Source: Clostridiales bacterium
GTDB taxonomy: Bacteria > Bacillota > Clostridia > Lachnospirales > Lachnospiraceae
Length of the DNA stretch: 61,209 nt
Direction: 5' to 3'
NCBI GenBank assembly: GCA_021199255.1
Contig: JAJQIK010000022.1
Location: forward strand, 1-61,209
Shown: positions 1 to 61,209 of the stretch, one piece after another
Numbering within the stretch: position 1 is the first letter of the stretch
How the letters are laid out: the number at the start of each line of letters is the position of its first letter
Position numbers and translations under genes: made by a program
The notes under the pieces: generated by a model
Seen by the model: the letters and a program-made list of their open reading frames with translations, nothing else
What the model was told of the DNA's origin: nothing
The model's database searches: none

Positions 1-97
1 CTGTAAGACCTGTTTTCCAGACACAGCCCGGCGGGCTGCAGGATATCTGCTGTGTAGCGGGGAACTAAAACACGGAAAATACCGCCTTTGCCATACA

Positions 98-141
98 GCA
101 AAAATGCTAAGATAAGAAAATCTGCTTTCCCTTATCTTAGC
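98..141 (-). terminator. Hairpin with short U-tract (R1 copy 1), minus strand
   Basis: Read on the minus strand, an 11-bp perfect stem (141-131 with 116-106) is followed by a run of five T. This has the form of an intrinsic terminator. It lies 276 bases beyond the stop of the surface-protein gene, so it could end a long 3' untranslated region or be a passenger of the R1 repeat. Confidence 0.5.
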
Positions 142-180
142 ACAATATCATTCATCGTGCAAACAAAATTTAATACATTT
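107..180. repeat. R1 repeat, copy 1
   Basis: This 74-bp block matches 6017-6090 without gaps, with 12 mismatches (about 84% identity by eye). It begins with an inverted repeat (107-116 pairing with 131-140) followed by an AT-rich tail. The stem differs from copy 2 at one base pair, and both sides change together (A112/T135 here, G6022/C6045 there), so the pairing is conserved rather than just the sequence. The two copies bracket the surface-protein gene and its XRE regulator. Confidence 0.75.
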
Positions 181-282
181 TATCATGAAGGCAATCTCAT
201 GATTAATGGTGAAATTGCACAATAAATACAACATTGTGAATGAGTTTTGCAGTTCTCTGAAAAGTACATTAGAACAGGTTAT

Positions 283-318
283 CATTTACCCGTATAATCT
301 CATTTACCCGTATAATCA
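283..318. repeat. 18-bp tandem duplication containing TATAAT
   Basis: Two adjacent 18-bp units (283-300 and 301-318) differ only at the last base. Each contains TATAAT on the plus strand, but no -35-like hexamer lies at a suitable distance, so I do not call a promoter. Confidence 0.7.
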
Positions 319-356
319 GAGAGGATGTTCCCCTGGTATCAGGGAAACATCCTCTC
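319..356. terminator. Strong hairpin 3' of the surface-protein gene
   Basis: A 14-bp stem (319-332 with 342-356, one bulged base) lies 60 bases past the stop of the surface-protein gene. Neither strand has a clear T-run after it. It may be an mRNA 3'-end stabiliser or a terminator of atypical form. Confidence 0.5.
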
Positions 357-416
357 CATCAATCTTCTGATATGGCAGCGGCCTAAACGATTGGCCGATG
401 CTTTCTCAGTAACGCT

Positions 417-3400
417 TTACTTCGTAACCTTCAAGGTCAGCTTCGTCGCCTTGCTGTCCGCACTAAAGGTGTAACTTGCGTAAGTTCCATAAGTTACATA
501 CAGGGTATAGCTGCCTGCCGGGACATTCTTGATATTCTCATTAAAACTCAACTGGAATGTCGCACTGCCATCGTCATTAACCTTCAGCTGCGTAGCACCC
601 AAACCACTGTTAATAGCATTATACAGAGCCAGATAACTTTCATAATTCTTGCCATAATAAGCAGAGACATCCAGTTCCACCATAACATATTTATCAGTCA
701 AATCTGTATAATTCTTGCTTGTGGTTACAGTAGCCGTTACCGTCTGAGTCCCTTCTGCGCTCCGGCTTACGCTGCCGCTAAGCTTCGTATTAGGCGCCGC
801 CGTCTTTCCGATTCCCTTATTCTTAATAGTATAGGTCTGTTTAACCGCCGTCTTTCCGGAACCGATAGTCAGGGTCACGGTGCAGGTAGCCGCAGTGGGC
901 AGGATTCCTAAGGATGTACCATAATTATACAACACCTTTGCACCTTTCACTGAGAAGGAACAGCCTACAAGCTCCGAACCAGGTAAAGTCCAACCCCCAT
1001 CAGCTGTATCTTTTACATTTAAATCTAAGCAAACATAGCTATTGGACGTGCCATCGAACTCAAACGTCCTAGCTTCTCCCCAATCACCGCCAGCATTGAC
1101 GTACCCCAGAGAGATCGAACTGCTATTTTGACCACTATAAGCAAATGCATTGACATCATATTCAGCATAGACATCATTGATAATATTCAACCCTTCCAGA
1201 ACTGCGCTCTTCTTGCCGCCGTCATTGGCTGTTGCGGTAATCTTCACATTGGAAACCGCTTTGCTTACGCTCAAGTACCAGTTTGTCGTATTGCTCATGC
1301 CTCCGAGATATTTATATAAGCTGACCGCCTTGTTGCTGGATTTCAGGGTAACGTCGCTCAATGACATAATTTCACCCGCTGTGTAGGTATCCTTTTCCAA
1401 GGTGCCCTTAGGCAGGACGATTACGCAAGCTTCATAGTCTTCGCCGTCTCCGTCATTCACAAGGTCTCTGCCTTCCACAGTCTCGTTCCCCCTGGTGATA
1501 ACGGTGTATGTGCCACTCGCATTCACTTTTGCAATCACAACCTCGCCAGGCTGTAATGCCTCAGCGCTGATGGTAACCGTCTCAGTGCAAGCATAGGCTG
1601 TATTCCCTTGATAGTCCGCCGCCGTCACCTTGACTCTAAACTGGTTATCCGTTTCGGTCTGGGAAACCACATAATCCTTGGCTACCGTCACGGTTCCATT
1701 CTTGACGGTGACTTTGGAGGCCAGGTACTTAAACTGCTCACTTGAAGATTCATTAAGACCCTTTCCTTCTGTATCCACGATCTCATAGGTATACTTCTTA
1801 TTTTTCAGGGTGCCATAATAACCATATGTCTCATCATAAAAAGTATAGCTGCCTGCTGTCACTTTCAGGGTGGCAGCTTTCTTATCCGCTTTGTACAGGG
1901 TCGTTGTGCTTGCGACAGCGCTCACATAGTTTACAGTCTCCGCAAGGGTGATTTTCAGGGTTGCTGCGGCCGCATTACCATCTTCAGCAGCCTTTGCTTT
2001 CACTGTTACCGGATAATTCTTTGCAGTAGCATTATCATCTCTAGCCGCTTCAGTTACCGTAGCGTAAATCTTGCCGTCTTCTGCCCTAAATGTTACGTAA
2101 TCTGTTTCCCCATTTACAACGGAGTCAATTGAGTCTATTTCCCTACAGGTCGCGTTTTTATCAAAGCTATAGGTTGCTACAACTACATCACTCTGCCCAT
2201 AATACAACGTGGTAGTCCCCTTCTTCAGGGTAAGCTTCGTCGCGTAAGCAGAAGCCTTGGTTGCTACATTTTTTGTCAGTTCCGTTGTCTTAGCGCCTGT
2301 GTACAGAATGTCTGTATCATCTGCGCCGGTCGGTTCTTCACTATTTGTTGTCTGCACTAAGGTTACTTTCAGGCTGTATTTGTTGGCCGTGAGTTCCTCC
2401 CTGTTTTCCTTGACTTGAATGTCTGCCGTCTGGGACGCTCCTGCCCTCTCAAAGTAAACAGTTTTTGTCTGGCCCTCTGTGCCATAGATAGTAACTCCCT
2501 CATCCAAAGAAGTTACCTCTACCTGGTACCATACCTTGCCGGTATTGGGGGTAGGGATATTCTTATCAGAGCTTAAGGTCAGGGTCAGGTTTGTGTCAGT
2601 GGCATCCGCCAGCTTCACACTCGGCCCTTTTTTCGCGTTGACCCATGCGGGGTCTGACGGTTGCAGCGTAAAGGTACATACTGCTACTCCACTTTCTTCT
2701 GTCCCTTGCAGTGTATCTTTAATAGTGATGGTATAATTCCCAATCGCTTCAGCCGTAGCGGCGCCGGTCGTCACAACCAGCTTCCCGTCTTCTATTTTTG
2801 CCGTAACGTCGTTTTCACCTTCTGATTCATCATCATCTGCTTTCTCTACTACCACCACTAACGTACTGGTATCCACACCCTTAGGGCTGGTGGTGATAGC
2901 ATACTCCGCCGTGGTATCCACAGTCTGGCTCAAAACGTCCTTTTTCACGCCCTTTACGGTAACGCCCTTAATCACAGCGGATACGCTGAGGGTAAAGCTG
3001 CCTATCTTGACCTCCGTGGCATTATCTCCCTCACCCTCTTTGGTGTAGAGGTTCACGGTAAGTTTCTTACCCGCTTCTGTTGGGGACGGGGTAATGGTAG
3101 CATAAGCATAACCCTCTTTTATTTCGGCGTCTGTTGCGGCAGCCTTTTTCCCGTTCAGGACTTCAACTTTTGACATCTCTACAGCGGTTTCAGTGCCGTA
3201 GGTAGCCTCTACGATATATTCCTCTCCATACAGCACGGAATAAACATTCTTCACCGGGGTCAGGCTATCTCCATCCGCTTTCAATGTGAAGGTATAAAGC
3301 CCTTTAGAGCTGATCACCGCATTGGTGTCGCCAGTCATTTTCACGGTAATCTCGCCGCCTGTGGCTTTCACGGAAGCTTTCTTGGCTGCTGCGCCGTCAA

Positions 3401-5600
3401 GCTGGGTGGTTGCCCCGGTAATCTGGCAGTTTTCCTTAGGCGTCACCACCAGTACCAGGCTGGAACCCTCATCTACGGTGTAGAAGTTTGTGTCATTCGT
3501 TCCATCACTATCTATTGTATCAGCTTCCAGCGCTTTGCCATTGAGCTTGGCGCTGACATCTACTTCGCTCCCATTATAGGACACCGTCAGGGTTTCCTGT
3601 TCGAGCTGCTCATTAATGGTTATTTCCCCATCTGTACCTGTGGTTAACAGTGACGCCGGTATGCTGTACTGGTAGGTGGTTACAGACTTAACGGTATTTT
3701 TAGACTCCCAGACAAATCCTGTGCCTGCTTCTTCCTCTGCGCCTGCCACCGTTACCACCGGTTCATAATTTCCTGTAGCGGTCACGGTGAAATCTACGTC
3801 CAACGTATTGGCGGAAACGCTGTAGGTATTTTTTGTTCCTGCGACTTTCTTTACCTGGCTTGTCTCCGTAACGCTGTAGGCCATATGGTCGGCCTTATTG
3901 TTAAAGATAAACTTCGTGGATTCCTCACCCTCGTTAAGGGTTAAGCCTGCGGCGCTTACCGCTACCACCAGCTCAATCTTCTGAATCTCCGAATCACCGC
4001 CAAATGTCAGGTCACTTTGACTGATTGTTACGCTTGTGACAGTACCTCCAGTACCTTCCAGCAGATCCTTCCGGCTTGTGTCGCCGCTGATCTCATCGCC
4101 ATTTGCATCTTTATAGATTAAAGCTGCCGTGGTAATCTGATAGCCGGCACCCACTTCCAGGGAGCCGGAATAGTAACTATCCTCTGCCGTATAAGCAGGT
4201 TCCCCAGCTACCATATATTGAGCTATAATCTCGTCGTAGTTAACTATAGCAGTCAAGGCCGCTTTCGCCGCGCTGTTCCCGCTGACCGTCAGGGTCAGGG
4301 AATTGGCCGACACCGTGTCTACTTCAGAAGTGATCACCACCTCAACATTTCCCTGTATATCCCAAATGGTATAAACATCATATCCTTCTACTCCAGCATT
4401 TTCAATCTTGCTGATATTAGCGTTCCCCTCCGTTTCCGCTGACAGAGCCACTGCACCAACGACATACTTATTATCCGCCTTGACCGCAAATGTCGCGGAT
4501 TTGTCCCGTTGGATATCGCTCAGCGATTCGATTTCTCCCTCTTTGTCAACGGTATAAGTATAGCCGGAGTCGTTACCGCTAACCGCCACAGCATGAGCAA
4601 ATACATGGCTGTCAGTCGTCAGCGTTACCGTATACGTCGGAATCGCACTGGCCGTCACCGTGATGGTGGTATCCGCTGTGATAGTATAGGTGTATTTGCC
4701 CTCTTCATCAGGATCCAGCTCAGTTCCGTCTCCTTCAGCACCGGTTTCCTTTGCCATAACCACAGCACTTTCATAGCCATCGGCGCAGGCTACGGTGAAA
4801 GCAAAGCTATCCTTCTCAGTGTATTTGACGGTAACAGTTGTTTCACTTGATTCTACCGCCTTAGCATCGCTAACACCTGAAACCGTTACGGCAGCGTTCG
4901 ACAATGCAAAAGCCACCGTATACTCGATTTCCTTCACCGTGACCGTCAGGGTGACATTGCCGGTAATCTTGCCACTTGCCAGCGTATATTGTTCTGTCTC
5001 TTCATTTGCTGTCAATGTGCCGCTGTCTTCCTCTCCGACCGCATATGCTACCGAAGCCACCTCATAGCCATCGGCGGGTGTTACCGTGAATACCAGGTTC
5101 GTGCTTGCCGCAATGCTTCCGTCCGAAACGCAGCTATCCACATACGCTATGGCTGCACCTAAACCGTCCTCTGCTTCACTGCCCGAGGTTCCAATTTTCT
5201 CCGTTACGCTATACGTTGCTTGTTCTTCCTCTTCCAATACTTCTGACGTCAGAACCGTATAACCGGCTACGGTAGTGTCTTCCCCTGGCGCGCTACCGTC
5301 CTCTTCTGAAGCTCCAGCCTCTTCTGCGGCCCCGGACTCCTCCGCAGGCTCGTCGGCTGACGCTTCCTCCGCAGTCTGTTCGCCGGTTTCTTCCGCAGAC
5401 TCTGTCTCAGAAGCCTCTTCTGTCCCGGCCGTTTCTTCGGCCGCTTCGGTTTCTCCGGAAACCACTTCCTGCGCGGCTTCATTCACTGGCAGCTCAGCGG
5501 CATAGGCAGACGACGAGGCCTGGGGCGCCATAGTCGCTACCATAGCTACTGCCAGCAAGATGGAAAGTCCGCGTTTGATTTCCGTCATTACTTTTTTCAT
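417..5600 (-). CDS. Large secreted modular surface protein, function unknown
   Basis: A protein of 1727 residues. Residues 1-34 form a Sec signal peptide (basic start, hydrophobic core, cut near AYA). Next comes an acidic Glu/Ala/Ser/Thr-rich low-complexity stretch of about 75 residues, then a long series of beta-rich modules of roughly 90-110 residues with recurring Val/Thr patterns such as TITVTAS and NVTLTVTV. They resemble Ig-like or bacterial-repeat folds. I see no LPXTG sorting signal, S-layer homology domain, transmembrane anchor or catalytic motif, so the anchoring is unknown. Of two in-frame ATGs, the one at 5600 is preferred because AGGGAG lies 8 bases upstream; the ATG at 5606 leaves only 2. 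A small XRE regulator gene lies 61 bases upstream on the same strand. Adhesin or structural surface protein is an inference. Confidence 0.8.
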   Translation of the reverse strand: MKKVMTEIKRGLSILLAVAMVATMAPQASSSAYAAELPVNEAAQEVVSGETEAAEETAGTEEASETESAEETGEQTAEEASADEPAEESGAAEEAGASEEDGSAPGEDTTVAGYTVLTSEVLEEEEQATYSVTEKIGTSGSEAEDGLGAAIAYVDSCVSDGSIAASTNLVFTVTPADGYEVASVAYAVGEEDSGTLTANEETEQYTLASGKITGNVTLTVTVKEIEYTVAFALSNAAVTVSGVSDAKAVESSETTVTVKYTEKDSFAFTVACADGYESAVVMAKETGAEGDGTELDPDEEGKYTYTITADTTITVTASAIPTYTVTLTTDSHVFAHAVAVSGNDSGYTYTVDKEGEIESLSDIQRDKSATFAVKADNKYVVGAVALSAETEGNANISKIENAGVEGYDVYTIWDIQGNVEVVITSEVDTVSANSLTLTVSGNSAAKAALTAIVNYDEIIAQYMVAGEPAYTAEDSYYSGSLEVGAGYQITTAALIYKDANGDEISGDTSRKDLLEGTGGTVTSVTISQSDLTFGGDSEIQKIELVVAVSAAGLTLNEGEESTKFIFNNKADHMAYSVTETSQVKKVAGTKNTYSVSANTLDVDFTVTATGNYEPVVTVAGAEEEAGTGFVWESKNTVKSVTTYQYSIPASLLTTGTDGEITINEQLEQETLTVSYNGSEVDVSAKLNGKALEADTIDSDGTNDTNFYTVDEGSSLVLVVTPKENCQITGATTQLDGAAAKKASVKATGGEITVKMTGDTNAVISSKGLYTFTLKADGDSLTPVKNVYSVLYGEEYIVEATYGTETAVEMSKVEVLNGKKAAATDAEIKEGYAYATITPSPTEAGKKLTVNLYTKEGEGDNATEVKIGSFTLSVSAVIKGVTVKGVKKDVLSQTVDTTAEYAITTSPKGVDTSTLVVVVEKADDDESEGENDVTAKIEDGKLVVTTGAATAEAIGNYTITIKDTLQGTEESGVAVCTFTLQPSDPAWVNAKKGPSVKLADATDTNLTLTLSSDKNIPTPNTGKVWYQVEVTSLDEGVTIYGTEGQTKTVYFERAGASQTADIQVKENREELTANKYSLKVTLVQTTNSEEPTGADDTDILYTGAKTTELTKNVATKASAYATKLTLKKGTTTLYYGQSDVVVATYSFDKNATCREIDSIDSVVNGETDYVTFRAEDGKIYATVTEAARDDNATAKNYPVTVKAKAAEDGNAAAATLKITLAETVNYVSAVASTTTLYKADKKAATLKVTAGSYTFYDETYGYYGTLKNKKYTYEIVDTEGKGLNESSSEQFKYLASKVTVKNGTVTVAKDYVVSQTETDNQFRVKVTAADYQGNTAYACTETVTISAEALQPGEVVIAKVNASGTYTVITRGNETVEGRDLVNDGDGEDYEACVIVLPKGTLEKDTYTAGEIMSLSDVTLKSSNKAVSLYKYLGGMSNTTNWYLSVSKAVSNVKITATANDGGKKSAVLEGLNIINDVYAEYDVNAFAYSGQNSSSISLGYVNAGGDWGEARTFEFDGTSNSYVCLDLNVKDTADGGWTLPGSELVGCSFSVKGAKVLYNYGTSLGILPTAATCTVTLTIGSGKTAVKQTYTIKNKGIGKTAAPNTKLSGSVSRSAEGTQTVTATVTTSKNYTDLTDKYVMVELDVSAYYGKNYESYLALYNAINSGLGATQLKVNDDGSATFQLSFNENIKNVPAGSYTLYVTYGTYASYTFSADSKATKLTLKVTK

Positions 5601-5661
5601 ACTCATTTCTCCCTTCTATAAGATTGTCGTATTGAGTGACACATTCGTATCAAATAGGGAG

Positions 5662-5901
5662 TCAATCGAGATTCTGTTCCTCGGTCTTCCGCGGGTAAGG
5701 TTCCGGCTCATCTGTCAGCCCGGCAAGATAATCCATACTGCTGTCCAGAGCTACTGCAATTCTTTTGCACTGTTCAAAAGTATAATATCTGGTACCCTGT
5801 TCGATCTTGCTGTAATCGCTCTGGTCGATTCCCGTCAGTAACTGCATTTTAGTCTGGGTATATCCTCTCGCTTTCCTTAATTCCCTCAAACGCTGATTCA
5901 C
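5662..5901 (-). CDS. XRE-family helix-turn-helix regulator
   Basis: A protein of 79 residues that is almost entirely one Cro/C1-type helix-turn-helix domain. It opens NQRLRELRKARGYTQ, and the recognition-helix region SDYSKIEQGTRYYTF is typical. The GTG at 5901 is chosen because GAGGTG lies 6 bases upstream; an upstream GTG at 5908-5910 overlaps that ribosome binding site. It sits 61 bases before the surface-protein gene in the same direction, so cotranscription or control of that gene is plausible but not shown. There is no effector or oligomerisation domain beyond the short C-terminal tail. Confidence 0.85.
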   Translation of the reverse strand: MNQRLRELRKARGYTQTKMQLLTGIDQSDYSKIEQGTRYYTFEQCKRIAVALDSSMDYLAGLTDEPEPYPRKTEEQNLD

Positions 5902-5918
5902 AGCAGCCACCTCAATTA

Positions 5919-5946
5919 CACTCTACTACATACTAAAGTCACTCTA
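5919..5946. promoter_or_regulatory. Direct repeats upstream of the XRE gene, possible operator
   Basis: CACTCTA occurs at 5919-5925 and 5940-5946, spaced 21 bp start to start (two helical turns), just upstream of the XRE start codon. A TATAAT-like element lies nearby on the minus strand (5951-5956), without a convincing -35. Autoregulation through these repeats is an inference. Confidence 0.3.
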
Positions 5947-6008
5947 TTAAATTATACTGATTTTCAATACTTGCATTAGGGTGGAACTGACCTATTGTCA
6001 AAGAAAGC

Positions 6009-6050
6009 AAAAAAAACTAAGGTAAGAAAATCTGCTTTTTCTTACCTTAG
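6009..6050 (-). terminator. Intrinsic terminator of the DegV gene
   Basis: On the minus strand a 14-bp perfect stem (6050-6037 with 6030-6017) runs into eight consecutive T (6016-6009). It lies 84 bases after the degV stop codon, the right place and orientation for a rho-independent terminator. It coincides with R1 copy 2. Confidence 0.85.
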
Positions 6051-6090
6051 CGTAATATCATTTATCGTATAAATAAAATTTAATATATTA
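6017..6090. repeat. R1 repeat, copy 2
   Basis: Second copy of the 74-bp block at 107-180, in the same orientation. The stem is perfect (6017-6030 with 6037-6050), with a compensatory G-C pair where copy 1 has A-T. It lies between the end of degV and the XRE gene. Confidence 0.75.
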
Positions 6091-6133
6091 TCAAACTTAT
6101 TTAAGACAACCTTGCCTTCCGCCGCCTTATCAT

Positions 6134-7036
6134 TCAACAGCATAGCTCAGGCTGCGTAAAATATTTCCCATATTTGCCGTCGTCCGCATCCATAAAGCAT
6201 AATCCCACAATTCCCCGCCCTGTATGGGCGCCGATGGCGCATCCCACGGTTCCTACCATGACCGATTTCGGTTTGATCTCCTGTTCGATTACGGACAGCA
6301 TATAATCGCGCCCCTCTTCGTCCTCGCCGTGGCAGATAGCTATCTGCTGATTTTCCAGGTGGCAGCCGTTCTCCTTCGCGTAATCAACGAGAAAGCGGAG
6401 AGATTTCTTCCGTCCGCGTACCGTTTTAATGACCGAAAGCGCCCCCTTTTCGTCCACAATCAAAATCGGCTTCATATCCAGCGTCTCCGCCACTGTTCCC
6501 TTGACTTTAGTCAGTCTGCCGCCCTTGATCAGATACGCCAGCGTATGAACCGTAAACACATGTCTGATATGGGCTATATAATAATCCGCCGCTTCTATCA
6601 GTTCTTCCTTGGAGGCTCCTTGCTCCAACATGGCCACCAGCTTACTGACCACCAACCCAAAACCGATGGAGGCTGATTTGGAATCAATAATCGTCAGATC
6701 GAAATCCGGATATTCCTCCAGCACATTGTCTTTCGCAATATGGGCGGCGTTGTAGGTTCCCGCAATGCCTGTAGAGAAACACAGGTATATAACCGTATCC
6801 TTCGCCTGCGCATAAGGAAGAAAGGCTTCCGTAAACATTGCCGGATTAATATGATAGGTCTTGACGTCCCGTCTGATATCATCCAGTATCGCATAAAATT
6901 CTTTTGTCCGAATCGTCGCGCCGTCAAAATAATCTACATCATCGATCACCACCGGCGTAGGAATCACATGCAGCTTATGCCGCTTTATATACTCCTCCGG
7001 CAAATCACTTGCAGAGTCCGTAATAATTCTGATCAT
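6134..7036 (-). CDS. DegV family fatty-acid-binding protein
   Basis: A protein of 300 residues, the usual length of the DegV (EDD fold) family, whose members bind fatty acids; some act as the FakB subunit of fatty acid kinase. Family landmarks are TDSASDLP at residues 6-13, the STG loop at 88-90 and HTLAYLIKGGRL at 164-175. The start has GGAGG 6 bases upstream. It is followed by a strong terminator and lies 44 bases after the acetyltransferase gene, so the two may be cotranscribed. No FakA kinase gene is in the window. Lipid preference cannot be read from the sequence. Confidence 0.9.
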   Translation of the reverse strand: MIRIITDSASDLPEEYIKRHKLHVIPTPVVIDDVDYFDGATIRTKEFYAILDDIRRDVKTYHINPAMFTEAFLPYAQAKDTVIYLCFSTGIAGTYNAAHIAKDNVLEEYPDFDLTIIDSKSASIGFGLVVSKLVAMLEQGASKEELIEAADYYIAHIRHVFTVHTLAYLIKGGRLTKVKGTVAETLDMKPILIVDEKGALSVIKTVRGRKKSLRFLVDYAKENGCHLENQQIAICHGEDEEGRDYMLSVIEQEIKPKSVMVGTVGCAIGAHTGRGIVGLCFMDADDGKYGKYFTQPELCC

Positions 7037-7080
7037 AACAATCCTCCCTCTCAGAGCAGTTTACTGCGATGACACCACTC

Positions 7081-8328
7081 CTAAAAATAATCCGAAAAGT
7101 AAGGCTTTTCCGCAGGAATCATTCTCTCCAGCCAGGTAAGCATATAATACTCCGTCTGAATCCTTTCATGCTCATACAGATAGCTGGGGCGCTTATAACC
7201 CATCAGCATGGTCGTCAGGGTATTAACCGTCAGTTCCACCACATTGATGGACTGGTTATCGTCCACCTTATCGCAGACCGTCTCCCCTTCATGCCAGGAT
7301 ACCATATAATCTCCTTCATTCCAGGGCGCCATTTGGTCGTGCACCTTGAAATGAATTTTAAAATCCTCCGGCTGAATCAGATAGGGGTATTTCCGCAGAA
7401 ATTCTTCCACGTCGATAATCCTCGCCATAATATAAGGAGAAATCGTCTCGGTAATCTCGCTGTCCTCCAGAAGATAAGCCAGCGTCTCGCCGGAATAGTT
7501 TGCGCCCTGTACCTGGTCGATCATGGAAAAATGCGCGCTGATATAATTCCACAATCCATGGTTGGCCTCAATATTTAAGTATACCATTTCTTTAATATAG
7601 AAAATATCATTGGCAATATAGTAAACCACATAACCCAAAGGCTTATGCTCCTTACTATAATAAACCGCCGCAATCATATCGTCATTATCCCAGCGCCAGT
7701 ATTCTTCCCAGGACAAAGCGTCACGAATCAGCGCCCCGTGCCTTTGCAGCGCGAAATAGGAATGTACATTGTGGTAGTCCTCGGAATCCAGGCTGACCCG
7801 TTCCACCATTCCCTCCACCGGATGAAGCCCCGGCAGTTGGGTGTCCTTAATGGTAAACGTGAGCTTGTCGGACACGATTTCCCACCCCATCTTACGGTAA
7901 AAGGGAATCGAATAGGGATAGAGAAAGGAAATCGGCATCTTCTGTCTGTCCATATAATCGAGGGCGCGCCGCATCAACCCATGGATCAGCCCTCGCCCTG
8001 TATATTCGGGATAAGTGGCCACGCCGGTAATGCCGCCCATATCCATGATTTCATCATATACATTGACCTTCATGGAGTAAACTACAATCATAGAAGCTAA
8101 TCTGTCCTTATAAAACCAGCCTAACACATAGGCTTCTTCCAGAATCGGGCGTTTCGCGTACTTAATTTCCTCCTGCTTCCAGCCCGTCTGAAAAAGGTCA
8201 TAGGAGGTTACCTGAAAAGCATATTGCAGCAGCGCGTTAAACTGTTCCAAATCCCCTTTGTCCAATTCCCGCATGCGGAAATCTCCGTTGACTTCTATGT
8301 AATGACGCTGTTCCGACTGACTATCCAT
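7081..8328 (-). CDS. Eis-like GNAT N-acetyltransferase
   Basis: A protein of 415 residues with the architecture of the Eis (enhanced intracellular survival) acetyltransferases: an N-terminal GNAT domain with the acetyl-CoA loop region GITGVATYPEYTGRG at about residues 99-113, a second divergent GNAT-like domain, and a C-terminal region like a sterol carrier fold. Such enzymes acetylate amines, including aminoglycosides in some species; the substrate here is unknown. The ATG at 8328 is preferred because AGGTGT lies just upstream; the longer frame starts at TTG 8379 without support. It follows the pncB-like gene by 67 bases on the same strand. Confidence 0.85.
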   Translation of the reverse strand: MDSQSEQRHYIEVNGDFRMRELDKGDLEQFNALLQYAFQVTSYDLFQTGWKQEEIKYAKRPILEEAYVLGWFYKDRLASMIVVYSMKVNVYDEIMDMGGITGVATYPEYTGRGLIHGLMRRALDYMDRQKMPISFLYPYSIPFYRKMGWEIVSDKLTFTIKDTQLPGLHPVEGMVERVSLDSEDYHNVHSYFALQRHGALIRDALSWEEYWRWDNDDMIAAVYYSKEHKPLGYVVYYIANDIFYIKEMVYLNIEANHGLWNYISAHFSMIDQVQGANYSGETLAYLLEDSEITETISPYIMARIIDVEEFLRKYPYLIQPEDFKIHFKVHDQMAPWNEGDYMVSWHEGETVCDKVDDNQSINVVELTVNTLTTMLMGYKRPSYLYEHERIQTEYYMLTWLERMIPAEKPYFSDYF

Positions 8329-8395
8329 ACTGACACCTGTATCTTTCTTTCGGGCATAACCGCATAATCTAAGTACCAATCCCTGTCATATAATC

Positions 8396-9850
8396 TCAGG
8401 CTTTCCCCATCTGATCCAGCAGTTGAAGCTTAATATCATACAGCTTGCTGGAAAGATCCACATACACCTTATGGGGATTCACCAGACGTCTGGTTTCATC
8501 CCACAGTGTCTCCTGTTCCCGCTGGCAGTATTCCCTGATATCCATCACCCTGGGCGATGTATAACAGCACTGGCCGTCCCGGAATACCGGCGTCAGCAGT
8601 TCTCTTAACCGATAACTCCCTGCCGGAAGCCTGGTCTTTTTCCAGGGTTCAGCGGGATCAAAGAGCAGCAGCGGTTCCTCCTCGTCAAATTTCTCATCGA
8701 CCAGACAGATCAGATCCGCCTTGATTTTGCCGGTCTCTTTATCATATACGCGGTAAATCGTCTTATTGCCGGGATTTGTTACCTTCTCCGTATTTTCGGA
8801 CAGCTTGATCTTGGGGATAAATTTCCCGTCCTTTCCCATAATAGCCGCCAGCTTATAGACGCCGCCGAAGGACGGGCAGTCCTTGGAGGTGATCAGATGT
8901 GTCCCCACGCCCCATGAGGTAATGGCCGCCCCCTGATCCTTCAGGCTCTGAATCAAAAATTCGTCCAAATCGTTAGAAGCGGAAATCACCGCGTCCGGGA
9001 AGCCTGCCTCATCCAGCATCTTACGCGCTTTCTTGGAAAGATAAGCCAGGTCTCCGCTGTCTAAGCGGATACCGTAATAGGTCAGAGGAATCCCCGCCTC
9101 CCGCATCTGGGTAAATACGCGGATAGCATTGGGAATACCGGATTTCAGCGTATCATAGGTATCCACCAGCAAAATACAGGCGGACGGATACATATCCGCG
9201 TAGGTCTTAAAAGCAGTATACTCATCGGGAAAGCTCATAATCCAGCTATGGGCATGGGTGCCTTTCACCGGCACGTCAAAGAGCTGGCCGCAGAGCACAT
9301 TCGAGGTGCCGATACAGCCGCCGATCACAGCCGCCCTTGCCCCATAGGTACCCGCGTCCGGCCCCTGGGCGCGGCGGAGGCCAAATTCCATAATGCCGTC
9401 CCCCTGCGCCGCATAGCAGACTCTGGCTGCTTTGGTGGCAATCAGGCTCTGGTGATTGATAATATTTAAGATGGCCGTTTCCACAAGCTGCGCCTGCATG
9501 ATGGGCGCAATTACCTTGACAATCGGTTCACGCGGAAAGATCACCGTCCCCTCAGGAATGGCGTAGATATCCCCGGTAAACCTGAAATCCTTCAGATAAT
9601 CCAGAAAATCCTGATCAAAAATACCCAGACTCTCCAGATAAGCGATATCCTCTTCGTAAAAGCGAAGCTCTTTGATATACTGGATCAACTGATCTAATCC
9701 CGCGGCGATGGCAAAGCCCCCGTCACAGGGATTATTGCGGTAAAAGGCGTCAAAAATGACCGTCTCATTCTGATTCTTGTTTTTAAAATACCCCTGCATC
9801 ATCGTTAGCTCATATAAGTCTGTGAGCAGCGTCAGATTCTGTCTGTCCAT
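8396..9850 (-). CDS. pncB: Nicotinate phosphoribosyltransferase
   Basis: A protein of 484 residues that converts nicotinate and PRPP to nicotinate mononucleotide in NAD salvage, with ATP hydrolysis. It starts LTDLYELTMMQGYF (residues 9-22), the hallmark N-terminus, and carries EFGLRRAQGPD (155-165), GTHAHSW (197-203, the His region that is phosphorylated in the family) and the substrate loop VDTYDTLKSG. It is the long clostridial/Gram-positive form. GGAG precedes the ATG. It probably shares a transcript with the downstream acetyltransferase. Confidence 0.95.
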   Translation of the reverse strand: MDRQNLTLLTDLYELTMMQGYFKNKNQNETVIFDAFYRNNPCDGGFAIAAGLDQLIQYIKELRFYEEDIAYLESLGIFDQDFLDYLKDFRFTGDIYAIPEGTVIFPREPIVKVIAPIMQAQLVETAILNIINHQSLIATKAARVCYAAQGDGIMEFGLRRAQGPDAGTYGARAAVIGGCIGTSNVLCGQLFDVPVKGTHAHSWIMSFPDEYTAFKTYADMYPSACILLVDTYDTLKSGIPNAIRVFTQMREAGIPLTYYGIRLDSGDLAYLSKKARKMLDEAGFPDAVISASNDLDEFLIQSLKDQGAAITSWGVGTHLITSKDCPSFGGVYKLAAIMGKDGKFIPKIKLSENTEKVTNPGNKTIYRVYDKETGKIKADLICLVDEKFDEEEPLLLFDPAEPWKKTRLPAGSYRLRELLTPVFRDGQCCYTSPRVMDIREYCQREQETLWDETRRLVNPHKVYVDLSSKLYDIKLQLLDQMGKA

Positions 9851-9900
9851 ATCTCTCCATTCCCTTTCCGGTTCAACCTGTCCGTTTCCGGTCTCTTCAT

Positions 9901-9935
9901 TTCTAAGCGTTTTTTAATTCTAAGCGTTTTTTTAA
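9901..9935. repeat. Short tandem duplication upstream of pncB
   Basis: Two adjacent copies of a 17/18-bp unit beginning TTCTAAGCGTTTTTT (9901-9917 and 9918-9935) differ by one extra T. They lie between the end of the peptide-transporter operon and the start of pncB. No function is evident. Confidence 0.6.
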
Positions 9936-9999
9936 TCTGCGCCGCAGAAGTCCCGGAGCCTCGGTTTGTTTTTTCACAGTATACACCCTTTTGCCGGAA

Positions 10000-11166
10000 T
10001 TAAAAAGGGGGTATCCGTTCTATCCCTGTCAGCAGAAGCTGAGCCAGATACCTGGCCGCAGGCAGAATCGCACGGGTATCCACGCAAAATTCCGAATGGT
10101 GAATGGGATATCCCACGCCCGTACCAATCTTCACATAGCAGCCCGGCACCTGTCTTCCCATCGTATCGCTATCTTCATAAAAGGCGAAATCGTCGCCGCC
10201 CATGGAACGTTCCTCCGATACGGTTTTCATTCCTAACCTTCGGGCGGCCTCCTCGCAGATCTGAACCAGCCTGCCATCGTTATAGGCAGCCGGCGGCCCT
10301 GCCGTCCACTCTACCTCGGCTTCGGCGCCATAGGCTGCCGCTGTCTGTTCTGAGATTTCTTTCACTCTGCGTTCATATAAAACGCGGTCATGCCTGTCCA
10401 TGGTACGGACAGTACCCTCCAGCTCCGCCTCTGCGGGAATAACGTTCCAGGTCGTCCCTCCCGTTATTCTGGTGACGCTTAGAAGCGAGGGGTGAAAAGA
10501 ATTTACATTGCGGCTGACAATCGACTGTAAGGCCTGCACGATAGCCGACGCGGCAAGAATGGGATCAACGCCGTCGTCGGGGTGCGCGCCATGGCAGCCG
10601 ACTCCCCTGACTTTAACGGCGAAGCGGTCTACCGCCGCCGTCACGTATCCTTCCCTGACGCCGATCACATTCACCGGGTTGGTAGGATCTGCATGGAATC
10701 CCCAGACATAAGGCACATCAGCCATCACATCTGTCTCCAGGATTTTCAGCGCTCCATGAGCCTCTTCCTCCGCCGGCTGAAAGATCAATTTGATCGTACC
10801 GGATAATTCCTGTCTGCGCTCCTGCAGCAGAAGCGCCGCCCCAATCCCCGCCGTAATGTGCAGGTCATGGCCGCAGGCGTGCATATGCCCCGGTATTTCA
10901 GAGCGATACTCCAGCGAAGTCTGTTCCACAATCGGAAGGGCGTCGATATCACAGCGCAGGGCGGCTCTGGCCGCGGTCTGCTGATCCTTCTGTCCTCTTA
11001 TCACGGCTACCAGCCCTGTTTCCAGCGGGTAAGGCAGAATCTCAATCCCCGCCTCAGTCAGCAGCTCCCGAATCCTCGCCGTAGTCTGCACTTCTTCATA
11101 GGACAGCTCCGGATGCCTGTGAAACCATTTGAAATTTTCTATTAAATACTGCTCAAGGCGTTCCAT
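10000..11166 (-). CDS. M20-family amidohydrolase
   Basis: A protein of 388 residues of the M20D amidohydrolase group (hippurate, N-acyl-amino-acid or indole-acetyl-amino-acid hydrolases). Metal-ligand motifs are HACGHDLH (residues 96-103), PAEE (131-134), the GFHADP His (158) and HHSEF near the C-terminus. It has no signal peptide, so it acts in the cytoplasm. Its ATG overlaps the stop of the upstream permease gene (TGATG), which implies translational coupling and membership in the peptide-transporter operon. The likely role is hydrolysis of the N-acyl amino acids or peptides the transporter brings in; the exact substrate is unknown. Confidence 0.9.
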   Translation of the reverse strand: MERLEQYLIENFKWFHRHPELSYEEVQTTARIRELLTEAGIEILPYPLETGLVAVIRGQKDQQTAARAALRCDIDALPIVEQTSLEYRSEIPGHMHACGHDLHITAGIGAALLLQERRQELSGTIKLIFQPAEEEAHGALKILETDVMADVPYVWGFHADPTNPVNVIGVREGYVTAAVDRFAVKVRGVGCHGAHPDDGVDPILAASAIVQALQSIVSRNVNSFHPSLLSVTRITGGTTWNVIPAEAELEGTVRTMDRHDRVLYERRVKEISEQTAAAYGAEAEVEWTAGPPAAYNDGRLVQICEEAARRLGMKTVSEERSMGGDDFAFYEDSDTMGRQVPGCYVKIGTGVGYPIHHSEFCVDTRAILPAARYLAQLLLTGIERIPPF

Positions 11167-12101
11167 CAGCCCAGCCCTCCATTAGGGTCCAGCGCGTCCC
11201 GTAAGGCGTCCCCGATAAAGTTAATGGCCATAACGATTACGACAATCAGCAGACCCGGCGTAATCCAGAGCCAGGGCTGAGAAGTCAGCACCGTCACGGA
11301 CTGAGCGCCGTTCAGCATATTCCCAAGGCTGGCTGTGGGCGGCTGTACGCCCTGCCCCAGAAAGCTCAAAGCCGCTTCGTCCAGGATAGAAAGCGCCAGC
11401 ACGGAGGTTGCATAAACCAGAATCGGCGCCACCGTATTGGGCAGAATCTCGGAAAACAAAATATGCCAAAGCGACATTCCCGCCACAATATTTCCCTTTA
11501 CAAAGTTTGTCTCCCGCAGATTCAGCACATTTCCCCTCACCAGCCTCGCGATCCCCGGCCAGTCCACAAACCCCAGAATCAGAATAATATTCCACAGACC
11601 CGGTTTGAAAATCGCCGCCGCTACAAGCACCAGAAGAATGTAGGGAAAGGACATCACCATATCCGTAAAACGCATAATAACCATATCCGCCACGCCGCCA
11701 AAATATCCGGCAACCAATCCTAAAATCACGCCGATTACGGTAGAAATCAGCGTCGCCATCACCCCGACTAACAGGGATATCCTGGTGGCATACAGCAACC
11801 TGCTGAGCATATCTCTGCCGATCAGATCCGTTCCCAGCCAAAAATCCTTCGAAGGAGGCTGGGCAAAAGCCCCTGCGATCTCTGTAGGGTCATAGGGCGC
11901 TATCACCGGCGCCAGAAGCGCGGCGCCTGCCACAACCGCCACAACCGCCAGGCTGACTGTTGCCAGATGATGCCGTTTAAACCTGCGCCAAACTGTCTGT
12001 AAATAACTCTCACTGTGGATATCCTGTTCCCGGTATCCTTCTGCATCGGCAACGGCGTATGCAGCTTTTTTCCTAAAGATTCTCTTCCTGTGGTTCACCA
12101 T
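11166..12101 (-). CDS. Peptide ABC transporter permease, DppC/OppC type
   Basis: A protein of 311 residues with a cytoplasmic N-terminus of about 40 residues, an OppC-type first membrane segment, and five further helices forming the binding-protein-dependent transport domain. The loop DPTEIAGAFAQPPSKDFWLGTD is characteristic of DppC/OppC/NikC. GGGGGAG lies 5 bases before the ATG. It pairs with the DppB-type permease just upstream (9-base gap) and is coupled to the M20 gene downstream. Confidence 0.93.
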   Translation of the reverse strand: MVNHRKRIFRKKAAYAVADAEGYREQDIHSESYLQTVWRRFKRHHLATVSLAVVAVVAGAALLAPVIAPYDPTEIAGAFAQPPSKDFWLGTDLIGRDMLSRLLYATRISLLVGVMATLISTVIGVILGLVAGYFGGVADMVIMRFTDMVMSFPYILLVLVAAAIFKPGLWNIILILGFVDWPGIARLVRGNVLNLRETNFVKGNIVAGMSLWHILFSEILPNTVAPILVYATSVLALSILDEAALSFLGQGVQPPTASLGNMLNGAQSVTVLTSQPWLWITPGLLIVVIVMAINFIGDALRDALDPNGGLG

Positions 12102-12110
12102 GCTCTCCCC

Positions 12111-13058
12111 CTAATCTAACTGAATGGTAGGGTCTACCAATGCATACAGAATATCCGTTACCAGATTAGCGGCTAACACTACAATCGCCGACAGCAGGCA
12201 TACGCCCATAATAACCGGGTAATCCCTGTTGCTGATGGCGCTCATGGTCATCAACCCCAGTCCCGGCCAGGAAAATACCTGTTCAATGATGACCGCCCCG
12301 CCGAACAGCACCGGAATCTCCATACCGATTACGGTAATAACAGGCACCAGCGCATTTCGCAGAGCGTGCTTATTGATAACGCGGAAACGCCCGATTCCCT
12401 TGGCTCTTGCTGTCCGCAAATAATCCTGCTGCAAAATCTCAAGCACCGCGCTGCGGATATAACGAATATTGCTGCCCGCCATGGAAAACGCGAGCACCAT
12501 CACCGGCATAACCATGTGCTTCGCCACATCTGCCGCGCCGCCCTGGGTTCCCAGCGTAGTCATACCGCTGGAAGGAAGCCAGCCAAGCTTAATGGTAAAC
12601 ACATAGACGAACAGCATGGAAAGGAAAAATCCCGGCACACTGCTTCCCAGAAAGGAAATTGTCACTACCGTATAATCTCCCCTGGAATACTGATGAATCG
12701 CGCTGTAGATACCCGCCGGAACCGCCAAAAGCAGGCTGACAAGCAGAGAGACTCCCATCAGCAGAAGCGTCGGCCCCAGATGGCTTCCTATCATGGAGCT
12801 GACCGATTGGTAAGATTTCATGGAATATCCCAGATTACCGTGCAGAAGCTGACCCAGCCAGACAAAATACTGGACATATACCGGCTGATCCAGCCCCAGG
12901 GCAATCCTTTTAGCCTCCACCGCCGCCTGCGACACGCGGGGGCCCTGCAGCATCTCAAGAGGGCTTCCAGCCAGGCACATGATCGCATAATCAATAATGG
13001 TAATGCCGATCAGGACCGGAACAGCAATTAAGATACGTTTCAATATATATTTACCCAT
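12111..13058 (-). CDS. Peptide ABC transporter permease, DppB/OppB type
   Basis: A protein of 315 residues starting MGKYILKRILIAVPVLIG, a first membrane helix typical of DppB/OppB/NikB permeases. Six membrane segments and the cytoplasmic coupling region DYLRTARAKGIGRFRVINKHALRNA are visible. The ATG at 13058 has GGAGG 6 bases upstream and overlaps the end of the preceding ATPase gene by 8 bases (ATGGGTAA); the 18 extra residues of the longer frame are rejected. It forms the translocation channel with the DppC-type partner. Confidence 0.93.
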   Translation of the reverse strand: MGKYILKRILIAVPVLIGITIIDYAIMCLAGSPLEMLQGPRVSQAAVEAKRIALGLDQPVYVQYFVWLGQLLHGNLGYSMKSYQSVSSMIGSHLGPTLLLMGVSLLVSLLLAVPAGIYSAIHQYSRGDYTVVTISFLGSSVPGFFLSMLFVYVFTIKLGWLPSSGMTTLGTQGGAADVAKHMVMPVMVLAFSMAGSNIRYIRSAVLEILQQDYLRTARAKGIGRFRVINKHALRNALVPVITVIGMEIPVLFGGAVIIEQVFSWPGLGLMTMSAISNRDYPVIMGVCLLSAIVVLAANLVTDILYALVDPTIQLD

Positions 13059-14073
13059 GCTTCGCCTCCTGCATCCTGGCCAGTACCACCGGACACGCCG
13101 CCTGGCGCGCACCCGCCAAATCCACCTCCCGCAGTCCGGGCGTCTCCTGTTTACACTGTTCCACCGCGTAAGGGCAGCGACTGTGGAACCTACAGCCCTC
13201 CGGCGGATTCATACTGCTTCCGACTTCCCCCTGCAATAGCTTTCGTTCTTCCTTTTTTTGACCCGTATCCGGTATCAGAACCGCCTCAAGCAGCGCTTTG
13301 GTATAGGGATGGACGGGATGGCGGAATACCTCTCCGGCCTCGCCGATTTCCACGATCTGACCCATATACATGACGGCGATCCGATCGCTGACATAGTTGA
13401 CCGCCCCCAGTCCATGCCCCACAAATAAAAGCGTCAGCCCCAGTTCTTTCTGTAATTCCTTCAACAGATTAAGAATCTGCGCCTGAATCGATACGTCCAA
13501 AGCGCTCACCGGCTCGTCGCAGACGATAAATTCCGGATTCAAAGAAAGTGCCCTGGCAATGCCGATTCTCTGTCTCTGCCCGCCTGAAAATTCGTGCGGA
13601 TATCTGCCCAGCACAGTTCTCGGAAGGCCGACCATATCCAGAAGCCTCAGAATATCCTGTTCCACCGTGGCTCTGGTAGATATATGATGATACAGCATAG
13701 GCTGTGCCAGTATCTCATAAATATGTTTTCGCGGATTTAAGGAGGAATACGGATCCTGAAATACCATTTGCAGCTTTGTCCGAAGCTGTTTCATCTGCTT
13801 CTTATTCTCCCGAACCGCCGACAGGTCGCAGCCATTATAATAGATGTGACCCGCCGTGGGAGTCTCTAAGCCCACCAGCTGCCTGCCTATGGTAGATTTT
13901 CCGCAGCCGGATTCCCCTACCAGCCCCAGCGTCTGCCCCTTCGCAATCGAAAAGCTGACGCCATCTACGGCTTTGACGAATCCGATGGTATGAGTGATAA
14001 CGCCGCCCTTGACAGGATAGTATTTTTTCAGATCTTTTACTTCGACCAGCGGCACTCTTGTTTCATCCCTCAT
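13051..14073 (-). CDS. Peptide ABC transporter ATP-binding protein, DppF/OppF type
   Basis: A protein of 340 residues with Walker A GESGCGKS, signature FSGGQRQRI and Walker B FIVCDEP, ending in the oligopeptide transporter C-terminal region with the Cys-containing motif FHSRCPYA. The start at 14073 (MRDETRVPLVEV) overlaps the end of the DppD-type gene by 11 bases and has GGGAG upstream; a 46-residue N-terminal extension in the open frame lies inside that gene and is rejected. It works as a heterodimer with the neighbouring ATPase. Confidence 0.93.
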   Translation of the reverse strand: MRDETRVPLVEVKDLKKYYPVKGGVITHTIGFVKAVDGVSFSIAKGQTLGLVGESGCGKSTIGRQLVGLETPTAGHIYYNGCDLSAVRENKKQMKQLRTKLQMVFQDPYSSLNPRKHIYEILAQPMLYHHISTRATVEQDILRLLDMVGLPRTVLGRYPHEFSGGQRQRIGIARALSLNPEFIVCDEPVSALDVSIQAQILNLLKELQKELGLTLLFVGHGLGAVNYVSDRIAVMYMGQIVEIGEAGEVFRHPVHPYTKALLEAVLIPDTGQKKEERKLLQGEVGSSMNPPEGCRFHSRCPYAVEQCKQETPGLREVDLAGARQAACPVVLARMQEAKHG

Positions 14074-15049
14074 CACGCATATCTCCCTCATACGACACCA
14101 CACACTTAGCCGTATGTCCGCCGCCAAAATCATAGTTTTCCTGCGGCTTGTCACATTTCTTTCTCCGATAAGGACAGCGCTCGGCGAAACGGCAGCCTCT
14201 GATATCGTCATAGCTTTCCGGCACCATACCCGGAATGGCCTGTAGTTGTCTGTCGGCCTCGTCCCGGATCGTAGGAACCGTATTCAGCAGCGCCTCGGTA
14301 TAAGGATGCCTGGGATGCGCAAAGATTTCCTCCGCCCCCGCTTCCTCGATGATCTGTCCCGCGTACATCACCAGAACCCGATCCGCCATATTCGCCACCA
14401 GACCGATATCATGGGTAATCAGGATCATGGACATCTCCTTTTCCCGCTGCAATTCTTTTAACAGCTTCATGATCTGAGCCTGTATCGTCACATCCAGCGC
14501 CGTCGTCGGCTCGTCCGCAATCAAAAGCTTAGGATTACAGGACAATGCCATTGCAATCATCACTCTCTGGCGCATACCCCCTGACAGGGTGTGGGGATAT
14601 TTTCTGATGACCTGCTCCGGTTCCGGCATTCCTACCTGCGCCAGCAGATCGACAGCCCGCCGCCTGGCCTGCTCCTTTGACAGCCCCATATGGATTCGGA
14701 TACTCTCCGTAATCTGGCTGCCCACAGTAAACACCGGATTCAGGGAAGTAAGCGGATCCTGAAAAATCATCGTCAGTTCATCTCCCCGGATCCGATCCAG
14801 CTCTTTCTCTTTCAGGGAAAGAAGGTTCTTACCGTCAAACAGGACAGAGCCGTCAACGACAGCTCCGCCCTTTCCTAATAATCCCATAATAGACAGGGAA
14901 GTGACGCTTTTCCCACAGCCTGATTCGCCCACAATGCAGACCACTTCTCCCTGATCTACCTGAAAGCTCACATGGTCAACACTAATATTCTTACCATAAT
15001 CTCCGGCAAAAACCGTTGTCAGATCCTGAACCTCTAACAAATGTGGCAT
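14063..15049 (-). CDS. Peptide ABC transporter ATP-binding protein, DppD/OppD type
   Basis: A protein of 328 residues. Walker A GESGCGKS is at residues 41-48, followed by the Q-loop FQDPLTSLNP, signature LSGGMRQRV, Walker B LLIADEP and the C-terminal CRFAERCPYRRKKC motif seen in OppD/DppD proteins. GGGAGGT lies 6 bases before the ATG. It is the second gene of the operon, 24 bases after the binding-protein gene. Confidence 0.94.
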   Translation of the reverse strand: MPHLLEVQDLTTVFAGDYGKNISVDHVSFQVDQGEVVCIVGESGCGKSVTSLSIMGLLGKGGAVVDGSVLFDGKNLLSLKEKELDRIRGDELTMIFQDPLTSLNPVFTVGSQITESIRIHMGLSKEQARRRAVDLLAQVGMPEPEQVIRKYPHTLSGGMRQRVMIAMALSCNPKLLIADEPTTALDVTIQAQIMKLLKELQREKEMSMILITHDIGLVANMADRVLVMYAGQIIEEAGAEEIFAHPRHPYTEALLNTVPTIRDEADRQLQAIPGMVPESYDDIRGCRFAERCPYRRKKCDKPQENYDFGGGHTAKCVVSYEGDMRDEG

Positions 15050-15073
15050 AGTGTTACCTCCCTGTTGCTCCTA

Positions 15074-16738
15074 TTACTCTGTCTCTGCGACGTCCCAATT
15101 CTGTACGTCATTGAAGAAGCCGTATACCGTAGGCTCCGCCCCGGTTACACGGTTATTAACCGCGCCCATCTGGCTGATCACATAGACGGAAAACATGGGA
15201 ACTTCCTCCTGTACCTTCCGATCCACAATAGCATAATCCGCTTTTAACTGCTCGATGTCCGTAGTGCTCTGAGTGTCCTCCAGCGCCGCGTTAATCTCCT
15301 CATCAGCGTATCCTGTCCAGCTTCCCTCCCCGGACAGCAGCCATGCCACGTCCGGATAAGGATCTACCGGCGCATAGGTGTACTGTACCGCCAGGATATC
15401 ATAATCGGCGCCGCCTGCCACGCTCATTAGGTTCGCCAGGTCAAGGGTGGTAATTTCCACATTAATTCCTACCGCCGCCCACTGTGCCACCAGAATCTGC
15501 GCACCGTTGACAAAGGTACTGTCCCCTGACCAGACATAGAAGCGAAGGGTCTGGGAACCGTCCCAGCCTGCTTCCTCCAAAAGCGCTTTGGCCTTCTCCG
15601 GGTCATAGCCTAACGGCTCCACAGAATCGTCATAATAAGGGCTGGCGGAGGAAACAAATCCGTCGATAACCTCCCCGTGCCCTGCCAGCAGTTGATCTAC
15701 TAACTGCTGCCTGTCGATCGCATAGACCAGCGCCTGACGCACTCTGGCGTCCGGAATATTGGCCGTCTGGATAAAAGCGGACTGGTTGGTCACCGGTTCT
15801 CCATAGACAGCGGTAACGTTCTCCAACTGCTCGATGCTCTCATAATCCGTCTCCGGGATTGCGGTCATGGTAAGCTGCGTAATATCAATCTCACCGGACT
15901 GCAGGCCGGCATATACCTGGCTGCCGTCTACGATCTTAATATTCAGCTTATCAATCTTAGGCGCACCCTTAAAGTAATTCTCATTGGCCACATAAGAAAT
16001 ATAATGATCCGCATCATAATCCGTCAGCAGAAAAGGGCCGTTGATGACGTCCGGCCGGTTAAACCAGTCCGCCGTCAATAGCTCTTCCTCGCTAAACTGC
16101 TCAATCACATGCTTGGGCAGCGCGCGGAGATATCTTCCATATGTGTTATTAAACGTGGTGAGGGACATGGGGTACTTGGCAGTAAACTGAAGCGTCTTAT
16201 CATCTAATACGGTAAGACCCTCCATCTCTGTGGCTCCTTCCTCTACAAAGCCTTCGTCAGAGGTTCCCTCAAACGCATAAAGCATCAGCGTGGTGTTATT
16301 CACAATGGGGCTCGCCATGCGAAGCACCGTATACTCCAAATCATAGGCGGTAACCGGCTCGCCGTCAGACCACACTGCGTCCTCGTCGATATGCACGATG
16401 AAATTCACATAATCCTCCGTGGTAATAGAATCCGCCAGCATATACTGGAAATTGGAATCCTTATCCAGCTCCACGATTGGCAGAAACATCAGGTCTACCG
16501 CGTATTTATTGATCTCGGTCTGATCGATGACAAAAGGGTTGACGCCGCCCAGGCTGCTGGTAACGCCCACATTGATAATCTTCTCGCCCGCTGCGGCAAA
16601 ATCCGTATCCTGCGCCGTTTCCGCATCGGTTTCCTTCTCTGTTACGCTGCCGCCGTCGGTTGAGCCGCAGGCGCTCAGAGATACGAGCATCGCACCGGCC
16701 AACAATAAACTTACTAACCTTGCTGTTTTTCTTTTCAT
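15074..16738 (-). CDS. Peptide ABC transporter substrate-binding lipoprotein
   Basis: A protein of 554 residues of solute-binding family 5 (DppA/OppA-like). The N-terminus is a lipoprotein signal ending in LVSLSAC, with Cys24 as the lipidated residue, so the protein is anchored outside the membrane. Family patterns include VWSDGEPVTAYDL and the peptide-pocket segment RVRQALVYAIDRQQLV. The ATG at 16738 is preferred (GAGG 6 bases upstream) over a start 12 bases earlier. It opens the operon that continues through two ATPases, two permeases and the M20 amidohydrolase. Peptide or N-acylated amino acid as ligand is inferred from family and context. Confidence 0.94.
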   Translation of the reverse strand: MKRKTARLVSLLLAGAMLVSLSACGSTDGGSVTEKETDAETAQDTDFAAAGEKIINVGVTSSLGGVNPFVIDQTEINKYAVDLMFLPIVELDKDSNFQYMLADSITTEDYVNFIVHIDEDAVWSDGEPVTAYDLEYTVLRMASPIVNNTTLMLYAFEGTSDEGFVEEGATEMEGLTVLDDKTLQFTAKYPMSLTTFNNTYGRYLRALPKHVIEQFSEEELLTADWFNRPDVINGPFLLTDYDADHYISYVANENYFKGAPKIDKLNIKIVDGSQVYAGLQSGEIDITQLTMTAIPETDYESIEQLENVTAVYGEPVTNQSAFIQTANIPDARVRQALVYAIDRQQLVDQLLAGHGEVIDGFVSSASPYYDDSVEPLGYDPEKAKALLEEAGWDGSQTLRFYVWSGDSTFVNGAQILVAQWAAVGINVEITTLDLANLMSVAGGADYDILAVQYTYAPVDPYPDVAWLLSGEGSWTGYADEEINAALEDTQSTTDIEQLKADYAIVDRKVQEEVPMFSVYVISQMGAVNNRVTGAEPTVYGFFNDVQNWDVAETE

Positions 16739-16808
16739 AATTTTCCTCATTTCCGCGCTGCTCTTTGCGCATAAATTAATCATACTAATTAGATATGTTT
16801 TATATGGA

Positions 16809-16837
16809 ATTATACTTCTCCGTAAAGCTCCTGTCAA
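16809..16837 (-). promoter_or_regulatory. Sigma-A promoter of the peptide transporter operon
   Basis: Minus-strand TTGACA (16837-16832), 17-bp spacer, TATAAT (16814-16809): a full consensus vegetative promoter. Transcription would begin near 16802 and leave a leader of about 64 bases before the binding-protein ATG. Confidence 0.88.
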
Positions 16838-16873
16838 TCTTTTTCCAATCATTTCCGCAAGTATAGCATAATC

Positions 16874-16902
16874 TTGACAAAAAAAGCAATGCGATGTATA
16901 TA
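16874..16902 (+). promoter_or_regulatory. Sigma-A promoter of the C39-like peptidase gene
   Basis: Plus-strand TTGACA (16874-16879), 17-bp spacer, TATATA (16897-16902). It faces away from the transporter promoter, with the two -35 hexamers 36 bases apart, so the divergent units could share regulation. Confidence 0.7.
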
Positions 16903-16990
16903 TTACTACAGTGCGGTTGCCTGTGCAGATGCCGCCGCGCATAGTTCTGGAACCGATAAGAAAAACTACATTCGCGGAATGGAGATTGCC

Positions 16991-17632
16991 ATGAAAAACA
17001 TACTGAACTACCAGTCAAGCGAATACGACTGCGGCCCTGTTGCCTTGACCAACGCCATCCGCTACTTATTTGAACGGGAAGAGATTTACCCTGATATTAT
17101 CAAATATATCATGCTGTACTGTCTGGACTCATACAACGAAGAAGGAGAAGTCGGCAAGCGCGGCACCTCCGCTTCCGCTATGATGTTTCTGAGTAATTGG
17201 CTCAATCAGTTCGGACAGATGAAAAACTTCCCGATTGCCTGCGAGTTTCTCTCCGGGGAAAACGTATACCTTTCGCAGAACAGCAAAATCATCGGCGCTC
17301 TCCAGCAGGGCGGCGCGGTAGTCCTCCGGCTCTTTCTTGACGTAGGGCACTATGTACTGCTGACAGGCATAGAAGGAGATCATGTTTACCTTTTTGATCC
17401 CTACTATGAAGAACTGGACGCCCCCGATCTGGACGCGGAATATTTCTCTGAAGGCATCGCCTTTATCACCGACCAGCCCAAACGGGCGAACCGTCTCATT
17501 TCCATGGAGCGGTTAAACCGCCTTGGCGAAGGGTATTACGAAATGGGGCCCTATGAAGTTCGGGAGGCCTTGATCGTATTTAACCAGAATACAAGGCTGA
17601 CTCCCGAAACAACGATTGATTATTTTATTTGA
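16991..17632 (+). CDS. C39-like cysteine peptidase, cytoplasmic
   Basis: A protein of 213 residues with the papain-like C39 layout: oxyanion Gln8 and catalytic Cys14 in QSSEYDCGP (8-16), His120 in DVGHYVLLTG, and Asp136 in LFDPYY. C39 domains usually sit on bacteriocin exporters and cut double-glycine leaders. Here the domain is free-standing, without signal peptide or ABC modules. The ATG at 16991 follows GGAG by 6 bases; the longer open frame upstream contains the promoter. It is transcribed divergently from the peptide transporter operon and converges on spoVT. A role in peptide or precursor processing is an inference. Confidence 0.8.
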   Translation: MKNILNYQSSEYDCGPVALTNAIRYLFEREEIYPDIIKYIMLYCLDSYNEEGEVGKRGTSASAMMFLSNWLNQFGQMKNFPIACEFLSGENVYLSQNSKIIGALQQGGAVVLRLFLDVGHYVLLTGIEGDHVYLFDPYYEELDAPDLDAEYFSEGIAFITDQPKRANRLISMERLNRLGEGYYEMGPYEVREALIVFNQNTRLTPETTIDYFI

Positions 17633-17646
17633 CTAAAGCCTGCCGG

Positions 17647-18189
17647 CTACTGTTCCATCTGTCTGCCCAGAAATCCGGCCGCGGACTGAATCAGCTTCTG
17701 CTCCACCACGCCCATCTTGGATTTTTGGTCGGTCTCCAGCAGAATAACCGAGCCGATCACATCTCCCTCGCAAATAATAGGGCTGATCGCCTCGTGATGA
17801 AATTCATCCACATCGCTGCTGACCTGGATGAAATTCCGGTCGCCCTTGGCGGCTATCAGACTTTCCCTGTTATTAATCTTCTCCTCCAGCTCCCTGCTGA
17901 TAGACTTTCCCAGCAGATTCTTCATTCCTCCGGCCACCGCGATAAACTGATCCCGGTCGGATATCATCGCGATATGCCCGGATACCTGCGCCATACTTTC
18001 CGCATATTGTCTGGCGAAGGTTCCCATCTCGCCAATAGGGGAATATTTCTTAAGGATAATCTCTCCTTCTCTGTCCGTATAAATTTCCAGAGGATCCGCC
18101 TCCCGAATACGGAGCGTCCTGCGGATTTCCTTCGGAATAACAATCCGGCCAAGATCATCTATTCGTCTCACAATTCCTGTTGCTTTCAT
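17647..18189 (-). CDS. spoVT: Stage V sporulation protein T
   Basis: A protein of 180 residues with an N-terminal AbrB/MazE swapped-hairpin DNA-binding domain (ATGIVRRIDDLGRIVIPKEI, residues 3-22) and a C-terminal GAF-like sensor domain (about 55-178). The match to SpoVT, the forespore regulator that tunes sigma-G genes, is close over the full length. A sigma-G-like promoter lies upstream (18242-18271), which fits known SpoVT control. It converges on the C39-like gene with a gap of about 14 bases. Confidence 0.95.
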   Translation of the reverse strand: MKATGIVRRIDDLGRIVIPKEIRRTLRIREADPLEIYTDREGEIILKKYSPIGEMGTFARQYAESMAQVSGHIAMISDRDQFIAVAGGMKNLLGKSISRELEEKINNRESLIAAKGDRNFIQVSSDVDEFHHEAISPIICEGDVIGSVILLETDQKSKMGVVEQKLIQSAAGFLGRQMEQ

Positions 18190-18241
18190 ATCATATAACC
18201 TCCATCTACAAATCGTAGTTGCACACTCATTTTGTTTTTAC

Positions 18242-18271
18242 TATTATTTGTAAAGTAGGAAATTATATGCA
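18242..18271 (-). promoter_or_regulatory. Sigma-G-like promoter of spoVT
   Basis: Minus-strand TGCATA (18271-18266), 17-bp spacer, AATAATA (18248-18242). Against the Bacillus sigma-G pattern (TGHATA, then CATWHTA) the -35 matches fully and the -10 at 6 of 7 positions. It sits about 50 bases before the spoVT start codon. Confidence 0.55.
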
Positions 18272-18320
18272 TGCTTACCTTCATCTCTGCGCTGTTTTTT
18301 TGCGCATAAAGCAATACTTC

Positions 18321-19502
18321 TTATTTCTTGACGCCCTTCGCGCCGGAAAGATTCGCATTCTGCAAAATATTACTTTCAAAAGAGGTCAGCATACTTTTCT
18401 CTTCCCGTTCCCGTTTCAGCGCCAGCTTCACCATATCGTCCAGAAGCTCCTCATAGGGCTTGCCCAGCGCCTCCCAGAGATAGAAGGCCAGCGATCCCGG
18501 AATAGGATTAATCTCATTCACGTATACCTGATCGGTATCCTGATCAATCATAAAGTCAATTCTGGAAACGCCGCTGCAATTAAGCGCCTGAAAAGTGCTG
18601 ACCGCCATTTGACGGATCTCTTCTCTCTTTTGCGGCGTCAGTCTGGCAGGCAGTTCCCTTCTGGCAGTTCTCATTCCCTCCGAGCCGCCCTTACCGCCCG
18701 CTACATATTTATCCTCATAACTTAAAATTTCGTCGCTGGAAACCGGCTCCTCACATTCAGAGGCCGACGCCTCCTCATAATCGCCTAAGACCGCGCAGTT
18801 AATTTCCCGCAGATTCATAATCGCCCGCTCCGCCAAAAGCTTGGGGCCAAACGTAAAAGCATATTCCAAAGCCTCCTTCAGCCCGGTTCTGTCCTTGGCG
18901 ATTTTAATACCCACACTGGAGCCTAAGTTAACCGGCTTAATAATAACAGGATAAGCGAGCTTTTCTTCTATTTTTACACAGGCCGCCTCTTCATTTTGCT
19001 GAAATTCCTTTACATTTAAAGTCACACAGTCCAGCACCGGAATATGGCAATCCTTTAATACCGTTTTCATAACGTATTTATCCATGGTCACGGCGGACGC
19101 CGTCACATCGCAGCCCGCCAGGGGAATATTATAATGACGCAGAAAGCCCTGCAAAGAACCGTCCTCCACATTTGCGCCATGTACAACCGGAAACGCCACG
19201 TCGATTGCAGCGACCACGGAGCTTCCCCATTTCTTTACGGGATACTGTATCAGTTGTACTCTGCCCTGTTCACCCATAAGAAATACTCTGGCGCTTTTCT
19301 TGAGAAGCTCCGGTATATTCTTATAATTAGCAATATCGCCTATGGCCTCTCCCGTATAGAGCTCGTTGTCCTTAGTAATATAAATGGGCACCGGCTCATA
19401 TTTTTCCTGATTAAAAGCATGGCACGCCTGTAAGCCGGAGATAACCGACACCTCATGCTCCACGCTCTTTCCGCCAAAAAAAACTCCTACTCTGATTTTC
19501 AT
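18321..19502 (-). CDS. ddl: D-alanine--D-alanine ligase
   Basis: A protein of 393 residues, an ATP-grasp ligase that joins two D-alanines for peptidoglycan precursors. Family motifs: GGKSVEHEVS near the start, HGANVEDGSLQGFLRHYNIPLAG, the ATP-binding IIKPVNLGSSVGI, and RIDFMIDQDTDQVYVNEINPIPG at the active site. The ATG at 19502 has GGAG 6 bases upstream. It follows the murF-like gene by 24 bases, so D-Ala-D-Ala synthesis and its ligation to the UDP-tripeptide are made from one transcript. The C-terminal tail of about 30 residues is longer than usual. Confidence 0.95.
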   Translation of the reverse strand: MKIRVGVFFGGKSVEHEVSVISGLQACHAFNQEKYEPVPIYITKDNELYTGEAIGDIANYKNIPELLKKSARVFLMGEQGRVQLIQYPVKKWGSSVVAAIDVAFPVVHGANVEDGSLQGFLRHYNIPLAGCDVTASAVTMDKYVMKTVLKDCHIPVLDCVTLNVKEFQQNEEAACVKIEEKLAYPVIIKPVNLGSSVGIKIAKDRTGLKEALEYAFTFGPKLLAERAIMNLREINCAVLGDYEEASASECEEPVSSDEILSYEDKYVAGGKGGSEGMRTARRELPARLTPQKREEIRQMAVSTFQALNCSGVSRIDFMIDQDTDQVYVNEINPIPGSLAFYLWEALGKPYEELLDDMVKLALKREREEKSMLTSFESNILQNANLSGAKGVKK

Positions 19503-19526
19503 ATCGCTCTCCATTTCCGTTTCTTG

Positions 19527-21134
19527 TTACGCGTATTGATCCGGCAGATCGTTTTCGATCAGTACCACCTTCTGCTTTTCACCGGGAATCGCATTGATCA
19601 TCTGAAAGGCTTCCTGTAAGGTGTCCACCACAATCATTTTACTCTTGGGGAATCCCGCTTCCAGCAAACCGTCCTGTATGGGTATCGTCTGTTCCTTTCC
19701 CACCAGCACGGCATAATCGCATTTATCCGCCGCGTAAACGCCAACTTCCTTATTCTCGTCATACTGCTTCTGACCTAACTCCACCATACCCGGCGTCATC
19801 AGGATACGCATCTGGCGAAACATCGCCAGCGTGTCCAGCGCCGCCTTAAAGCCGTTCTTATTAGAATTATAGCTATCGTCTAACAAGATGCGATTTCCCT
19901 GCCTCACAAGCTGTAAACGATGGGGCACGCTCTCCAACTGCTTCACCGGATAAATCAGCTTCTCCATGGGAATCCCCAGCGTATTGGCCACCGCAATAGC
20001 GCCCGCAATATTCTGTACATTATGATTTCCAACCAGCCGCGTATGAAAGGTATGCTCCCGGCCGCTTTGATCCTTCATCTTAAAAGAGGAGCCTTCCGGC
20101 GAAACCGTGATATCACAGGCACGGTAGTCGATCTGCACATCTCCGCCTGCCGTACCATAGCTGACCACCGGCTTATCGATCTGATGATTCCTGATATAGT
20201 CGTTATCATAATTCAGGAATACCCTGCCCTCCGCCGGTACCGCATCTGCTAATTCAAACTTCGTGCCAATGATGTTCTCAATAGTATGGAAACTCTGCAA
20301 ATGCTGCGGTCCAATAGAGGTAATAATCCCATAATCAGGCTGTACCAGATCACAGATTTCCTTAATATCCCCTACCTCCCTGGCGCCCATCTCACAAATA
20401 AAAATCTCATGATAGGGCTTCATCTGTTCCCTGACGGTTCTCACCACGCCCAACGTAGTATTATAATTACCCGGCGTATGCAGCACATTATATTGAACAG
20501 ACAACAGCGTATTTAAGAAATATTTCACACTGGTTTTGCCATAGCTGCCGGTCACGCCAATAATCTTAAGCTGCGGCATCTGGCGCAGAATACGCGCCGC
20601 GTCGTTTCTATAATGCCGGTTAATCCCCTGTTCCACGGGTCTGTTGAGCCAATTGACCAGCAGAATCGTCAGCGGCGTCAATAAAAACAACGCCAGCAGA
20701 ACCATACCCACTGCCCGCGGGGCGCCAACTGTCCCGCCTGCATAAACGGTTCCCGCCGCTGCCGAAGCCGCTGCACAGAGAAGATAGACAAACGCCGTTG
20801 TCATCAACATTCTTTTCACCCTGGGGGTATAGACAAGCGGTTTCTTCGCCTTCCGGGGTTTATTGACCCATATGGTCATAATATTCATCAGACAGGCGAT
20901 AACAAGGCAAACCGTATTCCCTGCTCCTACAAGCGGCAGCGATATGATGGCATAGAGACTCTTGCCAAGCAGTCTCCCAATATTCGAATGTATCTGCATC
21001 CATTCCCTGTATTCCCGCGGTTTATAGGAATTTTGCTGAAACATGTGGGTAATATATAATTCATATCGGACAGCTCCCGCCAGATAGGTGGCAAGCCATA
21101 CGATCATACAACATACATACATAACTTCTACCAA
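19527..21134 (-). CDS. murF: MurF-type ligase with a membrane-embedded N-terminal domain
   Basis: A protein of 535 residues. Residues 1-165 hold about four membrane segments; from about 190 on there is a Mur ligase with P-loop GVTGSYGKTS (193-202), the nucleotide-binding TPGNYNTTLGVVRT and the ligase pattern ILLDDSYNSNKNGFKAAL. MurF adds D-Ala-D-Ala to the UDP-MurNAc tripeptide. Classical MurF is soluble with a UDP-binding domain in place of the membrane part, so this is an atypical architecture, possibly placing the enzyme at the membrane. The start is a TTG directly after the hydrolase stop codon, with AAGG 5 bases before; ATG 21122 is an alternative. The stated EC activity is inferred from homology and from ddl next door. 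Confidence 0.85.
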   Translation of the reverse strand: MVEVMYVCCMIVWLATYLAGAVRYELYITHMFQQNSYKPREYREWMQIHSNIGRLLGKSLYAIISLPLVGAGNTVCLVIACLMNIMTIWVNKPRKAKKPLVYTPRVKRMLMTTAFVYLLCAAASAAAGTVYAGGTVGAPRAVGMVLLALFLLTPLTILLVNWLNRPVEQGINRHYRNDAARILRQMPQLKIIGVTGSYGKTSVKYFLNTLLSVQYNVLHTPGNYNTTLGVVRTVREQMKPYHEIFICEMGAREVGDIKEICDLVQPDYGIITSIGPQHLQSFHTIENIIGTKFELADAVPAEGRVFLNYDNDYIRNHQIDKPVVSYGTAGGDVQIDYRACDITVSPEGSSFKMKDQSGREHTFHTRLVGNHNVQNIAGAIAVANTLGIPMEKLIYPVKQLESVPHRLQLVRQGNRILLDDSYNSNKNGFKAALDTLAMFRQMRILMTPGMVELGQKQYDENKEVGVYAADKCDYAVLVGKEQTIPIQDGLLEAGFPKSKMIVVDTLQEAFQMINAIPGEKQKVVLIENDLPDQYA

Positions 21135-21911
21135 TTATGCCTTTCCGCCTGTAAAAAAAGCTCTTAACGCGCTGTTTACCTTTACCGCCTGCTCGGCAAA
21201 GGAAAAATGCCCCGCGCCCTCGCACACTACCAGTCCCGCGTCAGGAATTAACTCCTTCATTCGTTCTGCGTCGGACAGCGGCGTCGCCGTATCCAGTTCA
21301 CCCCATATCAGCAAAACAGGACACCGCACATAAGGCATCAATGGCTCCAGATCCTCATTCACAACTTTCACCAGCGTAGCGCGCATAATCGGCGTCGCGC
21401 TGTTATAATCCGCAGACCCCCGTTTGCGCCTCATATCCTCCACCGCGTCGGGATACAGAAAATGAAGCGCCCGCGTACTCATCACCGCCCGCCCAATCTT
21501 ATAACAACGCTGGCTGACCTTCTGGCGAAAGGTCTTCCTGGGCAGTATGCCCGCGCTGTCAATCAGCGCCGCACGTTCAAAGGTAAAAGGCAAATCCTCC
21601 CTGACATTCATTTTAAAAAACACCCTGCCCCCAAAGGAATGTACCACAACGCTTAATTTCCGGAGGCCAAAGGGCAAAAGAAACCGAATCACAAAATCAA
21701 CATAATCATCTACGCACCAGGGTCTGTCAGGCTCAGGCGTCTTGCCAAACCCCGGCATATCGAGGGCAATCACTCTCTTTTCCCGCGCCAGAGCATCTAT
21801 GATTCCCCGGTAGAGCGTAATATCCGCCCCCCAGCCGTGGAGAAGCAGCACCACGTCCCCTTGTCCTTCATCAATATAGTTGACCGGAATATTATCTATC
21901 CTTGTAATCAT
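21135..21911 (-). CDS. Alpha/beta hydrolase
   Basis: A protein of 258 residues, a full alpha/beta-hydrolase with oxyanion motif HGWGAD (25-30), nucleophile Ser92 in VVHSFGGR, acid Asp207 in GELDTATP and His235 in GAGHFSF. It has no signal peptide. It is the first gene of a likely three-gene operon with murF and ddl; the murF start immediately follows its stop codon. The substrate is unknown; the context suggests an envelope-related ester or amide, but this is only association. Confidence 0.88.
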   Translation of the reverse strand: MITRIDNIPVNYIDEGQGDVVLLLHGWGADITLYRGIIDALAREKRVIALDMPGFGKTPEPDRPWCVDDYVDFVIRFLLPFGLRKLSVVVHSFGGRVFFKMNVREDLPFTFERAALIDSAGILPRKTFRQKVSQRCYKIGRAVMSTRALHFLYPDAVEDMRRKRGSADYNSATPIMRATLVKVVNEDLEPLMPYVRCPVLLIWGELDTATPLSDAERMKELIPDAGLVVCEGAGHFSFAEQAVKVNSALRAFFTGGKA

Positions 21912-22226
21912 AAATTCTCCATAACAGCCATCTATGTCCTACGCGTAACGGCTTATTTCTCTATCGCTATAACAGTCCGCATATCCTTACATCAGAGCAA
22001 ATGATGATGCACTACGCTTTATCATATACCTATGCCGGGCATTTGGCAAATATGTTTCCGCCATCTGCTATGCAAAAACTGCACCCAACAGGAACCTATA
22101 TCGTCTATTTTACTGTATAACGGCTGCCCACCGCAACCTGACGAAGACTTTTTCTTTAAATTTTACCCTGAAAACGCGCTTCTCATTCTGTCCTCATATC
22201 CTCATCGCCTTTCCTCGCCCTGCTTT

Positions 22227-22239
22227 CGAACATTTGTTC
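22227..22239. promoter_or_regulatory. LexA-type SOS box (R2 copy 1)
   Basis: CGAACATTTGTTC fits the Gram-positive LexA/DinR core GAAC-N4-GTTC and differs by one base from the Bacillus consensus centre ATAT. No full-length gene follows it on either strand; on the minus strand a purine run and ATG follow, but the frame closes after four codons. Confidence 0.55.
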
Positions 22240-22258
22240 TGATATCAGGATACAGAAA

Positions 22259-22284
22259 ATGGAGTCCCATATTTCGGACTCCAT
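22259..22284. terminator. Hairpin after the cysteine desulfurase gene (R2 copy 1)
   Basis: A perfect 9-bp stem (22259-22267 with 22276-22284) with an 8-base loop. On the minus strand it is followed by four T and lies 18 bases after the cysteine desulfurase stop; on the plus strand a run of five T follows after four bases. A bidirectional terminator is plausible. Confidence 0.65.
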
Positions 22285-22301
22285 CCTCATTTTTATAAAA
22301 A

Positions 22302-23471
22302 TCAAAGATTTTTCAGCTTATCTTCCCACAACGGCGACATACTGCGCAGCCTGTCCACAATGACCTTCAGCTCCTCCACCACCGTATCCATTTCTTCCCT
22401 GGTATTTTCTTCGCTCAGGGTCAAACGCAGAGAACCATGGGCTTTTTCATGAGGAAGCCCGATGGCGAGCAGCACATGGGAGGGATCTAACGTTCCCGAT
22501 GTACACGCAGAGCCGCTGGACGCGCAAATTCCCTTCATGTCCAGCATAATCAGCAAGGACTCCCCTTCAATATACTCAAAGCTGAAATTAATATTATTAG
22601 GCAACCGCTTAACCGGATGACCGTTGAGCTTTGCATAAGGTATTTCCTTTTGAATCCGGCTGATAAGATAATCCCTCAGTTTGATTTCCTTCCGGGTTTT
22701 TTCCTCCATAATCCGAAATGCGCGCTGTGCCGCTGCCGCCATACCCACGATCCCCGGCACATTCTCCGTACCCGCGCGTCTGCCTCGCTCCTGCTGCCCG
22801 CCATGTATAAAGGAACGAATCCTGACTTTCTTGTCAATATAGAGGAACCCGATTCCCTTCGGCCCGTTTAATTTATGTCCGCTTGCGGAAAGCAGGTCAA
22901 TGTGCAGCTCCTTCACGTCGATAGGAAGCTGCCCATACGCCTGTACCGCGTCCGTGTGGAATAAAATACCATGCTTGGCCGCGATTTTACCGATTTCCTG
23001 CATAGGCTGAATAGTACCGATCTCATTATTGGCATACATAACCGAAATCAATATGGTATCCGGGCGGATCGCTCTCTCAAGCTGTTCTAAATCAACCACC
23101 CCATTTTCATCCACATCAAGATAAGTTATTTCCGCTCCCTGCTTCTCCAGATACTCGCAGGTGTGCAGTACGGCATGGTGCTCGATTTTGGACGTAATAA
23201 TATGGTTTCCCTTATTCCGATAGGCTTCATAGACTGCCTTCAATGCCCAATTATCGGATTCCGAGCCTCCCGCGGTAAAGTAAATCTCATTAGGCTCAGC
23301 CCCAAGCGTCTCCGCAAGGATTTCCCGCGCCTCAATAGTAGCTTTCTTACTCTCACTGCCTAATTTATAAATACTGCTGGCATTTCCATAATACTCTGTA
23401 AAATACGGCAGCATCGCCTCAACTACCTCCGGGGCTGTTTTGGTTGTCGCTGCATTATCCAAATAAATCAT
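22302..23471 (-). CDS. Cysteine desulfurase, NifS/IscS type
   Basis: A protein of 389 residues, a PLP-dependent enzyme that takes sulfur from cysteine for Fe-S cluster or thio-nucleotide synthesis. PLP Lys200 is in SASGHKLNGPKG and the persulfide Cys323 is in SSGSACTSG; the N-terminus YLDNAATT is typical. GGAGG precedes the ATG. The usual clostridial partners (NifU scaffold, MnmA, ThiI) are not adjacent: the gene stands alone with its own promoter, between two R2 repeats. Which acceptor it serves cannot be told here. Confidence 0.93.
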   Translation of the reverse strand: MIYLDNAATTKTAPEVVEAMLPYFTEYYGNASSIYKLGSESKKATIEAREILAETLGAEPNEIYFTAGGSESDNWALKAVYEAYRNKGNHIITSKIEHHAVLHTCEYLEKQGAEITYLDVDENGVVDLEQLERAIRPDTILISVMYANNEIGTIQPMQEIGKIAAKHGILFHTDAVQAYGQLPIDVKELHIDLLSASGHKLNGPKGIGFLYIDKKVRIRSFIHGGQQERGRRAGTENVPGIVGMAAAAQRAFRIMEEKTRKEIKLRDYLISRIQKEIPYAKLNGHPVKRLPNNINFSFEYIEGESLLIMLDMKGICASSGSACTSGTLDPSHVLLAIGLPHEKAHGSLRLTLSEENTREEMDTVVEELKVIVDRLRSMSPLWEDKLKNL

Positions 23472-23547
23472 AGTTCCTCCATTCCGAAGTGTTTTGCAAC
23501 AAATCCTCTATTTATTTTCCTAGTCCTTTGATATGAATTATAGGAAC

Positions 23548-23576
23548 ATTATATAGCAGGCGATGGAAGAAATCAA
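23548..23576 (-). promoter_or_regulatory. Sigma-A promoter of the cysteine desulfurase gene
   Basis: Minus-strand TTGATT (23576-23571), 17-bp spacer, TATAAT (23553-23548). Transcription would start near 23541, about 70 bases before the ATG. This separates the gene from the 33-residue frame upstream. Confidence 0.75.
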
Positions 23577-23644
23577 GCCCTTCTATATGAAATCTGCGCC
23601 AGAATGTTACTGCTGGTTTCCTGCGTTCTTTTACACAGCCACCT

Positions 23645-23746
23645 CTAATGCTCCAGATAATCCCTATAATCCGTTTCACTTGCAAACAACATATAAACGC
23701 CGTCCACATATCCCATATATCCGCTCTCTACTGTATATCCTTTCAT
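23645..23746 (-). CDS. 33-residue small protein, possibly SOS-controlled
   Basis: A short frame of 33 codons (protein begins MKGYTVESGYMGYVDGVYML and ends ETDYRDYLEH). It has an excellent ribosome binding site: the purine run AGGAAAGGAGAT lies just before the ATG. The protein is rich in Tyr and Gly at the front and acidic at the end, without a signal peptide or membrane helix. From memory it resembles tiny proteins that recur in Lachnospiraceae genomes with a GYMGYV...YMLFASE...DY pattern and no known function; I cannot verify this here. A LexA-type box lies 34-46 bases upstream inside R2 copy 2. No clear -35/-10 pair was found. It is the only recognisable gene between cysteine desulfurase and blaI. 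Confidence 0.65.
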   Translation of the reverse strand: MKGYTVESGYMGYVDGVYMLFASETDYRDYLEH

Positions 23747-23779
23747 ATCCTGATCTCCTTTCCTCCGGCTTGCCGTGTT

Positions 23780-23792
23780 CGAACTCTTGTTC
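23780..23792. promoter_or_regulatory. LexA-type SOS box (R2 copy 2)
   Basis: CGAACTCTTGTTC retains the GAAC-N4-GTTC core of Gram-positive LexA sites. It is placed between the hairpin and the ribosome binding site of the 33-residue gene, where repressor binding could block transcription. Functional assignment is inferred. Confidence 0.55.
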
Positions 23793-23811
23793 TGATATCA
23801 GGATACAAAAA

Positions 23812-23837
23812 ATGGAGTCCCATATTTCGGACTCCAT
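23812..23837 (-). terminator. Hairpin with U-tract (R2 copy 2)
   Basis: Identical 9-bp stem and 8-base loop to copy 1. On the minus strand six T follow immediately; on the plus strand TTTTTT follows after five bases. No gene ends here on the minus strand, so it may insulate the small gene from read-through or travel as part of the repeat. Confidence 0.6.
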
Positions 23838-23892
23838 CAACATTTTTTATAAAAATCAACCGATGACCGAGGTGGCAAATCCCAAATATTGG

Positions 23893-23921
23893 TTGACACT
23901 TGACTACCATTATGCTATCTT
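23893..23921 (+). promoter_or_regulatory. Promoter of the blaI-like operon
   Basis: TTGACA (23893-23898), 17-bp spacer, TATCTT (23916-23921). Just downstream TACAAATG (23928-23935) matches one half of the BlaI/MecI operator core TACAnnTGTA, but the second half is imperfect. Confidence 0.55.
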
Positions 23922-23959
23922 AAAGGTATACAAATGCCAACCATTATTTAGGAGGAACT

Positions 23960-24328
23960 ATGAACAAAATATCAGATGCGGAATGGAAAATTATGAATTT
24001 GTTATGGGATACGCAGCCCAGAACAATGATGCAAATAACCAAAGAATTATTTGAGGAAACGGGGTGGAGCAAGCACACGGTAATAACCTACCTGAAGCGA
24101 ATGGAAAAAAAGAAAATCATTCATTACGAACAAGGAGAAAAAGCCAAATTATATTATACGGATATTAGCAGGGAGGAGGCAATTGTAGAGGAAAAGAGCA
24201 ACTTTTTGCATAAAGTATTCCGAGGAAATGCAGGACTGATGATTGAAACCATGCTGGAACAGGAAGGCTTTTCCGACGAGGAGATTGACCGTCTGATTGA
24301 TTTGCTGGAGAAACGGAAGGGGGACTGA
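23960..24328 (+). CDS. BlaI/MecI-family transcriptional repressor
   Basis: A protein of 122 residues with the N-terminal winged helix of the BlaI/MecI/CopY family (ISDAEWKIMNLLWD, then the recognition region TVITYLKRMEKKKII) and a C-terminal dimerisation part. In this family, cleavage by a partner BlaR1/MecR1 protease relieves repression. AGGAGG lies before the ATG. It is followed after 2 bases by a BlaR1-like gene, the standard pairing, and probably represses its own operon. No beta-lactamase gene is adjacent, so the regulated function is probably not classical resistance. Confidence 0.93.
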   Translation: MNKISDAEWKIMNLLWDTQPRTMMQITKELFEETGWSKHTVITYLKRMEKKKIIHYEQGEKAKLYYTDISREEAIVEEKSNFLHKVFRGNAGLMIETMLEQEGFSDEEIDRLIDLLEKRKGD

Positions 24329-24330
24329 AC

Positions 24331-26385
24331 GTGGAAGTGGTCAGGTTCGGAATTTGCGTATCAGGCATATTGGCTATCAGAAAAGCAGCCTGGGGATATA
24401 TTTCAAGAAGATTACAATATTCCTTATGGATATTAGCGCTTATATTCCTTCTTTTAAATCCTGTATGGAATATTACAAGCAGATTCAGTATTGAAAATAT
24501 ATTATTTAATATTGGAAATATTACAGAGGCTCAATTAGACGATGGGCTCTTATATGCAGACAACGTACCGGATTATGCGGACGGTTATGCGGAAGGTTAT
24601 GGAACAACGGAATTGTCCCAACCGTATGCTGTCCTGGATTCAGAAATGGCGAAAAGCTATGACGGGCAAGCGGAAAAAGAAAATGGAAGGATTTTTGTCC
24701 TCTATTGTTTGGAAGCATATTGGCAAAATATAAAATGGGTCGTATCCTTTATGATTTTGAGTTACCTTTTACTTTCCAACGTATCTTTTTATATATGGTG
24801 CAGGAGGAAAAGATGTTTTTATAAGCGAGAGGAACAGACAGGACTTGCTGTTTATCTGTTGAAAAATATCAGGACGCCCTTTCTGTTCGGAAGGACTATT
24901 TATATAGACGCCGACATGGCCGCTGACAGCAAAATGCTGCGTCATATGATCACGCATGAATATTGTCACTATAAGCATTTGGACTATGTGTGGGTCTGGC
25001 TGCGGGGGGTGTGTTTTGCCCTGAATTGGTATAATCCGTTTTTATGGGTAGCAATAGAGTTTATGAAAAGAGATTGTGAGTTGGCCTGTGATGAAGCGGC
25101 GATAGCGGTATTGGGTGTCGCCGGGCGAAAAGAATATGGATATACCTTATTAAAGATAGCAGGTAAAAGGAAAGCGAAAGCAATATCTCTGACCGCAACC
25201 ACTTCTATGAACAGCAATTTTAAAAGACTCAAAGAGAGGATTCTTATGATTTCAAGGGAAAGAAATACGAGCGCCGCAGTAACGGTTCTTGTAATGATCA
25301 GTATGCTTCTTTTAGCTGGCTGCACATTTACACGCGGGGAACAAATGCACAATACTAAAACGGAAGAGACAACGGAAGCGAGTATGGCGGAAATAGAAAT
25401 GCCGAAGGAAACAGAACCTGCAAGCGTATCTGAGGATATGGATGTGGCTGCCATTCGGACAGCACGGAGTGATGATACAAGCAATATTGTCTATAATTCC
25501 GTAAAATATTATGATGGATATTTTTATTTTGCTGACAGCCAGAACCTCAAAAGAATAGATAAAGAATTGGCGAAAGAAGAAACGTTGGCGTATGGTAATG
25601 TAAAATTAGGTAATTGTGACGGTGATTTCATTTATTATATCAGATACGCGTCTGATACAAACGGCGTTCCGGGTATTCTGCGGTTAAATTTAACCAATTT
25701 GGAAGAGGAACTTCTGGTTGAATGGTCTGACCAGATGTGGAGCTGCACGAATATATACGAAACTGAAAATATAATTTATATAGAAGGAAATCAATACTGT
25801 GACGCATATCGATTAGAAAACGACATGTCCGGTATAAAGGATTTCGCCATGGAAGAAACCGATCATGAAATTTATAAGAAAATGGAACAATGCGGTATTG
25901 CGCGGGAAAAGATCAATGCCTTTGCGGCAGGTTATTGCAATGCGATGTTCCAATATCATAAATTTGTATATCTGGACAGAAATAATGAAAAAATTATCGT
26001 CTATGATACGGATTCAGGAGAAGCCATAAGCGAAATTGAAAATTGCGGCAGCGACGTTCTGCTGACCGAAAACGGGCTGGTATATAAAGATTCAGCCTCC
26101 AATATTTATTTCCGCAAATGGGAAAACAGCGATTCGGCGCTTCTTTATGATATAGACAAGAATAATGGCCTTATGGTAAATTACGGTACCTATGACGATC
26201 AATATATTTATGGATTTTATGAAGATAACGGGGGAAGCACTCTGGTCAAAATATCATGGACGGGGGAATGTAAGAAAGATAAGTTTTTTCAGAATGAAGG
26301 AAGGGCTGTGAACTTAGGATTTAGCGTTAATAATGGCATAAGAAGTTATTGGCAGAATGGGCATATTATCTTTGAGGGTGTGTAA
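24331..26385 (+). CDS. BlaR1-like M56 metallopeptidase with a novel C-terminal sensor
   Basis: A protein of 684 residues. Residues 1-310 match the integral membrane M56 domain: N-terminal helices, HEYCH (209-213, zinc site with catalytic Glu210) and ELACDE (250-255, third ligand). After a last membrane segment (about 314-330) comes an extracellular part of some 350 residues. Classical BlaR1 has a penicillin-binding domain there with STxK/SxN/KTG motifs; these are absent. Instead the tail shows repeated blades such as YYDGYFYFADSQNLKRI and GDFIYYIRY, like a beta-propeller (DUF5050-like). The signal sensed is unknown. Start is GTG 24331, two bases after the blaI stop, with a GGAAGGGGG site. The gene is visibly more AT-rich than its neighbours. 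Confidence 0.85.
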   Translation: MEVVRFGICVSGILAIRKAAWGYISRRLQYSLWILALIFLLLNPVWNITSRFSIENILFNIGNITEAQLDDGLLYADNVPDYADGYAEGYGTTELSQPYAVLDSEMAKSYDGQAEKENGRIFVLYCLEAYWQNIKWVVSFMILSYLLLSNVSFYIWCRRKRCFYKREEQTGLAVYLLKNIRTPFLFGRTIYIDADMAADSKMLRHMITHEYCHYKHLDYVWVWLRGVCFALNWYNPFLWVAIEFMKRDCELACDEAAIAVLGVAGRKEYGYTLLKIAGKRKAKAISLTATTSMNSNFKRLKERILMISRERNTSAAVTVLVMISMLLLAGCTFTRGEQMHNTKTEETTEASMAEIEMPKETEPASVSEDMDVAAIRTARSDDTSNIVYNSVKYYDGYFYFADSQNLKRIDKELAKEETLAYGNVKLGNCDGDFIYYIRYASDTNGVPGILRLNLTNLEEELLVEWSDQMWSCTNIYETENIIYIEGNQYCDAYRLENDMSGIKDFAMEETDHEIYKKMEQCGIAREKINAFAAGYCNAMFQYHKFVYLDRNNEKIIVYDTDSGEAISEIENCGSDVLLTENGLVYKDSASNIYFRKWENSDSALLYDIDKNNGLMVNYGTYDDQYIYGFYEDNGGSTLVKISWTGECKKDKFFQNEGRAVNLGFSVNNGIRSYWQNGHIIFEGV

Positions 26386-26410
26386 AAGTAGTAGAAAGGA
26401 AGAAAAAATT

Positions 26411-26812
26411 ATGAAAAAAATATTTAAACTGTTTATTACATCATTGCTTGTTATATCAATGACCACAATAACAAGTTTTGCAGCAGAAAAACAAGAAACT
26501 AGCAGTAATATTCCGGCGCAGATTGAAGTAGAAGGAGGAAAATTAATTCTGGTTAATACAGAATCGGATTTATCAATGACTAAAGGGATTGCAAGATATC
26601 AATATCATGTAATTACTGATGGGAGTAATCTTAATGTGAGAAGTGGTCCCGGTACGAATTATTCAATTATTGGACAATTTAAAAATGGACAAGTTATAGA
26701 TGTCAGTTTTACTCAGGAGTCTGGCATCGCCCCTTGGGTATATGCCGGGGGAATTGATGCAGTTACCGGCAACTATATAAACGGATATATACATAGTAAT
26801 TATTATGGATAA
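26411..26812 (+). CDS. Secreted SH3-domain protein
   Basis: A protein of 133 residues with a Sec signal peptide (about 1-24, ending SFAAE) and a single bacterial SH3 domain near 70-133, recognised by LNVRSGPGTNYSIIG and a following GYIHSNYY segment. SH3b domains bind cell-wall peptides. There is no enzymatic domain. It follows the BlaR1-like gene by 25 bases with a purine-rich site, so it is probably the third gene of that operon and a likely output or accessory of the sensor. Confidence 0.85.
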   Translation: MKKIFKLFITSLLVISMTTITSFAAEKQETSSNIPAQIEVEGGKLILVNTESDLSMTKGIARYQYHVITDGSNLNVRSGPGTNYSIIGQFKNGQVIDVSFTQESGIAPWVYAGGIDAVTGNYINGYIHSNYYG

Positions 26813-26868
26813 CGTAAACAGTAAGTAGCAGCAATATATAATATACCCATTCCAAAAATAAACTAATA

Positions 26869-26918
26869 AACAGAGAGAACTGTTGTAAAGGAAAATTTTT
26901 ACGACGGTTCTTTCTGTT
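26869..26918. terminator. 21-bp hairpin between convergent operons
   Basis: Positions 26869-26889 pair with 26898-26918 over 21 positions, three of them G-U pairs on the plus-strand RNA. It lies between the 3' ends of the SH3 gene (plus) and mfd (minus), so it may serve both. T-rich sequence follows on the minus strand; no T-run follows on the plus strand. Confidence 0.65.
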
Positions 26919-26986
26919 ATTGAGTATAAAAATACGATATGATAATTAAAATGGGCAGGAATTTATGAATACAAGATACGCCCCGC

Positions 26987-29900
26987 TCACGTCGAAACCG
27001 TATCCAGCAAATACGTCTCCATCTTGCCAAGCGCTTCCTCTGTCATCGCAAGCAGCGTCTCCTCGTCTTTCTCTATCACACCGCATTTCCTATAACGAAG
27101 CCGGAAAACAGGCGTTCCTTTGGGATCAAAGGTCAGCCTTCCGCCATACGCGCGAAGCAGGCTGGGGATATTTTCCACCCTGATCGGCGCGTCCGCCCGC
27201 AGCCGGAACTGAATGATTTCATTTTTGCCCTTTACCTCCGGCATATAGAGCTTATGGGCATGAGAACGAATCAAGGCAATACGCAGCAGATTCTCCGCCG
27301 ACCTGGGAATTTCCCCAAAGCGATCCAGCAATTCCCCGCGCATATCGTCACATTCCCTTTCATCCTCAATTCCTGCGATTCTCTTATAGATATCCAGCTT
27401 TTGCACCTCATTCACGATATAGGAAGGGGGAATATAAGCGTCCGCGTCCAGATCAATCGTGGTATTGAAATCCTCAAGCATGGGAATCCCTTTTAGCGTC
27501 TTAACAGCCTCGTTCAACATTTTGCAATACAGATCATATCCTACCGCCTGCATATGCCCGTGCTGGCTTCGTCCCAGCAGTGTCCCCGCGCCGCGAATTT
27601 CCAAGTCTCTCATGGCGATCTTAAAACCGCTGCCCAGCTCGGTAAACTCCTTAATCGCCTGCAGGCGCTTCTCCGCCACTTCTCTGAGCATCTTATCCTT
27701 TTTATACATCAGGAAAGCGTACGCGGTACGATTAGAGCGTCCCACACGGCCGCGGAGCTGATAGAGCTGGGACAGACCCATCTGCTCGGAATCGTGGATA
27801 ATCATCGTATTCACATTGGAAATATCCAGTCCCGTTTCAATAATAGTGGTAGACACCAATACATCGATTTCTCCATTGATGAAATCATACATAATGCGTT
27901 CCAATTCCGTTTCTTTCATCTGGCCATGGGCAAAAGCCACATTTGCCTCCGGCACCAGATTCTGAATTGCAGCGGCAATATCCGCAATATTATTGACCCT
28001 GTTGTAGACATAGTATACCTGCCCGTTTCTGGACAATTCCCTGACGATTGCCTCCCGCACCAGTTCCTCATTGTATTCGCAGACAAAGGTCTGGATAGGC
28101 TGTCTGTCGCCCGGCGCTTCTTCCAGCACGCTCATATCGCGGATACCGATCAGGCTCATATGAAGGGTTCGCGGAATAGGCGTTGCCGTCAGTGTCAGTA
28201 CATCTACGTTTTCTTTCAGCTTTTTGATTTTTTCCTTATGGGTAACTCCGAACCTCTGCTCTTCATCAATAATCAACAGCCCTAAATCCTTATATTCCAC
28301 ATCTTTGGACAGCACCCGGTGCGTTCCTATCACGATATCTACCATGCCCTTTTTTAAATCGGCAACCGTCTTTTTCTGCTCTTTGGCTGTCCGGAAACGG
28401 GATAACAAATCGATTCTGACCGGAAAATCTTTCATACGCTGCACAAAGGTATTGTAATGCTGCTGCGCTAAAATCGTAGTGGGAACCAGATAAACCACCT
28501 GTTTTCCTTCCTGCACAGCCTTAAAGGCCGCACGGATAGCAATTTCTGTCTTGCCATATCCCACATCGCCGCAAATCAGACGATCCATAATCCTGCCGCT
28601 TTCCATATCGGCCTTGGTGGCGGCAATCGCCGCTAACTGATCCTCCGTCTCCTCAAAAGGAAACATTTCCTCAAATTCCTTCTGCCACACCGTATCCTTA
28701 CCGTAGCGGAAGCCCTGGCTCTGCTGTCTGACCGCATATAACTCTACTAAATCCTGCGCCACCTCATCTACCGCCGCGCGGACTTTGGTCTTAGTCTTCG
28801 TCCACTCCTGGGTACCCAGCTTATTCAGCTTCGGCTTTGCGAGCGCATCGGCGGAGGCATATTTCTGAATGACGTCCAGGCCTGTCGCCAGTACATAGAG
28901 AATACCGCCGTCCCGATAGGATATTTTCATGTAATCCTTAACAATTTTATCGACCTCTACTTTTTCAATACCCTGATAAATCCCCAGTCCATGACTTTCA
29001 TGCACCACGTAATCGCCGACCTTCAGTTCATTGAAATCGTTAATTCTCTGCCCCTCAAAGGCTTTTTTCTTCTTTCTTTTCTTCTTTTCCGCCCCAAAAA
29101 TATCGCTCTCCGCAATTACCATAAATTTTAAAAGGGGGTATTCGAAGCCCTTCAGCACTCTGCCGTAACAGGTCATCACCTCTCCCGGCTGTACCTCCCG
29201 CGCAGGGTCCTCGCTGTAAAAAGCGTTCATCTGGCGATCCCGCAAATCCTCCGCCAGCCGTTTCGCCCTGGTACGTGAACCCGACAACAGGACGATACGA
29301 TAGCCCTGCCGCTTATAAGCGCCAAGATCTTTTACCAGCATATCAAAGCTGTTATTATAGGAAGACAGGCTCCGTGCCTGTATATCAAATTTCCGCTCTG
29401 TCTTAAAAAACGGATTCCTGCCGTCCATCATTGTCAGCGTTACCACTCTGCGCCCCGCGATTTTGGCCGCCACCTCCTCCGCGCCAAACAGAAGATCCAT
29501 CTGGCCGGGCAGAATATAGCCCTTCTGGACGCGGTGTGTCATGCTCTCGCGAAATTCCAGCTCAATAGCGGAGGTATGCTCCTGAATCCGCAGCGGTTCA
29601 TCCAGAAAGATGCAGCTTTCGGCTCTGGCAAAATATTCTAAAAACGTGGATAATTCCGGATAAAAATATCGCACATAGCTTTCCAGATTCACCGCGTTCC
29701 GGGACAGCCCCAGCTCCAGAAGCTGCTCCGACAGCTCCTTCACCTGCGTTTCCAGACGATAGGCTTCCTCCGTCTTCATCTGCCGACGAAGCTGCGCTGC
29801 CTGTTCTTTTCCTTCCGCTTCAATCTTCTGAAGCCCCATCCGCAGTTCTTCCGGCGACAGAATCATCTCTGTGGCCGGATAAACGGTAATAGATTCCAGC

Positions 29901-30541
29901 TTCTCAATAGAGCGCTGGCTTAGGACGTCAAAGCTTCTGATGGATTCCACATCTTCTCCCCACAGCTCGATTCGATAGGGATTTTCCTCCGTCAGATCAA
30001 AGATATCAATAATGCCGCCGCGGATACTAAACTGCCCCGGCGCTTCTACCTGATAGGTTTTCTCATAACCCAGCTCTACCAGCCGGGCTGCCAGTGCCCC
30101 TTCCTCGATACAGGTCTTTTTATTAACAGCAATCACATGCGTTTTCCACACGTCCATCGGAATCTGAGGCGTCATCAGCGCATCATAAGTAGTAATGACG
30201 GTAACCGGCCGCCCTTCCATCAGGCGGCGCAGACATCTCATGCGTTCCGTAACCAGTTGATTCCCATGAATATCCGCCTGAAAAAAAATCAAATCCTTGG
30301 CCGGATACAACATGACACTCCTGTCATAAAACTGATAATCCTCATACAGCTCTTTCGCTTTTAAATCACTAAAAGTAACGATGATTTTATATCGAAAATC
30401 ATCGCCCAGCCCATAAATCATATGCAGCTTTTGGGAATCCACACAGCCCGTCAACGCCACGGACGCCTGTTCCTTTGACAGCGTCTTTTTTATCTCTTCA
30501 TATTCTCCCAGTTCCTCCAAGGGAGCCAGCAATGCCCTCAC
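26987..30541 (-). CDS. mfd: Transcription-repair coupling factor Mfd
   Basis: A protein of 1184 residues, full length for Mfd. It removes stalled RNA polymerase and recruits UvrA. In order: N-terminal UvrB-like module, the CarD-like RNA-polymerase interaction domain (FNELKVGDYVVHESHGLGIYQ), the SF2 translocase with Walker A GDVGYGKT (about 657-664) and DEEQ box (about 758), TRG motifs, and the C-terminal regulatory domain. The start is GTG with GGAGG 6 bases upstream; an overlapping ATG closes at once. It lies 34 bases after pth, a conserved Firmicute neighbourhood. Confidence 0.97.
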   Translation of the reverse strand: MRALLAPLEELGEYEEIKKTLSKEQASVALTGCVDSQKLHMIYGLGDDFRYKIIVTFSDLKAKELYEDYQFYDRSVMLYPAKDLIFFQADIHGNQLVTERMRCLRRLMEGRPVTVITTYDALMTPQIPMDVWKTHVIAVNKKTCIEEGALAARLVELGYEKTYQVEAPGQFSIRGGIIDIFDLTEENPYRIELWGEDVESIRSFDVLSQRSIEKLESITVYPATEMILSPEELRMGLQKIEAEGKEQAAQLRRQMKTEEAYRLETQVKELSEQLLELGLSRNAVNLESYVRYFYPELSTFLEYFARAESCIFLDEPLRIQEHTSAIELEFRESMTHRVQKGYILPGQMDLLFGAEEVAAKIAGRRVVTLTMMDGRNPFFKTERKFDIQARSLSSYNNSFDMLVKDLGAYKRQGYRIVLLSGSRTRAKRLAEDLRDRQMNAFYSEDPAREVQPGEVMTCYGRVLKGFEYPLLKFMVIAESDIFGAEKKKRKKKKAFEGQRINDFNELKVGDYVVHESHGLGIYQGIEKVEVDKIVKDYMKISYRDGGILYVLATGLDVIQKYASADALAKPKLNKLGTQEWTKTKTKVRAAVDEVAQDLVELYAVRQQSQGFRYGKDTVWQKEFEEMFPFEETEDQLAAIAATKADMESGRIMDRLICGDVGYGKTEIAIRAAFKAVQEGKQVVYLVPTTILAQQHYNTFVQRMKDFPVRIDLLSRFRTAKEQKKTVADLKKGMVDIVIGTHRVLSKDVEYKDLGLLIIDEEQRFGVTHKEKIKKLKENVDVLTLTATPIPRTLHMSLIGIRDMSVLEEAPGDRQPIQTFVCEYNEELVREAIVRELSRNGQVYYVYNRVNNIADIAAAIQNLVPEANVAFAHGQMKETELERIMYDFINGEIDVLVSTTIIETGLDISNVNTMIIHDSEQMGLSQLYQLRGRVGRSNRTAYAFLMYKKDKMLREVAEKRLQAIKEFTELGSGFKIAMRDLEIRGAGTLLGRSQHGHMQAVGYDLYCKMLNEAVKTLKGIPMLEDFNTTIDLDADAYIPPSYIVNEVQKLDIYKRIAGIEDERECDDMRGELLDRFGEIPRSAENLLRIALIRSHAHKLYMPEVKGKNEIIQFRLRADAPIRVENIPSLLRAYGGRLTFDPKGTPVFRLRYRKCGVIEKDEETLLAMTEEALGKMETYLLDTVST

Positions 30542-30575
30542 ATCGAACCTCCGTATCTATTCCGTCTGTCAGCAA

Positions 30576-31148
30576 TCAATCTTTTCTATGATTAAACTGA
30601 TTCATCGCCTTATCCGGGCCGTCCGTTATCATCATTTCAATCGCTTCCGCCGCCCGGCCCGCACTCTCCTCCATTACCTCACGTTCTTCCTTTTGAAAAT
30701 GTCCCAACACATAATCCGCCAGATCAAAGCCCGAAGGCTTCTCCCCAACCCCTATCCTCACTCTGGGAAATTCATCATGCCCAAGCTGCAAAATAATATT
30801 CTTAAGCCCGTTGTGGCCGCCTGCGCTGCCCTTTTTGCGAATACGGAGCTGTCCCGGCTGTAAACTGATATCATCCGACACGACGATCAACTGCTCTCTT
30901 TCGTCTATCTTATAATAGTTTATGACGTCCCGCACGCTTTCACCACTCAAATTCATATAAGTCTGAGGTTTCACCAGCACCGTCTTTTGCCCTGCCACAA
31001 ACCCTTTCCCGATAATTGCTTTATGCTTCTTCTCGCCCATGGCGATATGATTTCGGTCGGCAAGCCTGTCGATCGCCTCGAAACCGATATTGTGTCTGGT
31101 ATTCTCATAATCCCGTCCCGGGTTGCCAAGTCCTACAATAATATACAT
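30576..31148 (-). CDS. pth: Peptidyl-tRNA hydrolase
   Basis: A protein of 190 residues that releases peptides from tRNAs dropped by the ribosome. It begins YIIVGLGNPGRDYENTRHNI (residues 2-21) with substrate-binding Asn10 and catalytic His19; the Asp of VVSDDISL and the GGHNGLK loop are also present. Length is normal for the family. It is cotranscribed with mfd. Confidence 0.97.
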   Translation of the reverse strand: MYIIVGLGNPGRDYENTRHNIGFEAIDRLADRNHIAMGEKKHKAIIGKGFVAGQKTVLVKPQTYMNLSGESVRDVINYYKIDEREQLIVVSDDISLQPGQLRIRKKGSAGGHNGLKNIILQLGHDEFPRVRIGVGEKPSGFDLADYVLGHFQKEEREVMEESAGRAAEAIEMMITDGPDKAMNQFNHRKD

Positions 31149-31301
31149 CGCTGCCTCCGCGCCTGAGCCATTCCGCCCTGGCTATGTGGGTATGTCTGTT
31201 TTCAATATACATCTCTCTACTGATGCTTTCTCATTTTACCAACAACTTGCGTTGGGAACAAGTAGGATTTTCATTTTTATCAGGCTGCCCAGGATTCCCT
31301 G

Positions 31302-31335
31302 AAAAAATAAGAAAAGGACGCCTCCGCGCCCTTTT
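31302..31335 (-). terminator. Terminator of spoVG
   Basis: Minus-strand stem of 10 bp (31335-31326 with 31321-31312, one G-U) with a 4-base loop, followed by TTCTTATTTTTT. It lies 20 bases past the spoVG stop codon. Confidence 0.85.
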
Positions 31336-31355
31336 CTTTCCACATTATGCATTTA

Positions 31356-31628
31356 CTACTCATTATCCGGTTCCAGTAATGCCTTTTCATAGCTTTCCAA
31401 AATAATCTTTTGAATTCGATCTCGCGTCTGCGAGTTAATCGGATGTGCAATATCACGATACTCGCCGTCGGTCGCCTTCTTACTTGGCATTGCAATGAAA
31501 AGACCCTTTTCACCTTCAATTACTTTAATGTCATGAACCACGAATTCATCGTCAATGGTAATTGAAACGATTGCTTTCATCTTGCTGTCTTGAGTCATCT
31601 TACGCACGCGGACATCAGTAATTCTCAT
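31356..31628 (-). CDS. spoVG: Septation/sporulation protein SpoVG
   Basis: A protein of 90 residues: [10 protein letters not shown], then [21 protein letters not shown] and [11 protein letters not shown] are the standard SpoVG blocks. SpoVG is a small nucleic-acid-binding regulator affecting septation, virulence traits and sporulation. The ATG at 31628 has GGAGG 9 bases upstream; the longer frame is not supported. It has its own terminator and is probably monocistronic. Confidence 0.96.
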
Positions 31629-31799
31629 GAAGCTCAGCCTCCTTATCATATGATACCGGACGGATTGCCGCCGGTTTTCACAAGCTTTTCCACACAAGTC
31701 ATACTCATCAAGCCACGTAGCTTGTAATAAACATTTAGTTAAAAACCATCATGCCCTTTATACAATCTTACTCTAAATAGCAGCCGCCTTTCCAGCATA

Positions 31800-32921
31800 T
31801 CATCCAATTACGTATCTGTCATTATGTTCTACGACAATTTGTATTCCATTGTCTCCCTTATAATACGAATTAGCCCGAATTGTACCCCTGCTCTCCACGA
31901 TACAATTCTCAATATGCGTATTGTCTCCAATATAGACGTCGTTCAAAATAATGGAATTCTTTATGTAGCAATTATTCCCCACATACGTCTTCTTGAAGAG
32001 TACGGAATCCTCCACCGTACCGTTTACAATACAGCCGCTGGATATCAGGCTATTGCTGATGCTCGCCCCTGCATTATACTTAGCGGGCGGCAGGTCATCC
32101 ACCTTAGAGTAAATATCCGGATACTGTTTAAAGAAGTAATTTCTGATCTCCGGCTGAAGGAAGTCCATATTGGTCTTAAAATAATCATCCACCGTCGCAA
32201 TATTACTCCAATACTCCTTAATCTTGTAACCGAATATCCTCTTCTGATCTTTATAACGGATCAGAATGTCCTTAACGAAATCGTAACGTTCTTCTTCCTT
32301 ACACTTCTCGATCATTTCTATCAACTGACGTCTTCTGACCACATAGACGCCGCAGGAAATCGTATTGGACTTGGCCACAACAGGTTTTTCCTCAAATTCC
32401 TCAATCCGGCACTCTTCATTCATCTTAATGGTGCCGAATCTGTCCACATTAACATCCGGCGGCATATCCTTACATACCACTGTGATATCCGCTTTCCGCT
32501 CGATATGGTATTCCAGAATCTTATTATAATCCATCTTGTATACGCAATCGCCGGAAGATATCACCACATACGGCTCATGGGAGCTCTTTAAAAATGATAA
32601 GTTCTGTGCAATCGCATCTGCCGTACCGCGATACCACGCATTACTCTCCGCAGTCACCGCCGGAGTAAAGACAAACAGGCCGCCCTGCTTACGTCCAAAA
32701 TCCCACCACTTGGAAGAGCTCAGGTGTTCGTTCAGGCTGCCCGCATTATACTGTGTAAACACCGCCACCTTATTAATATGGGAATTAGACATATTGCTCA
32801 ATGCAAAATCAATACTGCGGTAGCTTCCTGCGATGGGCATTGCGCAAACCGCCCGTTTCTGGGTCAGTTCCTTGATTCTGTGATTATTCCCGCCGGCTAA
32901 TATGATTCCTATCGCTCTCAC
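31800..32921 (-). CDS. glgD: Glucose-1-phosphate adenylyltransferase subunit GlgD
   Basis: A protein of 373 residues with an N-terminal nucleotidyltransferase fold and a C-terminal left-handed beta-helix. In Firmicutes GlgD is a GlgC paralogue that is poorly active alone and forms the heteromeric ADP-glucose pyrophosphorylase. The pyrophosphorylase signature is altered: [19 protein letters not shown] where GlgC has GGQGSRLG. Its start overlaps the glgC stop by 4 bases (ATGA). Confidence 0.95.
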
Positions 32922-34192
32922 TGTTTCTCACCTGCCTTAATCAAAGTTTTACCGCTTGGAAGGTTCCCGTTCTCATAATCCTCCGCACTGGTTACGCCAA
33001 ATATAACCGAGTTCTTTCCAACGGTAATTCCCCTGGGGATCACGCTCTTCTCGCCAATCGCTACAATTCCCTTATTATAGATATGCGGGTCCGTCTCGTT
33101 CTCCACTTCCTCGCCTACGCCAAGCTTAACATTATCCTCAATCACCACATTCTCCGCCACGATCGCCTTCTGCAGCTCACAGCCCTCGCCGATCTGCGTC
33201 TCATTCATAACAATGGAGTCCCTGACCACTGTATTGGCTCCAATGGTAACGCCGCAGCCAATCACGGAATTGTATACCTTGCCGTATATCTCAGAGCCCT
33301 CGCCGATAATGCTTCTCTCCACAACGCTTCCCGACGCCAGATACTGAGGCGGCAGGATCTCGCTCCTCGTATAAATCTTCCAATACTCTTCATATAAATT
33401 AAATTCCGGGACAATATCGATCAGCTCCATATTCGCTTCCCAATAAGAATTTAACGTGCCCACATCCTTCCAGTAAGCGTTAAATTCATATGCGTAAAGA
33501 GGCGCGCCATTCCTATGGCAGTATGGAATAATATGTTTGCCAAAATCCAGCCCGGACTGTTCCGCATTAGCCAGAAGCGCTTCTTTCAAAGTCTTCCAGT
33601 TAAAAATATAAATACCCATAGAAGCAAGATTACTTCTGGGATTCTGCGGTTTCTCCTCAAAATCGGTGATTTTGCGGTCAGCGTCCGTAATCATAATGCC
33701 GAAGCGCTTCGCTTCTTCCATGGGAACTGGCATAACCGCGATGGTCACTTCCGCCTTGTTCTGCTTATGGAAATCCAGCATCACTTCATAATCCATCTTG
33801 TAAATATGGTCTCCCGACAGAATCAGCACATACTCAGGATTAAAACTCTCCATATAATCCAGGTTCTGATAAATCGCGTTCGCCGTACCCGTGTACCATT
33901 CGCTGTTCACGCTCTTCTCATACGGCGGGAGCACCGTCACACCGCCAATATTTCTATCAAGATCCCACGGAATCCCAATGCCGATATGGGTATTTAACCG
34001 AAGCGGCTGGTACTGCGTCAGCACGCCCACAGTATCTACTCCTGAATTAATGCAATTGCTGAGGGGGAAGTCGATAATCCTGTATTTACTGCCAAAGGAT
34101 ACCGCAGGTTTCGCAACCTTTGACGTAAGCACGCCTAATCTGCTTCCCTGACCGCCTGCCAAGAGCATGGCAATCATTTCTTTCTTAACCAT
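32918..34192 (-). CDS. glgC: Glucose-1-phosphate adenylyltransferase GlgC
   Basis: A protein of 424 residues, the catalytic subunit making ADP-glucose for glycogen. It has [14 protein letters not shown] (residues 10-23), [11 protein letters not shown], and the C-terminal beta-helix acyltransferase-like repeats. The ATG at 34192 (GAGGTG 5 bases upstream) is preferred to the longer frame, which lacks a site. Glycogen synthase, branching enzyme and phosphorylase genes are not in this window, so the pathway must be completed elsewhere. Confidence 0.96.
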
Positions 34193-34241
34193 CTTATCAC
34201 CTCTTGCTTCCCTAAAATATAATATATAATTCTCAATAGAA

Positions 34242-34269
34242 ATTATATGATTCAATTATTATAACACAA
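34242..34269 (-). promoter_or_regulatory. Possible promoter of glgCD
   Basis: Minus-strand TTGTGT (34269-34264), 16-bp spacer, TATAAT (34247-34242), about 50 bases before the glgC ATG. The region is very AT-rich and other pairings are possible. Confidence 0.4.
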
Positions 34270-34460
34270 ATCCATAGGAAAATGAATGTTGTTTACAAAA
34301 ATATTCACTTTTTATTCTCTTTGATATGTTAATAATATACAATATTTTATTAATCTTTTCAACATCTTTGTTTACTTTTCTCATATCGCATTTTGGAAAG
34401 ATTAACCTTCTTATCAGATTTTGTAAATTATAGCTAAAATCAACGTAAAATAAATTCTTA

Positions 34461-34489
34461 TTGGTTTTTTCGGGCGAAATGAGTATAAT
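34461..34489 (+). promoter_or_regulatory. Sigma-A promoter of murC
   Basis: TTGGTT (34461-34466), 17-bp spacer, TATAAT (34484-34489). A start near 34496 leaves a short leader containing GGGAGAG before the murC ATG. It lies in the 327-base divergent region between glgC and murC. Confidence 0.7.
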
Positions 34490-34519
34490 ACTAGTAAAAA
34501 CAGAATCAGGGAGAGATCC

Positions 34520-35899
34520 ATGTATCAAATCAATTTTAAAAATCCAATTCATATATATTTTATTGGCATCGGCGGCATCAGCATGAGCGGTCTCGCGCAA
34601 ATTCTCCTGACAGAGCATTTCCGGGTATCCGGTTCCGACAGGGCGCCTTCCGACCTGACCTGCGCGCTGGAACAGTCCGGCGCCACCATATATTACGGGC
34701 AGCGGGAAGAAAACCTCACTTCCGACATCGATCTGGTCGTATATACCAGCGCCATTAAACCCGACAATCCGGAAATGCTCGCCGCCTGCCGGCTTAAGCT
34801 TCCCACGCTGACCAGGGCGCAGCTTCTGGGGCAGATGATGAAAAATTATAAGACCCCTGTCGCCGTCAGCGGCACTCACGGCAAGACGACGACTACCTCC
34901 ATGATATCTGAGATTCTTCTGGAGAATCAAGACGACCCTACCTTGTCCATCGGCGGTATCTATCAACCCATCGGCGGCAACATTCGCGTAGGCTCCTCGG
35001 AGCTTTTTGTCACGGAGGCATGTGAATATACCAACAGCTTCTTAAGTTTTTTCCCTAAAATCAGCATTATACTTAATATAGAAGAAGACCATTTGGATTT
35101 CTTTAAGGATATTGAGGATATCCGCAATTCTTTCCACAAATTTGCCCTTCTTCTCCCAGCGGACGGCACGCTTATCATCAACGGGGATATCGACCGCTAT
35201 GAAGAGATCACGGAGGGGCTCGCCTGCCGGGTAGTCACCTATGGCTCTTCTTCGGCATTCGACTATAGCCCGTCCGAAATCACTTACGATGCGTCGGGAT
35301 ATCCTTCTTTTTATCTTATGCACAAAGATGCCAAAAAAGAAGCGTTTACTTTACGAGTACCCGGAAAACACAACGTATATAACGCCATTGCCGCCATCGC
35401 CTTAGCCGATACGCTGAAGATTCCAAGGGAGGTTTCCTCCAAAGCGCTGCTGGCGTTTAAAGGCACCGACCGCCGCTTTGAATATAAGGGCACGGTCAAC
35501 GGCTTTACGATCATCGACGACTACGCCCATCACCCTACGGAAATCGCCGCCACCCTGACCGCTGCCGGCAATTTCCCCCACAAAACCCTCTGGTGCGTAT
35601 TCCAGCCTCATACTTATACGCGTACCAAGGCATTCCTGGCCGATTTTGCCAAGGCTCTATCCCTGGCCGACGAAATCATTCTGACGGACATTTATGCCGC
35701 CAGGGAAAAGGATACGCTGGGCATCAGTTCCCGCTCCCTGCAGGCAGAAATCGAAAAGCTGGGGCGCCGCTGCTATTACTTCCCTTCCTTTGAAGAGGTC
35801 GAGAATTTTGTATTAAAAAATTGCACAAAAGATGATTTGTTGATAACCATGGGGGCTGGCGACGTCGTAAAAATCGGCGAAAATCTGCTGCCAAAATAA
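34520..35899 (+). CDS. murC: UDP-N-acetylmuramate--L-alanine ligase
   Basis: A protein of 459 residues, normal for MurC, which adds the first amino acid of the stem peptide. The nucleotide-fold start IHIYFIGIGGISMSG (10-24), ATP-binding GTHGKTTTT (118-126), HNVYNAIAAIA and the C-terminal DDYAHHPTEI block are present. GGGAG precedes the ATG. It has its own promoter and terminator. Together with murF and ddl at 18-21 kb it covers several, but not all, steps of precursor synthesis. Confidence 0.97.
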   Translation: MYQINFKNPIHIYFIGIGGISMSGLAQILLTEHFRVSGSDRAPSDLTCALEQSGATIYYGQREENLTSDIDLVVYTSAIKPDNPEMLAACRLKLPTLTRAQLLGQMMKNYKTPVAVSGTHGKTTTTSMISEILLENQDDPTLSIGGIYQPIGGNIRVGSSELFVTEACEYTNSFLSFFPKISIILNIEEDHLDFFKDIEDIRNSFHKFALLLPADGTLIINGDIDRYEEITEGLACRVVTYGSSSAFDYSPSEITYDASGYPSFYLMHKDAKKEAFTLRVPGKHNVYNAIAAIALADTLKIPREVSSKALLAFKGTDRRFEYKGTVNGFTIIDDYAHHPTEIAATLTAAGNFPHKTLWCVFQPHTYTRTKAFLADFAKALSLADEIILTDIYAAREKDTLGISSRSLQAEIEKLGRRCYYFPSFEEVENFVLKNCTKDDLLITMGAGDVVKIGENLLPK

Positions 35900-36016
35900 T
35901 TATTCACAATATCCACAGAAAAAGCGCTGATTTCCTTCTCTGTTTTCTGTGGATATTTTTGTGGAGAGAATAGCGAAAATTTACGGCGCTTTCCATTTCT
36001 ATCCACATTATCCACA
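35900..36016. promoter_or_regulatory. Cluster of DnaA-box-like sequences
   Basis: Within 117 bases there are two exact matches to the DnaA box TTATNCACA (35900-35908 TTATTCACA; 36008-36016 TTATCCACA) and three one-mismatch forms: CTATCCACA 35999-36007, ATATCCACA 35909-35917, and its complement at 35948-35956. They lie just upstream of the DnaD-type and DnaC-type replication genes. Two of the weaker boxes are also the arms of the murC terminator, which may be coincidence. Confidence 0.5.
35909..35962 (+). terminator. Terminator of murC
   Basis: A 14-bp stem (35909-35922 with 35943-35956) with a 20-base loop, running into TTTTT. The stem arms coincide with two DnaA-box-like sequences (35909-35917 and 35948-35956). 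Confidence 0.75.
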
Positions 36017-36092
36017 TTGACGCCCCGCAGGCGGAACGTCTGTTCGTTATTCCGTTTGTGGCAGTTTGCCTATTTCCTTTTGAAAATCTCTA

Positions 36093-36101
36093 TGCTATAA
36101 T
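36093..36101 (+). promoter_or_regulatory. Extended -10 promoter of the dnaD-like gene
   Basis: TGCTATAAT (36093-36101) is an extended -10 element (TGnTATAAT). There is no good -35 at 17 bp. It gives a leader of about 85 bases before the ATG at 36193. Confidence 0.5.
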
Positions 36102-36192
36102 TCACAATACGTCCCCAAGGGAACGGGGCGCAGACTCAAACGGCAGTCTGAATAATCAGTATGTTTTTATGTGTATTATGGGGTGGTTTGAA

Positions 36193-37287
36193 ATGAGTTG
36201 TTTGACTATTTATCAGGATAATTATACGGATTCCACGGTGATTTCCAATCATTTTATCGATGAATTTATGGCTTCCGCAAACGACGCGCAGCTAAAAATC
36301 TATCTGTACCTGATCCGTATGATGAGCGCAAGACTGTCCACCAGTATTTCCGATATCGCGGACAAGTTTAACTATACCGAGAAGGACGTAATGCGCGCCT
36401 TGAAATATTGGGAGAAGAACCGCCTTCTGGTATTAGATTATGACGAGAATAAAAATGTGATAGGTATCCATTTGATGAATTTCTCCACGGCGCCCTCCGT
36501 AACAGCGCCGCAGATTGCGCCGGTTCCCTCCGTATCGGTACAACCCATGGCCTCCCAGGCAGCCGTTGTACCCATTTCTTCCAAGCTAAACGCAGACTCC
36601 CCCGCTCCGATGGATACGGCGGCGGAAGAGCTTTACAGCAAACCGGATTACTCCCTGGACGAGCTGAAGGCGTTCAAATCAAACGAAGCGACCTCCCGCC
36701 TGCTCTTTATTACGGAGCAGTACCTGAAAAAAACATTAAGCCCCAATGAAATCCGCACGATTTTCTTTATCTCGGACAAGCTGGGATTTTCAGAGGATCT
36801 GATCGATTATCTGATTCAGTATTGTGTGGATCGGGATAAAAAGGATCTGCGGTACATAGAAAAAGTTGCCATTAGCTGGGCCCAGCAGGGTATCACCACG
36901 CCGAAGCAGGCCGCCCGCCTTGCCCATAAATACGACAAATCAGTTTATGACGTTATGAAAGCGCTGGGAAAAAGCGGCGCGCCCACACCGGCGGAGGCTG
37001 CTTATATCAAACGCTGGAGCAAGGAGTACGGTTTTACCCCGGACATTATTTTTACCGCCTGCGAACGCACTGTGTTGGCGACGGACAAGCACCGCTTCGA
37101 ATATGCGGACAGTATCCTGAGCAGATGGTATCAATCCGGCGTACATCACAAGAGCGATATCCAATCCTTAGACGACAACTACCGCAAAGCGAAAAACCTC
37201 AAAACAGTTTCCAACAATAAATTCAACCAGTTCAAACAGAACGACTACGATTTTGACGCTTTGGAACAGGAATTATTAAGCAATTAG
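36193..37287 (+). CDS. DnaD-domain replication initiation protein
   Basis: A protein of 364 residues. An N-terminal winged-helix part (about 1-100; ANDAQLKIYLYLIRMM) is followed by a Pro/Ala/Ser-rich linker and two tandem DnaD/DnaB_2 domains (about 155-240, with YIEKVAISWAQQGI, and about 250-340, with YADSILSRWYQSGV). Such proteins act in primosome assembly and helicase loading in low-GC Gram-positives. The ATG at 36193 follows GGGGTGG; the longer frame runs through the promoter. The gene is followed after 31 bases by a DnaC-type loader, a pairing expected for clostridial replication initiation. Confidence 0.9.
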   Translation: MSCLTIYQDNYTDSTVISNHFIDEFMASANDAQLKIYLYLIRMMSARLSTSISDIADKFNYTEKDVMRALKYWEKNRLLVLDYDENKNVIGIHLMNFSTAPSVTAPQIAPVPSVSVQPMASQAAVVPISSKLNADSPAPMDTAAEELYSKPDYSLDELKAFKSNEATSRLLFITEQYLKKTLSPNEIRTIFFISDKLGFSEDLIDYLIQYCVDRDKKDLRYIEKVAISWAQQGITTPKQAARLAHKYDKSVYDVMKALGKSGAPTPAEAAYIKRWSKEYGFTPDIIFTACERTVLATDKHRFEYADSILSRWYQSGVHHKSDIQSLDDNYRKAKNLKTVSNNKFNQFKQNDYDFDALEQELLSN

Positions 37288-37318
37288 GAAACGCTTACCG
37301 GAATGATGAGGAGCCATT

Positions 37319-38290
37319 ATGCCGCTTACCAATACACAATATGATCAGATTCTGCATCAATATGAACGCAAACAATTACGCAGCCGCCGGGAGGCAGAAC
37401 GCAGGCTGGCATACGTATACGACCATGTGCCGGGTTACCGTGACCTGGACGATTCCGTGGCCGCCCTCTCCGTTGCCCAGGGCAAAAAAATGCTGGCTGG
37501 CGAGGAAGACGCTCTGGAGAATCTGCGCGATCTTCTGGCGGAATTATCAGGACGTAAGGCACAGCTTCTGGAAGACGCCGGCCTTGGCGCAGACTACCTC
37601 AATCCCGTCTATGAGTGCCCGGACTGTCAGGATACCGGCTATATAGACGGCCGGAAATGCCATTGCTTTAAACAGGCCATGATTACCCTGCTCTATGAGC
37701 AGTCCAATATTCAGGAAATGCTCCGCACAGAGAATTTTCATGCGCTTTCTTATGAATACTATGAGGGCGAAGATTTATCCCGCTTTCGAAACGCGGTGAA
37801 AACCTGTCAGAATTTTGTCAAAAATTTCAATTCTGACTACCATAATCTGTTTTTTTATGGTACAGTGGGTACTGGAAAATCATTTCTGTCAGGCTGCGTT
37901 GCCAAAGAACTGATCGAACGGGGTCATTCCGTGATCTATTTCAGCGCCACAGGCCTGTTTGATTTACTGTCTAAAAATTCCTTTGATTATAAGAATAGAG
38001 AAGAACTGCGCGGCACCTATGCGGATCTATACCAATGCGATTTACTTATTATTGACGATCTGGGCACGGAATTGACGAATCAATTTGTTACTTCTCAACT
38101 CTTCGCCCTTTTAAATGAGCGTCACATGGGGAAAAAGGCCACTGTCATCTCTACCAATTTATCCTTGGAAGAACTGCGGAACCGATACTCTGACCGTATC
38201 TTTTCCCGCATTACCAGTAATTATGAAATCTGCAAACTATCCGGACAGGATATTCGTATGTACAAGAAGAGATTGATGAACAGAAAGTGA
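37319..38290 (+). CDS. DnaC/DnaI-type helicase loader ATPase
   Basis: A protein of 323 residues. A helical N-terminus is followed by a zinc-binding knuckle (Cys100, Cys103, Cys114, Cys116 in CPDCQ...KCHC), then a AAA+ domain with Walker A GTVGTGKS (181-188), Walker B LLIIDD (about 238-243) and sensor motif VISTN. The layout matches DnaI/DnaC loaders of the DnaB helicase. It is cotranscribed with the DnaD-type gene, and its stop overlaps the region just upstream of the PRPP synthetase start. Confidence 0.92.
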   Translation: MPLTNTQYDQILHQYERKQLRSRREAERRLAYVYDHVPGYRDLDDSVAALSVAQGKKMLAGEEDALENLRDLLAELSGRKAQLLEDAGLGADYLNPVYECPDCQDTGYIDGRKCHCFKQAMITLLYEQSNIQEMLRTENFHALSYEYYEGEDLSRFRNAVKTCQNFVKNFNSDYHNLFFYGTVGTGKSFLSGCVAKELIERGHSVIYFSATGLFDLLSKNSFDYKNREELRGTYADLYQCDLLIIDDLGTELTNQFVTSQLFALLNERHMGKKATVISTNLSLEELRNRYSDRIFSRITSNYEICKLSGQDIRMYKKRLMNRK

Positions 38291-38301
38291 GGATTCTTTT
38301 C

Positions 38302-39489
38302 ATGACCAGACGCGAAGAAAAGAGAAATCTGGAAACCATACCAGTAGGCTCCCTCGGTATGATTCCACTGGAAGGCTGTAAATCTTTAGGAGAGAAGGTA
38401 GATTACTATCTCGTAAAGTGGAGAACGGAACGGGAAAGCGAGCACAAAGACTCCCTTGCCTTCTCCGGGTATCAGAGGGACACCTACATCTTAAACGCTA
38501 ACGTCCCCCGGTTCGGTTCCGGCGAGGCCAAGGGCGTTATCAAAGAATCGGTACGCGGTACCGACCTATATATCTTAGTGGATATCGCAAATTACAGCCT
38601 GACCTATTCTCTCTGCGGGCATCAGAACCATATGTCACCCGACGATCATTACCAGGATTTAAAGCGTATTATCGCCGCTGTGGGCGGCAAGGCAAGACGA
38701 ATTACCGTTATTATGCCTTTTCTCTACGAAAGCCGCCAGCATAAGAGAACTGCCAGAGAGTCCCTGGACTGTGCCCTGGCTCTTCAGGAAATGGTTAATA
38801 TGGGCGTAGATAATATTATTACCTTTGACGCCCATGATCCCCGTGTACAGAACGCCATTCCCTTGCATGGATTCGAAACCGTACAGCCCGCCTATCAGTT
38901 TATCAAAGGCCTGCTCACTCACGTAAAGGATCTGAAAATCGACAGTCGGCATATGATGGTAGTCAGCCCCGATGAGGGCGGTATGAGCAGAGCCATCTAT
39001 ACCGCAAACGTACTCGGCCTGGACATGGGTATGTTTTATAAACGCAGGGATTATACACAGATTGTAAACGGCAGAAACCCTATTGTTGCCCATGAATTTT
39101 TAGGAAGCAGCGTGGAGGGCAAAGATGTAATTATCATCGACGATATGATTTCCTCCGGAGAAAGTGTCCTGGAGGTCGCCGCCGCCCTGAAGGAGCGAAA
39201 AGCCAACCGCATTTTTGTCTTTGCCACCTTCGGTCTTTTCACCGCCGGCCTGGAACGTTTCGACAATGCCTGCCGGGAGGGTATTCTGAACAAGGTTCTG
39301 ACCACCAACCTGATCTACCAGACTCCCGAATTATTGCAGCGGGAATGGTATATTGACTGTGATATGAGTAAATACATCGCTTACCTGATCGATACTCTAA
39401 ACCACGATACCTCGATCAGCGATCTGCTCAATCCGGCAGAACGTATCCAGTCTATCGTGGCAAGATACAACGCAGGCGAATTAGCTTAA
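38302..39489 (+). CDS. prs: Ribose-phosphate pyrophosphokinase
   Basis: A protein of 395 residues making PRPP from ribose 5-phosphate and ATP. The PRPP-binding motif VIIIDDMISSGES and the ATP-region segment VIMPFLYESRQHKR are clear. It is about 80 residues longer than typical bacterial Prs (about 315), with an N-terminal extension and an unusual NHMSPDDHYQD insert, so it belongs to a divergent branch seen in clostridia. The ATG at 38302 is 12 bases past the loader stop codon, with GAGG upstream. PRPP also feeds the PncB reaction at 8.4 kb. Confidence 0.9.
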   Translation: MTRREEKRNLETIPVGSLGMIPLEGCKSLGEKVDYYLVKWRTERESEHKDSLAFSGYQRDTYILNANVPRFGSGEAKGVIKESVRGTDLYILVDIANYSLTYSLCGHQNHMSPDDHYQDLKRIIAAVGGKARRITVIMPFLYESRQHKRTARESLDCALALQEMVNMGVDNIITFDAHDPRVQNAIPLHGFETVQPAYQFIKGLLTHVKDLKIDSRHMMVVSPDEGGMSRAIYTANVLGLDMGMFYKRRDYTQIVNGRNPIVAHEFLGSSVEGKDVIIIDDMISSGESVLEVAAALKERKANRIFVFATFGLFTAGLERFDNACREGILNKVLTTNLIYQTPELLQREWYIDCDMSKYIAYLIDTLNHDTSISDLLNPAERIQSIVARYNAGELA

Positions 39490-39495
39490 ACGTAT

Positions 39496-39533
39496 AGCAG
39501 CCATGCCGGATATGCATGTGGGGTATGGCTGCT
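39496..39533. terminator. Hairpin between prs and the recombinase gene
   Basis: A 12-bp stem (39496-39507 with 39522-39533, one G-U) lies between convergent genes and touches the recombinase stop codon. It probably terminates prs; the U-tract on the plus strand is weak. Confidence 0.6.
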
Positions 39534-40144
39534 TATAGTAATTTAGCTTTTTCATAGGCATCCGCCCGATACCGGAAAGTGGACATTGGCATCCCACACT
39601 CCTTTGCCGCCGCCAAGCCTGTGATTTCCCCTACTTTCCAGCGCTGATACACAGAATGGAAATTCTCCGGAAGAGGAATCGGCGGTCTGCCAAACTGAAC
39701 GCCGCGGGCTTTTGCAGCCGCGATTCCCTCTGCCTGACGCTGCCGAATGTTACTTCTTTCATTTTCTGCCACAAAAGAAAGAACCTGTAATACAATGTCC
39801 GAAAGAAATGTCCCCATCAAGTCTTTACCATGGCGCGTGTCCAGCAGCGGCATATCCAACACAACAATATCGACCCTCTTTTCTTTTGTTAAAATCCGCC
39901 ATTGCTCTAATATTTCTTCGTAATTACGTCCTAACCGGTCAATGCTTTTGATATAAACTAAGTCATCCGGCTTCAATTTACGTACCATTTTTCTATATTG
40001 CGGCCGATTAAAATCTTTGCCGGACTGCTTGTCCATGAAGACGTTTTGGCCAGGGATACCCAAACCACGCAACGCAATAAGCTGCCGATCTTCATTCTGC
40101 TCTCTGGTGCTGACCCTGATATAACCGTATATGTTTCCTTCCAT
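39533..40144 (-). CDS. Serine recombinase, resolvase/invertase type
   Basis: A protein of 203 residues with the N-terminal catalytic domain of small serine recombinases (YIRVSTREQNEDRQ, nucleophile Ser12), the Arg-containing SIDRLGRNYEEI and ENERSNIRQRQAEGI segments, and a short C-terminal helix-turn-helix (about 150-200). Size and layout match resolvases/invertases, not large integrases. GGAGG is upstream of the ATG. It stands alone between prs and queT, without transposase, cargo or an obvious inverted-repeat segment nearby. Its target site is unknown; it may be a domesticated remnant of an element. Confidence 0.9.
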   Translation of the reverse strand: MEGNIYGYIRVSTREQNEDRQLIALRGLGIPGQNVFMDKQSGKDFNRPQYRKMVRKLKPDDLVYIKSIDRLGRNYEEILEQWRILTKEKRVDIVVLDMPLLDTRHGKDLMGTFLSDIVLQVLSFVAENERSNIRQRQAEGIAAAKARGVQFGRPPIPLPENFHSVYQRWKVGEITGLAAAKECGMPMSTFRYRADAYEKAKLL

Positions 40145-40193
40145 TCATAAACCCTCCTTGAGAAAACTTTGAGACAAACATTGAAACCAGGAC

Positions 40194-40221
40194 TTGACTT
40201 TATTCCCAGTATCCGTATAAT
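40194..40221 (+). promoter_or_regulatory. Sigma-A promoter of queT
   Basis: TTGACT (40194-40199), 16-bp spacer, TATAAT (40216-40221). A start near 40228 gives a leader of about 87 bases containing the probable preQ1 riboswitch. Confidence 0.75.
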
Positions 40222-40267
40222 AAATCTTTGGAAGAAATCGGAAAGGGAGATTTCTCTAAATAAATAC

Positions 40268-40310
40268 GGTGAGTTCGAGACCTTCCTCACCTAAAACAAA
40301 ACTAAAGGAG
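40268..40310 (+). promoter_or_regulatory. Probable preQ1-I riboswitch
   Basis: The queT leader contains a 6-bp stem GGTGAG/CTCACC (40268-40273 with 40286-40291), a pyrimidine-rich 12-base loop beginning TTC, an A-rich linker and ACTAAAGGAG running into the ribosome binding site. This is the H-type pseudoknot layout of class I preQ1 riboswitches (stem, UUC loop, A-rich tail, CUAA near the Shine-Dalgarno). Ligand binding would sequester the GGAG and reduce translation. The downstream gene is a queuosine-precursor transporter, which supports the call. Loop details differ from the commonest consensus. Confidence 0.7.
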
Positions 40311-40314
40311 ACAA

Positions 40315-40833
40315 ATGAATATGAAAAACAAGAAAGTTCTGTTTCTGACTCAGGCGGCTATGATCGCCGCTCTTTACGTTGTGCTGACCTTTATTGCCAA
40401 CGCTTTCGGGCTTGCCAACTATGCTGTGCAGGTTCGTTTCTCTGAGGCGCTTACCATTCTGCCTTACTTTACCCCCGCAGCCATTCCGGGTCTATTCGTC
40501 GGGTGTCTGCTCAGTAACATATTGACAGGCTGCGCTTTGCCGGATATTATCTTCGGAAGTCTTGCCACCCTGCTGGGTGCAGTCGGCACTTATGCGCTGC
40601 GCAAATGGAAATGGTGCGCTCCTGTCTGCCCCATCATCGCTAATACCATTATCGTACCGTTGGTACTGATCTATGGATACGGTTTGCTGATCGAGGGGCT
40701 TTCTGTGATACAGTGTTTTGGATATTACTGCCTGACCGTAGGCGTTGGAGAAGTGATTTCCTGTGGGATTCTGGGTATGCTCCTGCTGTTTTCTCTGGAG
40801 AAATACCGCGGGAAGATTTTCGGAGAAATTTAA
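40315..40833 (+). CDS. queT: QueT-family queuosine precursor transporter
   Basis: A protein of 172 residues with about five or six membrane segments, of the QueT family: substrate-binding S components of energy-coupling-factor transporters for preQ1 or related queuosine precursors. The motif VQVRFSEALTILPYFTPAAIPGLF is characteristic, with the charged residues inside the membrane. GGAG precedes the first ATG; a second ATG lies two codons later. It needs ECF A/A'/T subunits encoded elsewhere. A probable preQ1 riboswitch lies in its leader. Confidence 0.92.
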   Translation: MNMKNKKVLFLTQAAMIAALYVVLTFIANAFGLANYAVQVRFSEALTILPYFTPAAIPGLFVGCLLSNILTGCALPDIIFGSLATLLGAVGTYALRKWKWCAPVCPIIANTIIVPLVLIYGYGLLIEGLSVIQCFGYYCLTVGVGEVISCGILGMLLLFSLEKYRGKIFGEI

Positions 40834-40837
40834 ACGC

Positions 40838-40873
40838 AAAACAAGGTGCCCCCTCAGTGGTGCACCTTGTTTT
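40838..40873. terminator. Bidirectional terminator between queT and the HAD gene
   Basis: A perfect 12-bp stem (40838-40849 with 40862-40873) has A-run and T-run ends on both sides (AAAACAAGG... and ...CCTTGTTTT), so it can terminate both convergent genes. The HAD stop codon lies in the loop. Confidence 0.9.
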
Positions 40874-41516
40874 CGTTTGCCAGATATTCTTTAACCTGCA
40901 ATAAGTCTTCTAATACCGCTACGCACATGCCGCGCATTTCATCTGTAGCCGGAAGCATGTCCGGCACCATAATGGGCTTCATTCCCGCACCGTAAGCGGA
41001 ACGGATTCCATTAGGGGAATCTTCCACAGCATAAACCTTCTTCGGAGCAACCCCCATCTGAGCACAGGCCATCAGATAAATATCAGGCGCTGGTTTACTC
41101 TTGGTCAGTTGGTCGCCGCCCACCACTACCTGAAAGTAATCATAAAGCCCGACCTGCTTTAATTCTTCCGTGACAACCGCCGTTCTGGTAGATGAGGCCA
41201 GTCCCATAGGAATCTGTTGTTGCCTGAGAAATTCTAATACCTCTCGGGCTCCCTTCTTCACAGGCAGCCCTTCCCGTTGTGTTATTTCCTGAAACAGCGC
41301 CGAGCTCTCCCGGCTGAATTGATCATAAGGGAAATCACCGCCATACGCCTCAGAAACGATTTTCTTTGTCAGCGCCTTATTGGTTCCGATACATCGGATA
41401 AAGACTTCCCTGATTCCTGCAATTCCATGCTTCTCTCCGACCTTTTCCCAACAGTCCAGAACCAGTCTTTCGCTGTCGAAGATTGTCCCGTCCATATCAA
41501 AGATAACTGTCATCAT
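40854..41516 (-). CDS. HAD-superfamily phosphatase, beta-phosphoglucomutase-like
   Basis: A protein of 220 residues with the four HAD motifs: FDMDGT (nucleophile Asp7, acid Asp9), ASSTRT (motif II), Lys in KSKPAP (motif III) and AVEDSPNG (motif IV). A helical cap between motifs I and II places it with the beta-phosphoglucomutase / sugar-phosphate phosphatase group. The ATG at 41516 follows AAAGGAG. It lies 7 bases after the 846-residue exported protein gene and is probably cotranscribed with it. Substrate unknown. Confidence 0.88.
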   Translation of the reverse strand: MMTVIFDMDGTIFDSERLVLDCWEKVGEKHGIAGIREVFIRCIGTNKALTKKIVSEAYGGDFPYDQFSRESSALFQEITQREGLPVKKGAREVLEFLRQQQIPMGLASSTRTAVVTEELKQVGLYDYFQVVVGGDQLTKSKPAPDIYLMACAQMGVAPKKVYAVEDSPNGIRSAYGAGMKPIMVPDMLPATDEMRGMCVAVLEDLLQVKEYLANENKVHH

Positions 41517-41523
41517 GAAAAGA

Positions 41524-44064
41524 CTACTCCTTTCGCACGTAGCTGATAAACTGATTCCCATTTTCGGCAAACCACTCTGTCGAATCATTCATGCCCTTCT
41601 TATACAGGGTTCCGGTGATGGGATCCATCAGCACAATGTTCAGCTCGTTAAAACCAACGATCAATACCCCATTGCCATCGGCTAACGTGGCCAATACCGG
41701 AATATCCTGATTCACATAATACAAAACCGCATCCAGACTGCAGCCCGATAAATCCAATATCGTATACTCCTGCAAATCCGCCTGTAAAATCTCCAGGACA
41801 GTGTCGCCCCGTGCCAGCAGTCTTGCCGTACTTCTGGATACGCCCTCGTATTTCAATATGGTATCCAGACAGACTGCCAGCGATCCGCTGGTTTCTGATA
41901 CTTCTTCTTCCGTAATGGCCATAATCTGATTGCGGGTACTTCTGGTCGTTTTTTTCCAGATATAGTTTCCGTCATCATCCACCACCACGGCCGACAACTG
42001 ATACGCCGCCTCCACGGCTTTTCCCGGATTCTCGTAAACGCCTTCGATTCCATCCTTTCCATAGACATAGTAATAAGGGATCGACTGCTGCGTCTCAGGT
42101 ATATTAATAGAACGGGTTCCCTCGAATAACACTTCCTTGGGCGTCAGGTATTTTAAGGCGTCAGCGTCTATCTCTTCTTTTACGTCTATCTCACAGATCG
42201 TCTCATAGAGTTCGGTAACCACATAGCTTAAAATATTGCTGCCTGTTTTTACCTCTTCCGTACTCATAATCTGATCATCTGTGGTCGAAATATAACTTTC
42301 GCTCTCTTCGTCCCATACGACTCTGGACAAATTGAGCTGATTATCCTGAATCGTACTGTCCACCACATAGATATCCTGCTTCCGATAGGTCTTGAGCACC
42401 TCTCCCGTATCGCTCTGAATTTTCAGGCAGTACATTGGAAAGGTGGTAACTCCCCTGTTATCCTCCACAACATCCCTTTGCTTCGCCAGCCCATAGATTA
42501 AGTCCTCCTGCATAAAACCAAGCGCTGATATATATTCTCCTGCCGGGGCGCTGATGATAGTCTGCTTCTGTGTGTTGAGATTCATCAGGATCAGACTGCC
42601 GCAGGCATAAGGGTCGTCTCCCTCCTGCCATACCAGCATCTCATTGGACTCGGACACCTGATAGCCGTCCTCCCGCAGACCGGAGACTACCGTCTTGCAG
42701 GATTCTGACTCCAGATCGACCGCATATACGCTGCCGTCCAGTATGAAATAATAAACGCCTGATTTGTTGAGATAGGAAAGCTTGCTGATATCCGTCTTCA
42801 ACAATCCATAGGATTTATCATAGGGAATATAGGTCAGTTCCTCCACCGTATTCGTCATACTGCTATAACCGTAAACCGCCACGCCCACGCTGCCCTCGTG
42901 ACGTCCCCTGTTCATATATCCATACACAAGGAAGGATACATTTCCCGTCTCATCCACATTAAGAATCTGAATATCGTGTTGATTATAGGCGCTTCTGTCA
43001 TCTAAGAGCTGTTCTGTATTTTCATAGAAGCTGAAAAGTCTCGCCAGCTTATTATCCGTCACATTATAGCTGTATAGCTTATCGGCAACTGTAAAAGCAA
43101 AAATATTGCCTCCGTCGCTCTCACAAAGCGATACCTCGTCCCCCGTGATGCCAAGCATAATCTTATCGTTCACATAAACGTCCGCTTCTTCATCAAAAAT
43201 CTGGCGCATCTGCCTCTCATAATCCAGCAGATACATTCTGTCCGGCGTGTACCGCACCCTGTAATATTCCGAAATGCGGTAATAGCTGACGTTTTTTCCC
43301 TCTTTTACGGAGACAAGATACTCCATTCTGAAGGAGCCGGTCTGCTCTGTTAATTCCTTGATGGTAATGTCAGGCTCTGTCATCTTACTGACCGACAGAT
43401 CTCCCCAGGTAACCTGATTAAAGCTGCTGTGTATCGTCACCTTATCAAAGGTCGTATTGTCTCCCTCGGAATTGGATTCCAGATATTTAGTCAGCTCCGC
43501 AGCTTCCTCTTTGTCAAAGGTTCTTTCATGAAAATCAACAATATAATCCAGCTTCTCCTGCATATACAGAGAATCGCTCATCACGATTCGCGTATAGTAG
43601 CGAATCGCAGACCCGCCCTCCGGCGTAATCAGAAACACCAGCAGATATTCCGTATCATTTTCAACCAGATCCTTTAAGGTAATCTCAAAGGTTATCACGC
43701 CGGACTCCTGTTCGTAGGAGGTAACCTCCGTGCTTTCTATCAGGCGCTCTCCTTCCAGGCTGCGCACTTCAAAGGCAATCCCGCCCAGTTCCCTTCCATA
43801 AGTATCAATCTGCACGCCAATTTTTCTGTCGTTTTCCACCGGCTGCAGCGTATCGCGCAGATATGCGCTGTTCATGCTTTCAGCGTAACCGTGAAGCTTA
43901 TTGACCTGATATCCGTTTACAAACATCGAGACCACCGGATAAGTGGGGTCGCTCATTTCCGTAGTCATATCGGTATTGCCCTGATTCATTACCATGCTGA
44001 TAATCCCCAATGCCAGCGCAAAGATAATGCCCAGTACCGCTCCCTTTAGGATTGCCTTTTTCAT
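41524..44064 (-). CDS. Large exported protein with degenerate C39-like tail, unknown function
   Basis: A protein of 846 residues. One N-terminal membrane helix (about 7-29) has a short basic cytoplasmic start, so most of the protein is outside. The middle (about 60-700) has many short repeated beta segments (for example GVYYFILDGSVYAVDLESES), like a propeller. The last about 135 residues resemble a C39-like peptidase fold (CLDTILKYEG, then ADGNGVLIVGFNELNIVLMDP, then the STEWF element), but the position expected to hold the catalytic His reads Gly-Asn-Gly, so it is probably inactive. It may bind peptides or partners. I do not recognise a named family. It is upstream of the HAD gene. Confidence 0.75.
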   Translation of the reverse strand: MKKAILKGAVLGIIFALALGIISMVMNQGNTDMTTEMSDPTYPVVSMFVNGYQVNKLHGYAESMNSAYLRDTLQPVENDRKIGVQIDTYGRELGGIAFEVRSLEGERLIESTEVTSYEQESGVITFEITLKDLVENDTEYLLVFLITPEGGSAIRYYTRIVMSDSLYMQEKLDYIVDFHERTFDKEEAAELTKYLESNSEGDNTTFDKVTIHSSFNQVTWGDLSVSKMTEPDITIKELTEQTGSFRMEYLVSVKEGKNVSYYRISEYYRVRYTPDRMYLLDYERQMRQIFDEEADVYVNDKIMLGITGDEVSLCESDGGNIFAFTVADKLYSYNVTDNKLARLFSFYENTEQLLDDRSAYNQHDIQILNVDETGNVSFLVYGYMNRGRHEGSVGVAVYGYSSMTNTVEELTYIPYDKSYGLLKTDISKLSYLNKSGVYYFILDGSVYAVDLESESCKTVVSGLREDGYQVSESNEMLVWQEGDDPYACGSLILMNLNTQKQTIISAPAGEYISALGFMQEDLIYGLAKQRDVVEDNRGVTTFPMYCLKIQSDTGEVLKTYRKQDIYVVDSTIQDNQLNLSRVVWDEESESYISTTDDQIMSTEEVKTGSNILSYVVTELYETICEIDVKEEIDADALKYLTPKEVLFEGTRSINIPETQQSIPYYYVYGKDGIEGVYENPGKAVEAAYQLSAVVVDDDGNYIWKKTTRSTRNQIMAITEEEVSETSGSLAVCLDTILKYEGVSRSTARLLARGDTVLEILQADLQEYTILDLSGCSLDAVLYYVNQDIPVLATLADGNGVLIVGFNELNIVLMDPITGTLYKKGMNDSTEWFAENGNQFISYVRKE

Positions 44065-44138
44065 AAAATCATTAACCCTCTATCGATCATCTTATACTGC
44101 TTCTTCCTCTCGAAGCGCCCGCTCCTGTACGAAAAGCC

Positions 44139-45329
44139 TCAGACCGGCTCGGACGGGAATAAAAGCTTCTGTAAGGTTGGCTCGATTTGCAGCGTTTGAG
44201 TCAGTTCAGCTACCTGCCGCGCAGCCTGTCCCGCTTTCCGGCCAGCCCCCGCGGGGCGTTTTACCGCCCGAATCAGGAGATTCTTCGGCGTATGCTCCAT
44301 ATCAATAAATTCCAGAATATTGGCGTCATACCCCTGGGACTCCAGCAGCTGCGCGCGCACCGCATCCGTAATCAGCGCGGAGATTCGTTCTTTGACAATA
44401 CCATACTGGAAAACCGCAGAAAGCTCCGCATTGTGAATCTGACGATTCACCTCATGCTGGCAGCAGGGAACCGACAGGATAACCCTGGCGTTCCATCTGA
44501 CCGCCTTTTCCAGGGCATAATCCGTCGCCGTATCGCAGGCATGCAGCGTCACCACCATATCTACCTGTTCTGCACCCTCGTATTGGGCAATATCCCCTTG
44601 CAGAAAGCGCAGCTTATCATATCCGTATTTCCCTGCCAGCAGATTACAGCGCTCAATGACGTCTTCCTTCAGGTCAAGTCCCGTAATTTCCACATCGTAT
44701 CCCTTGATCTGATGCAGATAATAATACATGGCAAAGGTCAGATAGGATTTGCCGCAGCCAAAATCAATAATATGCACAGTCTTTTCCTCTGAAAGAGCAG
44801 GCAAAATATCTTCAATAAATTCCAGGAACCGGTTAATCTGTCTGAATTTATCATAACGGGCGCGCACAATCCTGCCTTCCTTCGTCTGCACGCCCAGATC
44901 CACCAGAAACGGAACCGGTTTCCCTTCTTCCAGAATATAGCGCTTAACTCTGTTATGAGCCATTTGCGGCTGTCTGACAGATTCCGATGCCGTTTCTGTA
45001 TTGCCGACCCGTTTCCTGTTTATCGTAATTTTCCCTTTTTTGCTGATTAAAACTACCGCCTTACAGGTTCTATGCTCCACCTCGCACTGCCTAAAAGCGT
45101 GGGAAAGCGCATCTTCAATATGAGAAATCATATCGCTGCTTTCATAATTTTCATGAAATACCTTTGTTCCCTCATATACCGTCTGCTGAAAAAGAATTTG
45201 ATCCTTTATCATAACAGGCCTTATTTTTACTTTATAAGCCTTGCCCTTTTCCCTCGGATTACTGAGGATAATCTGATATAATCCGCTGTCCACCGTATCT
45301 TCCAAGAGCGCTCTCAGTTGTTCCTTCAT
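44139..45329 (-). CDS. Class I SAM-dependent methyltransferase
   Basis: A protein of 396 residues. The N-terminal about 130 residues are poorly conserved; a Rossmann methyltransferase domain follows, with motif I IIDFGCGKSYLTFA (187-200), the acidic loop GLDLKED (217-223), VTLHACDTATD, and VPCCQHE (287-293). These resemble the Methyltransf_32 / GSTCD-like group, possible nucleic-acid modifiers. It lacks the NPPY motif of N6-adenine enzymes. The stop is 75 bases upstream of the 846-residue gene on the same strand. Substrate unknown. Confidence 0.85.
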   Translation of the reverse strand: MKEQLRALLEDTVDSGLYQIILSNPREKGKAYKVKIRPVMIKDQILFQQTVYEGTKVFHENYESSDMISHIEDALSHAFRQCEVEHRTCKAVVLISKKGKITINRKRVGNTETASESVRQPQMAHNRVKRYILEEGKPVPFLVDLGVQTKEGRIVRARYDKFRQINRFLEFIEDILPALSEEKTVHIIDFGCGKSYLTFAMYYYLHQIKGYDVEITGLDLKEDVIERCNLLAGKYGYDKLRFLQGDIAQYEGAEQVDMVVTLHACDTATDYALEKAVRWNARVILSVPCCQHEVNRQIHNAELSAVFQYGIVKERISALITDAVRAQLLESQGYDANILEFIDMEHTPKNLLIRAVKRPAGAGRKAGQAARQVAELTQTLQIEPTLQKLLFPSEPV

Positions 45330-45409
45330 CTTGACGTTATTCGCCTTTCTTTTTCGCGCCTGTATCCATTTCCTGTTACCATTTTAATAAGATTATACGG
45401 AAACCACAA

Positions 45410-45877
45410 CTAAAACTTTAAGATTCCATTGCGGTTTGTATGACGCTTTTTGTAAATTTCATAGGACAGCAGTACCTGGATAAATTCCGCAATCCAATCC
45501 CAGTCCATAGCCGGGGTATTGTCCGGCATATACGAAGCGTCCTGACCGCTGTCGTTCTCCTCCTGAGATTCTTCAGCGCCGTCAGAAGCATTAACCGCTG
45601 CGGCCGCCTGTTCCGCCTCCTGCTGCTTCCTGATTTTATCCACAATGATCTGCGTCAGTCTGTAAATCTGCCATTTATCCGGATATTCGTCATAAATCAT
45701 ACTTCCTTCATAATCCAGTTTATCCAGAACCTCCGCAATTATTTTCTGATATTTTTTGGCCTCCGTAGGATACATCTGCTGTAAATATTCCAAATCCCTC
45801 GTCACAGTATCTTCCTGCTGATAATACATAGGCAGAGGATAGGTCATATAAAAAGGTAATATTCTGGATTGATTCAT
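45410..45877 (-). CDS. Uncharacterised conserved protein
   Basis: A protein of 155 residues; I do not recognise a characterised family. The N-terminal 85 residues are aromatic and look conserved (ILPFYMTYPLPMYYQQ, DRYL-like helical segments, YDEYPDKWQIYRL). A low-complexity acidic stretch (EQAAAAV... to EENDSGQDA, about 88-117) is followed by a C-terminal helical part. No signal peptide, membrane helix or catalytic motif was found. The ribosome binding site is weak. It lies between the ATP synthase operon and the methyltransferase on the same strand, but a terminator separates it from atpC. Confidence 0.75.
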   Translation of the reverse strand: MNQSRILPFYMTYPLPMYYQQEDTVTRDLEYLQQMYPTEAKKYQKIIAEVLDKLDYEGSMIYDEYPDKWQIYRLTQIIVDKIRKQQEAEQAAAAVNASDGAEESQEENDSGQDASYMPDNTPAMDWDWIAEFIQVLLSYEIYKKRHTNRNGILKF

Positions 45878-45945
45878 ACTGCACCAGCTTTATATCATTT
45901 TGTTTTATTATATGCATCTTTTTTCACTGTGTCAGCCATTGCGGC

Positions 45946-45969
45946 AAAAGGACGGGCTGTTGCCCGTCC
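45946..45969 (-). terminator. Terminator of the ATP synthase operon
   Basis: A perfect 8-bp GC-rich stem (45969-45962 with 45957-45950) and 4-base loop, followed by TTTT on the minus strand, about 40 bases after the atpC stop. Confidence 0.85.
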
Positions 45970-46006
45970 CTCTTATATCTTGTCCATATTTAATCACGCG
46001 TGTTAT

Positions 46007-46411
46007 TTATTTGACAGCCTCAATTCTGGCAACCGCGCGTTTTAAAGACAACTCCGCTCTTTTCATATCCGTTCCCGGCGCATGCTCCCTGATTCTCTCC
46101 TCCGCGCGGGACTTGGATTCCTCCGCGCGTTCCAGATCGATTTCGCCCGGCCACTCGATAATCTCCGCCAGAATCGTAACCTGATCGGGCAATACCTCCG
46201 CAAATCCCGCATGCAGCGCAGCCTCGGACACTTCCTCGCCCTTGGTAATAGTCAGAATACCGGGAGCCACAATCATCGTCATCGGTATATGTTCTTTATA
46301 AATACCCACTTCACCTTCGATTGTATTAAACTCCACCATGGACACTTCCTCTTCATAGAAAACTCTGTCCGGCGTAATGATTTTTAATATAAAATTTCTA
46401 TCGTCAGCCAT
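46007..46411 (-). CDS. atpC: F1Fo ATP synthase epsilon subunit
   Basis: A protein of 134 residues: beta-sandwich N-terminal domain (FILKIITPDRVFYEEEVSMVEF; EGEVGIYKEHIPM) and helical C-terminal hairpin. It couples the central stalk and can inhibit ATP hydrolysis. Last gene of the operon, 49 bases after atpD. Confidence 0.96.
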   Translation of the reverse strand: MADDRNFILKIITPDRVFYEEEVSMVEFNTIEGEVGIYKEHIPMTMIVAPGILTITKGEEVSEAALHAGFAEVLPDQVTILAEIIEWPGEIDLERAEESKSRAEERIREHAPGTDMKRAELSLKRAVARIEAVK

Positions 46412-46459
46412 ATGCAGCCTGCTCCCTTCTGAAAGCGTTCACATACCTTTTAACGCCCA

Positions 46460-47875
<1,416 letters not shown>

Positions 47876-47914
47876 TCACTCATATTGTTGACTTGCCGCG
47901 CGACTGCTTCCCGA

Positions 47915-48778
47915 TTATGAGATAGCGTTCGCGCCCGCAATAATTTCTGTTAATTCCTGCGTAATAGATCCCTGACGCGCTCTGTTATACATCAGTGATA
48001 AATGATCTATCATTTCCTCAGCATTGCTCGTTGCGGAATCCATCGCCTGCATTCTCGCACCGTTCTCACTGGCAACCGCTTCGACCAATCCGCCGTAAAT
48101 CAGGCTTGTCACATATTTGGGAATGATCAGGTCGAGAGCCTCGTCGTCCTCCGGCTCAAAATTCATCATCGCCCTGCCGCCTGTTTCCTGCGCGTTTTCT
48201 TCCTTTTGTGCGGGTTCCACCGGAAGAAGCTTCAAAAGCTTCGGTTCATGTACAACCGTATTCTTAAAGCCCGTATAGGCGAGATAAATTTCTCCGATTT
48301 CTCCCGCCGCAAAAGAGTCCAGCAAAGTCCGGCTGATCATCATGGCGTCCACATAGGACGGTTCTTCGATCACATCGGAATAATCCTGCGCAATCTCATA
48401 GCCGTAACGGTGCAGGGTATCCCTGCCCTTCTTACCGATTGCGTAAATCACAAGATCTTCCTTCTCAAAGTGACCGTTTGTAATCAGTTTAACAATATTA
48501 GAATTATAGCCGCCCGCAAGACCCCTGTTAGAAGTAATCACAATCACTGCTTTCTTCCCGGATTCTCCCGCTTTCAGGTAAGGGTGGTTCAAATTGCCTG
48601 TTTTCGCCAGCATGGAATTTACAGTCTCATACATACAGTTAAAATATGCTTTCGACTGCTCCGCGCGCTGCTTTGCTCTCTGCAATTTAACGGTAGACAC
48701 GAGTTTCATGGCTTTGGTAATCTGCTGAGTACTCTGAATACTGCCTTTACGCCTTTTTATATCTCTCATTGACGCCAT
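47915..48778 (-). CDS. atpG: F1Fo ATP synthase gamma subunit
   Basis: A protein of 287 residues, the central rotor shaft. The N- and C-terminal helices of the coiled coil are evident (MRDIKRRKGSIQSTQQITKA and MYNRARQGSITQELTEIIAG). Length is normal. GAGGG precedes the ATG. Confidence 0.97.
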   Translation of the reverse strand: MASMRDIKRRKGSIQSTQQITKAMKLVSTVKLQRAKQRAEQSKAYFNCMYETVNSMLAKTGNLNHPYLKAGESGKKAVIVITSNRGLAGGYNSNIVKLITNGHFEKEDLVIYAIGKKGRDTLHRYGYEIAQDYSDVIEEPSYVDAMMISRTLLDSFAAGEIGEIYLAYTGFKNTVVHEPKLLKLLPVEPAQKEENAQETGGRAMMNFEPEDDEALDLIIPKYVTSLIYGGLVEAVASENGARMQAMDSATSNAEEMIDHLSLMYNRARQGSITQELTEIIAGANAIS

Positions 48779-48839
48779 AGCATTACCCTCTTCTTTCCAG
48801 TCCTGACAGCCAAAGCTGTCCGGACTTTTGCCTTACGCC

Positions 48840-50348
<1,509 letters not shown>

Positions 50349-50379
50349 TCATACGCACCTTTCTTCTTACTTTTATCAT

Positions 50380-50925
50380 TCAGATCTGAACCTTCAACAG
50401 TTCTTTCTGAAGTTCACTTAGTTTGGTACTGATACTGCTGTCCACAACCCTGTCCCCGATGCGGATCACCATACCGCCGATCAGAGAGGGGTCCAGCTTG
50501 TAATGCATTTCCATTGATTGATATTCCGTGGTATCCAGCAGACGCTGTTCGATCCTTTTGCGCTGCTCTTCCCGAAGCGAAACCGCCGTCGTCACCGTGG
50601 CAACGCCGATTCCTTTATATTTCTTGACCTCCGACACAAAATACGCAAGAATCTGGTCAATCTCTTTGTAACGGTCTTTGGAAATAATAATAGTCAAAAA
50701 GCCCAGCAGTTCTTTAGAGATTCTCCCCTCAAACACATTTTTGGCGACCTGAACCTTCTCCTCCTTAAGAATCTTGGGATGGTTCATCAGCCTGCCAAAA
50801 TCTGCGTTCTGGTCCAGGATATCCTGAAGCTGCTCGATTTCTTCTAACAGGACGTCTATTTTATTTTCTTCCACCGCAAGTTCAAATAACGCATCACCGT
50901 ATGTTTTGGAAATCAGCTTAGCCAT
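50380..50925 (-). CDS. atpH: F1Fo ATP synthase delta subunit
   Basis: A protein of 181 residues, the OSCP-type link between F1 and the peripheral stalk. Family features are YGDALFELA near the start and the C-terminal DPSLIGGMVIRIGDRVVDSSI. Its start overlaps the end of atpF by 13 bases, indicating coupled translation. Confidence 0.96.
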   Translation of the reverse strand: MAKLISKTYGDALFELAVEENKIDVLLEEIEQLQDILDQNADFGRLMNHPKILKEEKVQVAKNVFEGRISKELLGFLTIIISKDRYKEIDQILAYFVSEVKKYKGIGVATVTTAVSLREEQRKRIEQRLLDTTEYQSMEMHYKLDPSLIGGMVIRIGDRVVDSSISTKLSELQKELLKVQI

Positions 50926-51473
50926 GTGCCCTCACCTATTTCTTTCAGTGTCTCGTCGATCAGACTGTCCTGTACAGTCGTATCAATAGCCGCGTTCACA
51001 ACCTTGCCCGCAAGCATGGACGCCAGCACTACCATCTCGCGCTTCACCTCGTCGGCAGCCTTGTTCTTCTCAAGCTCCGCTTCCACGTTTGCTCTCTCGA
51101 TGATTCTGGCGGCCTCTTCCTTGGCGTCCGCTACAATTTTATTCTCGTTGGCAAGCGCCTTCTTTCTTGCTTCCGACAGAATAATTTCCGCTTCTTTATC
51201 AATATCCTTCAGCTTCGCTTCATACTCTTCTTTCAGTGCGCGGGCGTTTTCCATATCGTTCGCCGCACTGTCCAGCTCGTTCTGAATACGGTTCTGCCTG
51301 TTCTGCATCATATTCCTTACCGGATTAAATAAGAGATGGGACGCAATCAGGAACAATGCGAATACGGCGATAATCATTAATACGGAATCCGAGATGAGCT
51401 GCAAATCCAGATCAAACAGCCTTGGCTCCATCTCCGCAGACGCCAGCACTAACCCTATAGCTAATGTATTCAA
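50913..51473 (-). CDS. atpF: F1Fo ATP synthase b subunit
   Basis: A protein of 186 residues. One membrane helix (about 26-46) is followed by a long charged coiled coil rich in Glu, Lys and Ala that forms the peripheral stalk. An unusual feature is about 25 residues before the membrane helix (ATG 51473, GGAGG 12 bases upstream); no better start is visible. It overlaps atpH. Confidence 0.95.
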   Translation of the reverse strand: MNTLAIGLVLASAEMEPRLFDLDLQLISDSVLMIIAVFALFLIASHLLFNPVRNMMQNRQNRIQNELDSAANDMENARALKEEYEAKLKDIDKEAEIILSEARKKALANENKIVADAKEEAARIIERANVEAELEKNKAADEVKREMVVLASMLAGKVVNAAIDTTVQDSLIDETLKEIGEGTWLS

Positions 51474-51512
51474 GCTTTCAGCCTCCTTTCTTTCCTAATT
51501 TGCCAGAGGCTT

Positions 51513-51791
<279 letters not shown>

Positions 51792-51826
51792 TCATATAAA
51801 ATTAAAAATTTTATTCCCCATTTCCC

Positions 51827-52549
51827 CTACTCTTCCGTCTCACAGGCATTGGAAATGTATGTCATCGTTAACATACAGAATACATAGGTCTGGATTGCCC
51901 CGGAGAACAAGTCAAAATAAACATGAAGCGCCGCCGGCCAGACAAGCGCCACCTTATTGAGCAGGCCGTAAACCAATGCCAGCATAACCGTACCGGATAA
52001 AACGTTCGCGAACAGACGCAGCGACAGCGAGATCGGCACGGCAATGTCCCCTATAATGTTAATGGGCGCCCAGATTGGCCATGGATCGCATAATCCCGCG
52101 ATAACTCCCTTTACCTTCTGATATTTGAACTGATTATAATGAATCAGCACGAAGGTCATGATGCCCAGCGCAAAGGTCACGCCATAATCCGCCGTAGGCG
52201 GCCTTAAGCCAAACAGGCCTGAAATATTGCTCAAAAGGATAAAAATAAAGATGGTTCCGATATAATTGCGGAATTTCGGACTGAATCTGCCCATAACGCC
52301 GCCAATCATGTTATCCAGCATCTCTACCGCCATCTCCACAATATTCTGGAATGTACCCGGAACGTCTGAGGCATATTTGACGACGCGGTTAGCCGCAATA
52401 CAAAAGCCAATAATCACCAGCATAACGATCAGGACACAGACATGGGTAGTTGTGATCCATACCGTCTGCCCAAACAGCTCATAAGAAAACACCCCATGGA
52501 TCATAAAGTCAATCTCATCAGCGGACGATAACAGTATTCCTTGTCCCAT
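51827..52549 (-). CDS. atpB: F1Fo ATP synthase a subunit
   Basis: A protein of 240 residues, an integral membrane protein with five to six helices, which forms the ion half-channels. The essential Arg178 is in SLSLRLFANVLSG (174-186). GGAGGTG lies before the ATG. First of the structural Fo genes after atpI. Confidence 0.96.
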   Translation of the reverse strand: MGQGILLSSADEIDFMIHGVFSYELFGQTVWITTTHVCVLIVMLVIIGFCIAANRVVKYASDVPGTFQNIVEMAVEMLDNMIGGVMGRFSPKFRNYIGTIFIFILLSNISGLFGLRPPTADYGVTFALGIMTFVLIHYNQFKYQKVKGVIAGLCDPWPIWAPINIIGDIAVPISLSLRLFANVLSGTVMLALVYGLLNKVALVWPAALHVYFDLFSGAIQTYVFCMLTMTYISNACETEE

Positions 52550-52611
52550 AGTTTCACCTCCTTGTCACACTTTTTGAATAATTGCATTGCTAAAATTTCC
52601 ATATATAGTAA

Positions 52612-53001
52612 TTAGATTTTAAATACCCTCTCCCTCGCCCTGCGAATGAACGGATTGAGATAAGCCGATACCTTCATACCCATATATCCGCAAAACGCGA
52701 AAATCGGATTGGCGAAGTCGGTATAAATCAAAATCCCCATCACCACCACCAGGACGAAATAGCGAACCAGATTATTGATTCCCACTGTCTTGCCCGCCTC
52801 CTTAGAGGCCATTTCCAGCCCCCGGTTTAGCGACCACCACATATGCACCGAACCGGCAACGGCGAGAACAACGCCAATCCACAGTCCGATACTGTACGAT
52901 GCCTTACAGCCAAGCAACAGTAAAACAAGTTCAAAGACAACGCCATATATGAAAATACCAAGACAAAGATCCAACAGCGTGGGATCGATTTTTCTCCTCA
53001 A
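52612..53001 (-). CDS. AtpI-like ATP synthase accessory protein
   Basis: A protein of 129 residues with four membrane segments, in the position of atpI (ATP synthase subunit I), which helps assemble the c ring in other bacteria. Similarity is mainly hydrophobic pattern plus context. The start is TTG at 53001 with GGAGG about 8 bases before; no ATG is available nearby. It lies between atpZ and atpB. Confidence 0.75.
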   Translation of the reverse strand: MRRKIDPTLLDLCLGIFIYGVVFELVLLLLGCKASYSIGLWIGVVLAVAGSVHMWWSLNRGLEMASKEAGKTVGINNLVRYFVLVVVMGILIYTDFANPIFAFCGYMGMKVSAYLNPFIRRARERVFKI

Positions 53002-53018
53002 GCAGCGCCCTCCGTTCC

Positions 53019-53306
53019 CTAATTGCCCCGCTCCTCTTTAGCGGATTCGGACTGTTTTCCTTCTTTGTCCGTGCTGCGCTTTCTGGTAACCGCGGGCTGC
53101 TGATATATCTTCTTCGCGAAGCGGAATATATTCGTAAATCCCGCCAGTGCGCCCAGAAAAAACAGCGCCACCGTAAAACCTGAGGTTTCCAGCCTTCTGT
53201 CTATTAAAATACCCAGAAAAGTACAAATAAAAATGGGAACCAGCATGTTAATACCGAACTGAGTTATCATCATAAGCGCCTGATAAACATTTCTATTATA
53301 TTTCAC
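53019..53306 (-). CDS. atpZ: AtpZ/AtpI-family protein
   Basis: A protein of 95 residues with two membrane helices and a charged C-terminal tail; QFGINMLVPIFICTFLGILIDRR is characteristic of AtpZ, the two-helix protein encoded ahead of atpI (with AtpI it has been linked to Mg2+/Ca2+ transport in Bacillus). The GTG at 53306 is preferred because AAGGG lies 7 bases upstream; an ATG six codons earlier (53324) has no site. First gene of the ATP synthase operon. Confidence 0.8.
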   Translation of the reverse strand: MKYNRNVYQALMMITQFGINMLVPIFICTFLGILIDRRLETSGFTVALFFLGALAGFTNIFRFAKKIYQQPAVTRKRSTDKEGKQSESAKEERGN

Positions 53307-53348
53307 AGCTTTTCCCTTCTTCATTTTAATAGAAAACCCAATAGAAAA

Positions 53349-53377
53349 ATTATACCCATTTTAGGTACTTATGTCTA
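53349..53377 (-). promoter_or_regulatory. Sigma-A promoter of the ATP synthase operon
   Basis: Minus-strand TAGACA (53377-53372), 17-bp spacer, TATAAT (53354-53349), close upstream of atpZ. The leader is only about 18-36 bases. Confidence 0.8.
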
Positions 53378-53502
53378 GCTAAATCGTAAAAATCCATGCA
53401 AATTTGAAGCATATCACAACAATTCGCATTGACTTTTTCGGTTGGGCAGTGTAACGTATCGTATAAGAATAATCTTTATCTTTTCCAGCCGCAGGAGGTA
53501 TT

Positions 53503-53976
53503 ATGACTGACCCCATCTTATATCGCAAAAGACTGATTCCCGAAGAATGTGTACTGCTGAAAGATGATACGATTGTATATCGCGACGCTCAGATCATTGT
53601 AACCGCCTGGAATTCTTTAAAACCCCGCATGGATCTGCATCACGGTTGCTCCTGCTACTATCTGGCAGAAGGAATTAAAGTGAGCCGTTTCTGTAAAGAA
53701 GACGGCTCTATGCTGTACTGGTACTGTGATATCGTAGATTACGATTACAATAAGGATACCGACACCTATATTGTAACCGATCTCCTTGCGGACGTCATCG
53801 TTTATCCTGACGGCTTTGTGAAGGTAGTGGACTTAGACGAACTGGTCACTGCCCGGGAAGCCGGCCTCCTTTCCGACGAAATGCTGAAAAAATCGCTGCT
53901 TCGTCTGAACCGTCTTCTGGAAACCATTTATGAGGGCGCTTTTGACAAGCTGCTGGCGCCTCTGGCAACGATATAA
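53503..53976 (+). CDS. DUF402-domain protein
   Basis: A protein of 157 residues matching the DUF402 / FomD-like family, some members of which are nucleoside phosphate phosphohydrolases that use divalent metals. WYCDIVDYDY and VTDLLADVIVYPDGFVKVVDLDEL carry the conserved acidic residues. AGGAGG is upstream of the ATG. It is transcribed alone, divergent from the ATP synthase operon and convergent with the SleB-type gene. Confidence 0.85.
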   Translation: MTDPILYRKRLIPEECVLLKDDTIVYRDAQIIVTAWNSLKPRMDLHHGCSCYYLAEGIKVSRFCKEDGSMLYWYCDIVDYDYNKDTDTYIVTDLLADVIVYPDGFVKVVDLDELVTAREAGLLSDEMLKKSLLRLNRLLETIYEGAFDKLLAPLATI

Positions 53977-54001
53977 CCGATTCCCGGTCGATGGGTATCT
54001 T

Positions 54002-55201
54002 CTAATAGAAGATATGTCCCCCAATCGTATATTTGGGAGTGATTCCTTCCACCGGCGTCCTGAAATAAACGCAGTTTCCTACATTGGTGGTTCCGCTCAT
54101 CACTTCGTCCGCCGCCTGATAACAGCTTTGAGTGGCCCTGCTTTCCGCCAGGGCAAGCGCCAGCCTTCCGCTGGCAACAGGCGAAAACTGCCCCGACTGA
54201 TATATAACACCCGTTACGGTATCCGGATACACAGAACTGAGCACGCGGTTTATCACCACGGAGCCTACCGCCACCTGCCCCGCGTAGGATTCTCCGCCGG
54301 CTTCACAATAAATCAAATTCGCCAGAAGATACCTGTCCCCATCTGCGAAGCTCACCTCCGAAATGTCTCTCCAACTGGACTGCGCAGCCAGCTCCGCCAT
54401 ACGGATTTCCTCCGCCAGCTTGGCCTTTAGCGCGGTGAGGTTCTCTTCCTGCTCTTTAATCTGCTGCTCGTAGGCGAGAGCCGCCGCTTCCGCCTCGGAT
54501 ATCTGGCTGTCCGTAGCGTCGATGGAATTGGCTGTCTGGCTGACAAGCCCTGACACCCGGCTCTGCTCCGCTACTACCTGTACCTTATAGTCATCCAGCT
54601 CGTCCTTGTCCTCTTCCAGCTCCGCCCTGGCCTGCTCCAACTCCGCCGCCTTTTGCTCCATGGCCGCCTGCGCGTCCTTATAGCTTTGCAGCACCTTCCT
54701 GTCATATTCGGACAACTGCTCGATATAACTGTTTTTATTCAGGAAATCAGCGAAACTGCCTGCGGAAAAAAAGAGTTCCAAATAAAGAGAGTCGCTCCTC
54801 TCATACATAAACTTAATCTGCTTTTTCATGGAATCATACTGCTCGTCCTTCAAGCGGATCGCCTCTTCCAGCTCGCCGTTGATTTGTTCGATGTTCTGAT
54901 TCAGCGTCTCTATCTCCGTTTCCTTATCCGTAATTTTCGTCTCCAGATCACTGAGATTATTGCTCACCTGAGAAAGTTCCGTATTCAAAGTTGTCAATGT
55001 GCCTTGCAGAGAATCCATCTGTTGATTCAACCCTTCCAGATTCTCCTCTGTCTCACTCAATTTATTTTCCGTATCCTTCTTTTCCTGCTCGGCCCGATTA
55101 ATCAACTGCTTTGTCTCTTCCGTCGCATATACGGAAACAGACGCTGCGCCGCACAACAGAATCAGCGCCAGACAGGCCGCCGCGTTCCGCCCTTTTCCCA
55201 T
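54002..55201 (-). CDS. Secreted cell-wall hydrolase with coiled coil and SleB domain
   Basis: A protein of 399 residues. A signal peptide (about 1-26, ending VYATEE) is followed by a long coiled coil (about 27-265; many Glu/Lys/Gln heptads) of PcsB/EnvC type and a C-terminal SleB/CwlJ-type hydrolase domain (about 285-399) with the acidic motif NLIYCEAGGESYAGQ and NRVLSSVYPDTVTGVIYQ. SleB enzymes are lytic transglycosylases that open spore cortex, while PcsB-like coiled coils link hydrolases to FtsEX. The combination suggests regulated wall or cortex cleavage. GGAGGAGG lies before the ATG. Last gene of the likely operon. Confidence 0.88.
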   Translation of the reverse strand: MGKGRNAAACLALILLCGAASVSVYATEETKQLINRAEQEKKDTENKLSETEENLEGLNQQMDSLQGTLTTLNTELSQVSNNLSDLETKITDKETEIETLNQNIEQINGELEEAIRLKDEQYDSMKKQIKFMYERSDSLYLELFFSAGSFADFLNKNSYIEQLSEYDRKVLQSYKDAQAAMEQKAAELEQARAELEEDKDELDDYKVQVVAEQSRVSGLVSQTANSIDATDSQISEAEAAALAYEQQIKEQEENLTALKAKLAEEIRMAELAAQSSWRDISEVSFADGDRYLLANLIYCEAGGESYAGQVAVGSVVINRVLSSVYPDTVTGVIYQSGQFSPVASGRLALALAESRATQSCYQAADEVMSGTTNVGNCVYFRTPVEGITPKYTIGGHIFY

Positions 55202-55216
55202 AAACCTCCTCCGTAT

Positions 55217-55648
55217 TTATCCCTGTTCGATCAGATTGACTCTTCTCTGGTGTCTCTCTTCTCCCGAAAATTCCGTACCGAGGAAGGCGTCTACAATGCC
55301 AAGCGCCAGATTCTCCCCTACAATACCCGCGCCCATGGCAAGTACGTTGGCGTCGTTATGCAGTCTTGTCAGTTTGGCAGACACCGTATCCGCGCAAAGC
55401 GCGCAGCGAATCCCTTTCACCTTATTCGCCGTGATGGAAATCCCGATTCCTGTGGTACAGATCACGATTCCCTTCTCGCACTCGCCCCGAGCCACCGCTT
55501 CCGCTACCGCGCGCCCATATACCGGATAATCACAGGAGCTCCTGTCAGGACAGCCAAAATCCTTACACGCAATCCCCTGTTCCTTCAGATGCTCGATTAC
55601 CTTCTTCCTCAAATCAAACCCGCCATGGTCGCTTCCTATTGCTATCAT
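55217..55648 (-). CDS. rpiB: Ribose 5-phosphate isomerase B
   Basis: A protein of 143 residues of the RpiB/LacAB family, interconverting ribose 5-phosphate and ribulose 5-phosphate. GSDHGGFDLRK (5-15), catalytic Cys64 in ICTTGIGIS and the phosphate-binding His/Arg region near the end are present. The ATG at 55648 has GGAGG 8 bases upstream. It lies between sua5 and the hydrolase gene and supplies the substrate for prs. Confidence 0.95.
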   Translation of the reverse strand: MIAIGSDHGGFDLRKKVIEHLKEQGIACKDFGCPDRSSCDYPVYGRAVAEAVARGECEKGIVICTTGIGISITANKVKGIRCALCADTVSAKLTRLHNDANVLAMGAGIVGENLALGIVDAFLGTEFSGEERHQRRVNLIEQG

Positions 55649-55675
55649 ACCTGTTCCCTCCTGTTTTTTCATATT

Positions 55676-56740
55676 TTATATCTGGCCTTCGCCAGCTTCA
55701 ACCACCTTATGCCCCGCCGCTTTCAACAGTCTGTTCATAATCGCCTGGCCGATTCCCGATGCATCGAAGGCTTCCGAATAAATAATTTCCACCGACTCGT
55801 CGTCAAATTCCCGTAAAATGCGGTACAGTTCTCTGGCAATGGTGCACTCATCTTCTCTGACGCCCGCGCTCTTGCACACATCTGCGTGATATCGGCCTAT
55901 GGTTTCATCTGTTCCTATCACGCCTGTTTTCTTTCCCATACCGCGCTGCCTGTCCGCCTGACTATTAATATACGCTACCACCTCGTCCTCTGTACCGGTG
56001 ATAATGGATAAATCGCCCTTAGGCGCGTAATGCCTGTATTTCATGCCGGGAGCCTTAGGAGCCTGTCCCGAATCAGCGCGCATCAGCGTGCGATCCTCTT
56101 CCACCCTGGGCAGAATGTCTTCCAGCATCTCTTTGGTAATATAGCCCGGACGCAGGATCATGGGTTCCGCTGCGGTCAGATCCACAATCGTAGACTCCAA
56201 CCCAATCTCCACATCTCCGCCGTCAATAATCATCTCAATCCTGCCGCCCAGATCCTCCGCCACATATTTGGCCACGGTAGGACTGGGTCTGCCGGAGCGG
56301 TTGGCGCTGGGCGCCGCCACATAACCGCCCGCCGCCCGGATAAATTCTCTCGCCACCTTATGAACCGGCATACGCACTGCCACGGTATCTAAGCCCCCTG
56401 TCGTCTCATAAGGCACCGTCTCCGATTTGTTCAGAATCATTGTCAATGGTCCCGGCCAAAACGCCTCCGCCAGTCGTACGGCAGCCTCCGGAATCTCTTT
56501 TACAATAGGCTCCAGTGTCTCCCTGTCCGCAATATGTACAATCAGCGGATTATCGGACGGCCTTCCCTTGGCCGCGTATATCTTTCTGGAAGCGTCCGGA
56601 TTCAGCGCGTCTCCTCCCAGCCCATACACTGTCTCTGTCGGAAAGGCTACCAGCCCGCCCGCCCGGATAACAGCTCCCGCTTCCTGGAGCAATTCCCTGT
56701 CAATATGCTGTTCGTCCATCCGGATTACTTTCGTATCCAC
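55676..56740 (-). CDS. Threonylcarbamoyl-AMP synthase, Sua5 type
   Basis: A protein of 354 residues. The N-terminal YrdC domain (about 1-205; FPTETVYGLGGDALN, KGRPSDNPLIVHI, ANRSGRPSPT) makes threonylcarbamoyl-AMP for the t6A modification of tRNAs reading ANN codons; a C-terminal Sua5 domain (about 235-354) follows. The start is GTG 56740 with AAGGAAG upstream; nearby ATGs are out of frame. In the same operon as the amidase and rpiB. Confidence 0.95.
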   Translation of the reverse strand: MDTKVIRMDEQHIDRELLQEAGAVIRAGGLVAFPTETVYGLGGDALNPDASRKIYAAKGRPSDNPLIVHIADRETLEPIVKEIPEAAVRLAEAFWPGPLTMILNKSETVPYETTGGLDTVAVRMPVHKVAREFIRAAGGYVAAPSANRSGRPSPTVAKYVAEDLGGRIEMIIDGGDVEIGLESTIVDLTAAEPMILRPGYITKEMLEDILPRVEEDRTLMRADSGQAPKAPGMKYRHYAPKGDLSIITGTEDEVVAYINSQADRQRGMGKKTGVIGTDETIGRYHADVCKSAGVREDECTIARELYRILREFDDESVEIIYSEAFDASGIGQAIMNRLLKAAGHKVVEAGEGQI

Positions 56741-56783
56741 ATCTGCATACTTCCTTCCCGCCTGTCAGGCCAGCCAAAGGCCG

Positions 56784-57503
56784 CTAAGACCGGCTGTTCA
56801 GATATTGCAGCACAGCCAGATGAATCGCCCAGGCGACTTTTTCCTGATAAAGTTCTGAGGAAAGCTTCTGCGCTTCCTCGTAATTAGACAAAAATCCGCA
56901 CTCTACAATCACAATCGGCGATGAAGTCTTCTTCAAAAGATAGTAACTGTCATTAGCTTTCGCCTGCCTCGTGTTATCCCGATCCAGCTCCAGCGTCATA
57001 ACCTGCTGTATCCGTTCCGCCAGCTCCTTGCTCTGCTCGCTGCCCGCGTAATAAAATGCCTGCGCGCCATGCACATATTCCTCATGATAACTGTTTTGGT
57101 GGATACTCACCGTGAGCGCCGGCTCTTCCTCTTCTATAATCGCCACCCGGTTCTTCATATCCTGCACTTTTTTGTTGGAGGCATTCTCATCATACAGTCC
57201 CTCGTCCGACTCCCTGGTCAAAATCACTTCTACATCCTCCATTGTCAGAAATTGCTGCAGCTTCCTGGCAATCTGTAGATTAATATCCTTTTCCAGACTT
57301 CCGTCCACGCCGACCTTGCCCGGATCTGCACCCCCATGGCCGGCGTCGATCACAACGCAGAGACCGTCTGTTCCCACCTCAATCTGCTGCGAAGCGGCCA
57401 GCCTTGCTCCTCCGCGGATCATAAAGGATACGGAGACCAGCATAAGCGCCAGTAATATCGTTCTGATCAGTCTTTCAGCTTTTTCAGGCCTTTTTTCCTT
57501 CAT
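56784..57503 (-). CDS. N-acetylmuramoyl-L-alanine amidase, membrane-anchored
   Basis: A protein of 239 residues. A basic N-terminus is followed by one membrane helix (about 13-30) and an Amidase_3 domain with zinc ligands His56 (VIDAGHGG), Glu71 (SLEKDINL), His135 (VSIHQNS) and the catalytic Glu in IVIVECGFLSN. It cleaves the bond between muramic acid and the stem peptide. CwlD, which makes muramic lactam in spore cortex, has this architecture, so a CwlD-like role is possible. The ATG at 57503 is chosen with a weak GGGA site; the longer frame to 57569 has no better site. Confidence 0.9.
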   Translation of the reverse strand: MKEKRPEKAERLIRTILLALMLVSVSFMIRGGARLAASQQIEVGTDGLCVVIDAGHGGADPGKVGVDGSLEKDINLQIARKLQQFLTMEDVEVILTRESDEGLYDENASNKKVQDMKNRVAIIEEEEPALTVSIHQNSYHEEYVHGAQAFYYAGSEQSKELAERIQQVMTLELDRDNTRQAKANDSYYLLKKTSSPIVIVECGFLSNYEEAQKLSSELYQEKVAWAIHLAVLQYLNSRS

Positions 57504-57598
57504 ATTGCGTCCCAATTCCAATGCCCTTATTAATGCATATGAAAGAACGCCTGAAAAAATGCGGCGCATATCAGGCGCGGTTAAGCCTCAACGTCCGA

Positions 57599-59290
57599 TT
57601 ACTGCTTCATATATTCCTCAATCACATCCCAGACAGAAGCGGTTTCAAAGCCCAGCTTCCATTCCGCCACTCCTGCGATCTCATATTTCTCCATAATATT
57701 CAGCTTGACCCTGATGGATTCCTCATCTTCCAGCCAGATCTGATAGTAACTGTCCCCCGACTGGTATTCTCCATAATTCTGACAGGTGGTCTCGTCCCAT
57801 CTGGTGGTAATCCCATGATCTTCCAGATACTGCTGCGCCATCTCCATTCCCACAGCCTGACTGTCCACCGTGGTTCCCGTGGTCTCCCATATTCTGGTAT
57901 AAAAAGGAATGGCGTTAATGACCTTTTCGGCGGGCACCTGGGCAACCGTATTGGCAATGCCCTGTTCCACAAAATCAATGGAGGCCACCGAGCCGGCTTC
58001 CTCGCTGCCCTTATAGTGCTCATCATAGCCCATGATCACCACATAATCCGCTACAATCCCCTGTTCCTCCCGGTCATAATAATCCGTGTGGGCCATGGGC
58101 ACATAATTGTCCACCGACAATACGATACCATACTCCCTACAGGGAATAGACAGTTCCCGGATAAACTCGATAAAGGGTTCCCCCGCGTCCAGTCCGATAT
58201 TCTCAAAATCGATATTAATCCCATCCAGATCATACTGCAGCGCGGCCTCAATCAGCCCGTCGATCAAGTGGGTTCTTACGCTTGTGCCGGCCAGCACTTC
58301 ATACATACTGACGTCCTGGCTCTCCACATTTCCTACTAACGCCCATACCTCCAGACCCATAGCGTGCGCCTTGTCCACATAATCCTGAGAGGCAAAGCTT
58401 GTAAAATTCCCCTCATTATCGCTGAGCGTAAACCAGGTAGGGGAAATCACATTGACGCTCTTGGTATTCTCCATCAAGGCTTCCAGCGTATCATTGCCTG
58501 CCACACCCGAAACCCCATGCCATGCCATATTGATCTTATAATCACGGGTATTGGATTCATAAACCGGTTCCTCGTAATCAGTCACAGGAACAGGCTGCTG
58601 TGTCGTCAATTCCCCCAGCCTTTTATTTTCCACATATCCGATATAAGCGTCCTGCGTCTTCACCTTGGACCAGGTCTCCATCTGCTCCAGCACGATTACC
58701 TGATCTCCCTGAGATACGTTTGTCAGAATATCGCTCTTGATTCCGCCCTGATACCGCACCTGCGTATCTCTGGAAACCGTCGCTGTCTGCCGTTCCTCCC
58801 ATTCCGTGTAGACCTGCATATGGTTTGGCTCCGTATATAAATCATAGGAAAAATTAGTATATTCCCTGACAAAATCCGCAGCGATATAAAGCGTCTCCCC
58901 CTCATATCTTGCGATCACATAGTCTCTGCCGCTTTCCTCCCCGCCAACGGACACCGACGTGGAGCCGATCAGCGTGCTGATTACAGTATCCGGCAGCGTA
59001 TACAGCAGAAGTCCTTCTTTTTTATCTTCATAGAACCGATCGTTAAAATATTTATGCACAGTGGCAAGATCAAAATAACATACGCCATCCCACACCTTCG
59101 CATATTCTTCAATCTGCTCGTCCTGTAGAATCACAGCCACGTCCTCCTCGGCTGTAATACCAAAGTACTCTGTCAGATCCGCGTATTCTTTAGAATAAGA
59201 GTATTTCTCCAACAGCCTGGCGCCAACGCCTATGCCCGCCACCACAATAATAAGGACGATCGCGACGATCACCGGAATCACTTTTTTCAT
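57599..59290 (-). CDS. GH18-family glycosidase with SH3 domain, membrane-anchored
   Basis: A protein of 563 residues. An uncleaved-looking N-terminal helix (about 4-25) is followed by a propeptide-like region, an SH3b-type domain (about 168-228) and a glycosyl hydrolase 18 domain (about 250-560) with catalytic DGINIDFE (356-363; Glu363) and VVIMGYDEHYKG. Bacterial members (SleL/YaaH-like) act on peptidoglycan in spore cortex or cell wall. GGAG is 8 bases before the ATG. First gene of the wall operon. Confidence 0.9.
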   Translation of the reverse strand: MKKVIPVIVAIVLIIVVAGIGVGARLLEKYSYSKEYADLTEYFGITAEEDVAVILQDEQIEEYAKVWDGVCYFDLATVHKYFNDRFYEDKKEGLLLYTLPDTVISTLIGSTSVSVGGEESGRDYVIARYEGETLYIAADFVREYTNFSYDLYTEPNHMQVYTEWEERQTATVSRDTQVRYQGGIKSDILTNVSQGDQVIVLEQMETWSKVKTQDAYIGYVENKRLGELTTQQPVPVTDYEEPVYESNTRDYKINMAWHGVSGVAGNDTLEALMENTKSVNVISPTWFTLSDNEGNFTSFASQDYVDKAHAMGLEVWALVGNVESQDVSMYEVLAGTSVRTHLIDGLIEAALQYDLDGINIDFENIGLDAGEPFIEFIRELSIPCREYGIVLSVDNYVPMAHTDYYDREEQGIVADYVVIMGYDEHYKGSEEAGSVASIDFVEQGIANTVAQVPAEKVINAIPFYTRIWETTGTTVDSQAVGMEMAQQYLEDHGITTRWDETTCQNYGEYQSGDSYYQIWLEDEESIRVKLNIMEKYEIAGVAEWKLGFETASVWDVIEEYMKQ

Positions 59291-59317
59291 CTGTCCAGCT
59301 CCTTTCTGACCGTCCTA

Positions 59318-59346
59318 ATTATAGCAAACTATTTCTTCTCAGTCAT
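59318..59346 (-). promoter_or_regulatory. Extended -10 promoter of the GH18 operon
   Basis: Minus-strand ATGACT (59346-59341), 17-bp spacer, TGCTATAAT with the -10 at 59323-59318. The extended -10 compensates for the imperfect -35. The start would be near 59311. Confidence 0.7.
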
Positions 59347-59958
59347 TATTATTTTGACATTTTTCTTACTGATCTGCAAATTTTATCACTGCTTCGGCCA
59401 CATTCCATATTTGCCACAGTGCCAATGAAAGCGGGAGCTTCCTTATCTCATGTGATATCGTCCTGTAAACAAAAAGGACGCCGCCCTTATACAGTTTAAC
59501 CGACCCATATTATTTTAATCTTTTCTCCGCCAAAAGGAGCATTGTGATATACCAACGGCATAAGATATATTATGGGCTGAAATAGTTCTAAAGACATCTC
59601 CGACATGCAAAAATAAATAAAAAACAACTGTATAACCAACTCATTCCCTGTGAATTATAATTGTGAAATAAGATATAGAAGGAACTATGATATGGCTCAC
59701 GATCAGGCACACTGCCTATAAGACTTTCTCCGTCCCTGAAGCTGCGGAGAAATAGATGTTATTTATAAAATTGTGCATATGCCTCCTTTCTATGCAGACT
59801 ACCAGAAGACATCTTGTAGGTGCATTATATCCATAATATGACAAAAAAGCAAGAAAATTCTTAAAATATTAAAATTTTTTGAACACTTTCCACACACTAT
59901 TGACTTAAATTGACGTAAAGTATAAGATACTTTTATCTAAAAAGGATGTGATTATCAT
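59347..59958. other. 612-base intergenic region upstream of mecA
   Basis: No gene over 25 codons was found. The region has a small hairpin (CGTCCT...AGGACG, 59459-59480) and two overlapping very short frames on opposite strands: 20 codons on the minus strand (59716-59778, GGAGG only 3 bases before the ATG; a TTGCTT/TATAAT pair upstream) and 22 codons on the plus strand (59687-59755). A small RNA or regulatory leader is possible, but nothing is recognisable. Confidence 0.4.
59900..59926 (+). promoter_or_regulatory. Possible promoter of mecA
   Basis: TTGACT (59900-59905), 15-bp spacer, TATAAG (59921-59926), followed by an inverted repeat AGTAT-AAG-ATACT (59919-59931). The spacer is short, so confidence is low. 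Confidence 0.4.
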
Positions 59959-60729
59959 ATGAGAATAGAAAAGGTAAATGAACACCAGATCCGCTGCACG
60001 CTCACAAGGGAGGATCTGGCAAATAGAGAATTAAAAATCAGCGAACTGGCTTACGGTACGGAGAAAGCCAAAAGCCTGTTTCGCGACATGATGCAGCAGG
60101 CCGCTTTCGAATGTGGCTTCGAGGCGGAGGATATTCCCCTGATGATCGAAGCGATTCCCTTAAATTCCGAATGTATCGTACTGATTGTCACCAAGGTGGA
60201 GGATCCGGAGGAACTGGATACCCGTTTCTCCAAATTCGCGCCCTCCGTCCATGACGAAGAATTGTACGAGGAGGAACACGAGGAACTGATGGAATCCTTT
60301 GCCGACGGCGCCGACGAGGTATTGAACCTGCTGCGCCGCATGAACAATGAGGGAGGGGCGGAGCCTGCCGATGCAGGCACGGAAGCCCCCAAGCCCTCCA
60401 GGGCTCTGCCCGGCAGCGAGGCTCCCGCAGCCTCCGTTGCCAACCAGATCTTTGCTTTTCCTTCCATGCATGAAGCGACAAGGCTGGCGCATATTGCCGC
60501 TCCCGCTTACGAGGGCGCCAATTCTCTGTATAAAGATGAAGCCTCCGGCCGTTATCTGCTATTATTGAGCTCCGCCGGCTTAAGCGCGGGAGCTTTTAAC
60601 AGGATCTGCAATTTAGTCTCGGAATACGGCCAGCCTGAGAAATCAGTGCTTGCCACCAAAGCCTACCTGGAGGAACACTTTGAACCGCTCATCAAAGACA
60701 ATGCGCTGGAAATATTATCCAGTCTTTAA
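59959..60729 (+). CDS. mecA: Adaptor protein MecA
   Basis: A protein of 256 residues. The N-terminal target-binding domain (about 1-80; MRIEKVNEHQIRCTL) and the C-terminal ClpC-binding domain (about 160-256; the segment LYKDEASGRYLLLL) are separated by a Pro/Ala/Glu-rich linker. MecA delivers substrates to ClpCP. The linker is longer and more Ala-rich than in Bacillus. It is monocistronic with its own terminator. Confidence 0.93.
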   Translation: MRIEKVNEHQIRCTLTREDLANRELKISELAYGTEKAKSLFRDMMQQAAFECGFEAEDIPLMIEAIPLNSECIVLIVTKVEDPEELDTRFSKFAPSVHDEELYEEEHEELMESFADGADEVLNLLRRMNNEGGAEPADAGTEAPKPSRALPGSEAPAASVANQIFAFPSMHEATRLAHIAAPAYEGANSLYKDEASGRYLLLLSSAGLSAGAFNRICNLVSEYGQPEKSVLATKAYLEEHFEPLIKDNALEILSSL

Positions 60730-60748
60730 CAGTCCTTATCAGGCGAAA

Positions 60749-60786
60749 ACGTCCCGGTTCCTTCCGAATCCGGGACGTCTTTATTT
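60749..60786 (+). terminator. Terminator of mecA
   Basis: A perfect 9-bp GC-rich stem (60749-60757 with 60770-60778) followed by CTTTATTT, 20 bases past the mecA stop codon. Confidence 0.8.
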
Positions 60787-60813
60787 CTGATTACATTCTG
60801 CTGCGAAGGCTCC

Positions 60814-61014
60814 TTACGCGCCTGTGACAGCGTCGATCCTGGCCATCAGGTCTTCCACTGCGATGCCGTGTACCATGGCGGCCTCTTCCAATGTCTCTCC
60901 CTGTGCGGAAGGGCAACCGAGGCAATGCATACCGATTTCCATCAGAACCGGCGCAATATCCATATTAATTCTTAAAGCTTCGCCTATTGTTGTATCTTTA
61001 CTGATCTGTGCCAT
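60814..61014 (-). CDS. DUF1858-domain protein
   Basis: A protein of 66 residues matching the short DUF1858 (ScdA N-terminal-like) domain: [30 protein letters not shown] with Cys31 and Cys34, then [10 protein letters not shown]. The Cys-x-x-Cys pair suggests metal or redox binding, perhaps linked to iron-sulfur repair; the true function is unknown. The ATG at 61014 has GGAGG 8 bases upstream; the longer frame is not supported. It converges on mecA. Confidence 0.88.
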
Positions 61015-61209
61015 GTTTAATACCTCCATATCGTTAATAAAATTTACATTAAGATTAGGATGCCGACTCCTCCTCAAAAAATGCATCCGATCTTTTTGTA
61101 CAAGCAAGATTATAAAATAATCCCGTATCCCCGTCAAGTAACGTACCGCAAATCGATGAAGTAAAGGAATTGTCAGTTGAAATGAATAAGACTAATCCTA
61201 TGAAGTATA

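Follow-up and report, generated by a model that had tools for sequence, protein, structure and literature searches.

A 33-residue microprotein family of Lachnospiraceae with a multiply constrained promoter that shares an element with recA

The 61,209-nucleotide stretch of DNA analyzed here (the window; contig JAJQIK010000022.1 of Clostridiales bacterium, Lachnospiraceae, assembly GCA_021199255.1) encodes a 33-amino-acid microprotein that represents a real new family, with a promoter that is unusual and under several constraints (Table 1); tight control of its gene in response to DNA damage is probable. Control by DNA damage is suggested by two features of the sequence: a promoter element common to this gene and recA, and a LexA-like box. 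For the overall model, in which a soluble beta-beta-beta-alpha microprotein would be kept off until DNA damage by a WYL activator, LexA and a lock in the leader, we consider the chances to be about even. The promoter core, the lock on the ribosome site and a broken second copy are features beyond those of a first-pass annotation of this DNA.

Table 1. Features of the microprotein locus and its second copy, in window coordinates.
Feature	Position	Strand	Basis or remark
33-codon microprotein gene	23645..23746	minus; ATG 23746, stop 23645	homologues, pN/pS, AlphaFold
Shine-Dalgarno region and 3' hairpin arm, ATCAGGATATG, running into the start codon	23747..23770	minus	covarying pairing
LexA-like box GAACAAGAGTTC	23781..23792	. 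(read 23792-23781)	starts at predicted +2; PWM 15.1
Predicted transcription start, A of CAGAAC	23793	minus	placed by its spacing from the -10
-10 element TATCCT, which doubles as part of the anti-Shine-Dalgarno arm	23800..23805	minus	fixed core-TAnnnT spacing
Dyad ATGGAGTCC-N8-GGACTCCAT	23812..23837	minus	GGAC at 23820-23817; core common to recA upstreams
Broken second copy: dyad, box GAACAAATGTTC, ribosome site, ATG	22183..22305	minus	leader repeat
nifS-type cysteine desulfurase between the copies, neighbour only	22302..23471	minus	NCBIfam TIGR03402, 590.5 bits

Translation from the ATG gives MKGYTVESGYMGYVDGVYMLFASETDYRDYLEH, preceded by a strong ribosome site (AAGGAG). The first-pass annotation had described a tiny frame with an excellent ribosome binding site, whose product had no known domain and resembled small proteins recurring in Lachnospiraceae, and in all of this it is borne out. 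Homologues were found by protein search in 78 of 145 genomes, the organism's own included, and in 73 of the 77 genomes of its genus; a profile search at the level of the order found the microprotein in 41 of 392 genomes. Scanning named genomes yielded 111 relatives (80 kept), with titles that are mostly Lachnospiraceae. No Pfam or NCBIfam family matches the microprotein, a PHROGs search gave a best value of 0.025 (in one member), and the PDB held nothing convincing, either by sequence or by fold. Codon-level conservation, which the annotation had proposed as a check, is that of a gene under purifying selection (median pN/pS 0.15–0.21 in pairwise comparisons among 102 distinct coding sequences).

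Residues K2, G3, Y4, G9, M11, G12, Y18, L20, F21, E24, and Y27 are invariant among 25 diverse members, and the AlphaFold model, for which an alignment of 25 diverse members was supplied, is a compact beta-beta-beta-alpha fold (pLDDT 95.6; predicted elements E4-6, E9-14, E17-21, and H24-32). A hydrophobic membrane-spanning stretch is absent from the sequence as judged by eye, unlike in type I toxin peptides. Our guess, held at low confidence, is a soluble binding protein that acts as a transient brake. Relatives at 50–71% identity occur on four viral contigs (L231, L232, L233, and L234) and in two unannotated phage records (MT836628 and MT836271); the loci L231–L234 have neither the promoter core (3–4 mismatches) nor a LexA-like box. 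At L231, the relative lies just 5' of a gene that by eye resembles a DHH phosphatase, and at L161 a distant homologue is followed, 15 nt downstream, by a 116-aa gene that appears by eye to be HIRAN-domain-like.

In the window, the intact gene is divergent to a blaI/blaR1-like pair and lies upstream of the nifS-type cysteine desulfurase gene. At 23960-26812, in the interval between mfd and the microprotein gene, are genes for a blaI-like repressor, a blaR1-like peptidase and SH3-domain proteins. The second copy, situated just after nifS and just before an alpha/beta hydrolase gene, repeats the leader at 87% identity (22194-22305) and runs into a stop after four codons (MRTE); its box (22239-22228; PWM 20.4) is nearer to the genus LexA consensus than that of the intact copy. 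Among 84 loci, the ORF that comes next after the microprotein gene encodes an alpha/beta hydrolase in 41, and the next one upstream is mfd in 17 and nifS in 18 (35/84). Because the second copy lies between nifS and the hydrolase, the working copy seems to have been relocated ahead of nifS, and the old site broken.

Of 105 homologue upstreams, 68 have an exact promoter core (TATnGGAC-N11-TAnnnT) and 91 have it with at most one mismatch (250 nt searched), vs. 1 of 255 upstreams of neighbour genes (4 with at most one mismatch) and 1 of 2100 shuffled sequences (24 with at most one). L059, L152, and L160 were dropped at an earlier step (no ATG near the match), and the 105 upstreams are those retained from 136 rows after removal of L034 and L074 (7 nt upstream) and duplicates. 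In the leaders of distant genera, GTTTTATnGGAC-N11-TAnnnT persists where the box does not. A -35 element was judged by eye to be absent from the microprotein promoter, and the dyad of the window is followed by a T-run, so that it is also terminator-like.

Within 250 nt, the exact core is present at 28 of 31 recA loci and at none of 27 lexA loci; an element was found within 300 nt of recA at 29 of the 31 genus loci, and a pattern scan of the organism's own genome matched a site whose end is 86 nt 5' of recA. These recA and lexA loci are the best-scoring 30 of 72 and 30 of 67 genomes, respectively, with the own-genome locus added; among the 31 lexA loci, no motif was obtained from L208 or L227, and the upstream sequences of L212 and L226 were short. 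The recA copy of the element is 113–201 nt 5' of the start and, by eye, ahead of a separate promoter with TTGACA and a LexA box. The own-genome recA (C57, L165) apparently has two promoters, of which one carries the GGAC element and the other a pair of LexA boxes, CGAACATTTGTTTT and AGAACAGATGTTCT; such a pair is present at all 31 recA loci. The left half of the recA element is GTGTC or GGGATG, unlike the GTCC arm of the microprotein element. A 33-base matrix trained on the recA elements passes 43 of 105 microprotein upstreams, and the window's own fails; the whole-element matrix mostly fails because the spacer and the left arm differ. A longer pattern yielded 186 sites across 77 genomes vs. 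117 for the control, which is a modest enrichment, and many sites beyond the recurrent ones are therefore chance.

A third recurrent gene behind the element encodes an uncharacterized protein of ~120 aa with one N-terminal helix that looks membrane-spanning, recognized at 13 of 26 loci that had been hand-picked as likely. The own-genome copy of the element upstream of this gene is at C71:32482-32514 (L236); the protein is also encoded at L260, L281, L286, L288, L291, L292, L295, L300, L302, L303, L304, and L308. Its model has an alpha/beta domain (pLDDT 83.3), and from the yneA-like layout it is a candidate division inhibitor. At L309 there is a pair of LexA sites, and the ~120-aa protein was not recognized there. 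Elsewhere in the own genome (C87:7246-7278, L239), an exact GTCC-TAT-GGAC-TAnnnT lies shortly 5' of a gene that by eye resembles a DNA cytosine methyltransferase. The occurrence of the element on an uncharacterized membrane protein gene would also be consistent with a response to some other signal (general stress, growth phase) through another regulator, with recA and the microprotein gene merely sharing the element. We consider this improbable, given the element at 28 of 31 recA loci, the recA-like pairs of LexA sites at the membrane-protein loci L281 and L313, and one strong LexA site at L304.

The box GAACAAGAGTTC sits 34 nt 5' of the ATG, and the GAAC-N4-GTTC that the first-pass annotation had placed within 50 bases of the frame is indeed there. 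A lone GAACN4GTTC is no evidence, because the own genome (3.08 Mb) has 26 such sites vs. 42 for the reversed control pattern. Among the best-scoring 30 of 78 genomes matched, 29 loci have at least 100 nt of upstream sequence; GAACN4GTT[CT] is present in all 29 of these genus upstreams, and the strict form in 27. Over all distinct homologue upstreams, the strict box occurs in 64 of 105 vs. 0.27 expected from mononucleotide shuffles. The annotation had proposed counting how often a LexA box precedes homologues and had itself named homologues consistently lacking it as evidence against a small SOS gene: close homologues have the strict box at fixed promoter positions (58/67), whereas it is present in only 6 of 38 other homologues (neighbour genes, 6/255). 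In the sampled loci the strict box precedes recA in 31 of 31 and lexA in 24 of 29.

Relative to the predicted transcription start, the LexA-like box has two main homes in the 91 core-bearing loci: +1/+2 (46) and -57/-58 (14). A further six start at +7, three are strays between -147 and -157, and in 24 loci the box is missing. The spacer is RNNY in 54 of the 55 strict recA and lexA boxes fetched (20 distinct), which gives the genus rule GAAC-RNNY-GTTC. This spacer is found in 12 of 14 upstream-type boxes, 1 of 46 start-site boxes and 0 of 6 boxes at +7. Start-site boxes, including that of the window, are instead GAAC-ANNR-GTTC, one spacer base off the genus LexA rule; their flanks do not vary (A at -1, G at +12; 46/46, the flanks being outside the selection criteria), and in reverse they read CGAAC-YNNT-GTTCT, with genus LexA flanks and one base from the consensus. 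The window box scores 15.1 against a training range of 15.1–21.2, with flanks that fit and a spacer (AAGA) that breaks RNNY. When a matrix trained on recA and lexA was applied to the 26 strict sites of the own genome, the top-ranking sites were those of recA, the second copy, a repair radical-SAM gene, uvrB and a glycosylase-like gene, followed in sixth place by a site before a LacI-type regulator gene; the window box ties for ranks 7–9 with one site inside a coding frame and a site at window position 36034. The latter (36034-36045; PWM 15.1) lies shortly 5' of a 409-aa ORF that by eye is DnaD-like. The own genome encodes LexA (LexA_DNA_bind at C4:105050, E 2.2e-25). The LexA-type identity given to the box at first pass thus stands as to conservation and flanks and is weakened by the spacer, which departs from RNNY in 45 of 46 start-site boxes. 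LexA binding at the start-site boxes is likely, but not certain, because they have ANNR where the recA and lexA boxes have RNNY.

With the strict box at fixed positions in most close homologues, an upstream type that follows the genus spacer rule (12/14), and a start-site type that in reverse carries the genus flanks one spacer base off, the gene might be a plain SOS gene, with LexA as its sole controller in the own genus and GGAC-TAnnnT as a basal promoter, as in recA. The recA element could indeed be a constitutive promoter unconnected to damage, which counts against the damage model. We regard a plain SOS gene as unlikely, since the GGAC element is more widespread than the box (24 of the 91 element-bearing loci are boxless), lacks a -35, and by eye is kept on recA besides the LexA-box TTGACA promoter.

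The preferred model of joint control by an activator, LexA and the leader draws further on the leader itself. The stretch from -18 to -1, which is the -10 region, has the complement of the start codon and the ribosome site, and this complementarity covaries between species. Using 75-nt leaders, the median probability of ribosome-site pairing is 0.68 at microprotein loci (>0.7 in 47/103), vs. 0.36 for neighbour genes (35/186 above 0.7) and 0.12 for recA; when the leader is cut at the predicted start, it is 0.20 (>0.7 in 1/92), a drop that comes partly from the shorter leader. Folding energy is not discriminating and provides no evidence, because recA leaders also score z -2.4. Arms were swapped between species, leaving out 20 of the 105 loci (N, core with more than one mismatch, or short leader): the own duplex has -17.0 vs. 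-9.3 kcal/mol for swapped arms, and is in the best 10% at 71 of 85 loci (20/26 once similar arms were removed). The covariation is in -18..-1 (-14.1 vs. -8.5 kcal/mol; best 10% in 65/85) and hardly in +1..+17 (-3.9 vs. -3.6 kcal/mol; 19/85), and the arms of the dyad gave no covariation signal (-7.5 vs. -7.6; 17/85). This pairing should keep read-through mRNA from being translated: if the predicted start is right, the arm would be present on read-through mRNA alone and would silence it.

A covarying hairpin over the ribosome site and AUG would also be expected of a riboregulator leader, in which the transcription start is 5' of the dyad, and the dyad and Shine-Dalgarno hairpin constitute a cis RNA switch with the box in its fold; by eye, the preceding stop codon at L121 and L140 overlaps the dyad or directly borders it. 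The arm, however, coincides with the fixed-spacing TAnnnT hexamer common to recA, boxes at -57/-58 would fall outside the fold, and the window has no Rfam match at the gathering score. We therefore give such a leader little credence, and retain a lock that is embedded in the promoter.

As for the activator, the own genome encodes two WYL proteins (C12 and C73). A WYL gene adjoins the microprotein gene at 5 of 143 loci (upstream tandem at L142; divergent at L139 and L135; downstream tandem at L152 and L162) and is absent beside it at 138. The five adjacent WYL proteins are nearer to C12 (46–52%) than to C73 (38–43%), and WYL and WCX domains are present in all six proteins (these five and C12), with a helix-turn-helix recognized by Pfam in one. 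Class-A (WYL+WCX) proteins are described as common in Firmicutes (PMC6789036). A profile of the six proteins matches 127 of 392 genomes, comprising 36 of 41 with the microprotein vs. 91 of 351 without, a co-occurrence confounded by phylogeny and obtained with a profile built from microprotein-adjacent genes. From the gene neighbourhood, we infer a C12-type WYL protein as the putative regulator of the GGAC element.

Under the preferred model, RNA polymerase with the housekeeping sigma factor would use TAnnnT, and a WYL activator of the PafBC/DriD kind, triggered by accumulating single-stranded DNA, would bind the GGAC half-site or the dyad in place of the missing -35. In the own genus, LexA would block the promoter as well, such that both signals would be needed. 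Transcripts entering from upstream would carry the anti-Shine-Dalgarno arm and so not be translated, and mRNA from the gene's own promoter would start inside the hairpin and be translated. The peptide might then, as a guess, bind a replication, repair or division partner as a transient brake. More broadly, and as a tentative proposal that we hold to be somewhat less probable than not, there may be a second Lachnospiraceae damage regulon beside SOS, in which a WYL protein, reading GTCC-N8-GGAC or its GGAC half at the -35, would activate recA, the ~120-aa membrane protein and the microprotein, the last of these triply locked (by activator, LexA and anti-Shine-Dalgarno arm).

Several known systems resemble parts of this arrangement. 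Mycobacterial recA has a second, PafBC-dependent (RecA-NDp) promoter beside the LexA one, and the PafBC motif is tTGTCRgtg-N8-TAnnnT; didA is a small-protein target of Caulobacter DriD. Small genes of the LexA/SOS response include yneA, sosA, sidA, and tisB, and in the leader of the T4 lysozyme gene e, read-through mRNA hides the ribosome site. Once bound to ssDNA, PafBC is described as reprogramming sigma-A at -26-motif promoters (PMC11804915), and DriD sites (ATACGAC-N7-GTCGTAT) as overlapping a poor -35 at a constant distance from the -10 (PMC12340889). The GGAC promoter is like PafBC promoters in being a second recA promoter that has no -35 and a near -26 motif fixed to TAnnnT, with a putative WYL+WCX activator, but differs in its motif (TTTATnGGAC-N11-TAnnnT), in its host (Lachnospiraceae) and in a regulator proposed from gene neighbourhood. 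With DriD and didA it has in common an inverted repeat over a poor -35, a constant distance to the -10 and a small-protein gene, although the repeat here is GTCC-N8-GGAC. With a DNA motif that differs from theirs, the GGAC promoter may work like those of PafBC and DriD without necessarily belonging to either kind. Compared with the small SOS genes, there is likewise a short gene behind a LexA-like box, but the microprotein has no membrane stretch, and its box shifts in position and is confined to certain lineages. As for T4 gene e, read-through mRNA would hide the ribosome site, and mRNA from the gene's own promoter would start inside the hairpin; here, however, the -10 region itself would serve as the arm that hides the site, and the start is a predicted one.

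As major gut bacteria, Lachnospiraceae are exposed to bile, drugs and genotoxins. In the parts of the open-licence literature available to us, we found no description of a damage response other than SOS in this family. One element on both recA and a new microprotein family provides a direct handle on a possible second response of the PafBC/DriD type, and the anti-Shine-Dalgarno arm embedded in the promoter offers a testable case of translation tied to the right promoter.
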